A DNA stretch of 64,000 nucleotides. It comes from Micrococcaceae bacterium. Its GTDB lineage: Bacteria; Actinomycetota; Actinomycetes; Actinomycetales; Micrococcaceae. The position numbers and the translations under genes are program-made. Within the stretch, counting starts at the first letter, position 1. Each line of letters begins with the position of its first letter. Where the stretch lies: contig JABXHI010000060.1 of assembly GCA_013393415.1 (NCBI GenBank), positions 1-64,000 on the forward strand. The letters run 5' to 3'. Under the pieces are notes generated by a model. It did no database searches, had not been told where the DNA came from, and saw only the letters and a list, made by a program, of their open reading frames with translations. Below are positions 1 to 64,000 of this stretch, one piece after another.

Positions 1-275
1 TTCATGCTCGGCATCCACGTTAGAAAACTAGCCCTCCACCAACCCGCTATATGGTTCGTTGGGGCGTCGTGCCTCTATTAGCGATCCACGATCCGCCGCG
101 ACCAATTCCTGGGTGACAACACCCCCCCCGGATCATCAATGACTGGGGGCACACGATCATGCCCAAGAACCGGACCGGCCCACCATCCATCCTGCCGGAT
201 ATCTGGTGTACTTATAAGCTAACGGGGGCGCCAACCATCTATGCCTCAAGTCATTCAGAAGTGTAATCATGAAGT
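1..275. other. Non-coding left edge
   Basis: I see no supportable gene here. It contains a run of eight C residues near 122 and the upstream region of the DUF6308 gene. No RNA gene or clear promoter was recognised. Confidence 0.5.
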
Positions 276-965
276 ATGACTAACTACGTTTACGAATCCT
301 CTGAAGTCGAAGAATCCGTCCTCTCCCGGGCAGTAGAACTCACCCTGATTGTTCTCAATGACCCAGATACCCCTAACAAACTCGCGAAATATTATGATCC
401 TGCTGGAGATTACGTAGGGGCATCATTTGTAACGTTGGAACCACATAACGCGGATCGTCTAACGTCTTCGGATCTCATGGCGACATCAATGTTAAATGTT
501 GGCTTTCCTGCAAGTGCCATCCGAAGGCTGCTCCAAGACACTCAAAATCAAGCCGACATAAGCGAAAAGCTGCGCGCATTACCCAGCTGTTCATTAGAAG
601 ACACGACTACAGACGACCTTGATCTGATGGGCGAGCTCTACTGCATGGTCAAACCTCTTCTTGCTGATGGTTACTCCAAGACTTCCAATCGTTGGGTAAC
701 CACAAGCAAACTTCTTGCTAGAAAACGGCCGAGCCTTTTTCCTGTTAGAGATCGAGTAGTATGTGGCTACCTCGACATCATGCCATTAAAAGACTATCGA
801 AAAGACTGGCAAGTGTTTCGGCATCTGATGCAAAACGAACACGTTAGACAACGTCTCGCCGAGCTACCGTTAGAGACGGTACATGCAGCTCTAGAATCGG
901 ATCCTATCTTGGACACAGAACCACTGCGCATTCTCGATGCTGCCCTCTGGATGTACGCTCGCTAA
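276..965 (+). CDS. DUF6308 family protein
   Basis: A 229-residue soluble protein of unknown function. The stretch at about residues 145-161 (KLLARKRPSLFPVRDR) is what I recognise as the hallmark of the actinobacterial DUF6308 family; the rest is helical with no signal peptide or membrane segment. The ATG at 276 follows AGTATG without a strong Shine-Dalgarno, so the start is moderately sure. The gene stands alone, convergent with the acyl-CoA dehydrogenase operon, and is less GC-rich than its neighbours, which may hint at acquisition. No catalytic residues can be named. Confidence 0.7.
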   Translation: MTNYVYESSEVEESVLSRAVELTLIVLNDPDTPNKLAKYYDPAGDYVGASFVTLEPHNADRLTSSDLMATSMLNVGFPASAIRRLLQDTQNQADISEKLRALPSCSLEDTTTDDLDLMGELYCMVKPLLADGYSKTSNRWVTTSKLLARKRPSLFPVRDRVVCGYLDIMPLKDYRKDWQVFRHLMQNEHVRQRLAELPLETVHAALESDPILDTEPLRILDAALWMYAR

Positions 966-975
966 GAGACGTCCC

Positions 976-996
976 CTTCGCGCATGCGTCGCGAAG
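976..996. terminator. Terminator-like hairpin after the DUF6308 gene
   Basis: CTTCGCG (976-982) and CGCGAAG (990-996) form a 7-bp stem with a 7-base loop, just downstream of the stop at 965. There is no U tract, so it is only a candidate. Confidence 0.35.
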
Positions 997-1080
997 CGCA
1001 GTAGAGACCCGGCTCCGGTGTTCTCCGTCGTTGACCAGCGCTAACGGGGAGCTGTTGTGAGCAGCTGCCTCACAGGTGTC

Positions 1081-2241
1081 TTAGAACCCGCGGGCGATGA
1101 GTTCTTTCATGACTTCGTTGGTGCCTGCGTAGATTTGCTGAACACGGGCGCCGGCGTACATGCGAGCGATCGGGTATTCCATCATGAATCCGTATCCGCC
1201 CCACAGCTGCAGGCACCGGTCGAGTACTGAGTTCTGGACATCAGTTGCCCAGTACTTGGCCGCAGATGCTTGTTCAGTAGTCAGGTTGCCCTTGTCGTGT
1301 TCGGCAATGCAATAGTCGATGAAGGTTTTTGTTGCCAGCACCTCGGTTGCACACTCAGCCAGGGTGAATTTCGTATTCTGGAAATCCATGACGGTCTGGC
1401 CGAACAGCTTACGCTCTTTCGTATACTCAATCGTCTGACGAACAGCGGTCTCGGCTTGCCCAACCGCGGTGATTGCAACCGCCAGACGCTCCTGCGGCAG
1501 CTGCTGCATCAACTGGCGAAAGCCCTGGCCGTCGCCTGCTGCCCCACCGATAATATTGGCGGCGGGGACGCGCATGTCGGTGAAGGACAGTTCGCGAGTA
1601 TCTTGTCCGTGCGCACCGAGTTTATCGAGCACCCGGCCACGCGCGAATCCCTCGAGACCATCAGTTTCGGCGACGACCAACGAAACACCCTTGCCTCCTG
1701 GCTGCTCGTTGGTGCGAGCAACGATCACAATCAAGTTCGCCTGGGAACCGTTGGTAATGAACGTCTTGGAACCGTTAATGAGCAGGTCATCGCCGTCGGG
1801 CGTACCGGTCGTGCGGATGGCTTGAAGATCTGAGCCGGTAGTCGGTTCGGTCATCGCAATGGCGGCAACCATTTCACCACTTGCCAGCTTGGGCAGCCAG
1901 CGCTGCTTCTGCTCTTCGGTTCCGTAGGCGACGATGTAGTGGGCGACGATGGTCGAGTGGATGCTGTAACCCCAGGAGTCGTCACCGGCCAGCCCCTGTT
2001 CGTAGAGGATGGCAGCTTCGTGCGAAAAGTCTGCGCCGCCGCCACCGTATTCTTCAGGGATAGACACCAGCAACAGACCGTTATCGCCCGCCTTATTCCA
2101 GAGTTCGCGGTCTACTTCGTGATTTTCGGCGAAGCGTTCCTGATGCGGGGTGAGCTCGCTGGCCATGAAGTCCCGGGCCATCGCACGCAGATCGGCATGC
2201 TCTTCCGTTTCCCAAACTGAGGTGTAGTTATCCAGAATCAT
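1081..2241 (-). CDS. Acyl-CoA dehydrogenase
   Basis: A 386-residue flavoprotein of the acyl-CoA dehydrogenase family that oxidises an acyl-CoA to the 2-enoyl-CoA and passes electrons to ETF. Visible are the FAD/substrate segment MTEPTTGSDLQAIRT, the ERKLFGQTV region, and the C-terminal QIYAGTNEVMKELIAR signature. The QERLA helix carries a glutamate where the long-chain/isovaleryl-type enzymes keep their catalytic base; this is inference from family knowledge. I chose ATG 2241, preceded by AAGGGG, over an upstream in-frame start. It is the last gene of an etfB-etfA-cytochrome b-dehydrogenase operon, 10 bp after the cytochrome gene, which implies functional coupling. The substrate cannot be read from the sequence. 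Confidence 0.92.
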   Translation of the reverse strand: MILDNYTSVWETEEHADLRAMARDFMASELTPHQERFAENHEVDRELWNKAGDNGLLLVSIPEEYGGGGADFSHEAAILYEQGLAGDDSWGYSIHSTIVAHYIVAYGTEEQKQRWLPKLASGEMVAAIAMTEPTTGSDLQAIRTTGTPDGDDLLINGSKTFITNGSQANLIVIVARTNEQPGGKGVSLVVAETDGLEGFARGRVLDKLGAHGQDTRELSFTDMRVPAANIIGGAAGDGQGFRQLMQQLPQERLAVAITAVGQAETAVRQTIEYTKERKLFGQTVMDFQNTKFTLAECATEVLATKTFIDYCIAEHDKGNLTTEQASAAKYWATDVQNSVLDRCLQLWGGYGFMMEYPIARMYAGARVQQIYAGTNEVMKELIARGF

Positions 2242-2251
2242 TGATTTCCCC

Positions 2252-4111
2252 TTAGCGAGTTGAGACCTGTCCGGTCTTTTCGGCAACTGGTGCGATAAAG
2301 ATAGGTTTGATCAACCAGGCTACCCCAACGGTGACGGCTACAGATACTGCAAAGACCGCAATACCCCACCAATCACTGGCATCTCGGGCCGTGAAGATCA
2401 TGTTCAGGTTGCTCAGCACACCGGTAGTGAACACCAGGAACAGGTGGACGATGATGAACAGGATGAAGTAGATCATCGTGAAGAAGTGGGCTTTGCGCGC
2501 CACAGGTAGCGGGAAGGCCTTGTTGATGCGTTCAGCCTTTTGTGGCCACCAGGTGGACATCCGCAGGCCGGTTAGCACTGCGATCGGGGCGGCAATAAAG
2601 ACCGTGAGGAAATAGGTCGTGATCTGTAGCGCGTTGTAGTAGATCCACGAGTTTTCTTCGGGCCAATCCAGTGAGACGTATTGCAACCCAGCCGAGACAA
2701 TGTTCGGAAAGATATCCCAGTTGCTGGGCACGATACGCATCCAGTGACCGGTGGCAAACACCATGATGTAGAAGAACAAACCGTTGAGCACCCACAGCAC
2801 GTTGAACGATTGGTGGATCCACTGCTGGATGGAGACTTTTGCCGGGGTGTTGGTTTTGCCCGGCGAAAAGAATCCGCCCTTATTGGCTGTCCAGTACGCC
2901 TCAGGCCGATCCTGGTTTCGTATCAACAGGCCAGACCTGATGACCATGACGATGATGAAGAAGTTGAAGAAGTGCTGCCATCCGACCCAGGCAGGCATGC
3001 CCGCCTCGACGCCGTCAGGGTGGGTCGGTGTGCCGTCGTAGGTGGCAATGAACTCGGCCACTGGGTCTAGGGTGCGTAACCATTGAGCCAACAGCACGAA
3101 CCCTGCAGCAACCACGGCCACGATTCCCAAAGTGATGAGCACCTTGCGGGCTTTTGACGGCTCCTTGACGACATCCTTCTCGACGGTCTTGGTTGCCGCT
3201 GGCTTCTGGGCCGGTGGTGGGGTCACCACATCTGGCGTCTTGACCTCTGGCTCAGCAGCCTGGGCTGCCGGTTGTTGCGCAGCAGGCTCAGTCGGCGCAG
3301 CCGCGGGTGCGCCCATGCGCCTTCGCGGCGCCTTCGCTGTCGCCGGTGCAGGTTGCTCGGCGGACGCCGCTGGTTCTTGCGCAGGGGTCTCTGGCTCGGG
3401 TGCCACTGCGGCGGGCGCAGAATCGGGGTGGCCCACCTGCAGTGGTTGCCAACCGGTCATACGACGACGCGGAAGGTCTTCGGTCACCGGTGCCGGAGCA
3501 GCTGCGGCAGCCTTGGACGCCGGTTGCGCTGTCTCAGCGGGTGACTCGGCCGTCGCTGGTGCCGCTGACGCTACAGGCGCAGGTGCATGTGCAGGTGCAG
3601 GTGCAGGTGAGGACGATGGTGCGGTAGCGCGTGCATGGCGGGCGACAGACAGTGGTTGCCAACCGGCCATGCGGCGCCGTGGGATGCTTGGATCCTGAAT
3701 CGGGCCGGAGGGTGCCGCCGGTTGAGCAACAGGCTCCGCTGGGGCGACTTCTGATAGCTCGTGAGTAGGGTCCGACACTTCCTGCGCCGGTGCTGCTGAC
3801 GCGACAGCAGCAGTCGGAGCGGCAGTGTTGGCAACGGTCAACGGCTGCCATCCGACCATCCGGCGTCGTGGCACATCAGGATCTTGCACCGGCCCGGATA
3901 CTGCGACTGGTTGGTCCGTAGTCACTGCAGGTGCTTCAGCAACTGGTTGTTCGGCCTGCGGGGCCACTTGCGAGGTAGCAGGTGCGACAGCAGGTTCCGG
4001 TGCGGTCTGCTCCACGGGTGTGTCAGGTTGAGCCGGCGGTTGTGGTTCCAATGGTGCGTCGTGATTTTCGACGGCCAATGGACTCCACCCGACCATGCGA
4101 CGTTTCGACAT
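2252..4111 (-). CDS. Membrane cytochrome b/b6-domain protein with repeated RRMxGWxPL tail
   Basis: 619 residues. Residues 1-320 are a low-complexity Pro/Ala/Glu tail, presumably cytoplasmic. It carries four copies of a short motif: 4-12 (RRMVGWSPL), 82-91, 145-154 and 215-224 (RRRMxGWQPL), plus a degenerate RRRMGAP at 263-269. Two copies sit in a longer repeat beginning SGPxQDP. Residues 323-602 hold about six membrane helices with histidines H380, H433, H456, H542 and H556, able to ligate b-type hemes. The gene follows etfA by 5 bp and precedes an acyl-CoA dehydrogenase. I infer a membrane electron acceptor that moves electrons from ETF to menaquinone, with the tail motifs as possible docking sites; this is not proven by sequence. 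No ETF-quinone oxidoreductase is present in the window. Confidence 0.8.
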
Positions 4112-4116
4112 AGATA

Positions 4117-5064
4117 TCAGCTTTTACGAGTTTTGAGTTCGTCAACAATTTGCGGCACGACCTCGAAGAGGTCTCCGACCACACCGAAGTCGGCGACTTC
4201 AAAAATTGGTGCGTCCCCATCTTTGTTGATGGCGATAATGGTCTTGGCGGTCTGCATACCGGCCAGGTGCTGGATGGCTCCAGAAATGCCCACGGCAATG
4301 TAGAGCTCCGGCGACACGGAGACACCGGTTTGACCAACCTGCAGGTTATGTGGCACATACCCGGAGTCCACTGCGGCACGTGAGGCGCCGATGGCGGCAT
4401 TGAACTGGTCGGCAAGATCTTCGATAATCTGGAAGTTCTCTTCGGAACCGACGCCGCGACCACCAGACACTACAACGTTTGCGGCATTTAGCGCGGGACG
4501 ATCCGAGCCGGCCTCGACTGCTTCAGCAGAAACAACGGTCGCACCAGGTGCAGTCTGGACTTCAACGTCTGAGTTCACCACGGCCGGGTCAGCCACCGCC
4601 TCTGCCCGATCTTCAATCGCACCGGGACGCACGGTGGCAATCATCAGACCACCCTCAACCGTGGATTCCGTGTTGTAGTCACCACCAAAAATGGCGTGTT
4701 GCACGACGGCTTCCTGTCCGTCAGCATCCCAATAGATACCGGTTGCATCCGCAGCAACCGCACCCTTGGCAGCAACCGCTATACGACCTGAAATCGCTGC
4801 ATTGATCGGCAAATGCGCAACAAGCAGCAGGGAGGCACCGTAGTGGCGTACTGCCGCAACACCTGCGGCAACCTGTGCACTACCCAGCTGATCTTCGGGG
4901 CCGGTATGGACAAATACTTCGGTGGCGCCTGCGGAGCCGAGCGCGGCAAGCGTGCCGGCGTCCGGGGTTTCGGTCACTACGGCCACGGGATCACCAATGG
5001 TCGAGGCAGCACCCAGGACTTCGGCGGGGTCAGCGTTTGCTACGAGAGCGAGCACTTTAGACAT
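4117..5064 (-). CDS. etfA: Electron transfer flavoprotein alpha subunit
   Basis: 315 residues, normal length. It forms the FAD-binding half of ETF, the soluble carrier that takes electrons from acyl-CoA dehydrogenases. The C-terminal FAD domain is clear: [10 protein letters not shown], the [19 protein letters not shown] segment and [18 protein letters not shown], ending in [21 protein letters not shown]. The start is supported by AAAGGAG nine bases upstream. It lies 12 bp after etfB and 5 bp before the cytochrome b gene in one operon. Confidence 0.96.
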
Positions 5065-5076
5065 CTGCGTACTCCT

Positions 5077-5847
5077 TTAGACGAGGTGCCGGGCGGCAAG
5101 GAAATCGACAAGTTCTGTGGCTGCGGTATCGCCGGAAACCTTTTGGCCAGCCTCTTTTGGTGGACGTTCGGCCGCGGTCACCATCACGCTACGCACATAG
5201 GCAGCATCCGGCCCGGCAGCCAGCCCCAGATCAGCCAGCGAAGTCACGGCGATTTCTTTCTTGCGCGCTTCACGAATTGCTTTGAAATTGGTGAGTTTCG
5301 GCTCACCGGCTTTTTCTGTCAGGGATACCACGGCAGGTGTCGCTGCTGAAAGTGTCAGGCGCTCGGTATCCGTGTTGGTCACACCCGTGACGGTACCGTC
5401 GGCAATCTCAATCGAATCTGCACCAGGAATATGCGGGCGCCCCAGCATCTCAGCGATCATGGCTGGCACCATCGCTCCGCGGCCGTCAGTTGATTCAGCA
5501 CCGGAAAGAATCAGATCAGCGTCTTTGGCAGCTTCGGCTAAGACCCGAGCGGTTTGGACCATATCCGAACCCGCCAGCTCATCATCGACCACGTGGACGG
5601 CACGATCTGCTGCCAGAGCCAAGACTTTGCGGATCGATTTATCGGCATCGGCCGGGCCCATCGTCACAGCCACCACCTCAGTTGCAGTCCCTGCTTTTTT
5701 CAGCTCGGCCGCAACAGCGGAAACACGTTCATCGATCTCGTCGATAATATTTTCCGAGTTCTGACGCGCCAGCAACCCAGTATCTAACGCAATTTCGCGC
5801 TTCTCATAGGTATCTGGCACTTGCTTCACCAACACTACGACTTTCAT
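5077..5847 (-). CDS. etfB: Electron transfer flavoprotein beta subunit
   Basis: 256 residues. The N-terminus MKVVVLVKQVPDTYEKR and the motif SGAESTDGRGAMVPAMIAEMLGRP are typical ETF-beta features. I start it at ATG 5847, preceded by GAGGTGG, rather than at the in-frame GTG two codons earlier, which lies inside the Shine-Dalgarno. It is the first gene of the etfBA-cytb-acd operon. The promoter lies in the short gap to a divergent TetR gene. ETF-beta pairs with EtfA to form the AMP- and FAD-containing heterodimer. Confidence 0.95.
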   Translation of the reverse strand: MKVVVLVKQVPDTYEKREIALDTGLLARQNSENIIDEIDERVSAVAAELKKAGTATEVVAVTMGPADADKSIRKVLALAADRAVHVVDDELAGSDMVQTARVLAEAAKDADLILSGAESTDGRGAMVPAMIAEMLGRPHIPGADSIEIADGTVTGVTNTDTERLTLSAATPAVVSLTEKAGEPKLTNFKAIREARKKEIAVTSLADLGLAAGPDAAYVRSVMVTAAERPPKEAGQKVSGDTAATELVDFLAARHLV

Positions 5848-5871
5848 ATCCACCTCAGAGTGATGTCGTTC

Positions 5872-5890
5872 ACGGAGACTATATCTCCGT
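5872..5890. promoter_or_regulatory. Candidate TetR operator
   Basis: ACGGAGA (5872-5878) and TCTCCGT (5884-5890) form a perfect 7-5-7 inverted repeat. It overlaps the -10 element proposed for etfB, between etfB and a divergent TetR gene. TetR proteins usually bind such palindromes next to their own gene; the link here is inference. Confidence 0.6.
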
Positions 5891-5906
5891 ACAATACACC
5901 GTACAA
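5878..5906 (-). promoter_or_regulatory. Probable etf operon promoter
   Basis: On the minus strand TTGTAC (5901-5906) is followed after 17 bases by TATAGT (5878-5883), a good sigma-70-type pair. A 9-bp direct repeat CCGTACAAT (5887-5895 and 5899-5907) covers the spacer and -35 box. The 7-5-7 palindrome covers the -10. Confidence 0.6.
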
Positions 5907-5979
5907 TTTAGACGTCCAGAAAAGTTTAATAATTACGCTAGCTGTGACATCAAACACGACTGCGTGAAAAGGTAGACCC

Positions 5980-6564
5980 ATGTCCACTGCAGAACTGAAC
6001 GCCGACCTCACCGCCAAGGCACGCATCCGTCAAGTAGCCCTCGAGTTATTCGCCCTCAACGGCGCAGACGCCACCTCCATGCGAGCAATTTCGTCGCGCG
6101 CCGGCGTGACAGTAGGTCTCATCACGCATCACTTTGGCACTAAATCTGGCTTGATACAAGCTGTCGAGGACGACATTCTTGCCGGGATTCAACACGCAAT
6201 TGCCTATAAAGAATCCGACGCTGACGTCGACGTCGTGGTGCGAGCGCTCGACCAACGGTTGTTAGACCACGTGGCCGAGAATCCACTGGTAGTGGCCTAT
6301 CTGCGCCGCATGATGCTCATCGAACCCGGGGGCGAAGGCTCTGATCTGACCGAACGCTTCACGCGGATGGCGCTGGAACAGATCAAGGATTTGCGTCGTC
6401 GCGGCATTGCGTCAACCTCACGCGAGGCAGAAGATCAAGTCATGCAAGTGATGCTGGTGCAATTAGGGCAAGTGCTACTACAACCTTTTTTGCAGCAGAT
6501 CGCCGGGCACCTCGACCGCGACCCCGAGCAGTATCGTCTCAGCCTTCGCAAAACCAGAAACTGA
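5980..6564 (+). CDS. TetR family transcriptional regulator
   Basis: 194 residues with an N-terminal TetR helix-turn-helix at roughly residues 14-60: ARIRQVALELFALNGADATS, then ISSRAGVTVGLITHHFGTKSGL. The C-terminal ligand domain is unassigned. The ATG at 5980 follows AAAAGGT. It is divergent from etfB across about 130 bp that contain a palindrome and a promoter, so it probably represses the etf operon, perhaps released by an acyl-CoA or fatty acid. That role is inferred from position only. Confidence 0.85.
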   Translation: MSTAELNADLTAKARIRQVALELFALNGADATSMRAISSRAGVTVGLITHHFGTKSGLIQAVEDDILAGIQHAIAYKESDADVDVVVRALDQRLLDHVAENPLVVAYLRRMMLIEPGGEGSDLTERFTRMALEQIKDLRRRGIASTSREAEDQVMQVMLVQLGQVLLQPFLQQIAGHLDRDPEQYRLSLRKTRN

Positions 6565-6576
6565 AGTGGCTTAAAC

Positions 6577-6691
6577 TCGGTAAAAGGCAGTCTAGAGAGC
6601 CGGTAAATAGTAGCGTAGGAACCCGGCAAAAGGTAGTGTAGGAACCCGGTAAATAGTAGCGTAGGAACCCGGCAAACGGTAGTATAGAACA
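6577..6691 (+). repeat. Five-unit 23-bp tandem repeat upstream of a DUF4143 ATPase gene
   Basis: Five exactly spaced 23-bp units start at 6577, 6600, 6623, 6646 and 6669. Each has the form CCGG(T/C)AAA..GTAG.GTAGGAAC. Units 2 and 4 are identical. Units 3 and 5 carry C where these carry T after CCGG, giving a 46-bp higher-order pattern. The array ends 17 bp before the ATPase start. Because 23 is not a multiple of three the array is unlikely to be coding. Its placement suggests iterated binding sites for the ATPase or a regulator. Confidence 0.9.
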
Positions 6692-6708
6692 CCTGACAAG
6701 GAGTTTCT

Positions 6709-7959
6709 ATGAGCTACATTAAGAGAACAACAGATCACGAGTTAGACGAACTGCTGCCTGTAGCGCCAGCCATCGCATTAGACGGCCCAAAAGGGGTTGG
6801 CAAAACTGAAACAGCTAAGAAACGCGTGGATGCTATATGGAACCTCGACGATCCAGAACAACGAGAGATAGCACGAGCCGATTTCAACCTCAGTTCAATC
6901 CCCCGGGGAAGCATTCTCTTTGATGAGTGGCAGAATATACCGCAGATCTGGGACTCGGTACGACGACAAGTCGATGCTGGCACCCCGGCTGGGCGCTTTC
7001 TTCTCACTGGTTCAGCCACACCTGTTAACAGTGAGGGCACCCATACGGGTGCTGGGCGCATCCTTTCCCTGCGCATGCGCCCGATGGGCCTCCACGAGAG
7101 AGGAATAACGAAACCCAGTATTTCCCTAACTTCAATTCTTGAAGCTAACGGAAATCCCGTGGAGGGCCGGACAACCTTCTCCCTGCAGGACTACATGGAC
7201 GCAATAGTGAGCAGCGGGTTTCCAGGGATTATGAAGTCGGCTTCCCGAAACGTGAGGATGACATTGGATGCCTACTTGCAACGGATCATTGATCGAGACC
7301 TGCCCGAGCAAGGCTACAAAGTTCGTCGCCCCGAGACCCTCCGACGATGGCTTGCCTCGTACGCTGCAGCAACAGCAACCACTACCGCTTACTCGAGACT
7401 CTTAGACGCCGCTACCGGAGGTGATGGCAGCCAGCCCGCGAAGACTACCACCACTGCATATCGTGATCACCTCAGTCAGTTATGGCTATTGGACCCGGTG
7501 CCAGGATGGCTTCCAGCAAATAATTCAATCCGTCGACTGCAACAGTCCCCAAAGCACCATCTTGCTGACCCAGCACTTGCGGCACGACTGCTTAACCTCT
7601 CCGCTAACGCATTATTAACTGGCCCTGGAACGCACATGGCGGGGCCACTCTTCGAATCACTCGCGACACTAGGAATTCGAGTGTTGGCGCAAGCGGCTGA
7701 GGCCTCCGTGAGTCATTTGCGCTTTCGGGCTGGCGAGCGTGAGATCGATTTGATCGTCGAAGGCGTTGATGGGCAGGTACTAGGTATTGAAATCAAACTT
7801 GCTCCAGCTGTCTCAGACGCGGACGTCAGGCATCTCAAATGGCTCCGCGATGAGATCCCCGACCGGATCGTCGATCTCATGGTCGTGACAACAGGCACCA
7901 CGGCTTATCGAAGAACGGACGGCGTTGCTGTGGTTCCGCTAGCCCTACTCGGCCTTTAA
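6709..7959 (+). CDS. AAA ATPase with DUF4143 / nuclease-like C-terminus
   Basis: 416 residues. The N-terminal AAA domain has Walker A GPKGVGKT (26-33), a Walker B-like FDEWQ (about 71-75) and sensor LLTGSA. The C-terminal DUF4143 region ends in REIDLIVEG (about 344-352) and LGIEIKL (about 358-364), resembling a PD-(D/E)XK nuclease core. AAGGAG lies 6 bp before the ATG. Members of this family are common, often monocistronic, and their role is not settled; links to mobile elements or stress are only suspected. It sits alone, directly behind the 23-bp repeat array, which looks like its control region. Confidence 0.85.
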   Translation: MSYIKRTTDHELDELLPVAPAIALDGPKGVGKTETAKKRVDAIWNLDDPEQREIARADFNLSSIPRGSILFDEWQNIPQIWDSVRRQVDAGTPAGRFLLTGSATPVNSEGTHTGAGRILSLRMRPMGLHERGITKPSISLTSILEANGNPVEGRTTFSLQDYMDAIVSSGFPGIMKSASRNVRMTLDAYLQRIIDRDLPEQGYKVRRPETLRRWLASYAAATATTTAYSRLLDAATGGDGSQPAKTTTTAYRDHLSQLWLLDPVPGWLPANNSIRRLQQSPKHHLADPALAARLLNLSANALLTGPGTHMAGPLFESLATLGIRVLAQAAEASVSHLRFRAGEREIDLIVEGVDGQVLGIEIKLAPAVSDADVRHLKWLRDEIPDRIVDLMVVTTGTTAYRRTDGVAVVPLALLGL

Positions 7960-8127
7960 ACTCATCGAGTTCTGAAATACCCCATCCAGATTTGTCACTG
8001 TAATCGAACACATGAGCACGCAATTCCGCCAGAGCAGAAGGCTCTGACGACGCACATCGGGCATCGCACAAATAAACACGGTGGAAAACCAAACCGGAAA
8101 ACCACAGACGGGCGACAATGACTGTGT

Positions 8128-8144
8128 TCTCGAAACATTCGAGA
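8128..8144. promoter_or_regulatory. Palindrome in the hmp promoter region
   Basis: TCTCGAA (8128-8134), spacer ACA, TTCGAGA (8138-8144): a perfect 7-3-7 inverted repeat 31 bp before the hmp start. It is a plausible operator for an NO- or redox-responsive repressor. It is not an obvious match to the NsrR consensus I know. Confidence 0.55.
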
Positions 8145-8175
8145 GGACCGTTCTACCAAGGAGTTGAAGTCGTCC

Positions 8176-9384
8176 ATGAAACTGTCACCGGATTCAGAAG
8201 CCGTCGTCAAGGAAACCGCAGGCGTCGTCGCTGAAATTGCCGATGAGGCCACCGTGGTGTTTTACCGCGACATGTTCGAAGCGCATCCAGAATTGCTCAA
8301 TGTCTTCAATGAGGCGAATCAGGCGATCGGTGAGCAACCCAAAGCTCTGGCCGCGTCGGTGGTGGCCTTTGCGGTGCACCTCATCAATCCTGACGCCCCG
8401 GATTTCACCCCGGTCATGCAGCGCATCGCCCATAAACACGTGTCGTTAGGCATCAAGGCCTCCGACTATTTGATTGTCGGCCGTTACCTGCTGGGAGCGG
8501 TTGCCAAAGTGCTTGGCGATGCAGCCACCCCGCAAATTGCCGCAGCCTGGGATGAAGTCTATTGGCTGTTTGCTACGGCACTGATCGCCGAAGAAGCTCG
8601 CCTTTACGCCGAGGCCGGCACTAATCCAGATGAACCGTACCGTCCCTACCGCGTGGTCGAACGGTTCGAAGAATCCGATGAGGTCTTTTCACTTTTGCTG
8701 TCGCCCGTCGACGGCCAAGTGCCCAGCCACCACACTGGCCAATACGTGGGCATTGCGGTTGATCTCCCCGATGGGCGTCGTCAGCCACGCCAGTACACCA
8801 TCTCATCGGGACCGCGCGGCGATACACTGCGGGTGACCATTAAACGTGTTCGGGGTGTCAATGGCACCCCTGATGGTCGCGTCTCCGGTTGGTTGCATGA
8901 GCATGCCACACCTGGCACCGTCCTGGATGTCTCGCAGCCGGCGGGTGATGTCATTCTGGACAATACTGACGCCCCACTCGTGCTGGTGTCAGCGGGTATT
9001 GGCATTACCCCGGTCGCAGCGATCATGGAAGACCTTTCTCGTCGCCAACCGGAACGGACAGTGCGGTTGTTCCACGCCGATAAGACCCACGCACATCATG
9101 CCCTGTACGACGGTTTGCGGCGCCAGGTGTTGGCCATGCCGGATGCTCGGGCACAAAACTGGTACGAAGAGGGTGCTGAGCAGGCGCCGACCCTACATCC
9201 CGCTCGTCCGGGATTCATGGACCTCTCCGACGTTGAGCTCCCTGTTCAAGCAGAAGTGTTTATGTGTGGGCCGCTGCCGTTCATGCAGATTGCTCGGAAG
9301 ACTCTGATCGATCAGGGCGTGCCGTCCGAATCGATTCACTACGAGGTATTCGGCCCGGATATGTGGGCACAGAACCCAGACTAA
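8176..9384 (+). CDS. hmp: Flavohemoglobin, nitric oxide dioxygenase
   Basis: 402 residues from ATG 8176; AAGGAG lies 12 bases upstream and an in-frame TTG at 8164 is too close to it. The globin domain has the proximal histidine H88 (AHKHVSLG). The FAD domain has RQYTISS (from 205). The NAD domain has GIGITP (from 274) and MCGPLPFM (from 363). The enzyme oxidises NO to nitrate with O2 and NAD(P)H in the cytosol. The gene is convergent, 6 bp apart, with a cysteine-bearing HTH regulator that may sense NO. A palindrome lies in the promoter region. Confidence 0.95.
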   Translation: MKLSPDSEAVVKETAGVVAEIADEATVVFYRDMFEAHPELLNVFNEANQAIGEQPKALAASVVAFAVHLINPDAPDFTPVMQRIAHKHVSLGIKASDYLIVGRYLLGAVAKVLGDAATPQIAAAWDEVYWLFATALIAEEARLYAEAGTNPDEPYRPYRVVERFEESDEVFSLLLSPVDGQVPSHHTGQYVGIAVDLPDGRRQPRQYTISSGPRGDTLRVTIKRVRGVNGTPDGRVSGWLHEHATPGTVLDVSQPAGDVILDNTDAPLVLVSAGIGITPVAAIMEDLSRRQPERTVRLFHADKTHAHHALYDGLRRQVLAMPDARAQNWYEEGAEQAPTLHPARPGFMDLSDVELPVQAEVFMCGPLPFMQIARKTLIDQGVPSESIHYEVFGPDMWAQNPD

Positions 9385-9390
9385 ACCCGT

Positions 9391-10152
9391 CTAGCCGTAT
9401 GACATCTGGCAGTACGACCCACCATCGTCACCTGCAACGCGCCGTTGTGCTGCCAGGGCGAATTGGGCAAGCTCGGCGTCACTTCGGTCACCGTCGATTC
9501 CGGGCGTTGCCGTCGTCTCGGGTGCCTCATCGTGGTCTTGCTCATCGGAGCCCAGGACGACAAGGCAACTGTGGGCGGTGGTGAAGGGATGAAGTTTCCG
9601 CAGTTTCAGGGGACCGTCGACCTGGTCAAGCTGTTGCCGCACCAGTTTGGCATGCACGGCACAGACGACGGGGCGCTCTGATTCCAGCAAGTCCTGATAG
9701 ATGCAGGGTTTGACCTCGAGGCTGAGCTGGTCGGCATCCATGACCGGCTCCATTCCGGCGTCGTCCAAGTGTTCATAGAGCACATCGAGCTGGTGCAGCG
9801 CATCGTCCCCGAGGGCGTCACCGCCGTCGAGGTCGGGTGCAATCCTACGCAGCATTTCACCGCGAGCGCCAGCGTCTTCAGCGCGCTCTTGCGCCGCGGG
9901 ACTGTGTTCACTGCGCTCGACGGGCCAGTACCCCATCGGTGGTCGACCGCGACGACCAGTATCCACCGGAGTGCTTACCAAGAAACCTTCAGCTTCTAGC
10001 ACCCGCAGATGATCTCGTGCGGTATTGATATGCACGTCCGCTTCAACGGCAAGATCTTTTAACGCTTGTCCCGGCTTGCGCTGAACAGCGTGGAGAAGGC
10101 GTACCCGGCTTTCCTCTGTGAGGCCCCGGTAATCTTTTACTCTGCGAGGCAT
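9391..10152 (-). CDS. Winged-helix regulator with conserved cysteines, possibly Fe-S
   Basis: 253 residues. An N-terminal winged helix-turn-helix (about 12-75: RVRLLHAVQRKPGQALKDLA, then INTARDHLRVLEAEGFL) is followed by a domain with C150, C164 and C196 (spacing 13 and 31) and a fourth C248 near the end. The arrangement recalls SufR-type regulators, whose cysteines bind an Fe-S cluster; this is analogy, not proof. The minus-strand TATGAT lies six bases before the ATG and no Shine-Dalgarno is seen, so the mRNA is probably leaderless. It is convergent with hmp, making an NO- or redox-sensing role attractive. Confidence 0.75.
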   Translation of the reverse strand: MPRRVKDYRGLTEESRVRLLHAVQRKPGQALKDLAVEADVHINTARDHLRVLEAEGFLVSTPVDTGRRGRPPMGYWPVERSEHSPAAQERAEDAGARGEMLRRIAPDLDGGDALGDDALHQLDVLYEHLDDAGMEPVMDADQLSLEVKPCIYQDLLESERPVVCAVHAKLVRQQLDQVDGPLKLRKLHPFTTAHSCLVVLGSDEQDHDEAPETTATPGIDGDRSDAELAQFALAAQRRVAGDDGGSYCQMSYG

Positions 10153-10160
10153 ACTTGCAT

Positions 10161-10196
10161 CATAGCAACGGAGTATGTGTTGACGCTGTTACTATG
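10161..10196. promoter_or_regulatory. Inverted repeat over the promoter of the cysteine-bearing HTH regulator
   Basis: CATAGCAAC (10161-10169) and GTTACTATG (10188-10196) are inverted copies (8 of 9) 18 bp apart. The first arm overlaps the minus-strand TATGAT -10 hexamer, so this may be an autoregulatory site. Confidence 0.45.
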
Positions 10197-10219
10197 CGGT
10201 CAGGGTGATCACGTTGCCT

Positions 10220-10936
10220 TTATGCAACAGGTTTTTGACCCCAGTGCAGTGCCATCGTGCCGAACATATAGGTCTTATAACCGCTTGTGACAAAGCCAGC
10301 TTCACCGATCATGTGTTCGATGCGGTCTGCCGTGTGGAAGCCGCGCGAGGTACGTGACAGGTACTCATAGGCGTCTGGATTTTGGGTGATGGCGTTGGCC
10401 AAGCGCGGCACCACGTATTTGATGTAGGCGGTCGAAAATGGCTTGACCACGTTACGGGGTGCTGGTGACATCTCGAGCGATGTCATCCAGCCGCCGGGCT
10501 GCAGGACGCGGTATTGTTCCTGAAGGGTTTTAGCAATATCGGTGACGTTGCGCAGCAGGTAGCCGTGGGTGACCGCATCGAAGGTGTCGTCATCATACGG
10601 CAGCTCCATGGCATCACCGGTTTGCCAGACAATATTTTCGCCACCGGGACGACTCCGGGCAACCTCTAGCATTTCATTGGAAATGTCCAGGCCATACACT
10701 TCGGCGCCGTAGCGTTGATTGGCGGCTTCAAGTGCGAGATCGCCTGTGCCCGTGGCGATGTCTAAGACTTTGGGGGCTTGGCCGAGCTGGGCGGCATTGA
10801 CCGTATCTCGAATAAAACGGGGCTCTTGGCCCAAGGTCATGACCAGGTTCATCAAGTCATAACGGTCGGCGATACGGTCGAACATGTCGGCCACGGTGGC
10901 ACCGTGGGCGTCAACGGCTACAGTATGTGTATTCAC
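10220..10936 (-). CDS. menG: Demethylmenaquinone methyltransferase
   Basis: 238 residues of the UbiE/MenG family, which methylates demethylmenaquinone with SAM in the last step of menaquinone synthesis. Visible are the N-terminal VADMFDRIADRYDLMN, the SAM loop VLDIATGTGDLALEA (57-71) and the family block MEMLEV-like EMLEVARSRPGGENI followed by HGYLLRNVTD. The start is GTG 10936. No Shine-Dalgarno is seen and TAGGCT lies close upstream, so a leaderless mRNA is likely. It is monocistronic and supports menaquinone as the respiratory quinone used by the etf-linked cytochrome b. Confidence 0.93.
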   Translation of the reverse strand: MNTHTVAVDAHGATVADMFDRIADRYDLMNLVMTLGQEPRFIRDTVNAAQLGQAPKVLDIATGTGDLALEAANQRYGAEVYGLDISNEMLEVARSRPGGENIVWQTGDAMELPYDDDTFDAVTHGYLLRNVTDIAKTLQEQYRVLQPGGWMTSLEMSPAPRNVVKPFSTAYIKYVVPRLANAITQNPDAYEYLSRTSRGFHTADRIEHMIGEAGFVTSGYKTYMFGTMALHWGQKPVA

Positions 10937-10976
10937 AGTATCTTAGCCTAGCTGACACCCACCCACCGGCGATTCG

Positions 10977-11540
10977 TTAGTCTTCGACGATTCCGTAAAC
11001 GGTCAGGGTTGCACGGCCCAGTGTGTTGCCGTGACGGTTGAACCCGAAGAACGCGTTCGAAGCGTCATCGGGGATATCCAGTTTCTCCACACCCAGGGCA
11101 TGCACGGTGATGATGTAGCGGTGCGCACCGTGACCTGCCGGTGGTGCCGCACCGATGAATCCTGGTCCGCCGCCATCGTGCTTGAGCTGAAAGGCGCCCT
11201 CGGGTAAACCGGAGCCATCCGCTGCACCGGCGTTTTCGGCGAGCTCGGTGACGTCTGCTGGAATGTTGCCCACTGACCAGTGCCAGAAGCCTGAACCGGT
11301 TGGCGCGTCAGGGTCAAAGATGGTCACCGCATAAGATTTGGTGCCTTCCGGTGCGCCTGACCATTTCAGGTGCGGGGAAATGTCTTCACCGTTTGGCACG
11401 CCCATGGCCCCTGAGTACTGCGGTGCAGGAAATTCCTGCCCTTGCGTGACGGTGTCGGAGGTGACACTAAATTCAGCGGCTTCTTCAAGGCGGGCGAATT
11501 GGTCGTTTCCGATGCGGGCAAGTTCGTTGATGTCAACCAT
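10977..11540 (-). CDS. YbhB/YbcL family PEBP-like protein
   Basis: 187 residues from ATG 11540, which has GAAGGAG eight bases upstream. The phosphatidylethanolamine-binding (Raf kinase inhibitor-like) fold is shown by SPHLKWSGAPEGTKSYAVTI, FDPDAPTGSGFWHWSVGNIP and the C-terminal HRYIITVHALGVEKLDIP. No signal peptide is present, so it is probably cytosolic. Bacterial members have no agreed function. It appears monocistronic. Confidence 0.9.
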   Translation of the reverse strand: MVDINELARIGNDQFARLEEAAEFSVTSDTVTQGQEFPAPQYSGAMGVPNGEDISPHLKWSGAPEGTKSYAVTIFDPDAPTGSGFWHWSVGNIPADVTELAENAGAADGSGLPEGAFQLKHDGGGPGFIGAAPPAGHGAHRYIITVHALGVEKLDIPDDASNAFFGFNRHGNTLGRATLTVYGIVED

Positions 11541-11610
11541 ACTGCTCCTTCGCGTTGTCATGACTCGTGGTCGGTGGCCAATGCATGGCCTAGCCTAGCG
11601 GAATCACACA

Positions 11611-11651
11611 GCAAGAACCCGGGTCGGCGTGCTGCCTTCCCGGGTTCTTGC
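11611..11651 (-). terminator. Strong hairpin downstream of csbD
   Basis: GCAAGAACCCGGG (11611-11623) pairs perfectly with CCCGGGTTCTTGC (11639-11651) around a 15-base loop, 17 bp after the CsbD stop. There is no U tract on either side, so it is a stable hairpin and a probable but not classical terminator. Confidence 0.65.
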
Positions 11652-11668
11652 ATGTTGCGAACTGCGGC

Positions 11669-11887
11669 TTAGTTGTTCTTGAGGCCGTCAGTAAATCCTT
11701 TTGCTTTATCTTTGACGTCACCGAAGGTATCTTTAACCTGCTCGGAAGTGTCTTTAACCTTGCCCTTCAGGTCCTGACCTTTACCTTCGGCCTCGGCCTG
11801 TGAGTCACCGGTTGCTTTACCAGCGCCTTCTTTGGCTTTGCCAGCGAATTTGTCTTTTGCGGCATCTGCTTTATCTTCGATTCCCAT
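11669..11887 (-). CDS. CsbD family stress protein
   Basis: 72 residues from ATG 11887 with GAGAGG upstream. It is strongly hydrophilic, rich in Lys, Asp, Ala and Gly, with repeated DKAKG/VKDT turns (GKAKEGAGKATGDSQAEAEG, LKGKVKDTSEQVKDTFGD). That pattern is typical of CsbD-like general stress proteins, which are small, probably disordered and often controlled by stress sigma factors. The biochemical role is unknown. Monocistronic. Confidence 0.88.
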   Translation of the reverse strand: MGIEDKADAAKDKFAGKAKEGAGKATGDSQAEAEGKGQDLKGKVKDTSEQVKDTFGDVKDKAKGFTDGLKNN

Positions 11888-12030
11888 GGTGGTCACCTCT
11901 CAGGTTTCTCGGGAACAGGTACATCTACGACGCTACTGACTCCGCCTTGCTGATGTCACGTGAATTCAGGGAACTCACAGCAAACATTCACTTGGCATTG
12001 GCCTCGAGTAGTGCTTTCATGCCTTGACCT

Positions 12031-13230
12031 CTAGCTGATGGTCGAGTCGAATTCCACGATACGTTCGATGGCACGCTCCACGGCCTCATACCCAGCCGCA
12101 AAGGAAACACGAATGAACTGGTCGCCGTCCACCGAATCGAAATCCACCCCCGGGATCAGGGCAACGTGTGCGTGTTCCAAGACCGCAGCCGCATAGTCGA
12201 CGGTGTTGCCATAGCGCTGCAGAATCTTTTCGGCGGGCTGGGCGTAGTAGTAGAAGGCGCCGTCTGCGGGCGCGGCATGACGCCAGCCCAACCGGTCGAC
12301 ATTGTCGAGGACCAGCTGACGGGTACGGGCGAACTCAGCGACTTTTGCGTCAGATTCGGCATACGCTTCAGTGCTGAACGCTTCCGTCGCCGCATATTGC
12401 CCGGCAGCAGGCGGGCACAGCGAAATCGAACCAGCCAGGCCTGAGACCGCCGGGGCGAGATCTGCTGGCATGAGCATCCACCCGAGTCGCCATCCGGGCA
12501 TGCCCCAGTATTTTGAGAACGAGGAGATGACGATGGCATTGCGATCAAATTCCCAGGCCGACGTGCCGCGATCTTGGCCAAAGGTAATGCCATGGTAGAT
12601 CTCATCGGAGACGAGACGCACACCGTTCTCAGCGCACCACGTTGCGATGCGACGCATGTCATCGCGGGGCACCATGGTCCCCGTCGGATTATTTGGCGAC
12701 GCGACAATGAGCCCATCGAGCGGTTTTTCGGCGTGGGCCTCAGCCAGTTTTTCCACATCGAAACGGAAGTTGGACTCTATGCCAGCTGGCAAGTCGACGA
12801 CTTCGACATCGAGCGCACGCAGAATATTGCGGTACGCAGGATAGCCCGGGCGGGCCAGCCCGACACGATCACCGACATCAAAAGCCGCGATGAAACTGGA
12901 GACGAATGCCCCGGATGAGCCGGTCATCACCGCTACGGATTCATGGTCCACTTCGAGGTCATACCAGGTGCGGTAATGCGCAGCAATGGCTTCGCGAAGC
13001 GGCTGCGTCCCCAGCGAGGGGGTGTAGTTGAACACGGGACCGTCTGCGTTGTGAAGTTGAGCTGCGGCACGGTTGACGGCTGCCGGGGCACCGCCGCTGG
13101 GTTCACCGGCGCCCAACGAAATTACGTCATGTCCCTGGGCTTTCATCGCGTCGACGTCGCCAACGATGTCCATGACTTGAAAACGGTCTACCGCTGAGCG
13201 ACGACTGGGTGCAAAATGTTGAGCTGCCAT
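12031..13230 (-). CDS. Class I/II PLP-dependent aminotransferase
   Basis: 399 residues, fold-type I aminotransferase of the aspartate aminotransferase superfamily. Visible are ASPNNPTGT (178-186), VSDEIYHGI (208-216), the PLP lysine K240 in SSFSKYWGMPGWRLGW, and the C-terminal FIRVSFAAGYEAVERAIERI. The amino-acid substrate cannot be decided. It is monocistronic, with no linked biosynthetic genes. The product is cytosolic. Confidence 0.9.
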   Translation of the reverse strand: MAAQHFAPSRRSAVDRFQVMDIVGDVDAMKAQGHDVISLGAGEPSGGAPAAVNRAAAQLHNADGPVFNYTPSLGTQPLREAIAAHYRTWYDLEVDHESVAVMTGSSGAFVSSFIAAFDVGDRVGLARPGYPAYRNILRALDVEVVDLPAGIESNFRFDVEKLAEAHAEKPLDGLIVASPNNPTGTMVPRDDMRRIATWCAENGVRLVSDEIYHGITFGQDRGTSAWEFDRNAIVISSFSKYWGMPGWRLGWMLMPADLAPAVSGLAGSISLCPPAAGQYAATEAFSTEAYAESDAKVAEFARTRQLVLDNVDRLGWRHAAPADGAFYYYAQPAEKILQRYGNTVDYAAAVLEHAHVALIPGVDFDSVDGDQFIRVSFAAGYEAVERAIERIVEFDSTIS

Positions 13231-13489
13231 GCCCCAAGTATGCCAAACCCCACTGTGGCCGCGTCAACGGTGCGAAGCCTGCTGCCACCCGCCGTCAGAT
13301 CGTCGAACAATATGGCTCGCGCTCGGATGCACCATCCGAGGCGTTGACCGCGCCGAAATGCCACCATCGCCTCCAGAGGCGGTCCTTGTAGCGGGGTGAC
13401 TACACCATGATCAATGCCATAAAATTTTCAGGGCTACTCTGCAACCGCCGTCATGTCTGTTCCAGCGGTTGAGAAAGGAAGCTGACATC

Positions 13490-14473
13490 ATGCCACCTGA
13501 CCATTTGGCCGTGCAGACGCACGGACTCGTCAAGAACTTTGGCGAGAACACGGCCGTCGATGGCGTTGATCTTTCCATCGCCCGCGGCGGCATCTACGGG
13601 GTACTGGGGCCCAACGGGGCGGGAAAAACGACCGTGATCCGCATGTTGGCTACCCTGCTGCGCCCCGACTCAGGCGAGGCGACCGTGCTTGGCCATGATG
13701 TCTATACCGAGCCGAACGCCATCCGGGAGAGAATCGCGTTGACCGGCCAATTCGCATCCATGGACGAAGATCTCACCGGCATTGAGAATCTTATCCTCCT
13801 TGGACGCCTCCTCGGTTACCGTCACCGAGCAGCCCGCAAGCGCGGGACGGAACTGCTGGAAGCTTTCGGTTTGAGTGAGGCCGCAAACCGTCCGGTGAAG
13901 AAGTACTCCGGTGGTATGCGCCGTCGACTGGATATCGCAGGCTCACTGATTGTGACACCCGATCTGATGTTCCTCGATGAACCGACCACCGGGATCGACC
14001 CACGAAGCCGCAACCAGGTCTGGGACATCATCCGGACGCTGGTTGACGGCGGGACCACGATTTTACTGACTACCCAGTATCTGGAAGAAGCTGACCAGCT
14101 CGCGGATCGTATTGCCGTGATCGATCATGGCAAGGTGGCCGCCGAGGGCACGCCGGGGCAACTCAAAGCCGAAGTCGGTTCGGGTGCGCTGCGGATACGA
14201 GTCAACGATGCCACCCGCCGTGACGAAGCCGCCGACATTCTCAGCCGAACGGGTGGCACGCAGGTCACCCGGGAAAATGATCCCGCCTCGCTGAGGGTAC
14301 AGGTTGATGGCAGCGCCGGGGTAACCGAAGCGCTTGCGGCTCTCGAGCACGCCGGCATCGATGTGGCGACATTCTCGTATGGTCAGCCCAGCCTGGACGA
14401 AGTGTTCCTCAGCCTGACCGGGTCGCATACGACATCCGATTCCGTCACTCCAACCGAGACTGAGGTCCAATGA
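13490..14473 (+). CDS. DrrA-type ABC transporter ATP-binding protein
   Basis: 327 residues from ATG 13490, with AAAGGAAG upstream; an in-frame TTG at 13469 is less likely. Walker A is GPNGAGKT (about 40-47), the signature is [16 protein letters not shown] and Walker B is [12 protein letters not shown]. The C-terminal extension (about 220-327) with [15 protein letters not shown] is typical of daunorubicin-resistance (DrrA) exporters. It overlaps the permease by 4 bp, so the two are translationally coupled. It probably exports a lipid or drug; the substrate is unknown. Confidence 0.92.
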
Positions 14474-15342
14474 TGACGACTCCCGACCACCCAACCCAGC
14501 CCTTCGACGGTACATCAGCTGTCGGGCTGCACGAATCCGAGCGCATCCGGAACGTGTTGGTGTCACAGCAGGACCGGCCGCGACCAGCCGGTGGGTTCTC
14601 CGCCTCAGTGACCTACGGGTGGCGAGCGCTGTTGAAGATCAAGCACTTGCCCGAGCAGTTGATCGATGTGACGATTTTCCCGATCATGATGACCTTGATG
14701 TTCACCTACATTTTCGGCGGGGCAATCGGCGGTTCAGTCGATAACTATGTGCAATTTTTGATCCCGGGTATCTTCGTCCAGACCCTCATCATGATCACGA
14801 TGTACACCGGGCTGACACTCAACCGGGATGTCTCGAAGGGCGTTTTTGACCGTTTTCGGTCACTTCCGGTGTGGCGACCCGCCCAACTGGTGGGCGCACT
14901 GCTCGGCGACCAGGTGCGCTACCTGTTGGCCGGAACCATCATTCTCGCCGTCGGCTTTGCTCTAGGTTTTCGTCCCGCCGGTGGGCTGACGGGTGTCGTG
15001 GCTGCCTTCGTCTTACTGCTGGTCTTCAGTTTTAGTTTGTCGTGGGTGTGGACAACCGTTTCATTGGCGGTCCGTACCGAACAGGCCGCGATGGGTGTGT
15101 CCATGTTCATCATGATGCCTCTGGTCTTTGCTTCGAATATCTTCGTCGACCCGGACACCATGCCCGATTGGCTTCAGGGTGCGGTCGAAGTGAATCCCGT
15201 CTCCGTGGTGGTCACGACCGTGCGGGAGCTGATGGCAGGAACCTTCAGTGTCAGCTCACTCGGATTGGTCGGGCTGTGCTGCGCAGTGTTGATTGTCATC
15301 TTCGGCCCGCTGTCCATGGTCATTTACAACCGCAAAAGTTAG
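14470..15342 (+). CDS. DrrB-type ABC-2 transporter permease
   Basis: 290 residues with about six membrane helices after a cytoplasmic N-terminus of some 60 residues. The ABC-2 motifs [37 protein letters not shown] and [20 protein letters not shown] are clear. The start overlaps the ATPase stop as ATGA. The stop codon overlaps that of dnaB on the other strand (15339-15342). It forms an exporter with the preceding ATPase. Confidence 0.92.
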
Positions 15343-16712
15343 AAGCCGCCGTCGGACGGGGCCATATTCGCAAACCGTGAGTAATGTCCCTGGAAGGCAA
15401 GTTCGATGGTCTTGGTGGGGCCGTTACGGTGTTTGGCAACGATCAGGTCGGCTTCGCCGGCACGCGGCGATTCCTTGTCGTACATGTCTTCACGGTGCAG
15501 CAGGATGACCATGTCCGCGTCCTGTTCAATCGAACCGGATTCACGCAGATCCGAAACCTGTGGACGCTTATCCGTACGCTGCTCAGAGCCACGGTTCAGC
15601 TGTGACAACGCAACGACTGGGACTTCGAGTTCCTTGGCCAACAGTTTCAGAGAACGTGAGAACTCGGAGACCTCCTGCTGACGGGATTCGACACGTTTGC
15701 CCGAACTCATCAGCTGCAGATAGTCCAGCACCACCATTTTGAGGTTGTGCTGCTGTTTCAGACGACGGCACTTGGCCCGGATCTCCATCATCGACATGTT
15801 TGGGGAGTCATCGATGAAAAACGGCGCCTCATTGAGTTTCTGCAGAGTCAGCGCCATCTTGCGCCACTGTCCCTCGTCCAAGGTCCCCTTGCGAAGGTCC
15901 GACAGCGAGATGGTGGCCTCCGAGGACAACAGGCGCATCGCGATTTCCGTCTTGGACATTTCCAACGAGAAAAACGCAGTGGTCATCCCGTGCCCGACGG
16001 CCGCAGCACGCGCGAAGTCGAGTCCAAGCGTTGATTTACCAACCGCAGGACGGGCTGCAATCACGATCATTTGTCCGCCGTGGAGCCCCTGGGTGAGTTC
16101 ATCAAATTCATCGAAGCCGGAAGGTACACCGGACATACCGTCTCCGGTGGTCGAAGCAGCTTCGATCTCATCGATGGTTTCCGCAAGGATGTCGCCGAGG
16201 GCCACATAGTCCTCGCCAGTGCGGTTTTCGCCCACCTTATAAATTTCGGCTTGGGCTTCGTTGACGATGTCTTCAACCTCGCCATCGGAGCTGTAGCCCA
16301 TTTGGGAAATCTTGGCGCCCACATTAACAATGCGCCGCAGGATCGCTTTTTCAGCCACAATGTCGGCGTAGAACGATGCGTTCGCCGCTGTCGGCACCGA
16401 TTGCACCAGGGTGTGGATATGTGCGGCTCCACCCGTCCTGGCCAGTTCCTTGCGTCGATCCAACATTGAAGTGACCGTAATGGCGTCAGCGGGCTCGCCG
16501 GCGGCAAACAAATCGGTGATGGCCGTGTAGATCACTTCGTGACCGGGAGAATAAAAATCATTTGGTCGCAAGACTTCCGACACTTCAGCGATCGCGTCGG
16601 TTGATAGCATCATCGCACCCAGCACCGAACGTTCGGCGTCAAGGTCTTGCGGGGGCGTACGTGGATTGGCTGAGACTCCGTTGGCAGTTTCCATTGTGTT
16701 AAAGTTTGCCAT
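15339..16712 (-). CDS. dnaB: Replicative DNA helicase DnaB
   Basis: 457 residues from ATG 16712, the usual length, with no intein. The N-terminal domain begins PPQDLDAERSVLGAMM. The RecA-like C-domain has Walker A ARPAVGKST (220-228), Walker B MVVLDYLQLM and the DnaB motif LSQLNRGSEQRTDKRPQVSD. An open frame continues 85 codons further upstream but looks non-coding. The ATG has only a weak Shine-Dalgarno (GGAGGG is about 20 bases away). In many actinobacteria dnaB follows rplI directly; here three genes and a 776-bp non-coding segment packed with DnaA boxes intervene. Confidence 0.95.
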   Translation of the reverse strand: MANFNTMETANGVSANPRTPPQDLDAERSVLGAMMLSTDAIAEVSEVLRPNDFYSPGHEVIYTAITDLFAAGEPADAITVTSMLDRRKELARTGGAAHIHTLVQSVPTAANASFYADIVAEKAILRRIVNVGAKISQMGYSSDGEVEDIVNEAQAEIYKVGENRTGEDYVALGDILAETIDEIEAASTTGDGMSGVPSGFDEFDELTQGLHGGQMIVIAARPAVGKSTLGLDFARAAAVGHGMTTAFFSLEMSKTEIAMRLLSSEATISLSDLRKGTLDEGQWRKMALTLQKLNEAPFFIDDSPNMSMMEIRAKCRRLKQQHNLKMVVLDYLQLMSSGKRVESRQQEVSEFSRSLKLLAKELEVPVVALSQLNRGSEQRTDKRPQVSDLRESGSIEQDADMVILLHREDMYDKESPRAGEADLIVAKHRNGPTKTIELAFQGHYSRFANMAPSDGGF

Positions 16713-16788
16713 TGTTTTGTTGAAAGTACCCTCCCCTGCCCCGGCAGCATAATGCCAAAAACTCGAGCCCGTAGAACGGCCGATGCAC

Positions 16789-16806
16789 GCATCACTTTCG
16801 TGATGC
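16789..16806 (-). other. Hairpin with GAAA tetraloop upstream of dnaB
   Basis: GCATCAC (16789-16795) pairs with GTGATGC (16800-16806). Read on the minus strand the loop is GAAA, a stable GNRA tetraloop. It would fold in a dnaB leader RNA if transcription starts upstream of it. Confidence 0.4.
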
Positions 16807-16886
16807 CAATACCGGCCGCTACGAGCTAGTAACGCTCGACAATACCCGCCAAGAATTCGTCTATCAACCAACGAAAACTCTTGAAC

Positions 16887-17127
16887 TGTGAATAACTTGT
16901 GGATTTCGTTGTGGACTCTGTGCACAAGCTGTGGATCATCAGTGGAATACTTATGCACAGTATCCACAAACTCGAATCTGACTTGGGTGTTTATATAATT
17001 TCAGCTGTGGATTACTTAATTTTCCGCCCCATTTTCCGGGATTTGACAACACGATTTATCCACGAATTTAACACTTTCCACACCGTGGATCGGAGTTATC
17101 CCCAGGTTATGCACAGGCTGTGGGTAA
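16887..17127. promoter_or_regulatory. DnaA-box cluster (eight near-consensus boxes)
   Basis: Boxes with at most one mismatch to TTATCCACA start at 16887 (minus, TTATTCACA), 16951 (TTATGCACA), 16960 (GTATCCACA), 17006 (minus, TAATCCACA), 17056 (TTATCCACG), 17096 (TTATCCCCA), 17107 (TTATGCACA) and 17119 (minus, TTACCCACA). Two-mismatch boxes lie at 16898, 16919 and 16930. With equal base use about 0.05 one-mismatch boxes would be expected in this length. Both orientations occur, as in actinobacterial oriC. Confidence 0.85.
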
Positions 17128-17479
17128 ACTACACGCATGTCATTTCATAACTATTCCGCGTGAAACACGGCATGTCGCACGAAGTCGAAAATTAGACACG
17201 ACTCGAACCGAAAATTTCAAGTCGAACGCGGCACTTCGAAGACGATGAGTTCGTAGTTCACATTAGTCACTTTAAACCGAGTTACCGGGAAGAAATATCT
17301 CGTTCATGAAGTAAGGGAGACCTCAGAAAAAATTGTTCACCGATCCTGAATCGCTGCTTTTTGACGAGATAATGAACAGATTTCCGCCACGACTCAACCG
17401 TGGTGCTCCGCCTGTCGTCAGCACGTCCCGACGGCGAGAATTACACACGTGTAACTTGTGCACAGCGTGTGGACATCTC

Positions 17480-17488
17480 TGTGGATAA
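17480..17488 (-). promoter_or_regulatory. Perfect DnaA box
   Basis: TGTGGATAA is the exact complement of TTATCCACA. It abuts the yggS stop codon. A two-mismatch box (TTGTGCACA) is at 17456-17464. Confidence 0.75.
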
Positions 17489-18232
17489 CTACTTCGCTGA
17501 GTAGTCGCGTGCTCCGAAGATCGCGGTACCCACGCGGATGACGGTGGCGCCTTCCTCGATGGCGATCTCATAGTCGTTGGACATGCCCATAGACAGACCA
17601 CCTTCACCGATCAGTTCCGGACGACGCTCACGTAGGTCATCACGCAGATCGCGCAGCATGGAAAAGTTTTCGCGGACCACGGTCTCGTCATCGGTGTGAA
17701 ACGCCATGGTCATCAGTCCTCGAACGTTCAGAGCGTCAAACTCTTGGAGTTGCTCCAGGAAATCTTCGACCTGCCGCGGCTCAAGTCCCGACTTCGTGGT
17801 TTCACCTGAGGCGTTGATCTGGACATACACGTCAAGAGTGCGACCATATTCTTTCAAGTGCGAATCAAGCCTGGCCGCAATACGGAGCCGATCCAGGGCC
17901 TGGAATTCACTGGCGAACTGGGCAACGGCACGAGTTTTGTTCGACTGCAAGGGCCCGATCACAGCCCAGTGCACGTTCAAATCGGCCATAGCCTTGGCTT
18001 TGGTTTCTGCTTCCTGCACCTTATTTTCAGCTAGCTGGACCATCCCGGCAGCATATGCAGCACGAAGGCGTTCCTCCGGCACAGTCTTAGAAACCGGTAG
18101 GAGGCGAATCTCTTGAGGATCACGACCAACCCGTTCAGCAGCAAAGGCGATGCGTTCACGAACCTCATCAAGCGCTTTATGGAACTCTATTTCTGTGGTG
18201 GCGACAACAGGTGCATTCTCAGGCGTGGACAT
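17489..18232 (-). CDS. YggS family PLP homeostasis protein
   Basis: 247 residues from ATG 18232, fold-type III PLP-binding protein (COG0325, PLPBP). The PLP lysine is K49 in LLPVSKTVPEE. Other blocks are DVYVQINASGETTKSG, LSMGMSNDYEIAIEEGATVIRVGTAIFG. The family has no known catalytic reaction and buffers cellular PLP. It is divergent from a MocR-type PLP-binding regulator with 73 bp between starts, so the two may form a PLP-sensing unit. The stop lies right at a perfect DnaA box. Confidence 0.92.
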   Translation of the reverse strand: MSTPENAPVVATTEIEFHKALDEVRERIAFAAERVGRDPQEIRLLPVSKTVPEERLRAAYAAGMVQLAENKVQEAETKAKAMADLNVHWAVIGPLQSNKTRAVAQFASEFQALDRLRIAARLDSHLKEYGRTLDVYVQINASGETTKSGLEPRQVEDFLEQLQEFDALNVRGLMTMAFHTDDETVVRENFSMLRDLRDDLRERRPELIGEGGLSMGMSNDYEIAIEEGATVIRVGTAIFGARDYSAK

Positions 18233-18305
18233 GACCAAAATGTAACATAGAAGCAGAGTATTTTAGCCTTAACCCCCGTGAGTGGTGGGTTGTTCAGGAG
18301 TTTTG

Positions 18306-19670
18306 GTGCCCAAGTCATCTGCTACATCCGACCCGATCGCGTCCATCACCGCACAAACCGCCGCCGAAATCGCCGAGTCGGTTCGTGATCTGGTCGATAC
18401 CGGCAAACTCGTCCCCGGCGCCGGCTTGCCCCCGGTTCGCACCCTGGCCGAGCAACTTGAAGTTAATCGCAACACCGTAGTCGCCGCCTATGGCCTGCTG
18501 GTACAAGCAGGCGTCGCAGTGACTCGAGGGCGCGCCGGCACGAGCATTGTGGACTTACAACCACTCCCCCAGGAGGGCTTTTCTGATGTCGAAGGCATGA
18601 TCGATATCGCATCCGGGAACCCTGATCCAGCTCTTTTACCGCCCGCTGGAAAAGCCCTGGCCCAGCTGGCCGCCGACGAGCCGGTACTCTATGGTCAGCC
18701 GGTCATCGATCCGGATCTCGCATCGTGGGCTCGTCAGGCTTTATCCAAGGATGTCGGCGCCGTAGCGTTGACGGTCACGGCTGGTTCTGCTGATGCAGTC
18801 CAACGTCTACTGGCAGATTCCCTGACCATTGGGGATGCCGTCGGATTCGAACAGCCCTGTTTCCTGACGACATTGCAGACCGCTCAAGCCGCGGGGTATC
18901 GCCCCGTGGCCATGCCGGTTGACGATGAGGGGCTCAGCGTTGAAGGACTACAGAGCGCTTTGCATGAGGGTGTTCGTGCACTCGTGGTGACGCCTCGAGC
19001 GCATAACCCAACCGGTGCGGTCATTTCGAGACCCCGCGCCAAGGCGCTGGCGGGACTGTTAACTCAGTATCCGCATGTACTGGTGATCGAAGACGACCAC
19101 TTCTGGCAACTTTCGGGGCACGCCTATCGCTCCATTATCCCTGACGGCCATCCTCGCTGGGCGCTGATCCGCTCCGTGTCAAAGTCTCTCGGCCCAGATT
19201 TGCGGGTGGGCATTGTCGGCTCCGATCCACTCACGGCAACTCGGTTGGGTGCACACATCCGCTCAGGAGCAATGTGGGTATCCCACCTGTTGCAGCGGCT
19301 TACCTACTTACTCACGACCAATCCAGAGACGCCCGCGCAGTTAGAGCATGCGTCAGCTGAATACTCACGGGCGAATTCGAGCCTGATTATGGCGTTAGCC
19401 GATCAACATATCACTGCGGTTGCTGCCGATGGCGTCAATGTATGGATTAATGTGCGAACCCTAGCGACTCCAATTGTATCGGCTTTGGCTGAGCGCGGAT
19501 GGCTCGTGCGTGATGGTGCCGAGTTCTCACTGGATTCCAATGATGACGCCGTTCATCACATTCGTGTGACCATCCACCAGCTGACCGAAGGACAGCTTGA
19601 AAGGTTCGTTTCGGACCTCGTTGCCGTACTGTTTGGGGAACCAATACATTTGATGGCGCACGGTGATTAG
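18306..19670 (+). CDS. MocR/GntR-type regulator with aminotransferase domain
   Basis: 454 residues from GTG 18306, preceded by CAGGAG; an earlier in-frame GTG at 18282 lacks one. The N-terminal GntR winged helix (about 15-85: GLPPVRTLAEQLEVNRNTVV, then RGRAGTSIV) is fused to a class I aminotransferase-like domain with PLP lysine K293 in RSVSKSLGPDLRVG. MocR proteins sense PLP or its aldimines. It is divergent from YggS, the PLP homeostasis protein, and so may control it. No pdxST genes are in the window. Confidence 0.9.
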   Translation: MPKSSATSDPIASITAQTAAEIAESVRDLVDTGKLVPGAGLPPVRTLAEQLEVNRNTVVAAYGLLVQAGVAVTRGRAGTSIVDLQPLPQEGFSDVEGMIDIASGNPDPALLPPAGKALAQLAADEPVLYGQPVIDPDLASWARQALSKDVGAVALTVTAGSADAVQRLLADSLTIGDAVGFEQPCFLTTLQTAQAAGYRPVAMPVDDEGLSVEGLQSALHEGVRALVVTPRAHNPTGAVISRPRAKALAGLLTQYPHVLVIEDDHFWQLSGHAYRSIIPDGHPRWALIRSVSKSLGPDLRVGIVGSDPLTATRLGAHIRSGAMWVSHLLQRLTYLLTTNPETPAQLEHASAEYSRANSSLIMALADQHITAVAADGVNVWINVRTLATPIVSALAERGWLVRDGAEFSLDSNDDAVHHIRVTIHQLTEGQLERFVSDLVAVLFGEPIHLMAHGD

Positions 19671-20096
19671 GTTAAACAGCAGATATGCAGGTAGAGTTGG
19701 AATCGCTGTTCTTCAGGAGCTTGTTTTTGTACCGCGTCGTTCGTGGTGCAAGGAGAAGATTGACCCAGTCTCTATGAGATACTGAACAGAGGTCTCAGAT
19801 AGCTGAGATTGAACATAGTTTGAACGAATTGGGATTTCATCTCCACCATAGCTTTACTCACAACACCGCAAGTCTCGCCGTGTTGTCTCGCTCGCAGATC
19901 AAGAACTTTGCGTGACATTGCCGCTTTCCACTGATCTACGACTTCTATTTGTCCCCCAGCTCCATCCACTACCGCACCATGTCGCATCCGCGGCTTAGTG
20001 CTGGGCATATTGTTGCCCCACAAATTTCCGCGTTGGAAACTTCTTCGCGGGTACAAGGATCACACGTGTGGTCCAAGACTGAAAAGGAATGACGTT
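19671..20096. other. Non-coding region upstream of the cold-shock gene
   Basis: 426 bp with no supportable gene. It probably contains the promoter and a long 5' leader of the cold-shock gene, as is common for csp transcripts. A near-palindrome sits at 20057-20074. Confidence 0.5.
20057..20074. promoter_or_regulatory. 18-bp near-palindrome before csp
   Basis: GGATCACAC and GTGTGGTCC are inverted copies with one mismatch (a G-U wobble in RNA), centred on ACGT, 22 bp before the csp start. It may be an operator or a short RNA hairpin. Confidence 0.4.
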
Positions 20097-20300
20097 ATGG
20101 CCACAGGCACAGTCAAATGGTTCAACTCCGACAAAGGCTACGGCTTCATCGCTCCAGATGATGGCTCCTCCGATGTCTTCGCACACTTCTCCGCTATTCA
20201 GGGTTCCGGTCACCGTAACCTGGAAGAAAACCAGCAGGTAGAGTTTGACGTTGAACAGGGCCAGAAGGGCCCACAGGCAACCAACATCCGCGGTCTCTAA
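20097..20300 (+). CDS. Cold-shock domain protein
   Basis: 67 residues from ATG 20097 with AAAAGGAA upstream; the longer in-frame extension is rejected. It is a single OB-fold cold-shock domain: [15 protein letters not shown] carries RNP1 and DVFAHFSAI carries RNP2, ending in [11 protein letters not shown]. It binds single-stranded RNA or DNA as a chaperone. It is on the plus strand, convergent with rplI, and is followed by a clear terminator. Confidence 0.95.
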
Positions 20301-20351
20301 ACCCGGATGATTGGATGATGCAGTTGGTGTAAGCCGCTGCTGACTCGCTCT

Positions 20352-20405
20352 ACGGCGGGCGGTTCGAACACTGTGATGACAGTTTCGGATCGCCCGCCGT
20401 TTTTT
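20352..20405 (+). terminator. Rho-independent terminator of csp
   Basis: ACGGCGGGCG (20352-20361) pairs with CGCCCGCCGT (20391-20400) and is followed by a run of T to 20405. Confidence 0.85.
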
Positions 20406-20416
20406 GCGTTAAACGA

Positions 20417-20452
20417 TTTTGGGCGGGACCCCACGAGGAGGCCCGCCCAAAA
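20417..20452 (-). terminator. Hairpin after rplI
   Basis: TTTTGGGCGGG (20417-20427) pairs with CCCGCCCAAAA (20442-20452), 13 bp beyond the rplI stop. The A/T flanks extend the stem but leave no separate U tract in the rplI direction. Confidence 0.6.
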
Positions 20453-20465
20453 AGAGTGAAGAAAC

Positions 20466-20930
20466 TTATTTCTTCGGTGCCGGTACAACCGACAATTTTA
20501 CCTCAGCGAGTACGTCTTCGTGCAGACGAATCTGAATTTGGTATGTGCCCAGTGCACGAATATCACCCGCGCCGATGATGGAACGACGGTCAACGTCGCC
20601 CTTTCCGGCGTCTGCAACTGCATCAGCAATTGCAGAAGTGGTGACGGAACCGAACAGACGGCCGGTGCTACCGGCCTGCATCTGAACCTGGATTGGCGCT
20701 TCGGCCAGCTGTGCAGCCTGAGCCTGTGCAGCTTCTAGGGTGCGTGCCGAACGAGCAGCGCTGTTCGCACGTAGCTCTTCAACCTGCTGCTGTGCGCCTG
20801 CGGTCCAACGTACCGCTTCGCCGCGTGGGATCAGGTAGTTGCGTGCGTAGCCGTTGCGTACGTCAACAACATCACCGGCCGAGCCGAGGCCCGGTTTCTC
20901 CTGCGTCAAAATGACTTTTTGCTGTGCCAT
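20466..20930 (-). CDS. rplI: 50S ribosomal protein bL9
   Basis: 154 residues, normal length. The N-terminal rRNA-binding domain has VILTQEKPGLGSAGDVVDVRNGYARNYLIP, the L9 signature. The long helix (about 60-85) and C-domain LHEDVLAEVKLSVVP follow. It is the last gene of rpsF-ssb-rpsR-rplI, 23 bp after rpsR, with GGGAGAGA upstream of the ATG. Confidence 0.98.
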   Translation of the reverse strand: MAQQKVILTQEKPGLGSAGDVVDVRNGYARNYLIPRGEAVRWTAGAQQQVEELRANSAARSARTLEAAQAQAAQLAEAPIQVQMQAGSTGRLFGSVTTSAIADAVADAGKGDVDRRSIIGAGDIRALGTYQIQIRLHEDVLAEVKLSVVPAPKK

Positions 20931-20953
20931 GATTTCTCTCCCTTGATCAGCGT

Positions 20954-21190
20954 TTAGCGGCCGGAACCGGAGTACGGCAGCAGTGCCATTTCGCGGGCAT
21001 TTTTAATTGCCTGCGCAATTTTGCGCTGCTGTTGGACGGTCACACCGGTGACGCGACGTGCACGAATCTTGCCGCGATCGGAGATGAATTTGCGTAGCAA
21101 AGCAACATCTTTGTAGTCGATGTAGTCGATCTCCGCTGTTTTCAGCGGATTCGGTTTTGGTTTCGGCTTGCGAACTTCAGCCTTAGCCAT
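20954..21190 (-). CDS. rpsR: 30S ribosomal protein bS18, cysteine-free form
   Basis: 78 residues: [20 protein letters not shown] and the basic [20 protein letters not shown] are diagnostic. There is no CXXC pair, so this is the zinc-independent form. bS18 pairs with bS6 on the 30S platform. It lies between ssb and rplI in the operon, with AAGGAGC before the ATG. Confidence 0.97.
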
Positions 21191-21265
21191 CTTGGTGCTC
21201 CTTTATAGCTATAACCTGGAGCCCGCCGGTTGGCGGGATGGTAATGAAATGATTATGGAATGTGT

Positions 21266-21811
21266 TTAGAACGGTGGAGGGGCGTCGTTGCCTTGATCCC
21301 AGGATCCGGCCTGACTTCCCCCACCCCACGGGTCGTTGCTCGGTGCAGACTGTCCCCAGCCTCCGCCTCCGGCTGGTGGGCCGCCCCAGTTTCCACCGGG
21401 TGCACCCTGGCCGCCGCCACCGCCGCCGAATCCTCCGCCACCAGAACGTGGTGTGCGGTTGACCTGTGCGGTAGCCCAGCGAAGTGATGGGCCAATCTCG
21501 TCAACATCTAGTTCCCAGTTGGTCCGTTGTTGACCATCTTTGGTTTCGAATGACCGAGCCTTCAACCGACCGTGCGCAATGACTCGCGCACCTTTGGTCA
21601 GCGTTTCTGCTACGTTTTCGGCCGCTTCACGCCATACGGACGCCCGAACCCACAGTGTTTCATCATCAATCCATTCACCGGATTGTTGATTTCGCGTTCT
21701 GGGAGTCTGAGCAATCGTAAAGTTCGCAACCGCGTGCCCCGATGCGGTAAACCGCAGTTCCGGGTCACCTGCCAGGTTGCCAACCACAGTGATATATGGT
21801 TCTCCGGCCAT
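21266..21811 (-). CDS. ssb: Single-stranded DNA-binding protein
   Basis: 181 residues. An OB-fold domain (about 1-115; [29 protein letters not shown], then [21 protein letters not shown]) is followed by a Gly/Pro/Trp-rich linker and the tip GNDAPPPF that contacts partner proteins. It binds ssDNA during replication and repair. It sits between rpsF and rpsR, the usual place, and shares their promoter. Confidence 0.98.
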
Positions 21812-21849
21812 GACACGCTCCTATGCGTAGCAGGTAGTGGTACTAAAAC

Positions 21850-22152
21850 TTAGAGGGTAATTTTCTGATCTTCCGGACGGATGATCTTTGTGCGCATCAC
21901 GATTTCGTTCAGGCTGAGCTGACGATCCAGTTCCTGAGACTGCTCAGGAGTAGCGTTGAAGCTTACGACAGCGTAAACCGCTTCGTCTTTCTTCTGGATT
22001 TCGTAGGCCAAGCGACGACGACCCCATACATCGAGTTCGTCAACGGTTCCGCCGCCCTCGATAACCTGATCGAGGTACTTACGCAATGTTGGTTCAACGG
22101 TACGCTCGTCGATCTCTGGATCGATGAGCACCATTAGTTCATATGCACGCAT
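21850..22152 (-). CDS. rpsF: 30S ribosomal protein bS6
   Basis: 100 residues: [20 protein letters not shown] and [24 protein letters not shown] are typical of bS6. It is the first gene of the operon. AGGAGGT (complement of 22161-22167) is an optimal Shine-Dalgarno, and an inverted copy lies 31 bases upstream, so translation may be regulated by the bS6:bS18 complex, as known for this operon in other bacteria. Confidence 0.98.
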
Positions 22153-22160
22153 GTGAACCC

Positions 22161-22205
22161 ACCTCCTTTGGACTAAGTGGTCACGGGCTTTCCGTAACAG
22201 GAGGT
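22161..22205 (-). promoter_or_regulatory. Shine-Dalgarno-sequestering hairpin in the rpsF leader
   Basis: ACCTCCT (22161-22167) and AGGAGGT (22199-22205) are exact inverted copies. In the rpsF mRNA the ribosome-binding site would pair with the upstream copy across a 31-base loop. This fits the idea of feedback by bS6:bS18; I did not confirm the known bS6:bS18 RNA motif in the loop. Confidence 0.55.
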
Positions 22206-22253
22206 TCAGTGCAAGCCCCTACACCCATCTGGGATGCAGAGAGCAACTTCGCC

Positions 22254-22259
22254 ATTATA
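22254..22259 (-). promoter_or_regulatory. -10 element of the rpsF operon
   Basis: The minus strand reads TATAAT here, with TTTGTT/TTGTTC at 15-16 bases spacing upstream as a -35 candidate. The leader to rpsF would be about 95 bases. Confidence 0.55.
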
Positions 22260-22390
22260 GCCGACATCGGTCCAGAACAAAAAGCGTGTTAGACGCCAAT
22301 GTGGACTGAACCCGCAGCGGCGAACCAGCCGCCCACTGATTAGGCTTCAGATGAAGACTCTTGAATAAAATCCTCGAACGGAGACGAGTT

Positions 22391-23128
22391 TTGAGCGGAC
22401 GTATTCCCGACCAGTTCGTGCGGTATCCGGTGAACTTTCAAACCTGGAAGTATCTCACGTTTCTGCACTGGCCATACGATCCTGCGACCGTGCAGGCCCT
22501 GTTGCCTGAGGAACTCACCGTCCAACAGTGGGATGGCGTGACCTGGGTTGGCATCACCCCGTTCCGGATGGCCAACGTGCGCGCACCCTTTCACCTACCG
22601 ATTCCCGGGTGGGGCGCGTTTCCGGAACTCAACGTTCGCGCGTACGTTCGCCACAAAGACGGCCGGGACGGGATCTGGTTCCTCGGTATGGTCGTGCCGC
22701 GACTCTCCTTTGTGGCTGCCGCCGGGAGCTTGAGCCTACCCTATCAACGCTCCCACTCCGCTGTGTCTGTGGTGGGGTCGCGTTGGGACTACCGTTTCGG
22801 CGCCCCCGACCGCCTCCGCTTACGCCAGGACAGTTGGTTTCGGGCGACCGTACAAGTCGGTCCACCATTGGACGAAGGTGACCGGACCCCACTGGTGGAA
22901 AGTCTCACCGGTCGCTGGTCAGCATTCCATCAACGAGCGGGCATATTGTGGCGCACCCCGGTCTACCACGAGCTCTGGCCGCTCCACAGCGCGACGGTCA
23001 CCGGCGATCTCACCGCACCACTCCGCTGGGTTGGACTGCCCTCCCCGACTGAAGACCAGCTCGTGCACGCGGCGCCGGCAGTTCATACCCGGCTCGGAAT
23101 ATCTCGCCCAGCCGACGCCACGCACTAG
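22391..23128 (+). CDS. DUF2071 (YqjF-like) protein
   Basis: 245 residues from TTG 22391, chosen because GGAG lies seven bases upstream; an in-frame TTG at 22361 has none. The family blocks are FLHWPYDPATVQALLPEELTV, WVGITPFRMANVRAP, ELNVRAYVRHKDGRDGIWF and the later GSRWDYRFGAP. DUF2071 proteins have an acetoacetate-decarboxylase-like fold but no agreed function. It is soluble and monocistronic, convergent with phoH. Confidence 0.85.
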   Translation: MSGRIPDQFVRYPVNFQTWKYLTFLHWPYDPATVQALLPEELTVQQWDGVTWVGITPFRMANVRAPFHLPIPGWGAFPELNVRAYVRHKDGRDGIWFLGMVVPRLSFVAAAGSLSLPYQRSHSAVSVVGSRWDYRFGAPDRLRLRQDSWFRATVQVGPPLDEGDRTPLVESLTGRWSAFHQRAGILWRTPVYHELWPLHSATVTGDLTAPLRWVGLPSPTEDQLVHAAPAVHTRLGISRPADATH

Positions 23129-23139
23129 CGATGAGTGTC

Positions 23140-24501
23140 TTAGTGTTCTTCGAGCAGTTCAGTGACAAGAGCGGCGATGCGGCTGCGTTCCGACCGGGTC
23201 AGCGTCGCGTGCGCAAACAGCGCGTTACCTTTCAGGATCTCTACCACGGCACCAACGCCGTCGTGCCGCCCGACGCGCAGGTTGTCGCGCTGTGCGACGT
23301 CGTGAGTGAGCACGATTTTCGAGTTGTTCCCCATCCGGGACATGACCGTCAGCAGTACATTCTTCTCGAGTGACTGGGCTTCATCGACGATCACCCAGGC
23401 ATCGTGCAAGCTGCGTCCACGGATATGCGTCAACGGCAGGACTTCAATGAGTCCACGTTCCATGACTTCGTCGAGCACATTCTCGCTCACCAGCGCGCCA
23501 AGCGTGTCATACACCGCCTGAGCCCAGGGGTTCATCTTCTCTTCTTCGCTGCCGGGCAGATAGCCGAGTTCTTGACCGCCGACGGCGTAGAGCGGTCTGA
23601 AAACGATGATTTTCTTGTGTTCGCGGCGTTCCAGTACCGCTTCCAGCCCGGCGCACAGTGCGAGGGCAGATTTTCCGGTACCTGCGCGTCCACCCATAGA
23701 CACGATCCCGATTTCGCGGTCCAGCAGCATGTCGATGGCGAGCCGTTGTTCTGCGGATCGGCCGTGCAGTCCAAAGACCGGCCGATCGCCACGGACGACC
23801 TCGACGTACTTGTGGGAGGTCGCATCGATTTTGACTCGTCCCAGCGCCGAACCATTCCCGGATGAGATGACCAGCCCCGTGTTGGTGGGCAGGTCGGTGG
23901 CTTCATCGATGTCGATTCGTTCGCCGTCGTAGAGTTCGGAGATTTGTTCCTCGGTCGCATCAATATCGGCCAGACCGGTCCAGCCGGAGTCGGTGACCCA
24001 CTCGTTGCGGTACTCGTCGGCGTCGAGCCCCATGGCTGAGGCTTTGACGCGCATCGGCAGATCTTTGGAGACCACGGTGACTGCTCGACCTTCGTCGGCG
24101 AAGCTCTTGGCAACGGCCAGGATGCGGGAGTCGTTGTCGCCCTGGCGGAATCCGGCGGGCAACACGGTTTCGGTGATGTGGTTCAGCTCGACCAGCAGGT
24201 GGCCGCCGTCGTCGTTGAGTGGAATCGGCTGGTTCAACGAGCCGTGGCGAAGCCTTAATGAGTCGAGCAAGCGCAGAGCCGATCTGGCGTAGTACCCCAG
24301 TTCAGCGTCGTGTCGCTTCTTTTCTAACTCGGATATGACGACGATCGGAATGATCACTTCGTGTTCTGCGAAGCGCAGCAGAGCTTTGGGATCCGACAGC
24401 AGAACGGACGTGTCGATCACATAGGACTTTTGCGCCACCGCGGAAGCGACCGCAGTCTCGAGATCCTCGGTGATGACAGTAGGTGAATTGAGCGTGGCCA
24501 C
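23140..24501 (-). CDS. PIN-PhoH family ATPase/RNase
   Basis: 453 residues from GTG 24501, with GGAGTCACT directly upstream. An N-terminal PIN RNase domain (about 26-155) has D30 (VIDTSVLL), E58 (ISELE) and D122/D124 (GDNDSRIL). A C-terminal PhoH ATPase domain has Walker A GRAGTGKS (271-278) and Walker B VIVDEAQS. Mycobacterial PhoH2 has this architecture and unwinds and cuts RNA. No antitoxin-like upstream ORF such as PhoAT was seen. Monocistronic. Confidence 0.92.
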
Positions 24502-24733
24502 AGTGACTCCAAACCAGGGACGAGAGCCGATCGATCTTCACATCAATCAGCCAGTCCGCACATCGATTCGCGGATGGTGGTCGGTCGGCCCGTAGCCTTG
24601 CGTGCGGCCAGGAACCGTACCGGCCCCTGGTGTCGTTCGACATAGACTCTTGGGCCTTCCGGTCAGTGTTCTGACACTTCTCAATCTAGAGGTATCGACC
24701 CATCTTCGGGGCCCTTGACACTCAACGGGAGGG

Positions 24734-25318
24734 TTACATTTCGATAAACAGTTGAAAGCCCAAGGTCCGCTTCGTAGGCGAGGGAAGCAAGCGTCGAAGC
24801 GAGCACAACTGTCTCTGGACGATTGTCTGGGCAGCAACATCCTTGGTAACGATGTCGCCGGTTTCCAAGGTAACCACGATACGCGCTAGTGTGAGCAACA
24901 CATTTCGCTGGTCGCTCGAGTACTCCTCGAGTAGGTCGGAGTCGATGCGAGATTGCGGTACGATACCGGCCTCGAACTTCGTGCACAGCCACTCGCCGTA
25001 TTGGAAATCTAACCGGGGCGTATCGGCCAGCGGGCGGACGTCATCGTGTACCAAGCTGGTGAGTTCTATCGGGCGACGATTGGCGGCCTCGGGGAAGGAT
25101 TCTCCATGCCCCTTCCAGCCAGAAACGTTCAATAGCAGTGCCACGAGATTTGCTCGTTCACCATCGGTCAGTGATCGGCCCGTCACCATCAGCAGGTCAA
25201 CGTCACTATCGGGCTGGAGTTGTCCCGTGGTCGCAGAGCCATAGAGGTAGACGCCGATGAGACCGCCGGGTGCAGCATCTTCCAAGTGACCCATGATTGG
25301 GGCGAGCTGTCCATTCAT
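24734..25318 (-). pseudogene. Truncated aminoglycoside-type nucleotidyltransferase (AadA-like, DUF4111)
   Basis: 194 residues against about 260 in AadA-type enzymes. The nucleotidyltransferase core is intact (YLYGSATTGQLQPDSDVDLL, with metal ligands D39 and D41), and so is the start of the DUF4111 domain (RNVLLTLARIVVTLETGDIVTKDVAAQ). The frame then leaves the family pattern and stops about 60 residues early. A different frame (about 24700-24800) reads on with some similarity to the missing part, so a frameshift is likely. It starts 8 bp after a frameshifted RHH gene, so both members of this unit look damaged. A short functional form is still possible. Confidence 0.6.
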
Positions 25319-25326
25319 GGGCACAG

Positions 25327-25642
25327 TCAGGCGATATCTTTCCGCTCAGCAATCCGGCGAAGCCGATCAGCTTCTGCGGCAACACGATCTATGGCGTCTC
25401 TTAATGATGTCCCGCGCTCTTCGGCAAGTGCTGCGAGCACCCATCCTCGGATGAGTGCGCTGACCGGAATGTCGAGTTTCCCAGCCAATTGTTCGATTTC
25501 TAAGAATTCCTTCGCTGGCAATCGCACTGACTGAACGACGGATCGACCGCGCCGTTGACCCTGAACATCGTCAGGTAAAGGGAGGTCCTTAGTAGCTTCA
25601 GACTCAGCCTGAATAGCTTTGATTTCGTTTTTTGATATCCAT
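25327..25642 (-). pseudogene. Frameshifted RHH/CopG-like antitoxin-type gene
   Basis: The coding frame of 25327-25620 reads an acidic leader (EIKAIQAESEATKDLPLPDD) and then SVRLPAKEFLEIEQLAGKLD with ALIRGWVLAALAEERGTSLR, an RHH-like DNA-binding pattern. This frame has no start codon. The ATG at 25642 has a good Shine-Dalgarno (GAAGGGG) but is out of frame by one base across a six-A run (complement of 25628-25633). Removing one A gives MDIKNEIKAIQAESE, a continuous protein of about 104 residues. It is therefore a frameshifted gene, a slippage-dependent gene or a sequencing error. An internal GTG at 25527 could give a 66-residue product. It precedes the truncated nucleotidyltransferase. Confidence 0.65.
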
Positions 25643-25809
25643 GACTAACCCCTTCGATATCGACATCTATCATGGCAAGTGGAGGGCGATCCCAGCTACG
25701 TTCAGCTCCTGTCACGAGTCTATCAATTTCGGAAACTACAAAACTACTACGCTTCCCTTGCGAAGGCCCAACAGTCCGTTTCACGGTGGACGCTACACCT
25801 GCCCTGCGG

Positions 25810-25833
25810 TATGATATCTCTTAAGTGATATCA
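25810..25833 (+). promoter_or_regulatory. vapB promoter with operator palindrome
   Basis: TATGAT (25810-25815) is a -10 with TGGACG at 17-bp spacing (25787-25792). TGATATC (25812-25818) and GATATCA (25827-25833) form a 22-bp inverted repeat centred on CTTAAG, overlapping the -10, as expected for autoregulation by a VapB-type antitoxin. Confidence 0.7.
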
Positions 25834-25846
25834 GAAGGTGGTAATA

Positions 25847-26074
25847 ATGGAACAGATTCTCATCCGTAGTTTACCCGCAGGAACTAAGACAGCATTACGT
25901 GCGCGAGCCAATAGTCATCATCGGTCCCTTGAAGCGGAGGCACGTGCGATCATCGCGGAAGCCCTTAACCGAGACCCCATAACGCTCACCGATCTACTCA
26001 GCATGGACGAGGGAGCCGACATTCATTTCGAACCCAAGCCGCTTGGCTTGAAAGCACGGACCCCGCAACTATGA
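25847..26074 (+). CDS. VapB/FitA-like antitoxin
   Basis: 75 residues from ATG 25847 with AAGGTGG upstream. The N-terminal ribbon-helix-helix is [20 protein letters not shown] with [17 protein letters not shown], as in FitA-type antitoxins. The acidic/aromatic tail ([18 protein letters not shown]) would wrap the PIN toxin. The stop overlaps the toxin start by 4 bp. Autoregulation through the upstream palindrome is likely. Confidence 0.9.
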
Positions 26075-26490
26075 CGTACCTGCTAGATACAAACGTGGTG
26101 TCCGCATTGAGGATACGTGGCCGCAATCCAGCAGTCGAGGCCTGGGTAATGTCGATCCCGGTTAATGAGCTGTTCGTCTCGGCCCTGACAATTGCCGAAA
26201 TCGAACGCGGCATCGTCGCCAAAGAGCGTGTGGACACCGCGCAAGGCACGATATTGCGCCGCTGGTTCGACGAGTATGTTCTCCCGGCATTCACGGAACG
26301 TATATTGCCCTTCGATTTAGCTTCTGCAAGAATTCTGGCAACTTTCCGTGTACCTGAGCATGCGCCATTCGATGATGCGTTGATAGCTGCAGTCGCACAT
26401 GCCAACGAGATGGTCGTAGCAACGCGGAACACCAAACACTTCGAACCTCTCGGGGTTCGTTGCCAAAACCCCTGGGACCAACCCACATAG
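26071..26490 (+). CDS. VapC/FitB-like PIN-domain toxin
   Basis: 139 residues, PIN RNase fold: D6 in [10 protein letters not shown]43 in TIAEIERG, D101/D102 in [11 protein letters not shown] and N120 in TRNTKHF. Such toxins cleave tRNA or rRNA and are held inactive by the adjacent antitoxin. The start overlaps vapB as ATGA. The stop at 26490 directly abuts the stop of the opposite-strand aminopeptidase at 26491, so the module ends exactly at a housekeeping gene boundary. Confidence 0.93.
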
Positions 26491-27744
26491 TTAGCTCTGG
26501 TCGTAGTAGAAAGCAGAGGCCAGTTTGGACAGGTGTTGTGGGTCTTGGGCACCACACATTTCGCGAGCCGAGTGCATGGACAACAGTCCGATACCGGCGT
26601 CAATGGTTTCAATACCCAACCGCGTTGCCGAAATGGGCCCGATCGTTGAGCCGGAGGGTTGATTGTTATTCGACACGAAGACCTGGTGCGGGACGCCGGC
26701 GCGCTCAGCCCAGCGGTTGAATTTGGCAGCACCGCGACCATCAGATAGGTAACGCTGGGTGGCATTAACCTTCAAAATTGGCCCGGCATTGGGTTGTGGT
26801 CGGTGATCGGCATCGTGGCGTTCGGTGTAGTTCGGGTGTACCAGGTGCCCGCCATCAGCAGACAACAGGATCGAGTGCGCGATGATGGTGCGGTGCAGGT
26901 GAGCCGGGATGTTCTGGGCGGCCAGGATGCGGGTCAGCATTTCTTCGAGCAGCGGACCGCCCGCACCGGTGCGGGTTTCGGAGCCGACTTCCTCGTGATC
27001 GAACGCTGCCAGCATGGTGATTTTGTCCGACTCGGTTTCCAGCATGGCGCGCAACCCGGCGTGGACGGAGACCAGGTTATCTAGGCGCGGCGCGGCAAAG
27101 AAGTCCTCGTTGATCCCGAAAGTGGCAGGCGGCTGGGTGTCGGTCAGTAACAGGTCGAAACCGGTGATCTCTGCCGGGTCGACGCCGGCGCGCTTGGCGA
27201 TTTCCTCCAGGATGTTGGCATCGCCCCCAGCCCCGACTATCGGGACCAAATGGTGTTGGCGATCCAACTTTAGGCCCTCGTTGACGCTGCGGTCCAGGTG
27301 AATAGCCAACTGCGGGATGCGCGCCATCGCCGGGGTATGCACCAGGTGCTCGCCACGCTCGGTGATCAACCGTCCGGCGAAGCCAAGGTCGCGGTCGAGC
27401 CACGAGTTTGCGAGCGCGCCGCCGTATACCTCAACACCCACGCGGTTGTAACCGGCCGAGGTGTTGTCGGGCATCGGTTTCACACGAAACGTCGGGGAAT
27501 CTGTGTGTGCCCCGACAATGCGGAACGTTGGGTGCCCGGGCAGGTTTTCAGGCACATGCCAGACGATCACGGCACCGTCGCGGACCAACACATACCCACC
27601 GGGTTCCGTCGGAAAACCTTCGACAGTATCGTGCACCACGGTGAACCCGGCTTCGGCTGCGCGGGCGGCAACCTGGGCGGTCACATGGTACGGGGTCGGG
27701 GACGTGTGAATGAACTCGGCAAGGTCATCAAGGTAAGGAGTCAT
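26491..27744 (-). CDS. M18 family aminopeptidase
   Basis: 417 residues, metallo-aminopeptidase of the ApeB/aspartyl aminopeptidase family, cytosolic. Metal-site and catalytic blocks are VGAHTDSPTFRVKP, RLDNLVS, AFDHEEVGSET and LLSADGGHLVHPNY, ending in LSMHSAREMCGAQDPQHL. Family members remove N-terminal residues, often acidic. The ATG at 27744 has only a distant GGAGA. Monocistronic. Confidence 0.94.
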   Translation of the reverse strand: MTPYLDDLAEFIHTSPTPYHVTAQVAARAAEAGFTVVHDTVEGFPTEPGGYVLVRDGAVIVWHVPENLPGHPTFRIVGAHTDSPTFRVKPMPDNTSAGYNRVGVEVYGGALANSWLDRDLGFAGRLITERGEHLVHTPAMARIPQLAIHLDRSVNEGLKLDRQHHLVPIVGAGGDANILEEIAKRAGVDPAEITGFDLLLTDTQPPATFGINEDFFAAPRLDNLVSVHAGLRAMLETESDKITMLAAFDHEEVGSETRTGAGGPLLEEMLTRILAAQNIPAHLHRTIIAHSILLSADGGHLVHPNYTERHDADHRPQPNAGPILKVNATQRYLSDGRGAAKFNRWAERAGVPHQVFVSNNNQPSGSTIGPISATRLGIETIDAGIGLLSMHSAREMCGAQDPQHLSKLASAFYYDQS

Positions 27745-27796
27745 GCTTCGAGTCTAATCTCCTCTCTGTGTCCACATGCCGTATACCTGTAAACAG

Positions 27797-29233
27797 TTAG
27801 GAAAGCGATCGCCGCAGCACAAACTTATCCTCGGCGCCATCAAATTCGGCGCCGATGGGATCGTCATCGGGCAGCATCGGATGGCTGGTCTCGCTCAGCG
27901 TGGTGCGCACCGGATCATTGACGGGGTCATACATGTCGACGATCACGCGGATCGTCAGGTAGATCAACACGGTGACATGCAGGGCGACGGCGGCCAGGTA
28001 GAGGTTCTCGTCCAACTGATGTTGACTGTCGTAGCCGGAGGTTTGACTCGCAAGATGTCCCCAGATCGCCCAGAAGTGCAGCAGCTCTGCGACGGAAAAG
28101 ATCAAAAAGTCGCGCCAGTTTGGTAGAGCCAGGACGAGCAATGGGATGATCCACAGCACGAATTGGGGCGAGTAGACCTTATTGACCAGGATGAATGCGG
28201 CCACGATCAGGAACAGCAACTGTGCTAGTCGCGGTCGATGTTTGGTCGTGAGCCCGATGACGGCGATGGCCGCGCACGCGATGAAGAAGGACCAGAAGGC
28301 ATAACCGGAGAGCTGTTCGCCGCTGATCGTGTTGCCGGTTGCGGTGCCGTAGGCCTGCCAGATCGAGGACCAGCCGGGCTCGCGTTCGGACGAGTACTCA
28401 TAAAAGACCGCCCAGGCCGCCGGGTTGAACAGCATCATCGGGAGATTGACGGCAAGCCAGGCGATGGCTGCACCGGCGGTGGTGATCAGCAGCGGATAGT
28501 AGCGCCCGCTGCGGATGGCAAGTACGACGATGGCGCCCAATAAAAACAGTGGGATGAGTTTGACAGCGGTGCCCAGCCCAATGAGAACACCGGCCCAGCC
28601 GTAGCGGTGTTTGGCAAACATCCACATGGCCGCGACCATGAACGCCACGGCCCACATATCCCAGTTAATAAACCCGGCGAAGATGATGCCGGGCGCAACC
28701 GCGACCATCGCGGCGTCCCAGTATCTGATGCCCGCCAGTTTGGCGACCACCACGGTGACGAACATCCACAGCGCAACGACCGCCACGAAGTTCAGGTCAT
28801 AGAATACCAAGTTAGAGCCGACCTCAATGCCCAAGCCTTCGGAAATGTTCGTCAGCCCGTGGGCCAGCAACGCAATGATCGTGACGACGACGGCGATGAG
28901 GATCGGGTACTCAAATGAGCTATCGAATCGGAACGCAGCCCACGGGTCCGCGGCGAAACCGCGGGACGTCCACAGGCCCGTCCAATCCGAGTAGCACCCC
29001 GCGAAATACACTTCGGGTGCGCCCCAGCCGCCAATTCTGCACGGGCTTTTCAACACGGCGGCAATGACCGCGGCGGCGGAGACCAGCAGGATGAGCACAC
29101 GGCCCGGCGTGAAGAAGGTTTTGATGCGCCCGGGCGCAGTGTGTTGGCCTCGGGGCGGGATGCGGCTGTGACCAGAATTTGCGGTGGCACTTCGTGGATC
29201 GTGCGCTATTAACTCTTCCTGTTCACTCGCCAT
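27797..29233 (-). CDS. Glycosyltransferase-87/DUF2029-like membrane protein
   Basis: 478 residues from ATG 29233. After about 45 cytoplasmic residues there are roughly ten membrane helices. YFAGCYSDWTGLWTSRGFA and the conserved GIGTAVKLIPLFLLGAIVV-like region (here GLGTAVKLIPLFLLG) match actinobacterial polyprenol-phosphate mannosyltransferase-like (GT87) proteins. Mycobacterial Rv0051 occupies the same place next to the rpsF operon. The donor and acceptor are unknown. It is divergent from ino1 with about 120 bp between starts. Confidence 0.82.
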   Translation of the reverse strand: MASEQEELIAHDPRSATANSGHSRIPPRGQHTAPGRIKTFFTPGRVLILLVSAAAVIAAVLKSPCRIGGWGAPEVYFAGCYSDWTGLWTSRGFAADPWAAFRFDSSFEYPILIAVVVTIIALLAHGLTNISEGLGIEVGSNLVFYDLNFVAVVALWMFVTVVVAKLAGIRYWDAAMVAVAPGIIFAGFINWDMWAVAFMVAAMWMFAKHRYGWAGVLIGLGTAVKLIPLFLLGAIVVLAIRSGRYYPLLITTAGAAIAWLAVNLPMMLFNPAAWAVFYEYSSEREPGWSSIWQAYGTATGNTISGEQLSGYAFWSFFIACAAIAVIGLTTKHRPRLAQLLFLIVAAFILVNKVYSPQFVLWIIPLLVLALPNWRDFLIFSVAELLHFWAIWGHLASQTSGYDSQHQLDENLYLAAVALHVTVLIYLTIRVIVDMYDPVNDPVRTTLSETSHPMLPDDDPIGAEFDGAEDKFVLRRSLS

Positions 29234-29297
29234 GAGCAAAAGTCTACCGACCTGTCCAGTTAAACCGCATCACGTGTACAGCGCGTGAGTTGAATTG

Positions 29298-29310
29298 TCG
29301 TACAATACGA
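29298..29310. promoter_or_regulatory. Candidate ino1 -10 and operator
   Basis: TCGTA-CAA-TACGA is a perfect 13-bp inverted repeat containing the hexamer TACAAT (29301-29306), a likely ino1 -10. It could be a repressor site; ino1 is known to be controlled by a LacI-type regulator in corynebacteria, but I cannot match that motif. Confidence 0.4.
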
Positions 29311-29354
29311 AGAATCCCTAGCCTTAACCTCATAGACTCACCGCAAGGAGTTTC

Positions 29355-30443
29355 GTGCTGTCCAACCAAAAAGTTCGCGTGGCAATCGCCGGTCTGGGCA
29401 ACTGCGCTACCTCACTGATCGAGGGTGTTGAATACTATAAAAACGCCTCGGACCAAGACACCGTACCGGGTCTGATGCACGTGCAGTTCGGCGACTACCA
29501 CGTCTCCGATCTCGAATTCGTCACCGCCTTTGATGTCGATGCCAAGAAAGTTGGCCGCGACATTTCTGATGCGATGCGAGCCTCCGAAAACAACACCATC
29601 AAACTCACCGATGTACCCGAAACCGGTGTCAAGGTGCTGCGCGGGCCCACTCTCGATGGGCTGGGCAAATACTACCGCGAAATGATCGACGAATCGGATG
29701 CCGAACCCGTCGACGTCGTCCAGCAGCTCAAGGACGACAACATTGATGTGCTGGTCTCCTACTTGCCGGTGGGTTCCGAGCAGGCTGCCAAACATTACGC
29801 GCAGGCTGCCATCGATGCCGGGGTGGCCTTCGTCAACGCGCTGCCGGTATTCATTGCCTCCGATGAGACCTGGGCACAGAAGTTCACCGACGCCGGAGTG
29901 CCTATTATTGGTGACGACATCAAATCCCAGATCGGCGCGACCATCACCCACCGCGCTCTGGCCGCGCTCTTCGAGGCCCGCGGCGTGACCGTGGACCGCA
30001 CCTACCAGCTCAACGTTGGTGGCAACATGGACTTTAAGAACATGTTGGAACGCGAGCGCCTGGAATCCAAGAAGATTTCCAAAACCCAGGCCGTGACCTC
30101 GAATTTGAAGGCCGAACTGTCTGCCGATGACGTTCACATCGGGCCCTCGGACTATGTGTCCTGGTTGGACGACCGCAAGTGGGCCTTCGTTCGGTTGGAA
30201 GGCCGCAACTTCGGCGACGCTCCCGTATCGCTGGAGTACAAACTGGAAGTGTGGGATGCCCCGAACTCTGCCGGTGTCATTATCGATGCGATTCGTGCGG
30301 CCAAGATTGCTCTGGACCGCAACGTCGGCGGACCGATCCTGTCCGCGTCGAGCTACTTCATGAAGTCGCCGCCAATTCAGCACAACGACGACCAGGCCCA
30401 CGAGCTCGTCGAAGCCTTCATCGCAGGCGACATCGAACGGTAG
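29355..30443 (+). CDS. ino1: Inositol-3-phosphate synthase
   Basis: 362 residues from GTG 29355, with AAGGAG five bases upstream. It converts glucose-6-phosphate to 1D-myo-inositol-3-phosphate (NAD-dependent), the entry to mycothiol and phosphatidylinositol. Blocks: [20 protein letters not shown] (NAD site), [36 protein letters not shown] and [14 protein letters not shown]. The length fits the actinobacterial short form. Confidence 0.97.
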
Positions 30444-30460
30444 ATTTTCCGTCGCGTGAT

Positions 30461-30491
30461 CGTGCACTGCCCTATTCTTGAGCCGTGCACG
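30461..30491 (+). terminator. Possible hairpin after ino1
   Basis: CGTGCAC (30461-30467) pairs with GTGCACG (30485-30491), 17 bp after the ino1 stop, without a U tract. Confidence 0.3.
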
Positions 30492-30507
30492 TCAGTAAGC
30501 TGAGACC

Positions 30508-30819
30508 ATGACTTTCGCGAACGTCGGCACGCTCGGCGCACAACCCGGCAAACGCGACGAAATCGTCGCCATTCTGACCCAATTGAACCCTGAACTCATG
30601 AACGCAGGGTGTCTGCTTTATGAGGTCGGCACGAACGATGATGCGCCAGACACCGTGTTTATCATGGAGCTGTGGGAGTCAGCTGAGGCCCACCAAGAAT
30701 CCCTGCAACTGACCAGCGTGAAAGACGCCATCGCAGAAGCTAGACCCCTGCTGTCTGGTGAGATGGGTGGTCATCAATTCACGGTGGCCGGTTCACCGCT
30801 CGCCAATCCACCCACCTGA
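30508..30819 (+). CDS. Antibiotic biosynthesis monooxygenase (ABM) domain protein
   Basis: 103 residues, a single ABM ferredoxin-like domain of the YgiN type: FANVGTLGAQPGKRDEIVAI, CLLYEVGTNDDAPDTVFIMELWESAEAHQESL. Members act as quinol or small-aromatic monooxygenases without cofactor, but many have no known substrate. It lies 64 bp after ino1 and could be co-transcribed, though a weak hairpin intervenes. Confidence 0.85.
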   Translation: MTFANVGTLGAQPGKRDEIVAILTQLNPELMNAGCLLYEVGTNDDAPDTVFIMELWESAEAHQESLQLTSVKDAIAEARPLLSGEMGGHQFTVAGSPLANPPT

Positions 30820-30841
30820 CGCGTCGAGACATCGCCCTGCA

Positions 30842-31465
30842 TCACCGTAGACGGTGAGCACGAACGATCACGTCATCGAGCTGCACTGTTCTGCCGCCCG
30901 CCTTGACCGTACGCGAATTTTCATAACTTGCATCAATACCCCATTGCGGTGAGGTAAACAGTTCCGTGATGCCGGCGAGCGTCGCCGTGGCACCTTCCGG
31001 GTGCGCGTCGTCGTGATCATGACCGCGCCCCTCGCCGTGACGATGCCCGACAATGAGGATGGTGCCGCCGGGTGCCACCCAAGACGCAATGCGGTCATAA
31101 AACTCGAGCTGGCCGGTGTCCGGGTGCGCATAGTTGGTAACCACGAGGTCCCATGTACGTTCCGGTTCCCAGCACGATAGGTCGGTCTCCACCCATTCAA
31201 TCTGCTCGTCCACGCCCGCAGCGGCACTCTTGTCGGCGGCGGTCGACAGCACCGTTGCGGAGATGTCGGCACCGGTTACTTGCCACCCTTGCTCGGCTAG
31301 CCAGATTGCTTCGGTCCCGGTCCCACAGCCCGCATCCAACGCCGATCCCGCTGGTAGCTGCGCCGTCTCCGCCATCAGATACGGATTCACGGGCATGCTA
31401 GAGGCCTCATGCGATCGCGGGCTCCAGTGGTCTTCCCAATAGTGTTTATCAAACTGGTGCATCAT
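30842..31465 (-). CDS. Class I SAM-dependent methyltransferase
   Basis: 207 residues. The SAM motif is SALDAGCGTGTEAIWLAEQG, followed by VTGADIS and WDLVVTNYAHP. It opens with HQFDKHYWEDHWSPR, a pattern seen in bacterial methyltransferases of unknown substrate. A His/Asp-rich loop (RHGEGRGHDHDDAHPEG) is unusual and could bind metal. The start overlaps the stop of the flavoprotein gene by 4 bp, so the two are coupled. Confidence 0.85.
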   Translation of the reverse strand: MMHQFDKHYWEDHWSPRSHEASSMPVNPYLMAETAQLPAGSALDAGCGTGTEAIWLAEQGWQVTGADISATVLSTAADKSAAAGVDEQIEWVETDLSCWEPERTWDLVVTNYAHPDTGQLEFYDRIASWVAPGGTILIVGHRHGEGRGHDHDDAHPEGATATLAGITELFTSPQWGIDASYENSRTVKAGGRTVQLDDVIVRAHRLR

Positions 31466-32424
31466 GCGCTCTGCTTCGAACTGCCTGCCATCATGGCCTG
31501 GTCTATGGGTCCGAAGATTAACTCGGTATTGAGCATCATGGCTACCCGTGCTCCGTTCGCAGCAGCCTCACTGATCTGCATACCGGGATTAACGAGATTG
31601 CCGGCTGCCCACACTCCAAGAACCGAGGTGTGCCCGGTGGCATCGGTTACGACGGAAACCCCCGCGGCGCTCTCAGAGGTATCGACCCCTAGATCGTGCA
31701 GGCCTTCCAAGCGGGGCGACGCCGTTGTTGGTACAGCAAGCGCATCCAAAGCAAGGGTGGTGGTTTTGTCCAACACCACCCCGGTCAAATGATCATCGGT
31801 GACCTCGACACTAGACACGTCGCCCGGCACCACGATGATGCCCTTTTCCGTCAACTGTTCCAGTTGGTCGGCTGCAAAATCTATCCCATTGGGTAAGAAC
31901 CACATGTACTCGCTCCACTGCCGAAACAGCAGTGCTTTCATGATGGACATCGGGCCGGTTGCCACCACACCGATACGCTGGTCGCGGATCTCCCACCCGT
32001 GACAATACGGGCAGTGCATGGCATCGCGTCCCCAACGCTGCGCCAGACCAGTGATGTCTGGGAGCTCGTCGCGCACCCCGGTCGCCAACACGAGTTGTCC
32101 GGTCTGTACCGATGAACCGTCATCGAGCCGGACGACAAACTCACCGTCGTCAGTTTTCGTGGCACTGGTAACACTGGCCTCAACGATATGTGCGCCATAC
32201 GAAGCTGCCTCACGACGACCACGTTCCAGCAATTGCATCGGATTGATCCCCTCCAAACCAATGAGCCCGTGCGCTGCGGCCGCCGGAGCATTTCGGGGTG
32301 TTCCGGCGTCAAGAACGATCACCTCGCGACGGGCGCGGGCGAGCGTCAAAGCTGCACTCAGTCCTGCCGCACCGCCGCCTACGATTGCGACGTCGTAGTT
32401 CCGACCAAGCTGTTCTGTATTCAT
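31462..32424 (-). CDS. NAD(P)/FAD-dependent oxidoreductase, thioredoxin reductase-like
   Basis: 320 residues from ATG 32424, with AGGAGAACAAC upstream; a longer frame to 32571 is rejected. FAD site: DVAIVGGGAAGLSAALTLAR. The redox pair is in CPYCHGWEIRDQ, where TrxB has CATC. The C-terminus has VWAAGNLVNPGMQISEAAANGA. The partner substrate is unknown. It forms an operon with the methyltransferase and is divergent from an HTH-cupin regulator, a trio seen in other actinobacteria as far as I recall. Confidence 0.88.
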   Translation of the reverse strand: MNTEQLGRNYDVAIVGGGAAGLSAALTLARARREVIVLDAGTPRNAPAAAAHGLIGLEGINPMQLLERGRREAASYGAHIVEASVTSATKTDDGEFVVRLDDGSSVQTGQLVLATGVRDELPDITGLAQRWGRDAMHCPYCHGWEIRDQRIGVVATGPMSIMKALLFRQWSEYMWFLPNGIDFAADQLEQLTEKGIIVVPGDVSSVEVTDDHLTGVVLDKTTTLALDALAVPTTASPRLEGLHDLGVDTSESAAGVSVVTDATGHTSVLGVWAAGNLVNPGMQISEAAANGARVAMMLNTELIFGPIDQAMMAGSSKQSA

Positions 32425-32481
32425 CACGTTGTTCTCCTGTCGTGTGTTGTTTTGATACCAGCATGACCCGCTGTCGACGCA

Positions 32482-32508
32482 TTGGCAAACATTCTTGCCA
32501 AATGGCAA
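32482..32508. promoter_or_regulatory. Operator candidate: overlapping TTGGCAA/TTGCCAA repeats
   Basis: TTGGCAA (32482-32488) and TTGCCAA (32495-32501) form a perfect 7-6-7 inverted repeat. TTGCCA (32495-32500) and TGGCAA (32503-32508) form a second, overlapping one. They lie between the flavoprotein and HTH-cupin genes, ending 9 bp before the latter's ATG. Confidence 0.7.
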
Positions 32509-32517
32509 AATGGCGGC

Positions 32518-33105
32518 ATGAATGAATCTGCGAATGAAACTCTTGATGCCGTTGGACCGCGCCTGAAGCACCTTCGACTGCGACGCGACGTCACCCTCAC
32601 CACGCTCGCCAAAGAAACGGACATCTCCGCGAGCACGCTGTCGCGACTGGAAGCCGGGCTGCGCAGACCGTCGCTGGAACAGTTACTGCCGTTAGCTCGG
32701 TACTACGGGGTCACCATTGACTACCTCGTCAATGCTCCGCGCACGGCGGACCCTCGCATCGACCTTAGACCGCTGGCGGCCGGCGATGGTTCGGTCGTGA
32801 TTCCGCTGACGCGACGACCCGGGGGCATTCAGGCGTATAAATTTGTGCTGCCAACCGGCACCGACGGGGCACCACCCGAATTACATTCACATCAGGGATA
32901 CGACTGGGCATATGTACTCAATGGCACCCTGCGTCTAATCCTTGGCGACCAGGACCTCCTACTCGAGGCAGGCGAAGTCGTCGAGTTCGATACCCGCACT
33001 CCACACTGGTTTGGCGCCACAAGCTCAGGACCGGTCGAATACCTGAGCCTCTTTGGTCGAGACGGCCAGCGCACCCACGTCCGATCCACAGAGCACGAGG
33101 GGTAG
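32518..33105 (+). CDS. XRE-type HTH regulator with C-terminal cupin domain
   Basis: 195 residues from ATG 32518. An XRE helix-turn-helix (about 12-65: RLKHLRLRRDVTLTTLAKET, then ASTLSRLEAGLRRPSLEQLL) is followed by a cupin fold (about 95-190) with ELHSHQGYDWAYVLNGTLRL and TPHWFGATS, whose histidines could bind metal. The promoter-proximal inverted repeats suggest repression of itself and of the divergent flavoprotein-methyltransferase operon. There is no strong Shine-Dalgarno. Confidence 0.88.
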   Translation: MNESANETLDAVGPRLKHLRLRRDVTLTTLAKETDISASTLSRLEAGLRRPSLEQLLPLARYYGVTIDYLVNAPRTADPRIDLRPLAAGDGSVVIPLTRRPGGIQAYKFVLPTGTDGAPPELHSHQGYDWAYVLNGTLRLILGDQDLLLEAGEVVEFDTRTPHWFGATSSGPVEYLSLFGRDGQRTHVRSTEHEG

Positions 33106-33224
33106 CGCGACGAGTCACAGGCTGTTCGATGGGATTCGCAATGCATGGCTTTCACAATCCTTGACATTCTCATCTATTCGGTGTTGGATATCAGGTGACC
33201 TAGAGCACTAGAGGAGTTTCTAGC

Positions 33225-34580
33225 ATGAGTGTTTCCACACCAGCACCTGACGCCGCCGTAGAGCAGCTCACCCCTGCCCAGAAGCGCAAAGAATCACGAC
33301 GTGTGATTCTGTCGAGTTATCTGGGCTCATCCATCGAGTTCTATGACTTCCTGCTCTACGCATCGGCGTCAGCACTCATCTTTCCGACCGTCTTCTTCAA
33401 TAACCTGGACCCGCTGGCCGGCACAATTGCCTCATACGGTACGTTTGCGGCCGGTTACCTGGCTCGTCCCCTCGGCGGGGCGATCTTCGGTCACTTCGGT
33501 GACAAGTTAGGCCGCAAGAAGATGCTGGTGTTGTCCATGTTCATCATGGGGGTCGCGTCAACCCTGATTGGGCTGGTGCCCGGCGCCGCCACCATTGGCT
33601 CATGGGGCGCCGTCATCCTGGTTATGCTCCGCATGTGCCAGGGTATCGCCGTCGGTGGTGAATGGGGTGGTGCCGCGTTAATGGCGCTGGAACACTCCGA
33701 AAAGGGACGGCGTGGCTTCGCAGCATCCTTCACCAACGCTGGCGCGCCCACCGGTGCGGCACTGGGGACGTTCGTGCTTGGCACGTTTGCTGCCGTGCTA
33801 CCCCACGACGACTTCATGACCTGGGGCTGGCGCGTACCATTCCTGCTGTCCTTCGTGTTGCTGGTCATCGGCATGATAGTGCGCTCCAAGATCTCCGAAT
33901 CGCCGATCTTCTTGGCTGCGCTGGAAAAAGACAAGCAAAACAAGGACCAGCCGAAGAAGAAGCTCCCCATTCTTGAGGTGCTCCGTCGCCCTAAAGCCTT
34001 GATCCTGACGATGCTGGCCGGTGCGTCCGGCTTCGCACTCCAAGTGCTACTGTCAACCTTCTCGGTCAGTTATGCCACCGAGTTCGGTGCGGAACGCTCC
34101 GCGGTGCTGTACGCCTTTGCGATCGCGTCAGTGATCTCGATCTTCTTCGTGATCTTCTTCGCGCACATCTCAGATAAACTCGGGCGTCGTCCGGTCATGA
34201 TCGTTGGCCTGGTGCTGTTCGTAGTCTTCCTGCCACCGTTCTTCTCGATGATGGAATCCAACAACTGGCTGTTAATCCTGGCCGCCTTCGTCATCGCCCT
34301 GGCACTACATGCCGTGATCTACGGCCCACTGGCCGCGTTCATTTCCGAACAATTTGGTACCGGCTCCCGCTATACCGGCGCATCGATGGGCTACCAGTTG
34401 GCGACCCTGATCGGTGCCGGTTTTACCCCGACCATCCTGGCCTCGCTGTATGCATCGACCGGCGGCATGTCGGTGACGCCGGTCATCATGTACCTGATCG
34501 GGTTGGCGCTCGTCTCGGCGACCGCGATCCTACTCACCCGCGAATCCAAGAACCTCGATTTGGAAACTCACGAACACTAG
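33225..34580 (+). CDS. MFS transporter, metabolite:H+ symporter (MHS) family
   Basis: 451 residues with twelve predicted membrane helices. MHS hallmarks are SSYLGSSIEFYDFLLYASAS, YLARPLGGAIFGHFGDKLGRKK and WGGAALMALEHSEKGRRGF. Family members such as ShiA and ProP import organic acids or osmolytes with protons; this substrate is unknown. ATG 33225 follows GAGGAG. Monocistronic. Confidence 0.92.
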   Translation: MSVSTPAPDAAVEQLTPAQKRKESRRVILSSYLGSSIEFYDFLLYASASALIFPTVFFNNLDPLAGTIASYGTFAAGYLARPLGGAIFGHFGDKLGRKKMLVLSMFIMGVASTLIGLVPGAATIGSWGAVILVMLRMCQGIAVGGEWGGAALMALEHSEKGRRGFAASFTNAGAPTGAALGTFVLGTFAAVLPHDDFMTWGWRVPFLLSFVLLVIGMIVRSKISESPIFLAALEKDKQNKDQPKKKLPILEVLRRPKALILTMLAGASGFALQVLLSTFSVSYATEFGAERSAVLYAFAIASVISIFFVIFFAHISDKLGRRPVMIVGLVLFVVFLPPFFSMMESNNWLLILAAFVIALALHAVIYGPLAAFISEQFGTGSRYTGASMGYQLATLIGAGFTPTILASLYASTGGMSVTPVIMYLIGLALVSATAILLTRESKNLDLETHEH

Positions 34581-34589
34581 ACGCGGGGT

Positions 34590-34997
34590 TCAGTCGGGGT
34601 ACTCGGTCTTGATGAAGTCGTAGGAGTCCTTGATAAGGTATCGCAACACGTCTTCATCGACGTCATCGAGCTTCTTCAAGTAGAGGCAGGCTTTACCGAC
34701 CTTATGCGGGCCAAGTTGTGCCAACTGCTCGGGGTAGCGCTCCTCGATACCGCCCACCAAATACACGACCAGATGCGCCTTTCGCGGGCTAAACCCCGCG
34801 GCGGGCGCATCGCCTTCCAGTCCAGACGCGTAGACGTAATGATAACTGCCGAACCCAATGATGCTCGGGCCCCACATCACCGGCTCGTCACCGGTCACCT
34901 CGCCCATGATGGTCAGCATCCGCTCGGCGTCGGTTCGACGCACGGTGTGCTCCACAGTGGCAATAAAGTCCCGTGGATCGACATCGGTGGGTTGCAT
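34590..34997 (-). CDS. DUF1801 domain protein
   Basis: 135 residues from ATG 34997; the longer frame is rejected because GAGG lies nine bases before this ATG and the upstream gene ends at 34999. Blocks: RRTDAERMLTIMGEVTGDEP, MWGPSIIGFGSYHYVYASG, RKAHLVVYL and LKKLDDVDEDVLRYLIKDSYD match the DUF1801 (YdhG/frataxin-like fold) family. Function unknown. It is coupled to the upstream ATP-grasp gene with a 1-bp gap. Confidence 0.88.
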   Translation of the reverse strand: MQPTDVDPRDFIATVEHTVRRTDAERMLTIMGEVTGDEPVMWGPSIIGFGSYHYVYASGLEGDAPAAGFSPRKAHLVVYLVGGIEERYPEQLAQLGPHKVGKACLYLKKLDDVDEDVLRYLIKDSYDFIKTEYPD

Positions 34998-34998
34998 T

Positions 34999-36273
34999 TT
35001 AGATATCCTCGATGGTGAATTGCAGCGCGTCGCAGCAGGAGTCGTAGACTTCGTGCAGTTCCTGCTCGCTTTCACCGGCCATAAAAAGTTCAGCCAGCAT
35101 GAAACTGTAGCTGTCTTGGCCTTCCATGTCTGACAGGCGTCGTCCTTCCTTGGCGACGACAGTGATGGTCACCGCCGGGAATTGCTGCTCGACGGCTTGC
35201 ACTTCCTCTGGGCTGGGCACGCGATGAACCATCCCGTCACTAAAGCGCCGCAGCATCCACTTCGCAGCGATTGGGTATTCGCCTTCACGTCGAGGCATCT
35301 GCGGACGACGCCCCAGCGCGAGGTCAATCATGGCTAAGTGGTTGGGCATCCCGTCCACCCAGTGAAATATTTGCGCATGAGATTGGGAATGGCGACTATT
35401 GATCTCCAGCAGCGAGAGTCGCTGGGTAGCGTCGTCCCAGAAATACTCGATATTGAACGTGCTGTTTTGCAGACCGACTGCATTGATAACTTTTCGGGTC
35501 GTCTCGGCCATTTGCGCCAACGCATGGTCGGGCAATTTTGAGGGGTACTGGTACCGCAAGAAGCTGGAGGAGTCTTCATAACAAATGGAGTCCACGACAC
35601 CGATGATCTCAACCTGGTCGTCCCAGCTATATCCTTCTAGCGTGCACTGCTGGCCGCTGGCTGCCTCCTCGACCATGTAGGCGTGCCCCGATATACCCGA
35701 CACTTCCTCGGGCAGATCCAAGAACTTCAACACCTCGTCGAAGGCGTCCCCGGAGCTATGAGGCTGTTGCCGTTCGGTCTCCAGTGCCTGGCGTAACGCA
35801 TCTGGGGTCGGGGCATAATGCGCTCCCTGGGATGAAAATGACTGAATAGGTTTCACCCACACCGGGTAGGACATGTGCGCAGGCAACGCCGCCTCCGGAT
35901 CGTGTATATCAATCAGTCCAAATGCCGGGTATTCGTCGATCACTTTTTGTTGCTCGAGACGCGACCAGTACTTGTGCTCGCACTTCACCACCGCCTCGAG
36001 ACTCTTCGAGGGCAGCCCATATTGACGAGACAGAATCGGCACCAACATGTTGACCGGGAAGTCCCAGTAGCCGACGATCGCATCGATGGTGCCATCGAAA
36101 CCATCAAGCCGGTCTTGAGCGTTCCGTAGAATGTCAGGAAACGACGCATGACCCTCCTGCATCGTCACGATGGACAGCAAACTGTGAAACACATACTGGT
36201 CGGCATCTGGCAGCGCCTCGAGTTCCACCTGGTTTCGATCCTCGAGTCCTAGCACGAATATATGCTGTGGCAT
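34999..36273 (-). CDS. ATP-grasp domain protein
   Basis: 424 residues, ATG 36273 with AGGAGGAAACC. The N-terminal domain (about 1-95) is followed by an ATP-grasp fold: YPVWVKPIQSFSSQGAHYA (ATP lysine region), GHAYMVEEAASGQQCTLEGY and the metal site FNIEYFWDDATQRLSLLEINSRHSQSH. Such enzymes ligate a carboxylate to an amine or thiol; the substrates are unknown. SHAQIFHWVDGMPNHLAMIDLALG follows. It is co-transcribed with a DUF1801 gene and divergent from an unknown helical protein. Confidence 0.87.
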   Translation of the reverse strand: MPQHIFVLGLEDRNQVELEALPDADQYVFHSLLSIVTMQEGHASFPDILRNAQDRLDGFDGTIDAIVGYWDFPVNMLVPILSRQYGLPSKSLEAVVKCEHKYWSRLEQQKVIDEYPAFGLIDIHDPEAALPAHMSYPVWVKPIQSFSSQGAHYAPTPDALRQALETERQQPHSSGDAFDEVLKFLDLPEEVSGISGHAYMVEEAASGQQCTLEGYSWDDQVEIIGVVDSICYEDSSSFLRYQYPSKLPDHALAQMAETTRKVINAVGLQNSTFNIEYFWDDATQRLSLLEINSRHSQSHAQIFHWVDGMPNHLAMIDLALGRRPQMPRREGEYPIAAKWMLRRFSDGMVHRVPSPEEVQAVEQQFPAVTITVVAKEGRRLSDMEGQDSYSFMLAELFMAGESEQELHEVYDSCCDALQFTIEDI

Positions 36274-36353
36274 GGTTTCCTCCTGGCCGGAGTATCAAAC
36301 GAATGCATCACACCCAATGGACGAATATCATGTCGTTTTTGTTGCCCCTTCAG

Positions 36354-36359
36354 TATAAT
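36354..36359 (+). promoter_or_regulatory. -10 element TATAAT for the 36411 gene
   Basis: A consensus -10; the -35 is weak (TGTCGT at 17-bp spacing). The implied leader is about 45 bases. Confidence 0.45.
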
Positions 36360-36410
36360 GTAACGATCGTCACAGTGTCAGCGAGGTACTGCATCGAATG
36401 GCGTTGTACG

Positions 36411-37571
36411 ATGGGCGCCGTGACCGATTACCAGATTGACACCGAAAACTTACTCGCTCGGCATCGCAAGCTCGGCGGCCTCAAAGCTTTGGCGGCGTCC
36501 GGCCAAAAACTGAGGGATCGCAGCTTTGAACTCTATGGCCCAACAGCGATCGCCGATTTCGCCAAATGGCTGACCCGCTCCGGCAATTTGGCTGCGAAGC
36601 CGCAGTTCGGTCAGGTGGTCCAGGCACATCAGCAGCTCATCATCAACCACGGCGTCTACGGGTGGTTACAGGTGCTACTCACCGGTGCCGTCTACCAGTA
36701 TCAGCGCGACCTCAACACCGCAGGACGCAGCGCTGACGCCACTTACCTATCACGCCAGCACGTCGACGATGTATGCCGGCTAGGCACCCACATCGTGTTG
36801 AACTACGGCGCCCCGATCGAAGGCAACCGCAAACTGCTGGCACACTTCATGTCGGGCAACTACGCGCGGTTGGTCAATACTGTCCTCCCGGCCGTTGGTG
36901 CTGAACTCAACGTCGAACTTGCCCCAGAGGTTCTTGAATCCGGCGCGGATCCGGTCTTTCGTGTACCGCAGCAAGCATTACAGCTGGCCGTGGTGCATGA
37001 GCTTGACCTGCGTCCCATGGATGCCGATGAACCCGTTGCTGCAGACGGCCTCTCCTATGCGCCGGAATCCATCCAGCCCGGTGAGGTCACGACGCTTGCT
37101 GACGCCACCCAGCAGATGATCCACGAGCTGACCATGATCACCCGAGCCCTCCAGGAAGGTTCGGCACCAGCGCCCTGGGATGACTCTGCGATTGTTCGAG
37201 CTCGGTTAGAAGCGTGTATGGGTGTAGCGTGGGCGTCGCAGTGTTTGGATCCGCACCCGGAAATCGCTTCGGTTGAGCATACCGAAATGTATATCGAAGA
37301 ACTGGTCGCCCGGGTTGAAGATCTTCAGGATCGGGGGCTCATCGCTACGATTTCGTCGGATATCTTCCAAACTCGGCAGCTGGTCGAGAACGCCGCGACC
37401 GAGGAACAGGCCACCGTAATGCTTTACGAACGCGCGCTGCGGCAATCAGTAGATAATGCGGCCTGGGTCATCCTCAATTGGGTTCCGGGCTTGCAGACGG
37501 CCGGGTTCTTGACTCAGTTGCTGTTGGATTACCAATTCGATGCGTTCTTTGACGAGATCGAGAAGCTATAA
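36411..37571 (+). CDS. Hypothetical protein, helical
   Basis: 386 residues from ATG 36411; the frame runs 48 codons further up, but that part overlaps the divergent ATP-grasp gene and a good TATAAT. I do not recognise a family. The protein is soluble, mostly alpha-helical and acidic, with GGLKALAASGQKLRDRSFEL near the start and Gln/Glu-rich helices (TQQMIHELTMITRALQEGS) in the middle. There is no signal peptide or membrane segment. It is divergent from the ATP-grasp/DUF1801 pair. Confidence 0.75.
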   Translation: MGAVTDYQIDTENLLARHRKLGGLKALAASGQKLRDRSFELYGPTAIADFAKWLTRSGNLAAKPQFGQVVQAHQQLIINHGVYGWLQVLLTGAVYQYQRDLNTAGRSADATYLSRQHVDDVCRLGTHIVLNYGAPIEGNRKLLAHFMSGNYARLVNTVLPAVGAELNVELAPEVLESGADPVFRVPQQALQLAVVHELDLRPMDADEPVAADGLSYAPESIQPGEVTTLADATQQMIHELTMITRALQEGSAPAPWDDSAIVRARLEACMGVAWASQCLDPHPEIASVEHTEMYIEELVARVEDLQDRGLIATISSDIFQTRQLVENAATEEQATVMLYERALRQSVDNAAWVILNWVPGLQTAGFLTQLLLDYQFDAFFDEIEKL

Positions 37572-37600
37572 AAGGTAGTTAGCAGCCGTGCTATGAAGCC

Positions 37601-37837
37601 CTACGCCGCAGAATCACGACGTTGCTCGAGACGATCAGCAAGCCACACTTTAATAATTGCTTGGCGCGTCACCCCAAGCCTTCGTGCTTCATCATCTAAA
37701 GCTTCAACCATCCACGCGGGAAAATCTACGTTCACACGTCGTTGTTCACGAGCTGGTCTACGAGCTTTATCGATATCCAAATAAGCTGTTACATCTTCGC
37801 CCTCGTCGAATCGAGCGTCAAAATTCTCAGTCTTCAT
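37601..37837 (-). CDS. BrnA-like antitoxin
   Basis: 78 residues, ATG 37837. The ribbon-helix-helix at about 33-70 (RRVNVDFPAWMVEALDDEAR, LGVTRQAIIKVWLADRL) follows an acidic N-terminus (FDARFDEGEDVTAYLDIDKA). It overlaps the toxin gene upstream by 11 bp. The toxin-first order is typical of brnTA. Confidence 0.88.
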   Translation of the reverse strand: MKTENFDARFDEGEDVTAYLDIDKARRPAREQRRVNVDFPAWMVEALDDEARRLGVTRQAIIKVWLADRLEQRRDSAA

Positions 37838-38087
37838 ATATGTCTACTTCACCCTTCCGTGCTCTACGTACCGAGATCAGTCTGATTCGACCATCTCGGT
37901 AGGTAATGACCGCTGAATGATGAACCTGATTGATACGGCCGATAATCAGCCACCGCGGCTCCCCTTGGGTCCGTGCTGGCAGTTCAATATAATTCCGATC
38001 CTCCCAGCGCGCCTGTGCTTTATAAAAGTCGATGCCGTGCTTCAGCTGGTTCGCGCGGCTCTTGATGATATCGAATTCAAATTCCAA
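37827..38087 (-). CDS. BrnT family RNase toxin
   Basis: 86 residues, start TTG 38087 with AAAGGG upstream. BrnT (DUF497, RelE-like fold) blocks: FDIIKSRANQLKHGIDFYKA, the conserved WEDRNYIELPAR, RWLIIGRI and the C-terminal ITYRDGRIRLISVRRARKGEVDIYE. It cleaves mRNA and is neutralised by BrnA, whose gene overlaps its 3' end. The weak TTG start may keep toxin output low. Confidence 0.93.
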   Translation of the reverse strand: MEFEFDIIKSRANQLKHGIDFYKAQARWEDRNYIELPARTQGEPRWLIIGRINQVHHSAVITYRDGRIRLISVRRARKGEVDIYED

Positions 38088-38101
38088 TTTTGACCCTTTG
38101 A

Positions 38102-38118
38102 GGTATGGAAATTATACC
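38102..38118 (-). promoter_or_regulatory. brnTA promoter with inverted repeat
   Basis: GGTAT (38102-38106) and ATACC (38114-38118) are inverted copies. The minus-strand TATAAT (complement of 38111-38116) lies within, so BrnA autoregulation at this site is plausible. Confidence 0.5.
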
Positions 38119-38301
38119 ATTATGGCAAGTAAATAGACTACTGACGTTGCAAAATCACTTTTGGCTTCGACGGATTTCAAATAGCTTTTGCATCGATTTT
38201 GGTCTAGTTCATTCCGGCTCTCCTCCGAGGTTCCCCATTTCAGCCCCTATCTAATTGCCTGCACAATGCCTCTTTAAGGAGGTAGACCCTATGAAAGTGA
38301 C

Positions 38302-39063
38302 CTAATACTTCAACAAATACCTGCGACTGTCGCCGTCGTCCAGAGTGATCACGTCGACGCCCCAGCATCGCTTGATCAGTTCGGGAGTGAGGACTTCGTT
38401 GGTCGGGCCAATGGTTTCGGTACGACCCTCGTGAAGCACCATCACCTCGTCTGACAGATGTGACGCTAAATCAATATCGTGCATGCTCACCACAACAGCT
38501 AAACCATCACGAGCCAATCTGTGCAACAGCTCTGCCAAGTGCCCGATCGCGTGCAGGTCGAGGTGGTTCGCGGGTTCATCCAGGATGAGTGTGCGCGGTG
38601 TCTGGGCCAAAGCTTTTGCTATACGGACACGTTGACGCTGCCCGCCCGACAGTTCAGCGAGGCGACGATCAGCCAGGTGAACGACATTGCAGACATCCAT
38701 CACCTGAGCCACAGTTTCTACCCCATCGACCGAGGGGGTTCCGAACACCCCTTCATTGGGTATCAGTCCCAACGACACGTACTGCTGAACGTCCATTTCT
38801 GGAATGGCTCCGGCTTCCTGCGGGATGGCTGCAATTTTTTGAGCCCAGCCTCGCGCACCAAGTTGTCGGCGACTGCGCCCGTCCCATGTAATGGCACCGG
38901 TTTTTGGTTTGAGGATGCCTGAGAGCAACTGCAAGAACGTACTCTTGCCCGAACCATTGGGGCCCAAAACACCCATGATTTGACCGGGTACGAAATCGAG
39001 CGCTTGTGTTGCGAGTCGAAACCCACCGGGACGACCAAACTCAAGTTGGGTTGCCTGCAGCAT
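38302..39063 (-). CDS. Probable F420-0 ABC transporter, ATP-binding protein
   Basis: 253 residues from ATG 39063, which overlaps the permease stop by one base (TAATG). FecE-type ATPase: Walker A GPNGSGKS (34-41), signature LSGGQRQRVRIAKALAQ and Walker B LILDEPANHLD. The three-gene set resembles the proposed F420-0 ABC transporter family that co-occurs with F420 genes; a siderophore or cobalamin role cannot be excluded from sequence. The frame extends far upstream, but only this start fits. Confidence 0.85.
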   Translation of the reverse strand: MLQATQLEFGRPGGFRLATQALDFVPGQIMGVLGPNGSGKSTFLQLLSGILKPKTGAITWDGRSRRQLGARGWAQKIAAIPQEAGAIPEMDVQQYVSLGLIPNEGVFGTPSVDGVETVAQVMDVCNVVHLADRRLAELSGGQRQRVRIAKALAQTPRTLILDEPANHLDLHAIGHLAELLHRLARDGLAVVVSMHDIDLASHLSDEVMVLHEGRTETIGPTNEVLTPELIKRCWGVDVITLDDGDSRRYLLKY

Positions 39064-40106
39064 TAGACGCCCTTTCGTCGTGTCTTTCGGCCCATAATGA
39101 TGCACAGGGCGATCGCCCCCAGAATGGATGTCGCAATACCGACGGGAAGTTCTTCCGGTAATATGACGAGACGCGCGACCGTGTCCGCCAACACCAGCAG
39201 AATAGCGCCGAACACCACAGACAGGATCGCTTGGTGACGCACTGACGATCGCGCGAATGTTCTGGCCACGTGCGGCACCATGAGCCCCACGAATCCAATG
39301 GCGCCCGATACCGACACCATGCCCGCGGCGAGCAGCGCTGCGAGGCTCATCAAGATGCCGCGTGCAAGCGGAGTGTTGATGCCTAAGCCAGTGATTTCTG
39401 CATCGTCCAGTTGAAAAATTTCCAGCAATCGTGTGAGCCCGATGAGCACCCCACCAAATACCAGCAGTGTGGCCCCTGAAATTGCAGACGATTCCCAACT
39501 GGCACTCGAGAGGGAACCGATGATCCAGTGCAATACCTGGCGGTAACTGTCTGTTTGTGGGGCGGAAAAAATCATCAGCGAGGTAACCGCAGAAAACAAT
39601 GCAGAGACGGCCACGCCTGCAAGGATCACCCGATAGACCGTCACGCGACCGCTGAACCCACTAATGAGCAGTGTGATAAACAAGGCGAGCAGGCCAGTGA
39701 TGAACGCTGCAACCGGCAGCGCTAGCGCGAGCCCGAATATCAGTACCGCGACCGCGCCCACGGATGCGCCCGAGGAAATACCGAGCAAGTAGGGTTCGGC
39801 CAAATCATTACGGAGCGTGATCTGTAAAACCAGACCCGACAGGGCGAGCCCCGCACCGACGGCAATGCCCGTGAGCACTCGTGGCACACGGACTTCAGCG
39901 AAGATCACCTGATTCATAGTCCAGTCCGCTGACGGCACGGTAAGGGTGCCCCACATTTCGTCGAGGCCAATTGGCACGGCTCCCAGCCCCGTCGCCAAAA
40001 CACAGGATACTGCGAGCGCCAGCAGTGCGATGCTCAGTGTGATGCGAAAACGCAAGCGACCCCGCGTTTTTGGGACTGAGACGCTGGTGTCTCGACTTTT
40101 GAACAC
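39063..40106 (-). CDS. Probable F420-0 ABC transporter, FecCD-type permease
   Basis: 347 residues, start GTG 40106 overlapping the binding-protein stop (TAGTG). About nine to ten membrane helices. FecCD blocks: RVPRVLTGIAVGAGLALSGL, NDLAEPYLLGISSGASVGAV, GAIGFVGLMVPHVARTF and LPVGIATSILGA. It pairs with the adjacent ATPase and lipoprotein. Position next to cofD supports F420-0 as substrate, by inference. Confidence 0.87.
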   Translation of the reverse strand: MFKSRDTSVSVPKTRGRLRFRITLSIALLALAVSCVLATGLGAVPIGLDEMWGTLTVPSADWTMNQVIFAEVRVPRVLTGIAVGAGLALSGLVLQITLRNDLAEPYLLGISSGASVGAVAVLIFGLALALPVAAFITGLLALFITLLISGFSGRVTVYRVILAGVAVSALFSAVTSLMIFSAPQTDSYRQVLHWIIGSLSSASWESSAISGATLLVFGGVLIGLTRLLEIFQLDDAEITGLGINTPLARGILMSLAALLAAGMVSVSGAIGFVGLMVPHVARTFARSSVRHQAILSVVFGAILLVLADTVARLVILPEELPVGIATSILGAIALCIIMGRKTRRKGV

Positions 40107-41125
40107 TAGTGACTCGCCTGAGCCTCAGCCACCGCATCTGCAACCATGGTGGCGGCATCAGCATTCCGAATGCCCGCTTCTGTTGCCGCAAATGGCACTT
40201 CAATGTACTTTTCGTCTTGGACGGCGTCTAGCCTGTTTGCAGCAGGGTGAGACTCCAACCGTTCGCGTTTATCTTCGGCGGTATTCCAGGGAGCATCGAC
40301 GAGCACGATAAAGTCAGGATCTTCGGAGACAAAACCTTCCCACGAGATGCTGAACCACGTGCGGGCGACGTCATCGAGCATATTGTTCACGCCGGCAGCT
40401 TCCATAATCATTTGCGGGGTACCTGCGGCACCGGCAACAAACGGCGCGTCACTTCCGGAGCTGTACCACAACACATCGACGTCTTCGGTTGGCTGTTCGA
40501 TGTCGTCGAGCGTCTGCTGCTGATCCGCTTTGAGCTCTTCAACTTCCTGCTCAACGTCAAATATGGCACCGACCTCATCAAACATCGCAAAGATGTCATC
40601 GAAGGTCACGGTCTGTTCCACTTCGTCGTCGAACTCGCAGGCGGGTGGCAGTACGTAGCTCTCGATACCCAAATCCTTGAGTTCGTCGCGCTCACCAATA
40701 CCGTCTGCGCTGACGTTCGATTCCCAGCCCGCCAACACAAAGTCGGGATCGTGACTCAAGAACACTTCGCGACTTGGTATTTGGTCACTGACGACGTTTG
40801 GCGACCAGCCTTCCGGTGCCAGCTCGTCGGGTACGGGCCCGTCCAAGTAGGCAGACCCGACGACTTTGTCTTCCAGGCCAAGTGCCAACAGCATCTCAAG
40901 CGTTGAGGACTTTACGGTAAACACCCGCTCCGGTGGTCCGTCCAGTTCAAGATCGACGCCGCAGTTACTGAGGTTCGTGCTCGCGGGGGCCGTTCCTGCT
41001 GCTTTTTCTTGTTCGGTTTCTGTACCGCCGGTGCACGCAGTCAGCGCCAAGAGCACGAGGGTGAACAAGGCAAAGCCCTTTGTGCCACGACTCGTGAGTT
41101 TTCCTCGAGTGTATCTTCCCAGCAT
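40106..41125 (-). CDS. Probable F420-0 ABC transporter, substrate-binding lipoprotein
   Basis: 339 residues from ATG 41125 (GTAAGG upstream; a second ATG lies two codons earlier). The lipobox LALTAC gives lipidated C31. The mature part is a class III binding protein: ERVFTVKSSTLEMLLALGLE, DPDFVLAGWESN, VLWYSSGSDAPFVAGAAGTP and SISWEGFVSEDPDFIVLVDAPW. It leads a three-gene operon divergent from cofD across 178 bp, and matches my memory of the proposed F420-0-binding protein family. Confidence 0.83.
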   Translation of the reverse strand: MLGRYTRGKLTSRGTKGFALFTLVLLALTACTGGTETEQEKAAGTAPASTNLSNCGVDLELDGPPERVFTVKSSTLEMLLALGLEDKVVGSAYLDGPVPDELAPEGWSPNVVSDQIPSREVFLSHDPDFVLAGWESNVSADGIGERDELKDLGIESYVLPPACEFDDEVEQTVTFDDIFAMFDEVGAIFDVEQEVEELKADQQQTLDDIEQPTEDVDVLWYSSGSDAPFVAGAAGTPQMIMEAAGVNNMLDDVARTWFSISWEGFVSEDPDFIVLVDAPWNTAEDKRERLESHPAANRLDAVQDEKYIEVPFAATEAGIRNADAATMVADAVAEAQASH

Positions 41126-41303
41126 GAACATCCTTACGAACAGGTCACGGACTCAATAGCCTAACCCACCTGCGAGTTTAGTTGTGGCACAATTCACGTT
41201 CTTAGTCTTACACTGGACTCAACTCATCATCAAATAGGTACTCCAGACTGGTTCGTATTGTCGAGACATTCCAGAACAGTCTGTTGGAAGGATCAACGAT
41301 CTT

Positions 41304-42308
41304 ATGCGATCAATTACCGTCTTGGCTGGCGGCGTGGGTGGCGCAAAATTCACCCAAGGGTTGCTCTCACACCTAGCTCCGCTCAACACGTCGCGTGAAA
41401 CAACGCGACGGGTCTCGGTAATTGCCAATACCGGGGATGACATGTGGCTCAATGGTCTGCGAGTGTGCCCGGATCTTGACACATTAATGTATACGCTCGG
41501 AGGGGGCATCTCCACAGAACAAGGCTGGGGTCGCGCGAATGAAAGCCGACGCACCTCTGCCGAAATTGCCGCCTATGGGCGAGGCTGGGATTGGTTCACG
41601 CTGGGCGACTTGGATCTGGGGACACACATTGTTCGTACCGATATGTTGCGCGAAGGGTACACACTCACCGAGGTGACCGAGTTGCTTTGCCGCCGCTGGC
41701 AACCCGGCGTTGCTCTGCTGCCAATGAGCGATGAACCGATTGAAACCCACGTCCGTCTCGCTGAACCCGCCGATGAACACGACACCGGCGAGCTCATCCA
41801 CTTTGAGGAATGGTGGGTTCGATACCGGGCTGGAGTACCAGCCCAAGAATTTGTGCAGGTCGGACAAGAGATGGCCCAACCGACGGCCCAGGTGCTGGAA
41901 GCGATCAATACTGCCGATGTCATTGTGTTGCCGCCGTCGAACCCCGTGGTTTCGATCGGCACGATCCTTGGGGTGCATGGTATGCGTGAGGCACTCCGTC
42001 AGGCAAAGGCGCCGATTATTGGTCTCTCGCCAATGATCGGTGGGACCGCGGTGCGTGGCATGGCCGACCAATGCCTCGAATCCATCGGCGTCGATTCGAC
42101 CGCTTCGGCGGTTGCGCTGCACTATGGCGCACGTGCTGACGGCGGACTCCTGGATGGGTGGCTGGTGGATACCGTTGACGCCCAAGCCGTACCCGAACTT
42201 CGTTCGGCGGGCATCCAAGCCCAGGCGGTTCCGCTGTGGATGACCGACGTCGACTCGACAGCCGCCATGGCACAGGCAACATTGGAGCTTGCCGATGCAG
42301 TCCGATGA
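41304..42308 (+). CDS. cofD: 2-phospho-L-lactate (or PEP-derived) transferase
   Basis: 334 residues, CofD/FbiA. It transfers the phospholactyl-type moiety from the guanylyl intermediate to Fo, giving F420-0 or its dehydro form. Blocks: TVLAGGVGGAKFTQGLL (GGVGGAKF at 9-16), VIANTGDDMWLNGLRVCPDL, MSDEPIETHV, VLPPSNPVVSIGTIL and SPMIGGTAVRGMAD. It starts the cofD-cofC-cofE operon and overlaps cofC by 14 bp. Also called fbiA. Confidence 0.95.
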   Translation: MRSITVLAGGVGGAKFTQGLLSHLAPLNTSRETTRRVSVIANTGDDMWLNGLRVCPDLDTLMYTLGGGISTEQGWGRANESRRTSAEIAAYGRGWDWFTLGDLDLGTHIVRTDMLREGYTLTEVTELLCRRWQPGVALLPMSDEPIETHVRLAEPADEHDTGELIHFEEWWVRYRAGVPAQEFVQVGQEMAQPTAQVLEAINTADVIVLPPSNPVVSIGTILGVHGMREALRQAKAPIIGLSPMIGGTAVRGMADQCLESIGVDSTASAVALHYGARADGGLLDGWLVDTVDAQAVPELRSAGIQAQAVPLWMTDVDSTAAMAQATLELADAVR

Positions 42309-42972
42309 GTCGTCGCAGTGGACCGTCGTCATCCCATTCAAGGGAAGCCCGGACGCCAAAAGTCGGCTGGCGATGGCAGATGAGCATTACCCATCGGTAG
42401 AAACCGACCTTCGAGTTCGTCTGTCGATAGCATTTCTGCAAGACACCGTTGCTGCAGTCCTCAACACGCCCTGCGTAAACCATCTCATTGTGGTGACATC
42501 CGATACTGCAGTCACCACGGGTCTCAGCACTGAGATATTCACCGTCCCTGACCCCGGGCAGGGTCTCAACGCAGCAATCTCCGCAGGCCTGAAGGTGGCG
42601 AGGACTGCCACATCCGAGGCACCGGTTGCTGTACTGACCGGCGATCTTCCGTCGCTGGTGACTGATGATCTGGCGACGGCTCTGAAGCTTGCCGAACACT
42701 ATCCACGAGGGGTCGTGCCCGATCACCAGGGCATCGGCACCACGATGATCACCGGCCTGGCAGGCGAGGTGATCACTCCGCACTTTGGAGGCGCATCACA
42801 CCTGGCACATCAACGTAAGGGGCACGCAAGCCTTCCGGTGTCGAGCGACTCCACACTGCGACAGGATGTGGACACGCCCCGGGATTTGGCCCGCGCTCTA
42901 CGGCACGGCGTGGGTACAGCCACGCAAAATAGCATGCACGCAGATGCACATCACTGCCCCGAAATCGCCTAA
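42295..42972 (+). CDS. cofC: 2-phospho-L-lactate/PEP guanylyltransferase
   Basis: 225 residues from ATG 42295, with GGAG seven bases upstream, inside the end of cofD. CofC/FbiD activates a C3 phosphate (2-phospholactate, PEP or 3-phosphoglycerate, depending on organism) with GTP. Blocks: VIPFKGSPDAKSRLA (nucleotide loop), DPGQGLNAAISAGLKVA, VAVLTGDLPSLVTDDL and the later FGGASHLAH, DVDTPRDL. Which C3 acid it uses cannot be read off. Also called fbiD. Confidence 0.92.
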   Translation: MQSDESSQWTVVIPFKGSPDAKSRLAMADEHYPSVETDLRVRLSIAFLQDTVAAVLNTPCVNHLIVVTSDTAVTTGLSTEIFTVPDPGQGLNAAISAGLKVARTATSEAPVAVLTGDLPSLVTDDLATALKLAEHYPRGVVPDHQGIGTTMITGLAGEVITPHFGGASHLAHQRKGHASLPVSSDSTLRQDVDTPRDLARALRHGVGTATQNSMHADAHHCPEIA

Positions 42973-43000
42973 ACCACCACCTCCACTTGGAAAGGGTTCC

Positions 43001-43798
43001 ATGACTTCTCTGTCCATCTCCACGTATCCCGGCATCCCGGAAATCCAGGCACAAGATGATCTCGCGACGATCATCGGGGATGTAATCCAGGCCTCTGCGG
43101 AAGGCATCGCGGCCGGCGATATTCTCGTGGTGACCAGCAAGATCGTATCCAAGGCCGAAGGACGCCAAGTTGCCGCCACTGACCGCGACGAGGCAATCAG
43201 CACGGAAACCGTCCGCGTGGTGGCGAGCCGCCCACATCCCGGGGGTGTTACTCAGATTGTGGAAAATAGACAGGGGCTGATTCTGGCTGCCGCCGGCGTC
43301 GACAATAGCAACACCCCTGACGGCACTGTGCTACTGCTCCCCGACGACCCAGACGCTTCCGCGCAGGCCCTGTGCACCGTCTTGCGAACACGATTCGAGG
43401 TGCCGATCGGCATCATCATCTCGGATACCCTCGGACGCGCCTGGCGTGAGGGCCAAACCGATACGGCTATTGGGGCTGCTGGAGTTCAGGTCTTTGAGGA
43501 TTATCGTGGCACCGAAGATAGTTTTGGCAACATCTTATCCGCGTCTACTGCTGCGGTGGCAGATGAAATCGCTGGTGCGGCAGATCTTGTCAAACGTAAA
43601 GTATCGGGCCGACCTGTCGCACTCGTTCGTGGTCTGCAGGACCTGGTGCTTACAGACGACGAACTGTCCGATCCAGCTCACACGGCCAAGTCTCTCATTC
43701 GTCCCAGTGAAAACGACATGTTTCGCCTCGGAAGCAAAGAAGCCTACGCCCAAGGTTTTGAGGATGGGCATGTTACAGCTCGTGCTTCTGAGTCATGA
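43001..43798 (+). CDS. cofE: F420-0:gamma-L-glutamate ligase, single-domain
   Basis: 265 residues from ATG 43001 with GGAAAGG. CofE blocks: DILVVTSKIVSKAEGR, GLILAAAGVDNSN, IISDTLGRAWREGQTDTAIG and VKRKVSGRPVALVRG. It adds glutamates to F420-0. Mycobacterial FbiB is about 450 residues with a C-terminal nitroreductase-like domain that reduces dehydro-F420-0; this protein ends after the ligase domain and the next gene is npdG. The reductase must be elsewhere or not be needed. Confidence 0.93.
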   Translation: MTSLSISTYPGIPEIQAQDDLATIIGDVIQASAEGIAAGDILVVTSKIVSKAEGRQVAATDRDEAISTETVRVVASRPHPGGVTQIVENRQGLILAAAGVDNSNTPDGTVLLLPDDPDASAQALCTVLRTRFEVPIGIIISDTLGRAWREGQTDTAIGAAGVQVFEDYRGTEDSFGNILSASTAAVADEIAGAADLVKRKVSGRPVALVRGLQDLVLTDDELSDPAHTAKSLIRPSENDMFRLGSKEAYAQGFEDGHVTARASES

Positions 43799-43870
43799 CA
43801 CTGCGACAGCTTCGTGGGGTGAGTTAAACGTATGCCTATGGCTGCATTCGGTGTGACAAGGCTATATTAT

Positions 43871-43886
43871 AGTGACACAGATCACT
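43871..43886 (+). promoter_or_regulatory. CRP/GlxR-like site at the npdG promoter
   Basis: AGTGA (43871-43875), six bases, TCACT (43882-43886): one change per half from the CRP-type TGTGA-N6-TCACA. It directly follows the likely -10 (TATTAT, 43865-43870), so binding would probably repress. Confidence 0.5.
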
Positions 43887-43917
43887 CTTAGCGCTCTATC
43901 GAAATGGAAAGGATTCT

Positions 43918-44583
43918 ATGTTGAACATCGCTGTTATCGGAGGAACCGGTCCTCAAGGACGCGGATTAGCGTATCGCATGGCCCTCGCAGGCCATTCGGT
44001 CACCATCGGCTCACGAGACGCTACTCGCGCAACCGAGAAAGCCCGTGAAATCGCAGAGAAAATCGGGTCCGACGCTTCACTGCACGGTGCAGATAACCTT
44101 AGTGCTGCCCAAGAAGCAGACATCGTTGTCCTCGCCATACCTTGGGACGGCCACGCGGGATTCGTGGAATCCCTCGCGCCTGCACTGCGCGGCAAAACCG
44201 TCATCAGCTGCGTGAACCCGCTAGCTTTTGATGAACACGGCCCCTACGGACTCACCTTGCAAGAAAGCGCCGCCGAAGAAGCACAGCGCCTGGCCCCAGA
44301 CGCAAAGGTTGTCGGATCCTTTCACCACGTGGCAGCCCTATCGCTCTGGAAAACCCCAGAGATGTTAGAACACGAGGATGTGCTGGTGTGCGGTGACGAT
44401 GCAGACGCGAAGAAGTTGGTCATCGAGCTGGCCGCTGTCGTGACTGGAAAACCAGGTGTCGATGCTGGAGCACTACGCCTTGCCCGACAGCTCGAACCGC
44501 TCACTGCGGTGTTGATTAACGTCAACAAGAAGTATAAGACCCGATCGGGCGTTGCCATCACTGGAGTCGAAGGAAAACTCTGA
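43918..44583 (+). CDS. npdG: NADPH-dependent F420 reductase
   Basis: 221 residues from ATG 43918, with AAAGGATTCT. The Rossmann start NIAVIGGTGPQGRGLAYRMA and SVTIGSRD bind NADP. SCVNPLAFDEHGPYG, KVVGSFHHVAALSL and DAGALRLARQLEPLTAVLINVN are typical of Fno/NpdG. It moves hydride between NADPH and F420, supplying F420H2. It follows cofE by about 120 bp with its own promoter. Confidence 0.93.
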   Translation: MLNIAVIGGTGPQGRGLAYRMALAGHSVTIGSRDATRATEKAREIAEKIGSDASLHGADNLSAAQEADIVVLAIPWDGHAGFVESLAPALRGKTVISCVNPLAFDEHGPYGLTLQESAAEEAQRLAPDAKVVGSFHHVAALSLWKTPEMLEHEDVLVCGDDADAKKLVIELAAVVTGKPGVDAGALRLARQLEPLTAVLINVNKKYKTRSGVAITGVEGKL

Positions 44584-44703
44584 ACGTCAATAGCTTCAAC
44601 TCATCTCCCGAAGTTTTGTATTTCTTTAGAACTCTTTATATCTTCTAGAACTCGCTTCGATTTGACTCTGACAACCTGCGTGATCACGCTGGCGTGCCGA
44701 AGG

Positions 44704-44737
44704 AACTGGGTGCGAACTTTTCAACTCGCACCCAGTT
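44704..44737. terminator. Hairpin between npdG and fhs
   Basis: AACTGGGTGCGA (44704-44715) pairs perfectly with TCGCACCCAGTT (44726-44737) around a 10-base loop, between convergent genes; a candidate bidirectional terminator without clear U tract. Confidence 0.6.
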
Positions 44738-44754
44738 ACCCTGGAACGTTCGTT

Positions 44755-46443
44755 CTAAAACAGCCCGAGAATCTGGCCGTCCTCGTCAACGTCCATGTTG
44801 TCAGAGGCGGGCTCGGAGGGCAGGCCCGGCATCGTGAGAATGCTGCCGGTCAGTGCCACGACAAAGCCGGCGCCGGCACGCACGTTGAGTTCACGAATAG
44901 TGACGCGGAAGTCGCTTGGCGCCCCGAGGGTCTTGGGATCATCACTAAACGAGTACTGAGTTTTGGCCATACAGACCGGGACTTTGTCTTCGCCGGCGTC
45001 TTCGAGTTGCTTGAGCTGCTTTTCGGCGGTCGAAGAGAAGTCGACACCTTCACCGCCGTAGACGTTGGTGACGATGTGCTCAATGCGTTCACGAATGCCG
45101 GTCTCTGGCGAGAACATGGGCTGGACGGATTCGTCGGAATCTTGGAGCACGTCGACGAGGTGGGAGGCGAGCTCCTTGGCGCCTTCGCCACCGTTGGCCC
45201 ACACGCTGACCGCTGAAGCATGAACGCCCTGTTGCTTGCAGAAGTCTTTAACCCACTGGAGTTCTTCGTCGGTATCCTGCGGGAACTGGTTGATCGCCAC
45301 GACGACGGGGGCGCCGAAGGATTTGATGTTCTTCAGGTGGCGGGCGAGGTTCTCGGAGCCTTTCTCCATCGCGTCGATGTGGCCCGAACGGTCGTCACCG
45401 GGGTTATTGACCTCGTCGAGGGAGAGCCCCCCGTTGTATTTCACGGAACGCACGGTCGCGACCACGGTCACGGCATCGGCAGCGAAGCCACCGGCCGGTC
45501 CGGTGATGTTGACAAATTTTTCGGCACCCAGATCCGCGCCGAAGCCGGCTTCGGTTACGACGGTCTCGGCCAGATCCAACGCGGTGTTGGTCGCGATGAC
45601 GGAGTTGGCACCGTGGGCGATGTTTGCGAATGGGCCGCCGTGAATTAGGGCGGGCGTGCCGGCCAGAGACTGTACGAGGTTGGGGCGCAGGGCATCGCGC
45701 AGCAGAATCGTCATCGCACCCTGAGCGCCGTTGGGACCCAGCTGGGCTGCGGTGACGGGTTTCCGGTCGTATGTTTCGGCGACGACGATGCGCGAGAAGC
45801 GCTCCTTGAGGTCGTCGAGGTCACGGGAGAGACAGAACACGGCCATGGTTTCGGAAGCCACGGTGATTTCGAAGCCGTCCTCGCGCGGGGTGCCCGAGGT
45901 CCGTCCGCCGAGCCCAACGACGACGTTGCGCAAGTTGCGGTCATTCATATCGAGCACGCGTTTGATGCGGATGGTGCGGCCATCAATGCCGAGCTCGTTG
46001 CCGTGGTAAACGTGGTTGTCCACAAGGTTGCACAGCAGGTTGTGTGCGGCCGAGAGCGCGTGAAAGTCGCCGGTGAAGTGTAGGTTGATGCTCTCCATGG
46101 GCACCACTTGGGCGTATCCGCCACCGGTGGCACCGCCTTTCATCCCAAATACCGGGCCCAATGACGGCTCGCGCAGGGCCACCATGGTTTGTGAGCCCAC
46201 GAGATTCAGGGCGTCGGCGAGGCCAACCGAGACGGTGGATTTGCCTTCGCCGGCGGGTGTGGGGGAGACCGCGGTGACCAGCACGAGTTTGCCGCGTTTG
46301 CCGGAGGTGTTGATTTTGTCGGTGTCGACTTTGGCCATGTGGTGGCCGTATGGAATCAGGGCCTCGTCGGTGATGTTGACGGTTGAGGCAATCTCGGAAA
46401 TGGGTTGAAGCGTGGCTGCTGCTGAGATTTCGGCATCGTTCAT
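44755..46443 (-). CDS. fhs: Formate-tetrahydrofolate ligase
   Basis: 562 residues from ATG 46443 (an in-frame GTG lies three codons upstream). It makes 10-formyl-THF from formate, THF and ATP in one-carbon metabolism. Blocks: TPAGEGKSTVSVGLADAL (ATP loop), REPSLGPVFGMKGGATGGGYAQV, HFTGDFHALSAAHNLL and PGLPSEPASDNMDVDEDGQILGLF. Length is normal. It is preceded by a small membrane protein gene on the same strand. Confidence 0.96.
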   Translation of the reverse strand: MNDAEISAAATLQPISEIASTVNITDEALIPYGHHMAKVDTDKINTSGKRGKLVLVTAVSPTPAGEGKSTVSVGLADALNLVGSQTMVALREPSLGPVFGMKGGATGGGYAQVVPMESINLHFTGDFHALSAAHNLLCNLVDNHVYHGNELGIDGRTIRIKRVLDMNDRNLRNVVVGLGGRTSGTPREDGFEITVASETMAVFCLSRDLDDLKERFSRIVVAETYDRKPVTAAQLGPNGAQGAMTILLRDALRPNLVQSLAGTPALIHGGPFANIAHGANSVIATNTALDLAETVVTEAGFGADLGAEKFVNITGPAGGFAADAVTVVATVRSVKYNGGLSLDEVNNPGDDRSGHIDAMEKGSENLARHLKNIKSFGAPVVVAINQFPQDTDEELQWVKDFCKQQGVHASAVSVWANGGEGAKELASHLVDVLQDSDESVQPMFSPETGIRERIEHIVTNVYGGEGVDFSSTAEKQLKQLEDAGEDKVPVCMAKTQYSFSDDPKTLGAPSDFRVTIRELNVRAGAGFVVALTGSILTMPGLPSEPASDNMDVDEDGQILGLF

Positions 46444-46491
46444 AGGTGCCACGTTAGCTAGCTCACAACTATTACGGAAGAGGCAACCGGA

Positions 46492-47007
46492 TTAACTTAC
46501 AGTTTTTTCGGTCACTTTTGTCTTCGACGAAGTCAGGCGCCAAATGATCCATGCGGCAAGCGCTATCGCGAGCGCGACGGAGACCACGACGGTTGCGACC
46601 GGCCACCGTTGATACGTGACCCCAATCGCGGTAAACGTCACCGACCCGACCGTGGTGTAAATCGTCGCCCAGAGTGCCCCGCCAATCAGCAGTGCGGGCA
46701 GGTAGCGATACCAGCGCATGCGGATCACACCGGAGGCCAGGTTGATGGCGGTTTGGAAGCCGATCGTCAGAAAGGAGACGGCGACGGCGGGTGGGCCCCA
46801 GCGATCCAGGGCGGCCTCGGCGCGCTGATAGACGGTGGAGTTCATGATTCGTTGTACTGAGTTGATGCGCGACACACCGGCTCGCACGGCGCGGCCGATG
46901 AGGTGGGTGCCGCCGGCCCGCAAGAACACGATGAGATACAGGGCCAGCCAGACCCAAATCCACGGTCCATTCCAGGACATGGGGTTATACCAGACGCCGT
47001 CGCCCAT
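46492..47007 (-). CDS. Small VTT/DedA-like membrane protein
   Basis: 171 residues, AAGGGAG before ATG 47007. About three to four membrane helices; the region RWGPPAVAVSFLTIGFQTAINLASG with RYLPALLIGGALWATIYTTVG resembles the VTT (SNARE-associated, DedA) family, whose members act in lipid scrambling or undecaprenyl phosphate recycling. It is shorter than standard DedA proteins (about 200). It lies upstream of fhs on the same strand. Confidence 0.7.
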   Translation of the reverse strand: MGDGVWYNPMSWNGPWIWVWLALYLIVFLRAGGTHLIGRAVRAGVSRINSVQRIMNSTVYQRAEAALDRWGPPAVAVSFLTIGFQTAINLASGVIRMRWYRYLPALLIGGALWATIYTTVGSVTFTAIGVTYQRWPVATVVVSVALAIALAAWIIWRLTSSKTKVTEKTVS

Positions 47008-47061
47008 GTGTGCTCCCTTGCAATGGATTCAATGTGCTCACCAGCTTAAGTATGCGCGAAT

Positions 47062-48552
47062 TTAAGCGTCGTCGTCAGGTTGTTGGGCTTCGGGCTGATC
47101 CGCCCACCATGCGAACAGTGCGGCTTTGGTGGCTTCGACGTCGGCCGGCCCCTCGTCGAGGCGCAGATTCAACAGGTAGTTATAGGCGCGGCCCACCAGG
47201 GGCCCGGGTTTGATGTCGAGCAACTCCATGATCTGTTTGCCATCCAAATCTGGCCGGATCGCAGCGAGCTCCTCTTCTTCGGCGAGCTGTTCGATGCGGG
47301 ATTCCAGATCGTCGTAGGCGGTGGCCAGTCGACGGGCTTTGCGTTTATTTTGGGTGGTCACATCCGAGCGGGTCAGCGCGTGCAGGTGGGCCACCAAATC
47401 CCCGGCATCGGTGACGTAGCGGCGCACCGCGGAATCGGTCCACTCACCCTCACCGTAGCCATAAAAGCGCATGTGCAACTCGACGAGCCGGGCCACAGCC
47501 TTGGTCGAACCCTTATCGAAGCGCAGCTCGCGCATCCGTTTAGCCACGAGCTTGGCCCCGACGACGTCGTGATGGCGGAAGGTCACCTTGCCGTTGGGCT
47601 CGAACCGGCGAGTCTTGGGTTTGCCGATGTCGTGCATTAGCGCGGCAAAGCGCAGCACAAAATTTGGCGCCTCAACGTAGTGGGCCTCGCGCTCGATGGC
47701 GTTTTCCATGACCTGCAGCGAGTGTTCGTAGACGTCCTTGTGACGATGCGTGTCGTCCGAGGCCTGCCGCATTGCGGGCAGTTCGGGCAGCACGAAGTCG
47801 GCGATCCCCGACGCGACGAGCAGGTCCAGGCCACGACGAGGCGTGTCGGCGATCATGAGTTTCACGAGTTCTTCGCGTACCCGCTCGGCGGAGATGATCT
47901 CGATGCGCTGCGCCATATCGGTCATCGCCGCAGCCACGTCATCGGAAACGGTCACCCCGAGTTGGGCGGCGAACCGCGCGGCACGCATCATGCGCAGTGG
48001 GTCATCCGAAAACGACTGCTGCGGGGTCCCCGGTGTCGACAGCACCCCGGCGACCAGGGCTTTGATGCCGCCAAAAGGGTCGACGAGTTCAAAATCGGGC
48101 AGGCGCAACGCCATCGCATTGACCGTAAAATCCCGACGACGCAGATCCTCGAGCAGCTCGGTGCCGAAGACGACCTCGGGTTTGCGCGAGTCGGGGTCAT
48201 ATTGCTCGTCCCGGTAGGTCGTAATTTCGACGGTCCAGTCCCCGTAGCGGGCCCCGATGGTGCCAAACGCCGCGCCGATATCCCACTGGGCGTGGGCCCA
48301 CCCCGTCAAAATCTGCTGGATAGTCTCGGGCACCGCGTCGGTGGTGAAATCCAGGTCGGTCACGCTGGAACCCAAAAACATGTCGCGCACCGGACCACCC
48401 ACCAGGGCCAGTTCGTATCCGGCATCGGCAAACCGTTCGCCGAGTTCCACCACGAATTTGGGCAGGGTGACGTCGGCGGGGAAGCCGGCCGGTAGCGGCA
48501 CGGTGGCGTAGCTGGTGGGTGTGGTGTTCGACATAGAGGGTGAGGTATTCAT
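47062..48552 (-). CDS. pcnA: CCA tRNA nucleotidyltransferase
   Basis: 496 residues from ATG 48552; MSNTTPTSY (48534) is an alternative and neither has a clear Shine-Dalgarno. Class II nucleotidyltransferase: LALVGGPVRDMFLGSSVTDLDFTTDA with the DLD metal motif, RRRDFTVNAMALRL and SDDPLRMMRAARFAAQL. A C-terminal HD domain has LRFAALMHDIGKPKTR. It adds or repairs tRNA 3'-CCA. Divergent from NUDIX-murJ, the conserved actinobacterial arrangement. Confidence 0.93.
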   Translation of the reverse strand: MNTSPSMSNTTPTSYATVPLPAGFPADVTLPKFVVELGERFADAGYELALVGGPVRDMFLGSSVTDLDFTTDAVPETIQQILTGWAHAQWDIGAAFGTIGARYGDWTVEITTYRDEQYDPDSRKPEVVFGTELLEDLRRRDFTVNAMALRLPDFELVDPFGGIKALVAGVLSTPGTPQQSFSDDPLRMMRAARFAAQLGVTVSDDVAAAMTDMAQRIEIISAERVREELVKLMIADTPRRGLDLLVASGIADFVLPELPAMRQASDDTHRHKDVYEHSLQVMENAIEREAHYVEAPNFVLRFAALMHDIGKPKTRRFEPNGKVTFRHHDVVGAKLVAKRMRELRFDKGSTKAVARLVELHMRFYGYGEGEWTDSAVRRYVTDAGDLVAHLHALTRSDVTTQNKRKARRLATAYDDLESRIEQLAEEEELAAIRPDLDGKQIMELLDIKPGPLVGRAYNYLLNLRLDEGPADVEATKAALFAWWADQPEAQQPDDDA

Positions 48553-48645
48553 TCCGGTTAGCTGATGGATTATTTTTGGTGCTGACTGTGCCCGTATTGC
48601 GTGCGGGAAATGCTGCCGGTGGTGCAACGGGCTAGAGTGGATTAT

Positions 48646-49560
48646 ATGTCCCATCGAGCCCCCGGTGCTTCCGATCGCACCCCACCCAACGTCTGGGGCA
48701 CTTCTGCGTCTGCCAGACGACGGGTCCGCCGTGACCCGCAAACGGGGCGGCTTCGAACAGAAGCGTACGCAACAGGTGGTCAGATACCCACTGTAAAGGA
48801 GATTTCGGCCGGCGGCATGGTCGTGCGCGAGCACCGCGGTGCTCATCAGGTAGCCATTATCGCACGGTATAACCGCGGAGGACGACTCGAGTGGGTGCTG
48901 CCTAAAGGGCATCCCGAGGGTGAAGAAAACCACCACGAGGCCGCGATGCGCGAAGTCGCCGAGGAAACCGGGATCTCCGGGGATGTACTCACCGAGCTGG
49001 GGCACATTGAATACACGTTTAGCGTGCCGGGTCGACGCATCCACAAAACCGTCCACCACTTCCTGTTACGCGCCACGGGCGGGGAGTTGACCATCGACAA
49101 TGATCCGGATCAAGAGGCCGTCGACGTCGCCTGGGTTGATGTGGATCGGCTCACGGGACGGCTCACGTTTCTCAATGAGCGTCGCATCGTGGAGATGGCG
49201 CGCGATCTGATGGCCGAGTTCTTCGATATTGCTCCGCCACCGGCCACCGTGCGGCCCCGGCGTATCATTCCGATGCTGCGCAGATTCCCCTCCGGGCTGA
49301 TTCCAGAGCAGTTCCGTGACGCCGATGCCGAACCGGACAAAAAACCGCCGACACCATATGAATTGGCCCAGAAGTTGGCGCGGGCCAAGCAACCCGACAC
49401 GGCACCCTCACCCAGTGATTCTCAAGAGTCGGCTGATAGCCTACCGAAGGAATCCGCTGACGAACCAGCAGCAGAACCACCTTCCCCCGACTACACGCGG
49501 CCGAAGATCCCCAAACCCTCGGCCGCGCTATTTGAGAAACACCGTAAACGAAACACATGA
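48646..49560 (+). CDS. NUDIX hydrolase with disordered tail
   Basis: 304 residues from ATG 48646. TAGAGT lies seven bases upstream and no Shine-Dalgarno is seen, so it may be leaderless. The Nudix box reads GHPEGEENHHEAAMREVAEETGI in two halves, with all catalytic Glu present. The position matches mycobacterial mutT4 (Rv3908) beside pcnA. The C-terminal ~90 residues are Pro/Glu-rich and probably disordered. It overlaps murJ by 4 bp. The DUF6049-type gene found between these two in mycobacteria (Rv3909) is absent. Confidence 0.9.
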   Translation: MSHRAPGASDRTPPNVWGTSASARRRVRRDPQTGRLRTEAYATGGQIPTVKEISAGGMVVREHRGAHQVAIIARYNRGGRLEWVLPKGHPEGEENHHEAAMREVAEETGISGDVLTELGHIEYTFSVPGRRIHKTVHHFLLRATGGELTIDNDPDQEAVDVAWVDVDRLTGRLTFLNERRIVEMARDLMAEFFDIAPPPATVRPRRIIPMLRRFPSGLIPEQFRDADAEPDKKPPTPYELAQKLARAKQPDTAPSPSDSQESADSLPKESADEPAAEPPSPDYTRPKIPKPSAALFEKHRKRNT

Positions 49561-51299
49561 CCGACACCCCACAGGCCGAACAAGCCAACCCAGACCCGCA
49601 GGATGCCTCGCGGTCGCGCTCAGCGGCCACCCGAGCATCGGCCATCATGGCCTCGGGGACCATCGTCTCGCGTGTGCTGGGATTCGTCCGGACCTCGCTG
49701 TTGGCCATCGCGATTGGTTCTACCGCACTGGTCGGCGACGTGTTCGAATCGGCCAACACCATCCCCAATGTCATCTACATGTTGCTGGCCGGCGGGGTCT
49801 TCAACGTGGTGTTGGTGCCACAGATCATCAAGCAGGCCAAAAAGGCTGACCGGGGCGCCGACTACACCTCGCGGCTCATCACGTTGGCCGCGCTGATTAT
49901 CGGCGCCTTCACGATCGCGTTGACACTATTGGCGGCACCCATCATTGAGGCGTTGACCATGGGCTGGTCGGAGCCCAAGCTCGCGCTGGGTACCGCATTC
50001 GCCTTCTGGACGCTACCGCAGATCTTCTTCTATGGGATGTACGCCGTCATCGGCCAGGTGCTCAACGCCCACGGCCGATTCGGTGCCTATATGTGGGCGC
50101 CGGTGGCCAATAATGTCGTCGCCATCGGGTTCATCCTCTTCTACATTGTTACCTTTGGCGCTTACGTTGCGATCCCGGGAGATCAGCAGCTCGCCGAATG
50201 GAGCACGACCCACACCATCATCCTGGCCGGGGGACACACCCTGGGCATCATCATCCAGGCCGTGGTCCTCTTCTGGCCACTGAAACGTCTCGGGCTCGGG
50301 CTGAAACTGAAGTTCGGGTGGAAGGGTATGGGCCTGCGCCACACGGGGCGGCTCGCCGGGTTCACCATCGTCACGATGATGGTTGGCAACATCTCCAACC
50401 TCATGATCAACCGCCTGGTCACCGGCGCGACCGAAGCCCGAAGCGATCTGCCCACCGCAGCCGAGCAGGCCGCCGTGCCCGGTTTGCAGGCCTTAAACAT
50501 TGGCCAGTTGATCACCGTGCTCCCCCACTCGGTGTTTGTGCTGTCCATTTCCACGGTGCTGTTCAATCATCTGGCGCGGTCAATGCAGGACGACAACATG
50601 GACGCCGCACGCCGGACGGCCGGATCCGGGCTGCGCACCTTCGCGGTGCCGTTGATGATTTCGGTCGCCGGCATCATTGTGCTCGCGCCACCCATTGGCC
50701 GCCTGTTTGCCAGCTCATCCGAGACCGCCATCATTTCGGCACACGCCATCGCCCAAATCCTGCTCTTGCTGGCGTTGGGGATGCCGTTCCGATCAGCACA
50801 CTTCTACCTGTTGCGGGTCTTCTACGCGGCCGAAAACGCAACCATCCCGATGCTCGTCCAAGTTGGGGCAGCGCTGACTTCCCTGAGCCTGTCCTACGCA
50901 CTGGCGCCACTAGTGCCCATCGAATCTATCGCACACCTCATCGCCCTGATCTTTACCGGCGTCCACGTGGTGCAACTGCTCGTCACCCACATCCTTGCGA
51001 AACGATTCTTCGGCGACTACGGCACCAAGGCCGTGCTAGGCACCTATGTTCGTACCGGCTGGGCCGGCGTGGTGGCCGGCATCTTCGGCGTCGCACTCCT
51101 CTACCCCATGGGCGGCTACACCGGTGGCTTCGCCATGACCTCGATCCCCAACGCAGTACTAGCCTGCGGGATCGTCGGAACCGTGATGGTCATCGTCTAT
51201 CTCGTCGCCTGTCGCCTCTTCGACGTCACCGAACTCAACCAATTCCTGCAGCCCATCACCAACCGACTACGGCGCAAGACCAAGACCGAACATTCCTAG
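49557..51299 (+). CDS. murJ: Lipid II flippase MurJ
   Basis: 580 residues with about 14 membrane helices. MOP-superfamily MurJ blocks: SGTIVSRVLGFVRTSLLAIAIG, DVFESANTIPNVIYMLLAGGVFNVVLVPQI, NAHGRFGAYMWAPVANNVVAI and the loop LPHSVFVLSISTVLFNHLARS. It flips lipid II across the membrane for peptidoglycan synthesis. Unlike mycobacterial Rv3910 there is no fused pseudokinase; a separate gene follows after about 100 bp. ATGA overlap with the NUDIX gene. Confidence 0.94.
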   Translation: MTDTPQAEQANPDPQDASRSRSAATRASAIMASGTIVSRVLGFVRTSLLAIAIGSTALVGDVFESANTIPNVIYMLLAGGVFNVVLVPQIIKQAKKADRGADYTSRLITLAALIIGAFTIALTLLAAPIIEALTMGWSEPKLALGTAFAFWTLPQIFFYGMYAVIGQVLNAHGRFGAYMWAPVANNVVAIGFILFYIVTFGAYVAIPGDQQLAEWSTTHTIILAGGHTLGIIIQAVVLFWPLKRLGLGLKLKFGWKGMGLRHTGRLAGFTIVTMMVGNISNLMINRLVTGATEARSDLPTAAEQAAVPGLQALNIGQLITVLPHSVFVLSISTVLFNHLARSMQDDNMDAARRTAGSGLRTFAVPLMISVAGIIVLAPPIGRLFASSSETAIISAHAIAQILLLLALGMPFRSAHFYLLRVFYAAENATIPMLVQVGAALTSLSLSYALAPLVPIESIAHLIALIFTGVHVVQLLVTHILAKRFFGDYGTKAVLGTYVRTGWAGVVAGIFGVALLYPMGGYTGGFAMTSIPNAVLACGIVGTVMVIVYLVACRLFDVTELNQFLQPITNRLRRKTKTEHS

Positions 51300-51396
51300 A
51301 GTGTGACGGCAACCGCGTCAGATCCCAACACAGCCACACAGTTAACATAAACTAGAAGAAATTCACCAACATTCATCGGCAACAGGGGAGGTCTTG

Positions 51397-53073
51397 GTGG
51401 CCAACATAGATGAAGGTGCTGTACTTGGCGGGCGCTATGAGATCACCGGACGAGTCATGGCATCCGCACAACGCGACCAGGTACTCACCGGGCGCGATCA
51501 GGTACTCAACCGCGAAGTCTTGATCCTGGTGGCATCCCGCGAGAACGCCTCCCAAGCCGCACAATCTGCCCGTCAACTGGCCACCGGGGAACGCGCAAGC
51601 TCCATCCAGATTCTCGATTTGGGTCTCTCCGATGACCGCACCTACCTCGTGGCTCCGGGCAATGCCGATGTCGAAGACCTGTTGGCGCTGCTGACCACCG
51701 AAGACGTCTACGTTGAACCGTTTTTCACCGAGGCGCTAGGCACCGAGCTATTTGGCGAATCCCGGTCGAACACTCCCCAGACCTTCGAGGACGACGCCGA
51801 ATACTACGCAGAGCTCCAAGATGAGCTCTCCGAAGAAGACCAAGACTCCGCCAAGCGCCCGGAGTTTCTGAATAAACTCTCCGACCGCATTGACGACTGG
51901 CTCCAGGATGACTCCGATGACGCCCCGATCGCCCCTGGACGCGAGGAGTCTTCGTCCAAGGGTGCCGGTGCTGCTGCAGCTGCGGGAACCGCCGCCGCGG
52001 CCGGTGTTGCCGCCAGCTCACGCGATGACAGCAGCCGCGACGAAAGCTCTGACGACGACCAGACGACCGACGATGCACAGCACGAGGACCAGTCACAGGA
52101 CTCGGTTGACGATGCCAGCGATGATGACCAGTCCACCGAATCGATCCTGCCCCTGATTGCTGACGAGCAGAAGAAGTCACGCGAGCCCGAACGACCTGCA
52201 GATGAAGAGCGCACCCAGATCGTCGAGCCCATCACGCAGGACCAGCCGCAGCAACAACCACCGGCTGCTACCCCACCGCCACCGGTCGAACCGCTTCCGC
52301 CCCGTGATGAAGCAGTCCACGAGGGGCCGACGGCCGTACCACCACCGCCTGCCCGCGGTGAGCCCACCGCCGAAGAAGGCTACGCCATCCAGTACACCGA
52401 TGAGCGTCAGCGTTCCACCTGGGGTCGCCTCCTTGCCGGATTACTGCTCATCGCCGTGCTCGTGGGTGCCGTCGTCATCATTTTCCAGGTGCTAGGCGCT
52501 CCGGATGAAGACGACCCACCGGTAGCCGATGAGCCCACCACCCAGGCTCCCGCCGAAGACGAAGAAGACGAGCCAACAGAGGAAGAAACCGAGGAACCCG
52601 CTGGACCAGAGCCAGTCCCGGCATCGGTTGAACGCGTCGTGCCAGACTCCCCGGGACTGTCCAATGGCTACGACGCAGATCTTCCCGCAATTGTTGATGG
52701 TAACCAAGCAACCGCTTGGCACACGCTGACCTTCACCAGCCCACAGTTCGGTGGCTTCGCATCCAACCTCGCCCTTGTGGTTGAGCTCGAAGAACAAGCA
52801 CCCGTCTCCGAAGTCACCATCTCCCAGAGCCAAGGCTCCGGCGGTGCCTTCACGGTCGCCGTTTCCAATGAACCGGATCCAGAAGGTGGCGTCATGCTGA
52901 CCGAAGGTTCCTTCACCGGACCCGAATACACCGTCGATGCCCATGACTCCGAGGGCGACCCGGTGGAGGCACGCTACGTGATCATCAACTTCACGGAGCT
53001 CCCAACGCTGTCGAACACCGCGTCCGCAGATCGACCATACGGTCTTCGGATCAACGAGATCGAAGTCAACTAA
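51397..53073 (+). CDS. Degenerate kinase N-lobe / membrane / discoidin-like protein
   Basis: 558 residues from GTG 51397 with GGGGAGG. Residues 1-110 resemble a Ser/Thr kinase N-lobe (GGRYEITGRV, then LNREVLILVAS where a kinase has its ATP lysine), but the C-lobe with HRD and DFG is missing. An acidic, Ser/Asp/Pro-rich linker follows to about 340, then one membrane helix (about 346-368), another acidic linker, and a C-terminal discoidin-like domain (PGLSNGYDADLPAIVDGNQATAWHT ... RINEIEV). It corresponds to the C-terminal half of mycobacterial MviN (pseudokinase, TM, discoidin) but is split off and reduced. It probably regulates or scaffolds MurJ. Confidence 0.75.
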   Translation: MANIDEGAVLGGRYEITGRVMASAQRDQVLTGRDQVLNREVLILVASRENASQAAQSARQLATGERASSIQILDLGLSDDRTYLVAPGNADVEDLLALLTTEDVYVEPFFTEALGTELFGESRSNTPQTFEDDAEYYAELQDELSEEDQDSAKRPEFLNKLSDRIDDWLQDDSDDAPIAPGREESSSKGAGAAAAAGTAAAAGVAASSRDDSSRDESSDDDQTTDDAQHEDQSQDSVDDASDDDQSTESILPLIADEQKKSREPERPADEERTQIVEPITQDQPQQQPPAATPPPPVEPLPPRDEAVHEGPTAVPPPPARGEPTAEEGYAIQYTDERQRSTWGRLLAGLLLIAVLVGAVVIIFQVLGAPDEDDPPVADEPTTQAPAEDEEDEPTEEETEEPAGPEPVPASVERVVPDSPGLSNGYDADLPAIVDGNQATAWHTLTFTSPQFGGFASNLALVVELEEQAPVSEVTISQSQGSGGAFTVAVSNEPDPEGGVMLTEGSFTGPEYTVDAHDSEGDPVEARYVIINFTELPTLSNTASADRPYGLRINEIEVN

Positions 53074-53085
53074 ACCACCCAACGC

Positions 53086-53122
53086 AGGCACCACGAGGAG
53101 GGGAATATTCCTTATGGTGCCT
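53086..53122 (+). terminator. Hairpin after the pseudokinase gene
   Basis: AGGCACCA (53086-53093) pairs with TGGTGCCT (53115-53122), with outer AACG/CGTT partly pairing; no U tract. Confidence 0.4.
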
Positions 53123-53206
53123 GACGTTGTCACTTGAAGAACCACAATACTGATCGGGCCCTGCTAACTGTGCCCACCCGACTCATCAGAGCAAAGGAAG
53201 ATACTC

Positions 53207-54148
53207 TTGGCAGAGAACCTCACCGCCAACGTACATGACGTTGTGATTATCGGATCTGGCCCGGCCGGCTACACTGCCGCCATCTACGCCTCTCGTGCGG
53301 CCTTGAATCCAGTGTTGTTTACCAGCTCCGTCGAAGCAGGCGGCGAACTGATGAACACAACCGACGTCGAAAACTTCCCTGGCTTCCCAGACGGGATCAT
53401 GGGGCCAGAACTTATGGGCCACTTCGAAGCACAGGCCCGACGCTTTGGTACCGACGTCCAGTACGAAGACGTCGTCGACCTTGATCTCAATGCTGAACCA
53501 AAACGAATCACCCTAGCCAACGGAGACATCCACCAGGCACGCGCGGTCATCCTATCCACCGGCTCCAAGTACCGCGAACTCGGTCTCGATGGCGAGAGCG
53601 CGCTCACCGGTAAAGGCGTCTCATGGTGTGCCACCTGTGACGGCTTCTTCTTCCGCGACCAACCGCTAGCCGTAGTGGGCGGCGGCGATTCCGCCATGGA
53701 GGAAGCCCTGTTCCTCACCAAGTTCGCGTCCAAGGTCTACGTCATCCACCGTCGTGATGAACTGCGCGCCTCACAGATCATGGCCGATCGTGCACTGGCC
53801 AACGAGAAGATCGAGTTTATCTGGAACTCCCAGGTGGTCGCGATCAATGGCGAAACCAAAGTTGAATCCGTCGATCTAAAAAACCTCGTGTCACAAGAGG
53901 TCAACACCCTCGACGTCAACGGTGTCTTCATCGCGGTGGGCTCGGATCCACGCACCGAGCTGGTCAAAGATCAACTCGATATCGACGAAACAGACGGCAC
54001 CATCGTCGTGCAAGAACCATCCACTGCAACCAAAGTCCCAGGCGTCTTCGCTGCTGGTGACGTGGTCGACGGCAAATACCGCCAGGCCATTACCGCCGCC
54101 GGTATGGGTGCGAAAGCTGCTATCGACGTAGAAGACTACCTGGTCTAA
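53207..54148 (+). CDS. trxB: Thioredoxin reductase
   Basis: 313 residues from TTG 53207, with AAAGGAAG upstream. FAD site IIGSGPAGYTAAIYASRA, redox pair in WCATCDGFFF, NADPH site VVGGGDSAMEEALFL and GVFAAGDVVDGKYRQAITAAGMG. It reduces TrxA with NADPH. It lies 46 bp before trxA, an operon, in the usual actinobacterial place. Confidence 0.97.
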   Translation: MAENLTANVHDVVIIGSGPAGYTAAIYASRAALNPVLFTSSVEAGGELMNTTDVENFPGFPDGIMGPELMGHFEAQARRFGTDVQYEDVVDLDLNAEPKRITLANGDIHQARAVILSTGSKYRELGLDGESALTGKGVSWCATCDGFFFRDQPLAVVGGGDSAMEEALFLTKFASKVYVIHRRDELRASQIMADRALANEKIEFIWNSQVVAINGETKVESVDLKNLVSQEVNTLDVNGVFIAVGSDPRTELVKDQLDIDETDGTIVVQEPSTATKVPGVFAAGDVVDGKYRQAITAAGMGAKAAIDVEDYLV

Positions 54149-54194
54149 GCAATACAAAGGTTTTCAACGTACAGAACCAATCGGAAGGAACATT

Positions 54195-54518
54195 ATGGCG
54201 ACCATCGATGTAACAGATAACGATTTCCAAGAAAAAGTCATCGACTCTGACAAACCAGTCATTGTAGATTTTTGGGCCGTATGGTGTGGCCCATGCCGTC
54301 AGCTTTCGCCAGTACTTGACGAAATTGGCGACGAATACGCTGACAAGGTCACCGTGGCCAAGGTCAACGTGGACGACAACCCGGGTATTGCAGCCAAATA
54401 TGGCATCACCAGCATCCCGACTGTCTACGTATTCAAAGACGGTGAAAAGGTTGCCACTTCTGTTGGTGCCAAACCGAAGCACGTCCTAGAGTCGGAGTTC
54501 GCTGACTACCTGAACTAA
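54195..54518 (+). CDS. trxA: Thioredoxin
   Basis: 107 residues with the active site FWAVWCGPCRQ and the cis-proline segment YGITSIPTVYVFKDGEKV. Cytosolic disulfide reductant, partner of the preceding TrxB. AAGGAAC upstream. In mycobacteria cwlM follows; here the next gene is parB in the opposite direction. Confidence 0.97.
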   Translation: MATIDVTDNDFQEKVIDSDKPVIVDFWAVWCGPCRQLSPVLDEIGDEYADKVTVAKVNVDDNPGIAAKYGITSIPTVYVFKDGEKVATSVGAKPKHVLESEFADYLN

Positions 54519-54534
54519 GGATCCTACAGCAACC

Positions 54535-54578
54535 AAAATGGGGGCGATGGTCAAGATATAGACCATCGCCCCCATTTT
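54535..54578. terminator. Bidirectional terminator between trxA and parB
   Basis: TGGGGGCGATGGTC (54539-54552) pairs perfectly with GACCATCGCCCCCA (54561-54574) around eight bases. AAAA precedes and TTTT follows, giving a U tract in both directions. Confidence 0.92.
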
Positions 54579-54597
54579 CATGCGGAGGAGTCCGCGC

Positions 54598-55800
54598 TTA
54601 GCTGGTGGTGTCCTGACTAATGAGGCCCATGATTCGGTTCAGATCATCGACTGAAGCGAAATCGATTGCTATTCGGCCCTTCTTTGCACCTAAAGTAATC
54701 TTGACCGAAGTGTCGAGTAGATCAGTGAGCGAGGATGCGAGTTCATCGAACTGTCGAGTGTTCCGCTGTGCTCGTGTAGGGACTTTCGCGGCGTCCTCAT
54801 GGTTACGAGCCAGAAGACTGGCAAGTTCTTCTGTAGCTCGTACAGACAAACCCTCATTGATCACCCGCTGGGCTAGCTGGATCATAAGGTGCTCGTCATT
54901 GAGCCCAAGGATTGTCCGAGCATGGCCGGCAGACAGAACGCCTGAAGCCACCTGTCGTTGTACGGCCGGGGGCAGGTTCATAAGACGCAGAGTGTTCGAG
55001 ATGTGGGGACGTGAACGCCCGACACGCTTCGACAAGATCTCTTGGGACCAACCGAAGTCGGTCATAAGTTGGTGGTAGGCCGCGGCCTCTTCTAGTGCGT
55101 TGAGTTCACTGCGGTGAATATTCTCCAGGAGCGCCTCACGCAGCATATCCTCATCTGCGGTATCTCGAACGATCGCGGGAATAGTCTCGAGCCCCGCTCG
55201 CTTTGTGGCTCGCCAACGACGTTCACCCATGATGAGCTCATACTGACCCACCTCTGGGGTAGGGCGAACAATAATTGGTTGAAGTACTCCCACTTCCGAG
55301 ATTGAAGCTACGAGTTCGACCATCGCATCTTCTTCGAATTCGTCACGTGGCTGCCTGGGATTTGGTCGAATATCCTCGACCGGAATGTGATTCAGGAGGC
55401 TTTCTGTCTCGTCATCCTGCCCTATGTCGGCGGGTTCCTCAACAGCCTGCGTACGCGAACGATCGAGTATAGGGTTCGGCATCGATGTGCGGCTCTGTTT
55501 GGGTCGGCCGTTATTCTTTACCTCTCCACTATCATCACCGAAGAACAGATCTGACGGCCGACGTCGATCGCGCGTAGGTTTGGCCCCCTCTAAGTAACGA
55601 GAGCCGACATCCTCTTTCGGTGGCTCATACTCAATTGATATTGATTTATTACTTAGATCGGAGTTGGCTTCGTCAGGGACCTGCTCGGGAACATCTTCCG
55701 CTTCTTGGTCGGTCGTTGTCTCTTCTTCTGATGTGTTCTGAATCAGAGCACCCAGGCCTCTGCCTAGACCTCTCTTATTCCTCTTCGGTTGCTGCGCCAT
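54598..55800 (-). CDS. parB: Chromosome partition protein ParB
   Basis: 400 residues from ATG 55800 (GGAGGAGCACT upstream); the frame runs on to 56016 but that part is a translated parS site and spacer. The N-terminus RGLGRGLGALIQ contacts ParA. After an acidic, variable linker to about 185 comes the CTP-binding ParB box (RPNPRQPRDEF, GERRWRATKRAG), then the HTH KRVGRSRPHISNTLRLMNLP and a C-terminal dimer domain. It clamps onto parS. parA is not next to it: 2.15 kb of non-coding DNA with ten parS sites lies between, all upstream of parB. Confidence 0.96.
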   Translation of the reverse strand: MAQQPKRNKRGLGRGLGALIQNTSEEETTTDQEAEDVPEQVPDEANSDLSNKSISIEYEPPKEDVGSRYLEGAKPTRDRRRPSDLFFGDDSGEVKNNGRPKQSRTSMPNPILDRSRTQAVEEPADIGQDDETESLLNHIPVEDIRPNPRQPRDEFEEDAMVELVASISEVGVLQPIIVRPTPEVGQYELIMGERRWRATKRAGLETIPAIVRDTADEDMLREALLENIHRSELNALEEAAAYHQLMTDFGWSQEILSKRVGRSRPHISNTLRLMNLPPAVQRQVASGVLSAGHARTILGLNDEHLMIQLAQRVINEGLSVRATEELASLLARNHEDAAKVPTRAQRNTRQFDELASSLTDLLDTSVKITLGAKKGRIAIDFASVDDLNRIMGLISQDTTS

Positions 55801-55876
55801 AGTGCTCCTCCATCGACCTGATCTATCAGTCCTACTAGACAGCTCTAGTCTATCCATTAAATGGTGTTGTTGTGTT

Positions 55877-55890
55877 GTTTCACGTGAAAC
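55877..55890. promoter_or_regulatory. parS (14/14)
   Basis: Perfect palindromic core, 77 bp upstream of the parB start; may also autoregulate parB. Confidence 0.93.
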
Positions 55891-56299
55891 TGGCGAGCCG
55901 TGGTTGTAGCGATTACTGCCGGCAAGGTCACGCTGTAGAGTGGATCTAAATAGGAGTAGTGACTGCCGTTCGTACTCAAGTATCCTGAGCATGATCAGAG
56001 TAGACTGTCTGCTCACTCTTTACAGCGCAAGTCAATTGTTGGGACATCCAATAGCAGCCTGCGTCTCGGTGCTTGCTTCACGTGTAACGAGCTTCTTGAA
56101 ATGAATCTCTTGTGCATTTCGACAACCGCACGGGCCCAGGTATGACGACCCTTACTAACTACTCTTTATAGGCATATCTTTGGGTATAAACTACGAAGGA
56201 AAGTAATCTTGCCAGCCAACATGGACATTCTGGCGCGGCCTGCTGTTAATGCCCAACAATGAGCTATAAGCCAGGGAACACTTTCACTATAAGAGCTGT

Positions 56300-56313
56300 G
56301 TTTCACGTGAAAT
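56300..56313. promoter_or_regulatory. parS (13/14)
   Basis: GTTTCACGTGAAAT; last base differs. Confidence 0.88.
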
Positions 56314-56399
56314 CCGAGCGCCTATTCGTCCGGTCGGCGCAATTGTTTGACACATAGTGCATCTACCTGACTCTCTTCGTTGTTAGGGTCGACAGGACC

Positions 56400-56413
56400 G
56401 TTTCATGTGAAAC
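56400..56413. promoter_or_regulatory. parS (13/14)
   Basis: GTTTCATGTGAAAC; one central change. Confidence 0.8.
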
Positions 56414-56614
56414 ACACGATCGAACGTAGGTGCCATTTCTTCCGGATGGAAGCGATGTCCACTGTTTCACTTAAAAACTGACTGAGTACCAACTACCGAA
56501 GACTTAGGCTAGAGCAAATGCAGAATATACCGCTCTAATGAATGAATGCTCGCCTCAATTGCTCCATGCCGGTGTCGAATCCTTCGATGGATGGCGCACT
56601 TATGCAATCATACG

Positions 56615-56628
56615 GTTTCACGTGAAAC
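56615..56628. promoter_or_regulatory. parS (14/14)
   Basis: Perfect core. Confidence 0.93.
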
Positions 56629-56749
56629 GCTATACACTATGACGGTCACGATTGCTGGACACTCGCTTCCAGATCAGAGCAGCATGCCGCAACTAGGAAA
56701 TCACTTGAAGCCTACCGAGCCAAAACGCAAATCCCGGAGTGATGGAGGC

Positions 56750-56763
56750 ATTTCACGTGAAAC
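56750..56763. promoter_or_regulatory. parS (13/14)
   Basis: ATTTCACGTGAAAC. The DNA just downstream resembles the parA 5' end (see findings). Confidence 0.88.
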
Positions 56764-56961
56764 TCCCAAGGATGCGAAGCTGCGTGACACCGCCGATTTC
56801 AGTTCAGAATCTTCACCTTAGATGAATCGAAAAAGTACCCAGAGTGTCCGAGTCTTGTCCACCATCCGCTGACTGTGACAAACAATCCTTCACAAAATGC
56901 ATACTAGTAAACATGCAATGACGGAATCGAAGCGCTTTCGTCTGCGCACGACACTTCATAG

Positions 56962-56975
56962 GTTCCACGTGAAAC
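56962..56975. promoter_or_regulatory. parS (13/14)
   Basis: GTTCCACGTGAAAC. Confidence 0.88.
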
Positions 56976-57230
56976 GCTTACCGGGACCGCTAACAGAGCT
57001 GACAGAGTCGCTAAGTTGACGGGTCACTTCTCGGCTGCCGATGCATCGAATTCCTTGACGACACGATATTTGGACTACACGAGATCGTGCTGCATCGCAT
57101 GAACCTCCTATCCTGATCAATTGCGCGTCCCTTTACGGCTTCCGCTCAGTATGATGGGCAACAACACACAGGATATGGCCAATTAGAAGCCCGAGATTGG
57201 GAACAATTCACTAAACTGACTGACGCTCGC

Positions 57231-57244
57231 GTTTCACGTGAAAC
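57231..57244. promoter_or_regulatory. parS (14/14)
   Basis: Perfect core. Confidence 0.93.
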
Positions 57245-57553
57245 GACTATCCTACTTCTCTACGAACAAGTTGTATATCATGAATGGGCACGTAGGCTCC
57301 CTCACCACCATCAATCGACGCCGGGAATCCCAACTTAATGCCATCGTGAGGCCCATAGCCTAATTAGCGGATCCTCACAGCATATTCTGACCAATATCAG
57401 AAATCACTAAACCTGCTGTGTGAAAGCACCAGTTGAACTGATCAAGTCCAAAGAGGGCTTGTGAATTCCATGATTCGCGTGCTTCCTATCATTCCTCTTG
57501 TAGCAGCTCGTAAATGGGCACCAATTTTACACGATATGGTATGTGGTTCCAAT

Positions 57554-57567
57554 GTTCCACGTGAAAC
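57554..57567. promoter_or_regulatory. parS (13/14)
   Basis: GTTCCACGTGAAAC; with flanks it matches 15 of 16 bases of the extended site. Confidence 0.88.
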
Positions 57568-57780
57568 AAAAACTGAAGCAACAAACTCGTCAGTGTTGAT
57601 GATTGAACTGCCCACTATACTCGTCCGACACAATATTCGGTCAGACATGTCTCGAAGCGTTATCTTACAGTAAGGGGAGAAGCGCCAGAGCCTAATGGGC
57701 GTGTCAGAAAAGTAGTTCACAGCGTGGGTTTGCGTCTTCCAGTACAGTGTGCAATTCCTATACGAGAGAGACAGGACAGG

Positions 57781-57794
57781 GTTTCACGTGGAAC
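57781..57794. promoter_or_regulatory. parS (13/14)
   Basis: GTTTCACGTGGAAC. Confidence 0.88.
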
Positions 57795-57875
57795 ATAATC
57801 AAAAGCGTGTCGCCCCAAAAGCTCAATGCACTACGTAAACCTCCGGGCTAGATGTGATACGCGAGCAAAAAGACC

Positions 57876-57889
57876 GTTTCACGTGAAAC
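57876..57889. promoter_or_regulatory. parS (14/14)
   Basis: Perfect core, 61 bp beyond the parA stop. Confidence 0.93.
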
Positions 57890-57949
57890 AGCGACTATTA
57901 TACTGGATCAAACCCTATAGCACGCCAACTATCTCAACAAATCAAGTGA

Positions 57950-58897
57950 TTACCGTTTAGTTCCACGTGTAGCAATTTCCATTGCCGCCTCACGATAGCT
58001 CAGGGCTCCGGTCGAGCTCGGATCATAAGTGAGCACGCTCTGCTGATAGGAGGGCGCCTCTGAAATACGTACGTTGCGTGGAATCACGGCATTGAGTACC
58101 TGATTCGGAAAATAATCCCTGACCTCTTCGGCCACTTGTACGGCCAGATTTGTACGAGAGTCAAACATTGTCAACACGATAGTCGAGATATGAAGGTCAG
58201 GATTCAAATGTTCCTGAATCATCTCGATGTTCTTCACCAGTTGGGAAAGACCTTCCAACGCGTAGTACTCGGTTTGAATGGGAATCAGGACCTCATTGGC
58301 TGCCACAAACGCGTTGACGGTCAGTAGTCCGAGGCTTGGCGGACAGTCGATGAAGACGTAGTCAATGCGGGGGAGATCATTGGCTTCACGATACTCAAAG
58401 TACTTCTGCAAGGCCCTGGTTAGTCGTTGCTCACGAGCAACAAGGGAAACCAATTCGATTTCTGCGCCAGCCAAATCAATCGTCGAGGGAGCCACGAAAA
58501 GATTGTCCGTGTCGGGGTTCGGGTAGAGAACTTCTTTGAGGTCCCAGTCTTCAATAAGCACATTATAGATCGACGGAGTGCCCTGCTGATGATCAATGTT
58601 CAGTGCAGTCGAGGCGTTACCCTGGGGGTCCGTGTCAATGACCAAAACATTCATGCCCGCACGGGCCATCGCCGTCGACAGGTTCACGGTGGTCGTTGTT
58701 TTTCCGACTCCGCCCTTTTGGTTCGAGATCGTGATGATACGGGTACGGTCAGGACGTTGCATTCGCTTGGTCTTCAACTTCTCGCGTCGACGGTTTTCGG
58801 ATTCCAATTGACGGGCGAGCGGCGTCGATGCGGTGCTGTCAGCACCCTTCGGCGTTTCACGTGAAACTTTATCCTGATCGACCAAGCCAGCCTCCAT
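57950..58897 (-). CDS. parA: Chromosome partition ATPase ParA
   Basis: 315 residues. Deviant Walker A KGGVGKTTTTVNLS, then NVLVIDTDPQGNAST, YVFIDCPPSLGLLTVNAF and IQTEYYALEGLSQL, as in Soj/ParA; it binds DNA non-specifically with ATP and pulls ParB-parS complexes. About 50 N-terminal residues precede the ATPase and include VSRETPKG, encoded by a parS site. The ATG at 58897 lacks a clear Shine-Dalgarno, so the exact start is unsure. It is 33 bp after rsmG. Confidence 0.95.
   Translation of the reverse strand: MEAGLVDQDKVSRETPKGADSTASTPLARQLESENRRREKLKTKRMQRPDRTRIITISNQKGGVGKTTTTVNLSTAMARAGMNVLVIDTDPQGNASTALNIDHQQGTPSIYNVLIEDWDLKEVLYPNPDTDNLFVAPSTIDLAGAEIELVSLVAREQRLTRALQKYFEYREANDLPRIDYVFIDCPPSLGLLTVNAFVAANEVLIPIQTEYYALEGLSQLVKNIEMIQEHLNPDLHISTIVLTMFDSRTNLAVQVAEEVRDYFPNQVLNAVIPRNVRISEAPSYQQSVLTYDPSSTGALSYREAAMEIATRGTKR
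58854..58867. promoter_or_regulatory. parS inside the parA coding sequence (14/14)
   Basis: Perfect core near the 5' end of parA, where it encodes VSRET. Confidence 0.93.
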
Positions 58898-58930
58898 TAC
58901 TTTAAATTTGAAGTACTTGTATTCGTATAG

Positions 58931-59614
58931 TTAGGAACCATAGGTAAGTCTCGCAACTGTCGTTGGAACTTCCAAGAGTTCGTCGCCGACGGTGAGCACT
59001 TCTGAGTTCTTGGTTTTGAACTTTCGCAGCACCTTATCGGCCTTCTCGATTTCAGTCGCTGCACTTCGACCTTTAATGGCCAAAAGTTGCCCCTGTCCGT
59101 GCAATAACGGCACGGTCATTGGAACCAACGATTTCATCGCAGAGACCGCCCTGGCAGTCACGATATCCACATCAACCGTATCGAAGACTTGTTCCGACCG
59201 TCCACGCACAACGTCGACATTTTCGAGTTCGAGATCCTCGATCACCAAGTCCAACCAGTCCACGCGACGTTCCAGTGGTTCGATCAACACGAACTGGACG
59301 TCCGGGCGTGCAATAGCCAATGCGATGCCAGGTAGTCCTGCACCAGATCCAACGTCGGCAACGAGCGCGCCCTTTGGAATCAGCTCGTGGACGACTGCAC
59401 AGTTCAGTACATGTCGTTCCCACATGATGGGGATCTCGCGGGGGCCAAGGAGGCCCCATTCTATCCCTGTGGTCACAAGGTGCTCCACGAAGCGTTCAGC
59501 AATACCTATGCGATCACCGTAGATAACCTCAGCTGCGTCGACGATCCAGGCATCCTGACGAGACAGTTTCGTCTCTGCTGGGTCGGAATCAGGGATAGGT
59601 TGTTTCTCGGACAA
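58931..59614 (-). CDS. rsmG: 16S rRNA m7G527 methyltransferase RsmG (GidB)
   Basis: 227 residues from TTG 59614 with CGGAGAATAGTC upstream. SAM loop ALVADVGSGAGLPGIALAIARP and FVLIEPLERRVDWL are typical. Loss of this enzyme gives low-level streptomycin resistance in other bacteria. It lies 2 bp after jag in the yidC-jag-rsmG-parA run. Confidence 0.95.
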   Translation of the reverse strand: MSEKQPIPDSDPAETKLSRQDAWIVDAAEVIYGDRIGIAERFVEHLVTTGIEWGLLGPREIPIMWERHVLNCAVVHELIPKGALVADVGSGAGLPGIALAIARPDVQFVLIEPLERRVDWLDLVIEDLELENVDVVRGRSEQVFDTVDVDIVTARAVSAMKSLVPMTVPLLHGQGQLLAIKGRSAATEIEKADKVLRKFKTKNSEVLTVGDELLEVPTTVARLTYGS

Positions 59615-59616
59615 GA

Positions 59617-60138
59617 CTATTCTCCGGGACTAATCACTACGTGACGGCGTGGGCCTTCACCTTCTGATTCGGAATGCAGGCCAGCCTCTGCGACCACGTC
59701 ATGCACGATTTTGCGTTCGTATGGGCTCATCGGCTTCATATGTTCGACGTCACCGGATTCTTGCACCTTGTTAATGGACTCACGTGCTTGATCCCGCAGT
59801 GAGTCCGCACGCTGTGCACGGTGCTGTCCAATGTCGAGGATCAGACGTGAGCGCTCCCCAGTGGAGGAGAGCACGGCAAGGCGTGTGAGTTCTTGGAGCG
59901 CGTCAAGGGTCTTGCCATCTTTGCCAATCAGACCGTCGATGCTCTCGGCACCCTCGGGTACAAGAACGGAGAGGTAAGTCCGGTCGTTGCGCACCTCGAT
60001 ATCGATGTCGCCATCCAGATCGGCGATGTCGAGAAGTTCTTCGATGTAGTCAGCGGCGTGGTCGCCTTCTGCTTCGAAGTTGGTTTCCGTGACCTCTTCG
60101 GTCACTTCTTCCGTGGCGTTAGGTTGTTCTGCGTTCAT
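59617..60138 (-). CDS. Jag/KhpB RNA-binding protein
   Basis: 173 residues. An acidic N-terminus is followed by a KH domain (YLSVLVPEGAESIDGLIGKDGKTLDALQ) and an R3H domain (RSRLILDIGQHRAQRADSLR ... MSPYERKIVHDVVAEAGLHSES). It binds RNA and affects cell elongation in firmicutes. It overlaps the yidC stop by 4 bp, the usual coupling. Confidence 0.93.
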   Translation of the reverse strand: MNAEQPNATEEVTEEVTETNFEAEGDHAADYIEELLDIADLDGDIDIEVRNDRTYLSVLVPEGAESIDGLIGKDGKTLDALQELTRLAVLSSTGERSRLILDIGQHRAQRADSLRDQARESINKVQESGDVEHMKPMSPYERKIVHDVVAEAGLHSESEGEGPRRHVVISPGE

Positions 60139-61097
60139 CGTTTCTTCCTAGGTTTTTTCACAGGTTGCTGGCGCTGACCTTTTTGTTTCGTCGCCTCTTG
60201 TTCAGCCTTCTCGGCTGCTTCTTGAGCGGCTTTCCCAACAGGTGGCAGGCCTTTGACTGCACGACGTTCATTGAGTTCACGTTCGGCAACGGAGCCGGGA
60301 GTAGGGTTCCGTCGAATGATGAAGAGCTGCTGCCCGACGGCCCAGAAGTTTGTAGCGGTCCAGTAGATCAACACACCAATTGGGAAGTTGAAACCACCGA
60401 TCGCGAAGATGGCCGGGAAGGCGTACAGCATGATCTTCTGGGTTTGCGCGAACTGTCCGGTCTGAGCTGCTTCGGACATGTTCTTACCCATCAGGGTCTT
60501 CTGCATGTAGAACATGGCAGTGACCATCAGGATGATGAGGATGACGGCAACGATGACGACGTTAAGGTCAAAGTTTTCACCGACGTGGTCGCCAAGGATG
60601 TCCGACATCTGTGCACCGGCGAACGTCGAGTTGGCAAACGACTGCACTTCTTCGATGGAGAGTGCACCAATGGTCTCACCGCTGTCGGCTGCTTGAGATG
60701 CGGTTACGAGCACGCGGTAGAGGGCAAAGAAGAACGGCATCTGCACGAGCATTGGCAGACATGCTGCAAACGGACTGGTACCGCGGTCTTTGAACAACTG
60801 CTGTTGTTCCATAGCCATGGCTTGGCGGGAGAGCTGATCCTTTTTATTTTTATACTTTGCTTGCAGCTTCTTGATCTCAGGCTGCAACTCTTGCATGGCA
60901 CGTTGAGATTTTATCTGCTTGACGAATACCGGAATCAGCAACGTCCGAATCAGGATCACGAGTAGAACAAGCGCCAGTGTCCAGGTCCAACCCGAAGCGG
61001 AGTCCATCCCGAGAAAACTCAGGACGGTGTGGAACATACTTAGCACCCATGAGACCGCCCATGTAAAGGGGAGAAGAATTGTGTCAAAAAATCCCAT
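60135..61097 (-). CDS. yidC: Membrane insertase YidC
   Basis: 320 residues with about five to six membrane helices. WTLALVLLVILIRTLLIPVFVKQIKSQ carries the conserved membrane arginine; MLVQMPFFFALYRVL and YAFPAIFAIGGFNFPIGVLIYW follow. The C-terminal tail is Lys/Arg/Gln-rich (KKPRKKR) and may touch the ribosome. It lies 3 bp after yidD and overlaps jag. Confidence 0.96.
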   Translation of the reverse strand: MGFFDTILLPFTWAVSWVLSMFHTVLSFLGMDSASGWTWTLALVLLVILIRTLLIPVFVKQIKSQRAMQELQPEIKKLQAKYKNKKDQLSRQAMAMEQQQLFKDRGTSPFAACLPMLVQMPFFFALYRVLVTASQAADSGETIGALSIEEVQSFANSTFAGAQMSDILGDHVGENFDLNVVIVAVILIILMVTAMFYMQKTLMGKNMSEAAQTGQFAQTQKIMLYAFPAIFAIGGFNFPIGVLIYWTATNFWAVGQQLFIIRRNPTPGSVAERELNERRAVKGLPPVGKAAQEAAEKAEQEATKQKGQRQQPVKKPRKKR

Positions 61098-61100
61098 AGT

Positions 61101-61547
61101 TTATTTATCCTCTTCGGTGGCCTCAACATCCGGCGGAATTACCGGATGGTTCAGTTCAATAATGAATGGTTGTTTGCCATCCGGCCAAATCCTATTCCCC
61201 GGAGGAACCGGATCTATGCCACCATCTTGCCAAGGATGACAACTCAGCACACGTCGTCCTGCCATAAGGCTACCCTTAACAGCCCCGTGCGTATAAACCG
61301 CTTCTAGGCCGTAGGCTGAACATGTGGGAAAGAATTTACATACATCTCCATAGCTTGGAGAGATGACCTTTCGATATGCTCGCAGCAGCCAGCCAACGAT
61401 GGTTGATGGCAGAGCTCGAAGAAATCCCCATTCGGTAGCGCTGTCCTTCACGATAAACGGTGAGGGCTGCGAGCCGGAATGGGACTCCTCGTGCTCATTG
61501 CTGTTTTTCACGACGCCTAAACTTTCGGAGTGCTCCGTGTACCGCAT
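61101..61547 (-). CDS. yidD: Membrane protein insertion efficiency factor YidD
   Basis: 148 residues if started at ATG 61547, which lies inside the end of rnpA; GTG 61511 is an alternative. The YidD core is clear: LRAYRKVISPSYGDVCKFFP, TCSAYGLEAVYTHGAVKGSL and RRVLSCHPWQDGGIDPVP with its cysteines. It helps YidC-dependent insertion. The N-terminal ~55 residues (EHEESHSGSQP...) are not conserved in the family. Confidence 0.9.
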   Translation of the reverse strand: MRYTEHSESLGVVKNSNEHEESHSGSQPSPFIVKDSATEWGFLRALPSTIVGWLLRAYRKVISPSYGDVCKFFPTCSAYGLEAVYTHGAVKGSLMAGRRVLSCHPWQDGGIDPVPPGNRIWPDGKQPFIIELNHPVIPPDVEATEEDK

Positions 61548-61872
61548 GGGTTGCTGCTTCTTCAAGTTCGTCGAAGTCAGCGTTTGCCGATGCCGGTAAT
61601 GCTCTGACGACGAGGTCAACTGCTCCATCAGGTACATCGATGCCACGGTCAAAGAGTTCAGCGACGATGGCACGTAGTCGACGTTTTACCCTGTTGCGGA
61701 TGACGGCATTTCCCACAGCTTTGGAAACAATAAAACCTGCTCGTGGGTCGTCGCCCGTGATTGGTCGAATATTTGCAGATACGACAACGTTCCGATTGCC
61801 GAAACGGGAACCGGAACGTTGCGTATCAAAAAATTGTGCTGTAGTGCGTATTCGTTGGTGTTGCGGTAGCAC
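61495..61872 (-). CDS. rnpA: Ribonuclease P protein component
   Basis: 125 residues from GTG 61872 with AGGAG upstream. The RNR motif is in AGFIVSKAVGNAVIRNRVKRRLR. It binds the RNase P RNA and helps mature tRNA 5' ends. It is 37 bp after rpmH, and its end overlaps the start of yidD. Confidence 0.96.
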   Translation of the reverse strand: MLPQHQRIRTTAQFFDTQRSGSRFGNRNVVVSANIRPITGDDPRAGFIVSKAVGNAVIRNRVKRRLRAIVAELFDRGIDVPDGAVDLVVRALPASANADFDELEEAATHAVHGALRKFRRREKQQ

Positions 61873-61909
61873 TAGATCAGGCTCCTACGACCACCGACAC
61901 TACTTTCTA

Positions 61910-62047
61910 CTAGGCGCTCAGGCGTGCGCGACCCTTGCCACGACGTGCTGACAATACTGCACGTCCGGCGCGAGTACGCATACGGGAACGGAAGCCATGC
62001 TTGCGCGCACGGCGGCGGTTATTCGGCTGAAAAGTCCGCTTAGACAC
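61910..62047 (-). CDS. rpmH: 50S ribosomal protein bL34
   Basis: 45 residues from GTG 62047 with GGAGAATAACA upstream; read directly from the minus strand as it is short. [20 protein letters not shown], then [20 protein letters not shown] and ARLSA are the complete bL34. It heads rpmH-rnpA-yidD-yidC-jag-rsmG and is divergent from dnaA. Confidence 0.97.
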
Positions 62048-62465
62048 TGTTATTCTCCACACTCAGTCAAACGCAGAAGCATGCTTGGGGAAGTACGTCT
62101 CATACTGCGGTTGCCCAAAAACTTCGCGATATTCGTTCATTATCTATTCATATTTACCCGGTCGCGGCCATCAAAAGGGCACGCTGCACCCCGGGTAAGA
62201 CTTCCTTAGTCTAAGAAGCACAACCGATTTGGTCAAATTCGACAAGATAATCGACTACCCGAAATGATCCACTGTGTATAAGCTGTGCATAACCATCTCG
62301 TACCTGTGGAGATTAAGGCTATGGTTGGGGAGGCGCAAGTACAAAAACGTTGCGATCTCGAGACAAGAGACAACGAACTGCACCGACGGTGTGACGAGCA
62401 AACAGTGCCGTGATGACGAGGGAACTCATTGTCAGTACGGGCAGCGTGAATTGGGGTTTTAACGG
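62048..62465. other. rpmH-dnaA intergenic region
   Basis: 418 bp without a gene; it should hold both promoters. It has only two one-mismatch DnaA boxes, 62273-62281 (TTATACACA on minus) and 62284-62292 (TTATGCACA on minus), plus a weak one at 62305. This is enough for dnaA autoregulation but thin for an origin; the dnaA-dnaN gap lies outside the window. Confidence 0.7.
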
Positions 62466-63986
62466 ATGAGTGTAAGCGAATCGATCATCAACTCGTGGGA
62501 TCGAGTTGTTGAGAACATGCGCGCATCAGGTGACGTCGGTCCAAGTCAGATGGGATTTTTGGATCTCGCGCACCCGCAAGGACTCATCGCAAATACTCTG
62601 CTGTTAGCGGTCCCCAATGAGATGACTCGCGACATCTTAGAAAACCAGCTTCACGAGTATCTGGCAGATGCACTCACCGAAGTTTTTGGCACCGACATCA
62701 ATTGCGCTTACTCCATCGACACCTCCATGCACGCCACCACGCCATCAATACCTAGTTCTCCACCGCCATCCATACAAGAAGAATCCACTGTGGACAATGT
62801 TGTGGATATCTCAGAAGCATCGCAGTCCCACTCGGAACGATCTCTGTCAGACGAACCGCTCATGGATGACCTTTTTAGCTCACAAACCAACCCTGCAGCT
62901 GCACTCAATGGTGGCGCGCAATTAACAGTCCCGCCAAATTCAGGTGAACGTTCCCGACTCAATGAGCACTATCACTTCGACAATTTCATCACGGGTTCAT
63001 CCAACCGTTTTGCCCATGCAGCAGCGTATGCCGTTTCGGAACAACCGGCGAAATCATACAACCCACTGTTTATTTATGGTGAATCCGGTCTCGGCAAAAC
63101 GCACTTGCTCCATGCCATTGGTCACTATGCTCAAGAACTCTTTCCTGGCCTGCGTGTTCGCTACGTCAACTCCGAAGAGTTCACCAACGATTTCATTAAC
63201 TCGATTCGCCATGACGAGGGTGCATCCTTCAAACAGATCTACCGCAACGTCGACATCCTGCTCATTGACGACATCCAGTTCATGGCCAATAAAGAAGCCA
63301 CCGTTGAAGAGTTCTTCCACACCTTCAACGCCCTCTACAACAACCACAAACAGGTTGTGATCACTTCGGATCTCCCACCGAAACAGCTATCTGGGTTCGA
63401 GGAACGGTTGCGCTCCCGCTTCGAGTGGGGCCTCACCACGGATATCCAGCCACCCGATTTGGAAACTCGGATCGCGATCTTGGCCAAGAAGGCCGATGCT
63501 GAACGTATTACTGTGCCAAAAGATGCGCTGGAATACATTGCGTCACGCATCGATACCAATATTCGCGAACTTGAAGGCGCCCTAACGCGCGTCACCGCTT
63601 ACGCTTCGTTGAATAATGAGCCGATCAACCTCGATCAAGCGCAATACATTTTGAAAGACTTGATCACTGACGACGATGCTCAGGAGATCACCTCGGATCT
63701 CATTATGGACGAGACCGCAAACTATTTTGGCTTTACGATTGCCGATCTGCAGTCCAAGTCCCGTACCCGCACATTGGTGACCGCCCGACAGATTTCCATG
63801 TATCTGCTGCGCGAATTGACTGAAATGTCGCTGCCTCGCATCGGAGCTGAATTCGGCGGACGCGATCACACCACGGTGATGCACGCTGATCGAAAGATCC
63901 GGGATCTGATGAGTGAACGGCACGCGATTTACAACCAAGTCACCGAGCTCACGAACAAAATTAAGCAGCGCGCTCGGAACGTTTAA
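62466..63986 (+). CDS. dnaA: Chromosomal replication initiator DnaA
   Basis: 506 residues from ATG 62466 (only a weak GGGG upstream). Domain I (1-85), an acidic Ser/Pro-rich linker (about 86-165), the AAA+ domain with Walker A GESGLGKT (205-212) and Walker [12 protein letters not shown], and the DNA-binding domain ending [19 protein letters not shown]. It binds TTATCCACA boxes; a dense cluster of these lies at 16.9-17.1 kb rather than next to the gene within this window. Confidence 0.97.
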
Positions 63987-64000
63987 AAGTTTCTTCGGAA

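Follow-up and report, generated by a model that had tools for sequence, protein, structure and literature searches.

A dense DnaA-box array upstream of dnaB in a Micrococcaceae bacterium, probably a DnaA-responsive regulatory region of the helicase gene

Five regions bound by DnaA were identified in Mycobacterium tuberculosis by IDAP-seq: oriC, the rpmH-dnaA region, Rv0057 upstream of dnaB, Rv0010c-Rv0011c and Rv3843c-RVnc0040 (Hicks et al. 2020, PMC7738170). The homologous regions of M. smegmatis, including the dnaB site, correspond to ChIP-seq peaks, and a DnaA I282T mutant shows both weaker binding upstream of dnaB and under-expression of this gene (PMC7738170). According to the same authors, the DnaA of Caulobacter also binds upstream of dnaB. 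At the crgA-adjacent site of M. tuberculosis, clinical strains acquire mutations, and no counterpart in other species was apparent to the authors who discovered it (PMC7738170). Besides this work, no other open paper dealing with DnaA boxes upstream of dnaB was found.

Other DnaA-box clusters are found outside oriC. Those of Bacillus subtilis (Okumura et al. 2012, reviewed in PMC5295017) lie close to oriC and were shown to restrain initiation. Clusters of Streptomyces coelicolor that lie outside oriC are also reported to affect replication (Smulczyk-Krawczyszyn et al. 2006, cited in PMC5742627). The Escherichia coli datA locus, also a DnaA-box cluster outside oriC, hydrolyses DnaA-ATP with IHF and is not a dnaB promoter. 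The restraint of DnaA in actinobacteria is poorly known.

The locus analysed here belongs to a window of 64,000 nucleotides (the whole stretch of DNA analysed) from a Micrococcaceae bacterium. Its DnaB is 93-97% identical to homologues from Yaniella and Enteractinococcus, which indicates that the genome is a relative of these genera. The features around dnaB are as follows.

15339-16712, minus strand: dnaB, replicative DNA helicase (457 aa; Pfam DnaB, DnaB_C)
16767-16826, minus strand: hairpin in the dnaB 5' leader, with about 21 pairs conserved in Yaniella/Enteractinococcus
16839-16844, minus strand: predicted dnaB -10 element, TATTGT, separated from the -35 by 17 bp
16862-16867, minus strand: predicted dnaB -35 element, TTGATA (the first five bases, TTGAT, are identical in all 8 sequences)
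16887-17127, both strands: main DnaA-box array found by box scan, with positions conserved in 7 relatives
16887-16938, minus strand: promoter-proximal co-oriented run of boxes directed towards dnaB (16930, 16919, 16910 weak, 16898 weak, 16887)
16887, 16919, 16930, 17006 and 17119, minus strand: array boxes with at most one mismatch to TTATNCACA
16951, 16960, 17056, 17096 and 17107, plus strand: array boxes with at most one mismatch to TTATNCACA
16898 and 16910, minus strand, and 17074, plus strand: weaker array boxes
17096-17127: upstream end of the array, with a tandem pair on the plus strand (17096 and 17107, 2-bp gap) and an opposed box on the minus strand (17119)
17456-17488: small distal box group at the 3' end of yggS (17456 plus; 17468 and 17480 minus, the latter a perfect TTATCCACA)
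17489-18238, minus strand: yggS-like PLP-binding protein (Pfam Ala_racemase_N), upstream neighbour of dnaB in the lineage

The array thus lies between yggS and dnaB, two genes of the same orientation, and a GntR/MocR-type regulator, rplI and ssb follow past yggS. The dense box cluster upstream of dnaB is real. The original prediction listed eight boxes with at most one mismatch and three with two mismatches in 241 bp (16887-17127); with the strict consensus TTATCCACA, this stretch contains no perfect box, nine boxes with one mismatch and, as announced, three with two. The chance expectation of about 0.05 one-mismatch boxes under equal base use was reproduced (0.050 for at most one mismatch), and 3000 first-order Markov simulations gave a mean of 0.11 and a maximum of 2. 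When TTATNCACA is taken as consensus, ten boxes have at most one mismatch (mean of 0.28 and maximum of 3 in shuffles), three of them exact (16887, 16951 and 17107). Exact-match searches, which made up the genome-wide box survey, found three exact TTATNCACA within 300 bp nowhere else in the genome. The perfect TTATCCACA announced at 17480 is also present and is accompanied by the boxes at 17456 and 17468; the position of this distal group is not conserved in the relatives compared.

The 300 bp of the array tie with those of oriC as the densest of the 69.7-kb contig, with 10 boxes each. The features of the origin region, where dnaA was found as predicted at about 62.5 kb, are the following.

62273-62292, minus strand: two exact TTATNCACA boxes in tandem upstream of dnaA, a probable autoregulatory site
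62466-63986, plus strand: dnaA, followed by oriC in the dnaA-dnaN gap
64127-64407 of the contig, just outside the window: oriC array of 10 boxes in the dnaA-dnaN gap

The dnaA-dnaN gap and the dnaB array are 45-47 kb apart. In this class, such a density is not confined to oriC, contrary to the premise of the original prediction: dnaB and the 3' end of crgA carry box clusters as well (see below).

The geometry of the array follows dnaB. Across seven Yaniella/Enteractinococcus loci, boxes are found at near-constant distances from dnaB, counted from its aligned start, with shared positions at -414, -402, -391, -301, -255, -246, -225, -214, -193, -182 and -153. The promoter-proximal run, whose boxes follow each other at 9-12 bp steps, is found in the relatives at -225, -214, -193 and -182. 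The yggS-dnaB distance varies threefold among relatives, from 0.78 to 2.5 kb, while box positions remain fixed, and their alignment shows poor conservation beyond the array on the upstream side. Furthermore, the boxes stay with dnaB where its upstream neighbour switches from rplI to yggS. A gap of 19 bp separates the last box of the array (16887-16895) from the predicted -35, and transcription of dnaB is predicted to start near 16832. Seven of the 8 sequences have a promoter TTGATN-17-TAT[TC]GT directly downstream of the array, the exception being E. helveticum, with TAGCGT. In four relatives, a DnaA box TGATCCACA overlaps the -35; it is absent at the -35 of the window.

Such boxes are not restricted to this lineage. 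For 90 genomes from 33 families of the class, the 450 bp preceding dnaB were surveyed, a box being defined by at most one mismatch to TTRTCCACA; at least one box was present in 87 loci and at least two in 79. The mean is 3.1 boxes per 450 bp versus 0.16 further upstream (about 20 times less), and it reaches 5.2 in the 29 Micrococcaceae loci, including that of the genome studied here. Most of the boxes (225/281) are oriented towards dnaB. Of the tandem pairs offset by 9-20 bp (125 in total), 101 have an offset of 11 or 12 bp; such 11-12 bp pairs are present in 66 of the 90 loci versus 0.2 in shuffles, and five of them occur in the array of the window. In vivo, E. coli DnaA prefers pairs of boxes 2-3 bp apart, i.e., with offsets of 11-12 bp (PMC11317965). 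As pair spacing played no part in choosing the loci, it provides the strongest sequence evidence that the surveyed dnaB loci are DnaA sites.

Some genomes depart from this pattern. Brevibacterium and Sediminivirga have no box cluster at dnaB, which is thus dispensable there. In several species of these two genera, dnaB lies close behind a membrane-protein gene and the upstream boxes are lost.

Taken together, position, class-wide conservation, pair spacing and the published binding of mycobacterial DnaA support a control of dnaB by DnaA, and the array is probably a DnaA-responsive regulatory region of this gene. It would be best read as a lineage-expanded, unusually dense version of a known site of dnaB control by DnaA, which almost the entire class possesses. 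Like the dnaB site of M. tuberculosis, it lies directly upstream of dnaB, at a locus where boxes are above background class-wide and form closely spaced pairs, and class, gene and place near oriC are alike. It differs by its 10-13 predicted boxes in an ordered array, whereas relatives in the class typically have 1-6. Thus, one of the four readings put forward in the original prediction, DnaA control of dnaB, is well supported, while those of a true origin and of a second origin are not (see below).

Most likely, DnaA would cooperatively fill the ordered array, many boxes of which form head-to-tail pairs with 2-3 bp gaps. The filled array, ending about 20 bp upstream of the -35, would then modulate the dnaB promoter, and helicase synthesis would depend on how much DnaA is present and in which nucleotide state. 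The sign of this regulation is uncertain; activation seems likelier at ordinary DnaA levels, since the mycobacterial I282T mutant with reduced binding under-expresses dnaB. At high occupancy, repression could occur in the relatives whose box overlaps the -35. The many DnaA molecules held 45 kb from oriC could also result in some titration of DnaA, likely as a by-product of so many sites. For this organism, we infer DnaA binding at the array, as well as the sign and timing of regulation and any titration.

The main alternative is that the array acts primarily as a DnaA sink, comparable to datA or to the clusters of B. subtilis, which would delay re-initiation after its early duplication, its placement at dnaB being secondary. 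The array has as many boxes as oriC (10 and 10), outside oriC and close to it as in titration clusters, and its size exceeds what would be required for ordinary promoter control. Being located 45 kb from oriC, it is duplicated early. The clusters of B. subtilis and S. coelicolor restrain initiation (PMC5295017, PMC5742627); those of B. subtilis are not homologous to the dnaB array, whereas those of S. coelicolor could be the same locus. However, a sink does not account for the geometry fixed relative to the dnaB promoter, the orientation bias towards dnaB, the persistence of the boxes with dnaB despite the change of neighbour, or the under-expression of dnaB when less DnaA binds there in the M. 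tuberculosis mutant. A main role as a sink is thus unlikely, and a datA-like titration is possible as a secondary effect. Distance to oriC was considered as a means of separating regulation from titration. It proved uninformative, except in one possibly misassembled genome: the distance between dnaA and dnaB nearly always falls within 19-140 kb, and the two cannot be told apart by position alone. In this relative (G002), unlike in the other genomes, dnaB is at least 470 kb from dnaA, due to a rearrangement or a misassembly, and yet six boxes are kept, which, if the assembly is correct, also argues against a sink.

Another argument in favour of a sink comes from a second cluster. The Brevibacterium sp. 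W7.2 genome, devoid of a dnaB cluster, carries a cluster of five boxes 44 kb from oriC, on the side opposite to dnaB; it is flanked by crgA and by a rhomboid gene that neighbours ppiA. In the genome studied here, eight boxes lie between the 3' end of crgA and a convergent rhomboid gene (contig C5, 13252-13397), and the relatives have six to eight at this site. In the class, boxes were found within 450 bp downstream of crgA in 26 of 30 loci (mean of 2.3 versus 0.09), and 17 of 17 further crgA loci have at least one. From the gene order (ppiA, Rv0010c, crgA = Rv0011c), we take this cluster to be the Rv0010c-Rv0011c DnaA site of M. tuberculosis. Since the flanking genes are convergent in the genome studied here, this cluster does not sit at a promoter and is not expected to control one; roles other than promoter control thus probably exist in the same genome. 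The crgA cluster thus appears a better candidate for titration and the dnaB cluster a better candidate for transcriptional control. One could tentatively imagine, although this is rather doubtful, that the two conserved satellite clusters near oriC in class Actinomycetes (dnaB promoter and crgA 3' end) together form a system that counts DnaA and links initiation with helicase supply and perhaps with division, both clusters being enlarged to nearly the size of oriC in Yaniella/Enteractinococcus.

A class-wide, sequence-defined site at the helicase promoter, oversized in one lineage, would offer a locus for separating transcriptional control from titration. The DnaA sites of M. tuberculosis, including the crgA-adjacent one, also gain a conserved context. 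Elsewhere in the genome studied here, three tandem DnaA boxes are found at 11-12 bp steps (contig C6, 50535-50566).

It seems very unlikely that the boxes act on DnaA in another way, for example as a reactivating (DARS-like) or structural chromosome site. Ordered close-packed boxes could hold DnaA oligomers, and nucleotide exchange would be compatible with such an arrangement, but the position fixed relative to the promoter favours transcription. The E. coli datA and DARS2 loci need IHF or Fis sites, and the proteins named IHF in actinobacteria bear no relation to the IHF of E. coli.

The array shares with oriC its box density, AT-richness and tandem boxes. The AT-rich stretch noticed in the original prediction is indeed AT-rich (GC of 0.43 versus 0.57 in the window) but not distinctive, and it was rejected as an unwinding element, six other places of the contig having a lower stability. 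The boxes of the dnaA-dnaN gap, which the original prediction had left to be counted, equal those of the dnaB array without exceeding them. The cumulative skew of the contig falls past dnaB with no switch. In the 200 kb read from Y. halotolerans, the GC-skew minimum lies at about 1.124 Mb, with dnaA at 1.132 Mb and dnaB at 1.173 Mb, i.e., about 8 kb from the former and about 50 kb from the latter, and there is no switch at dnaB; the box clusters of this region contain 9 boxes at oriC, 4 at the dnaA promoter and 11 at dnaB, besides one cluster of 3. The dnaA-dnaN region is the established origin in the class. Its general layout and the Streptomyces origin are described in PMC4285127. Although box number, AT-richness and helix stability are like those of the dnaA-dnaN gap, it is hardly credible that the array is the true chromosomal origin, which the array of the gap and the adjoining skew minimum of Y. 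halotolerans contradict, or a second functional origin, for which no support was found, as it lacks a skew switch, is tied to the dnaB promoter rather than placed beside dnaA-dnaN free of a rival array, and has counterparts at dnaB in other orders that initiate at dnaA-dnaN.

Downstream of the promoter, the leader hairpin of dnaB is strong, and one of its pairs is changed on both sides in Yaniella/Enteractinococcus with pairing kept. No Rfam match was found for this leader, and a class-wide leader structure is not supported (mean z of -0.3 in the other families). In many high-GC relatives, a short motif like TGTCGGTGG recurs between the dnaB promoter and the gene itself, about 100 bp before the latter.
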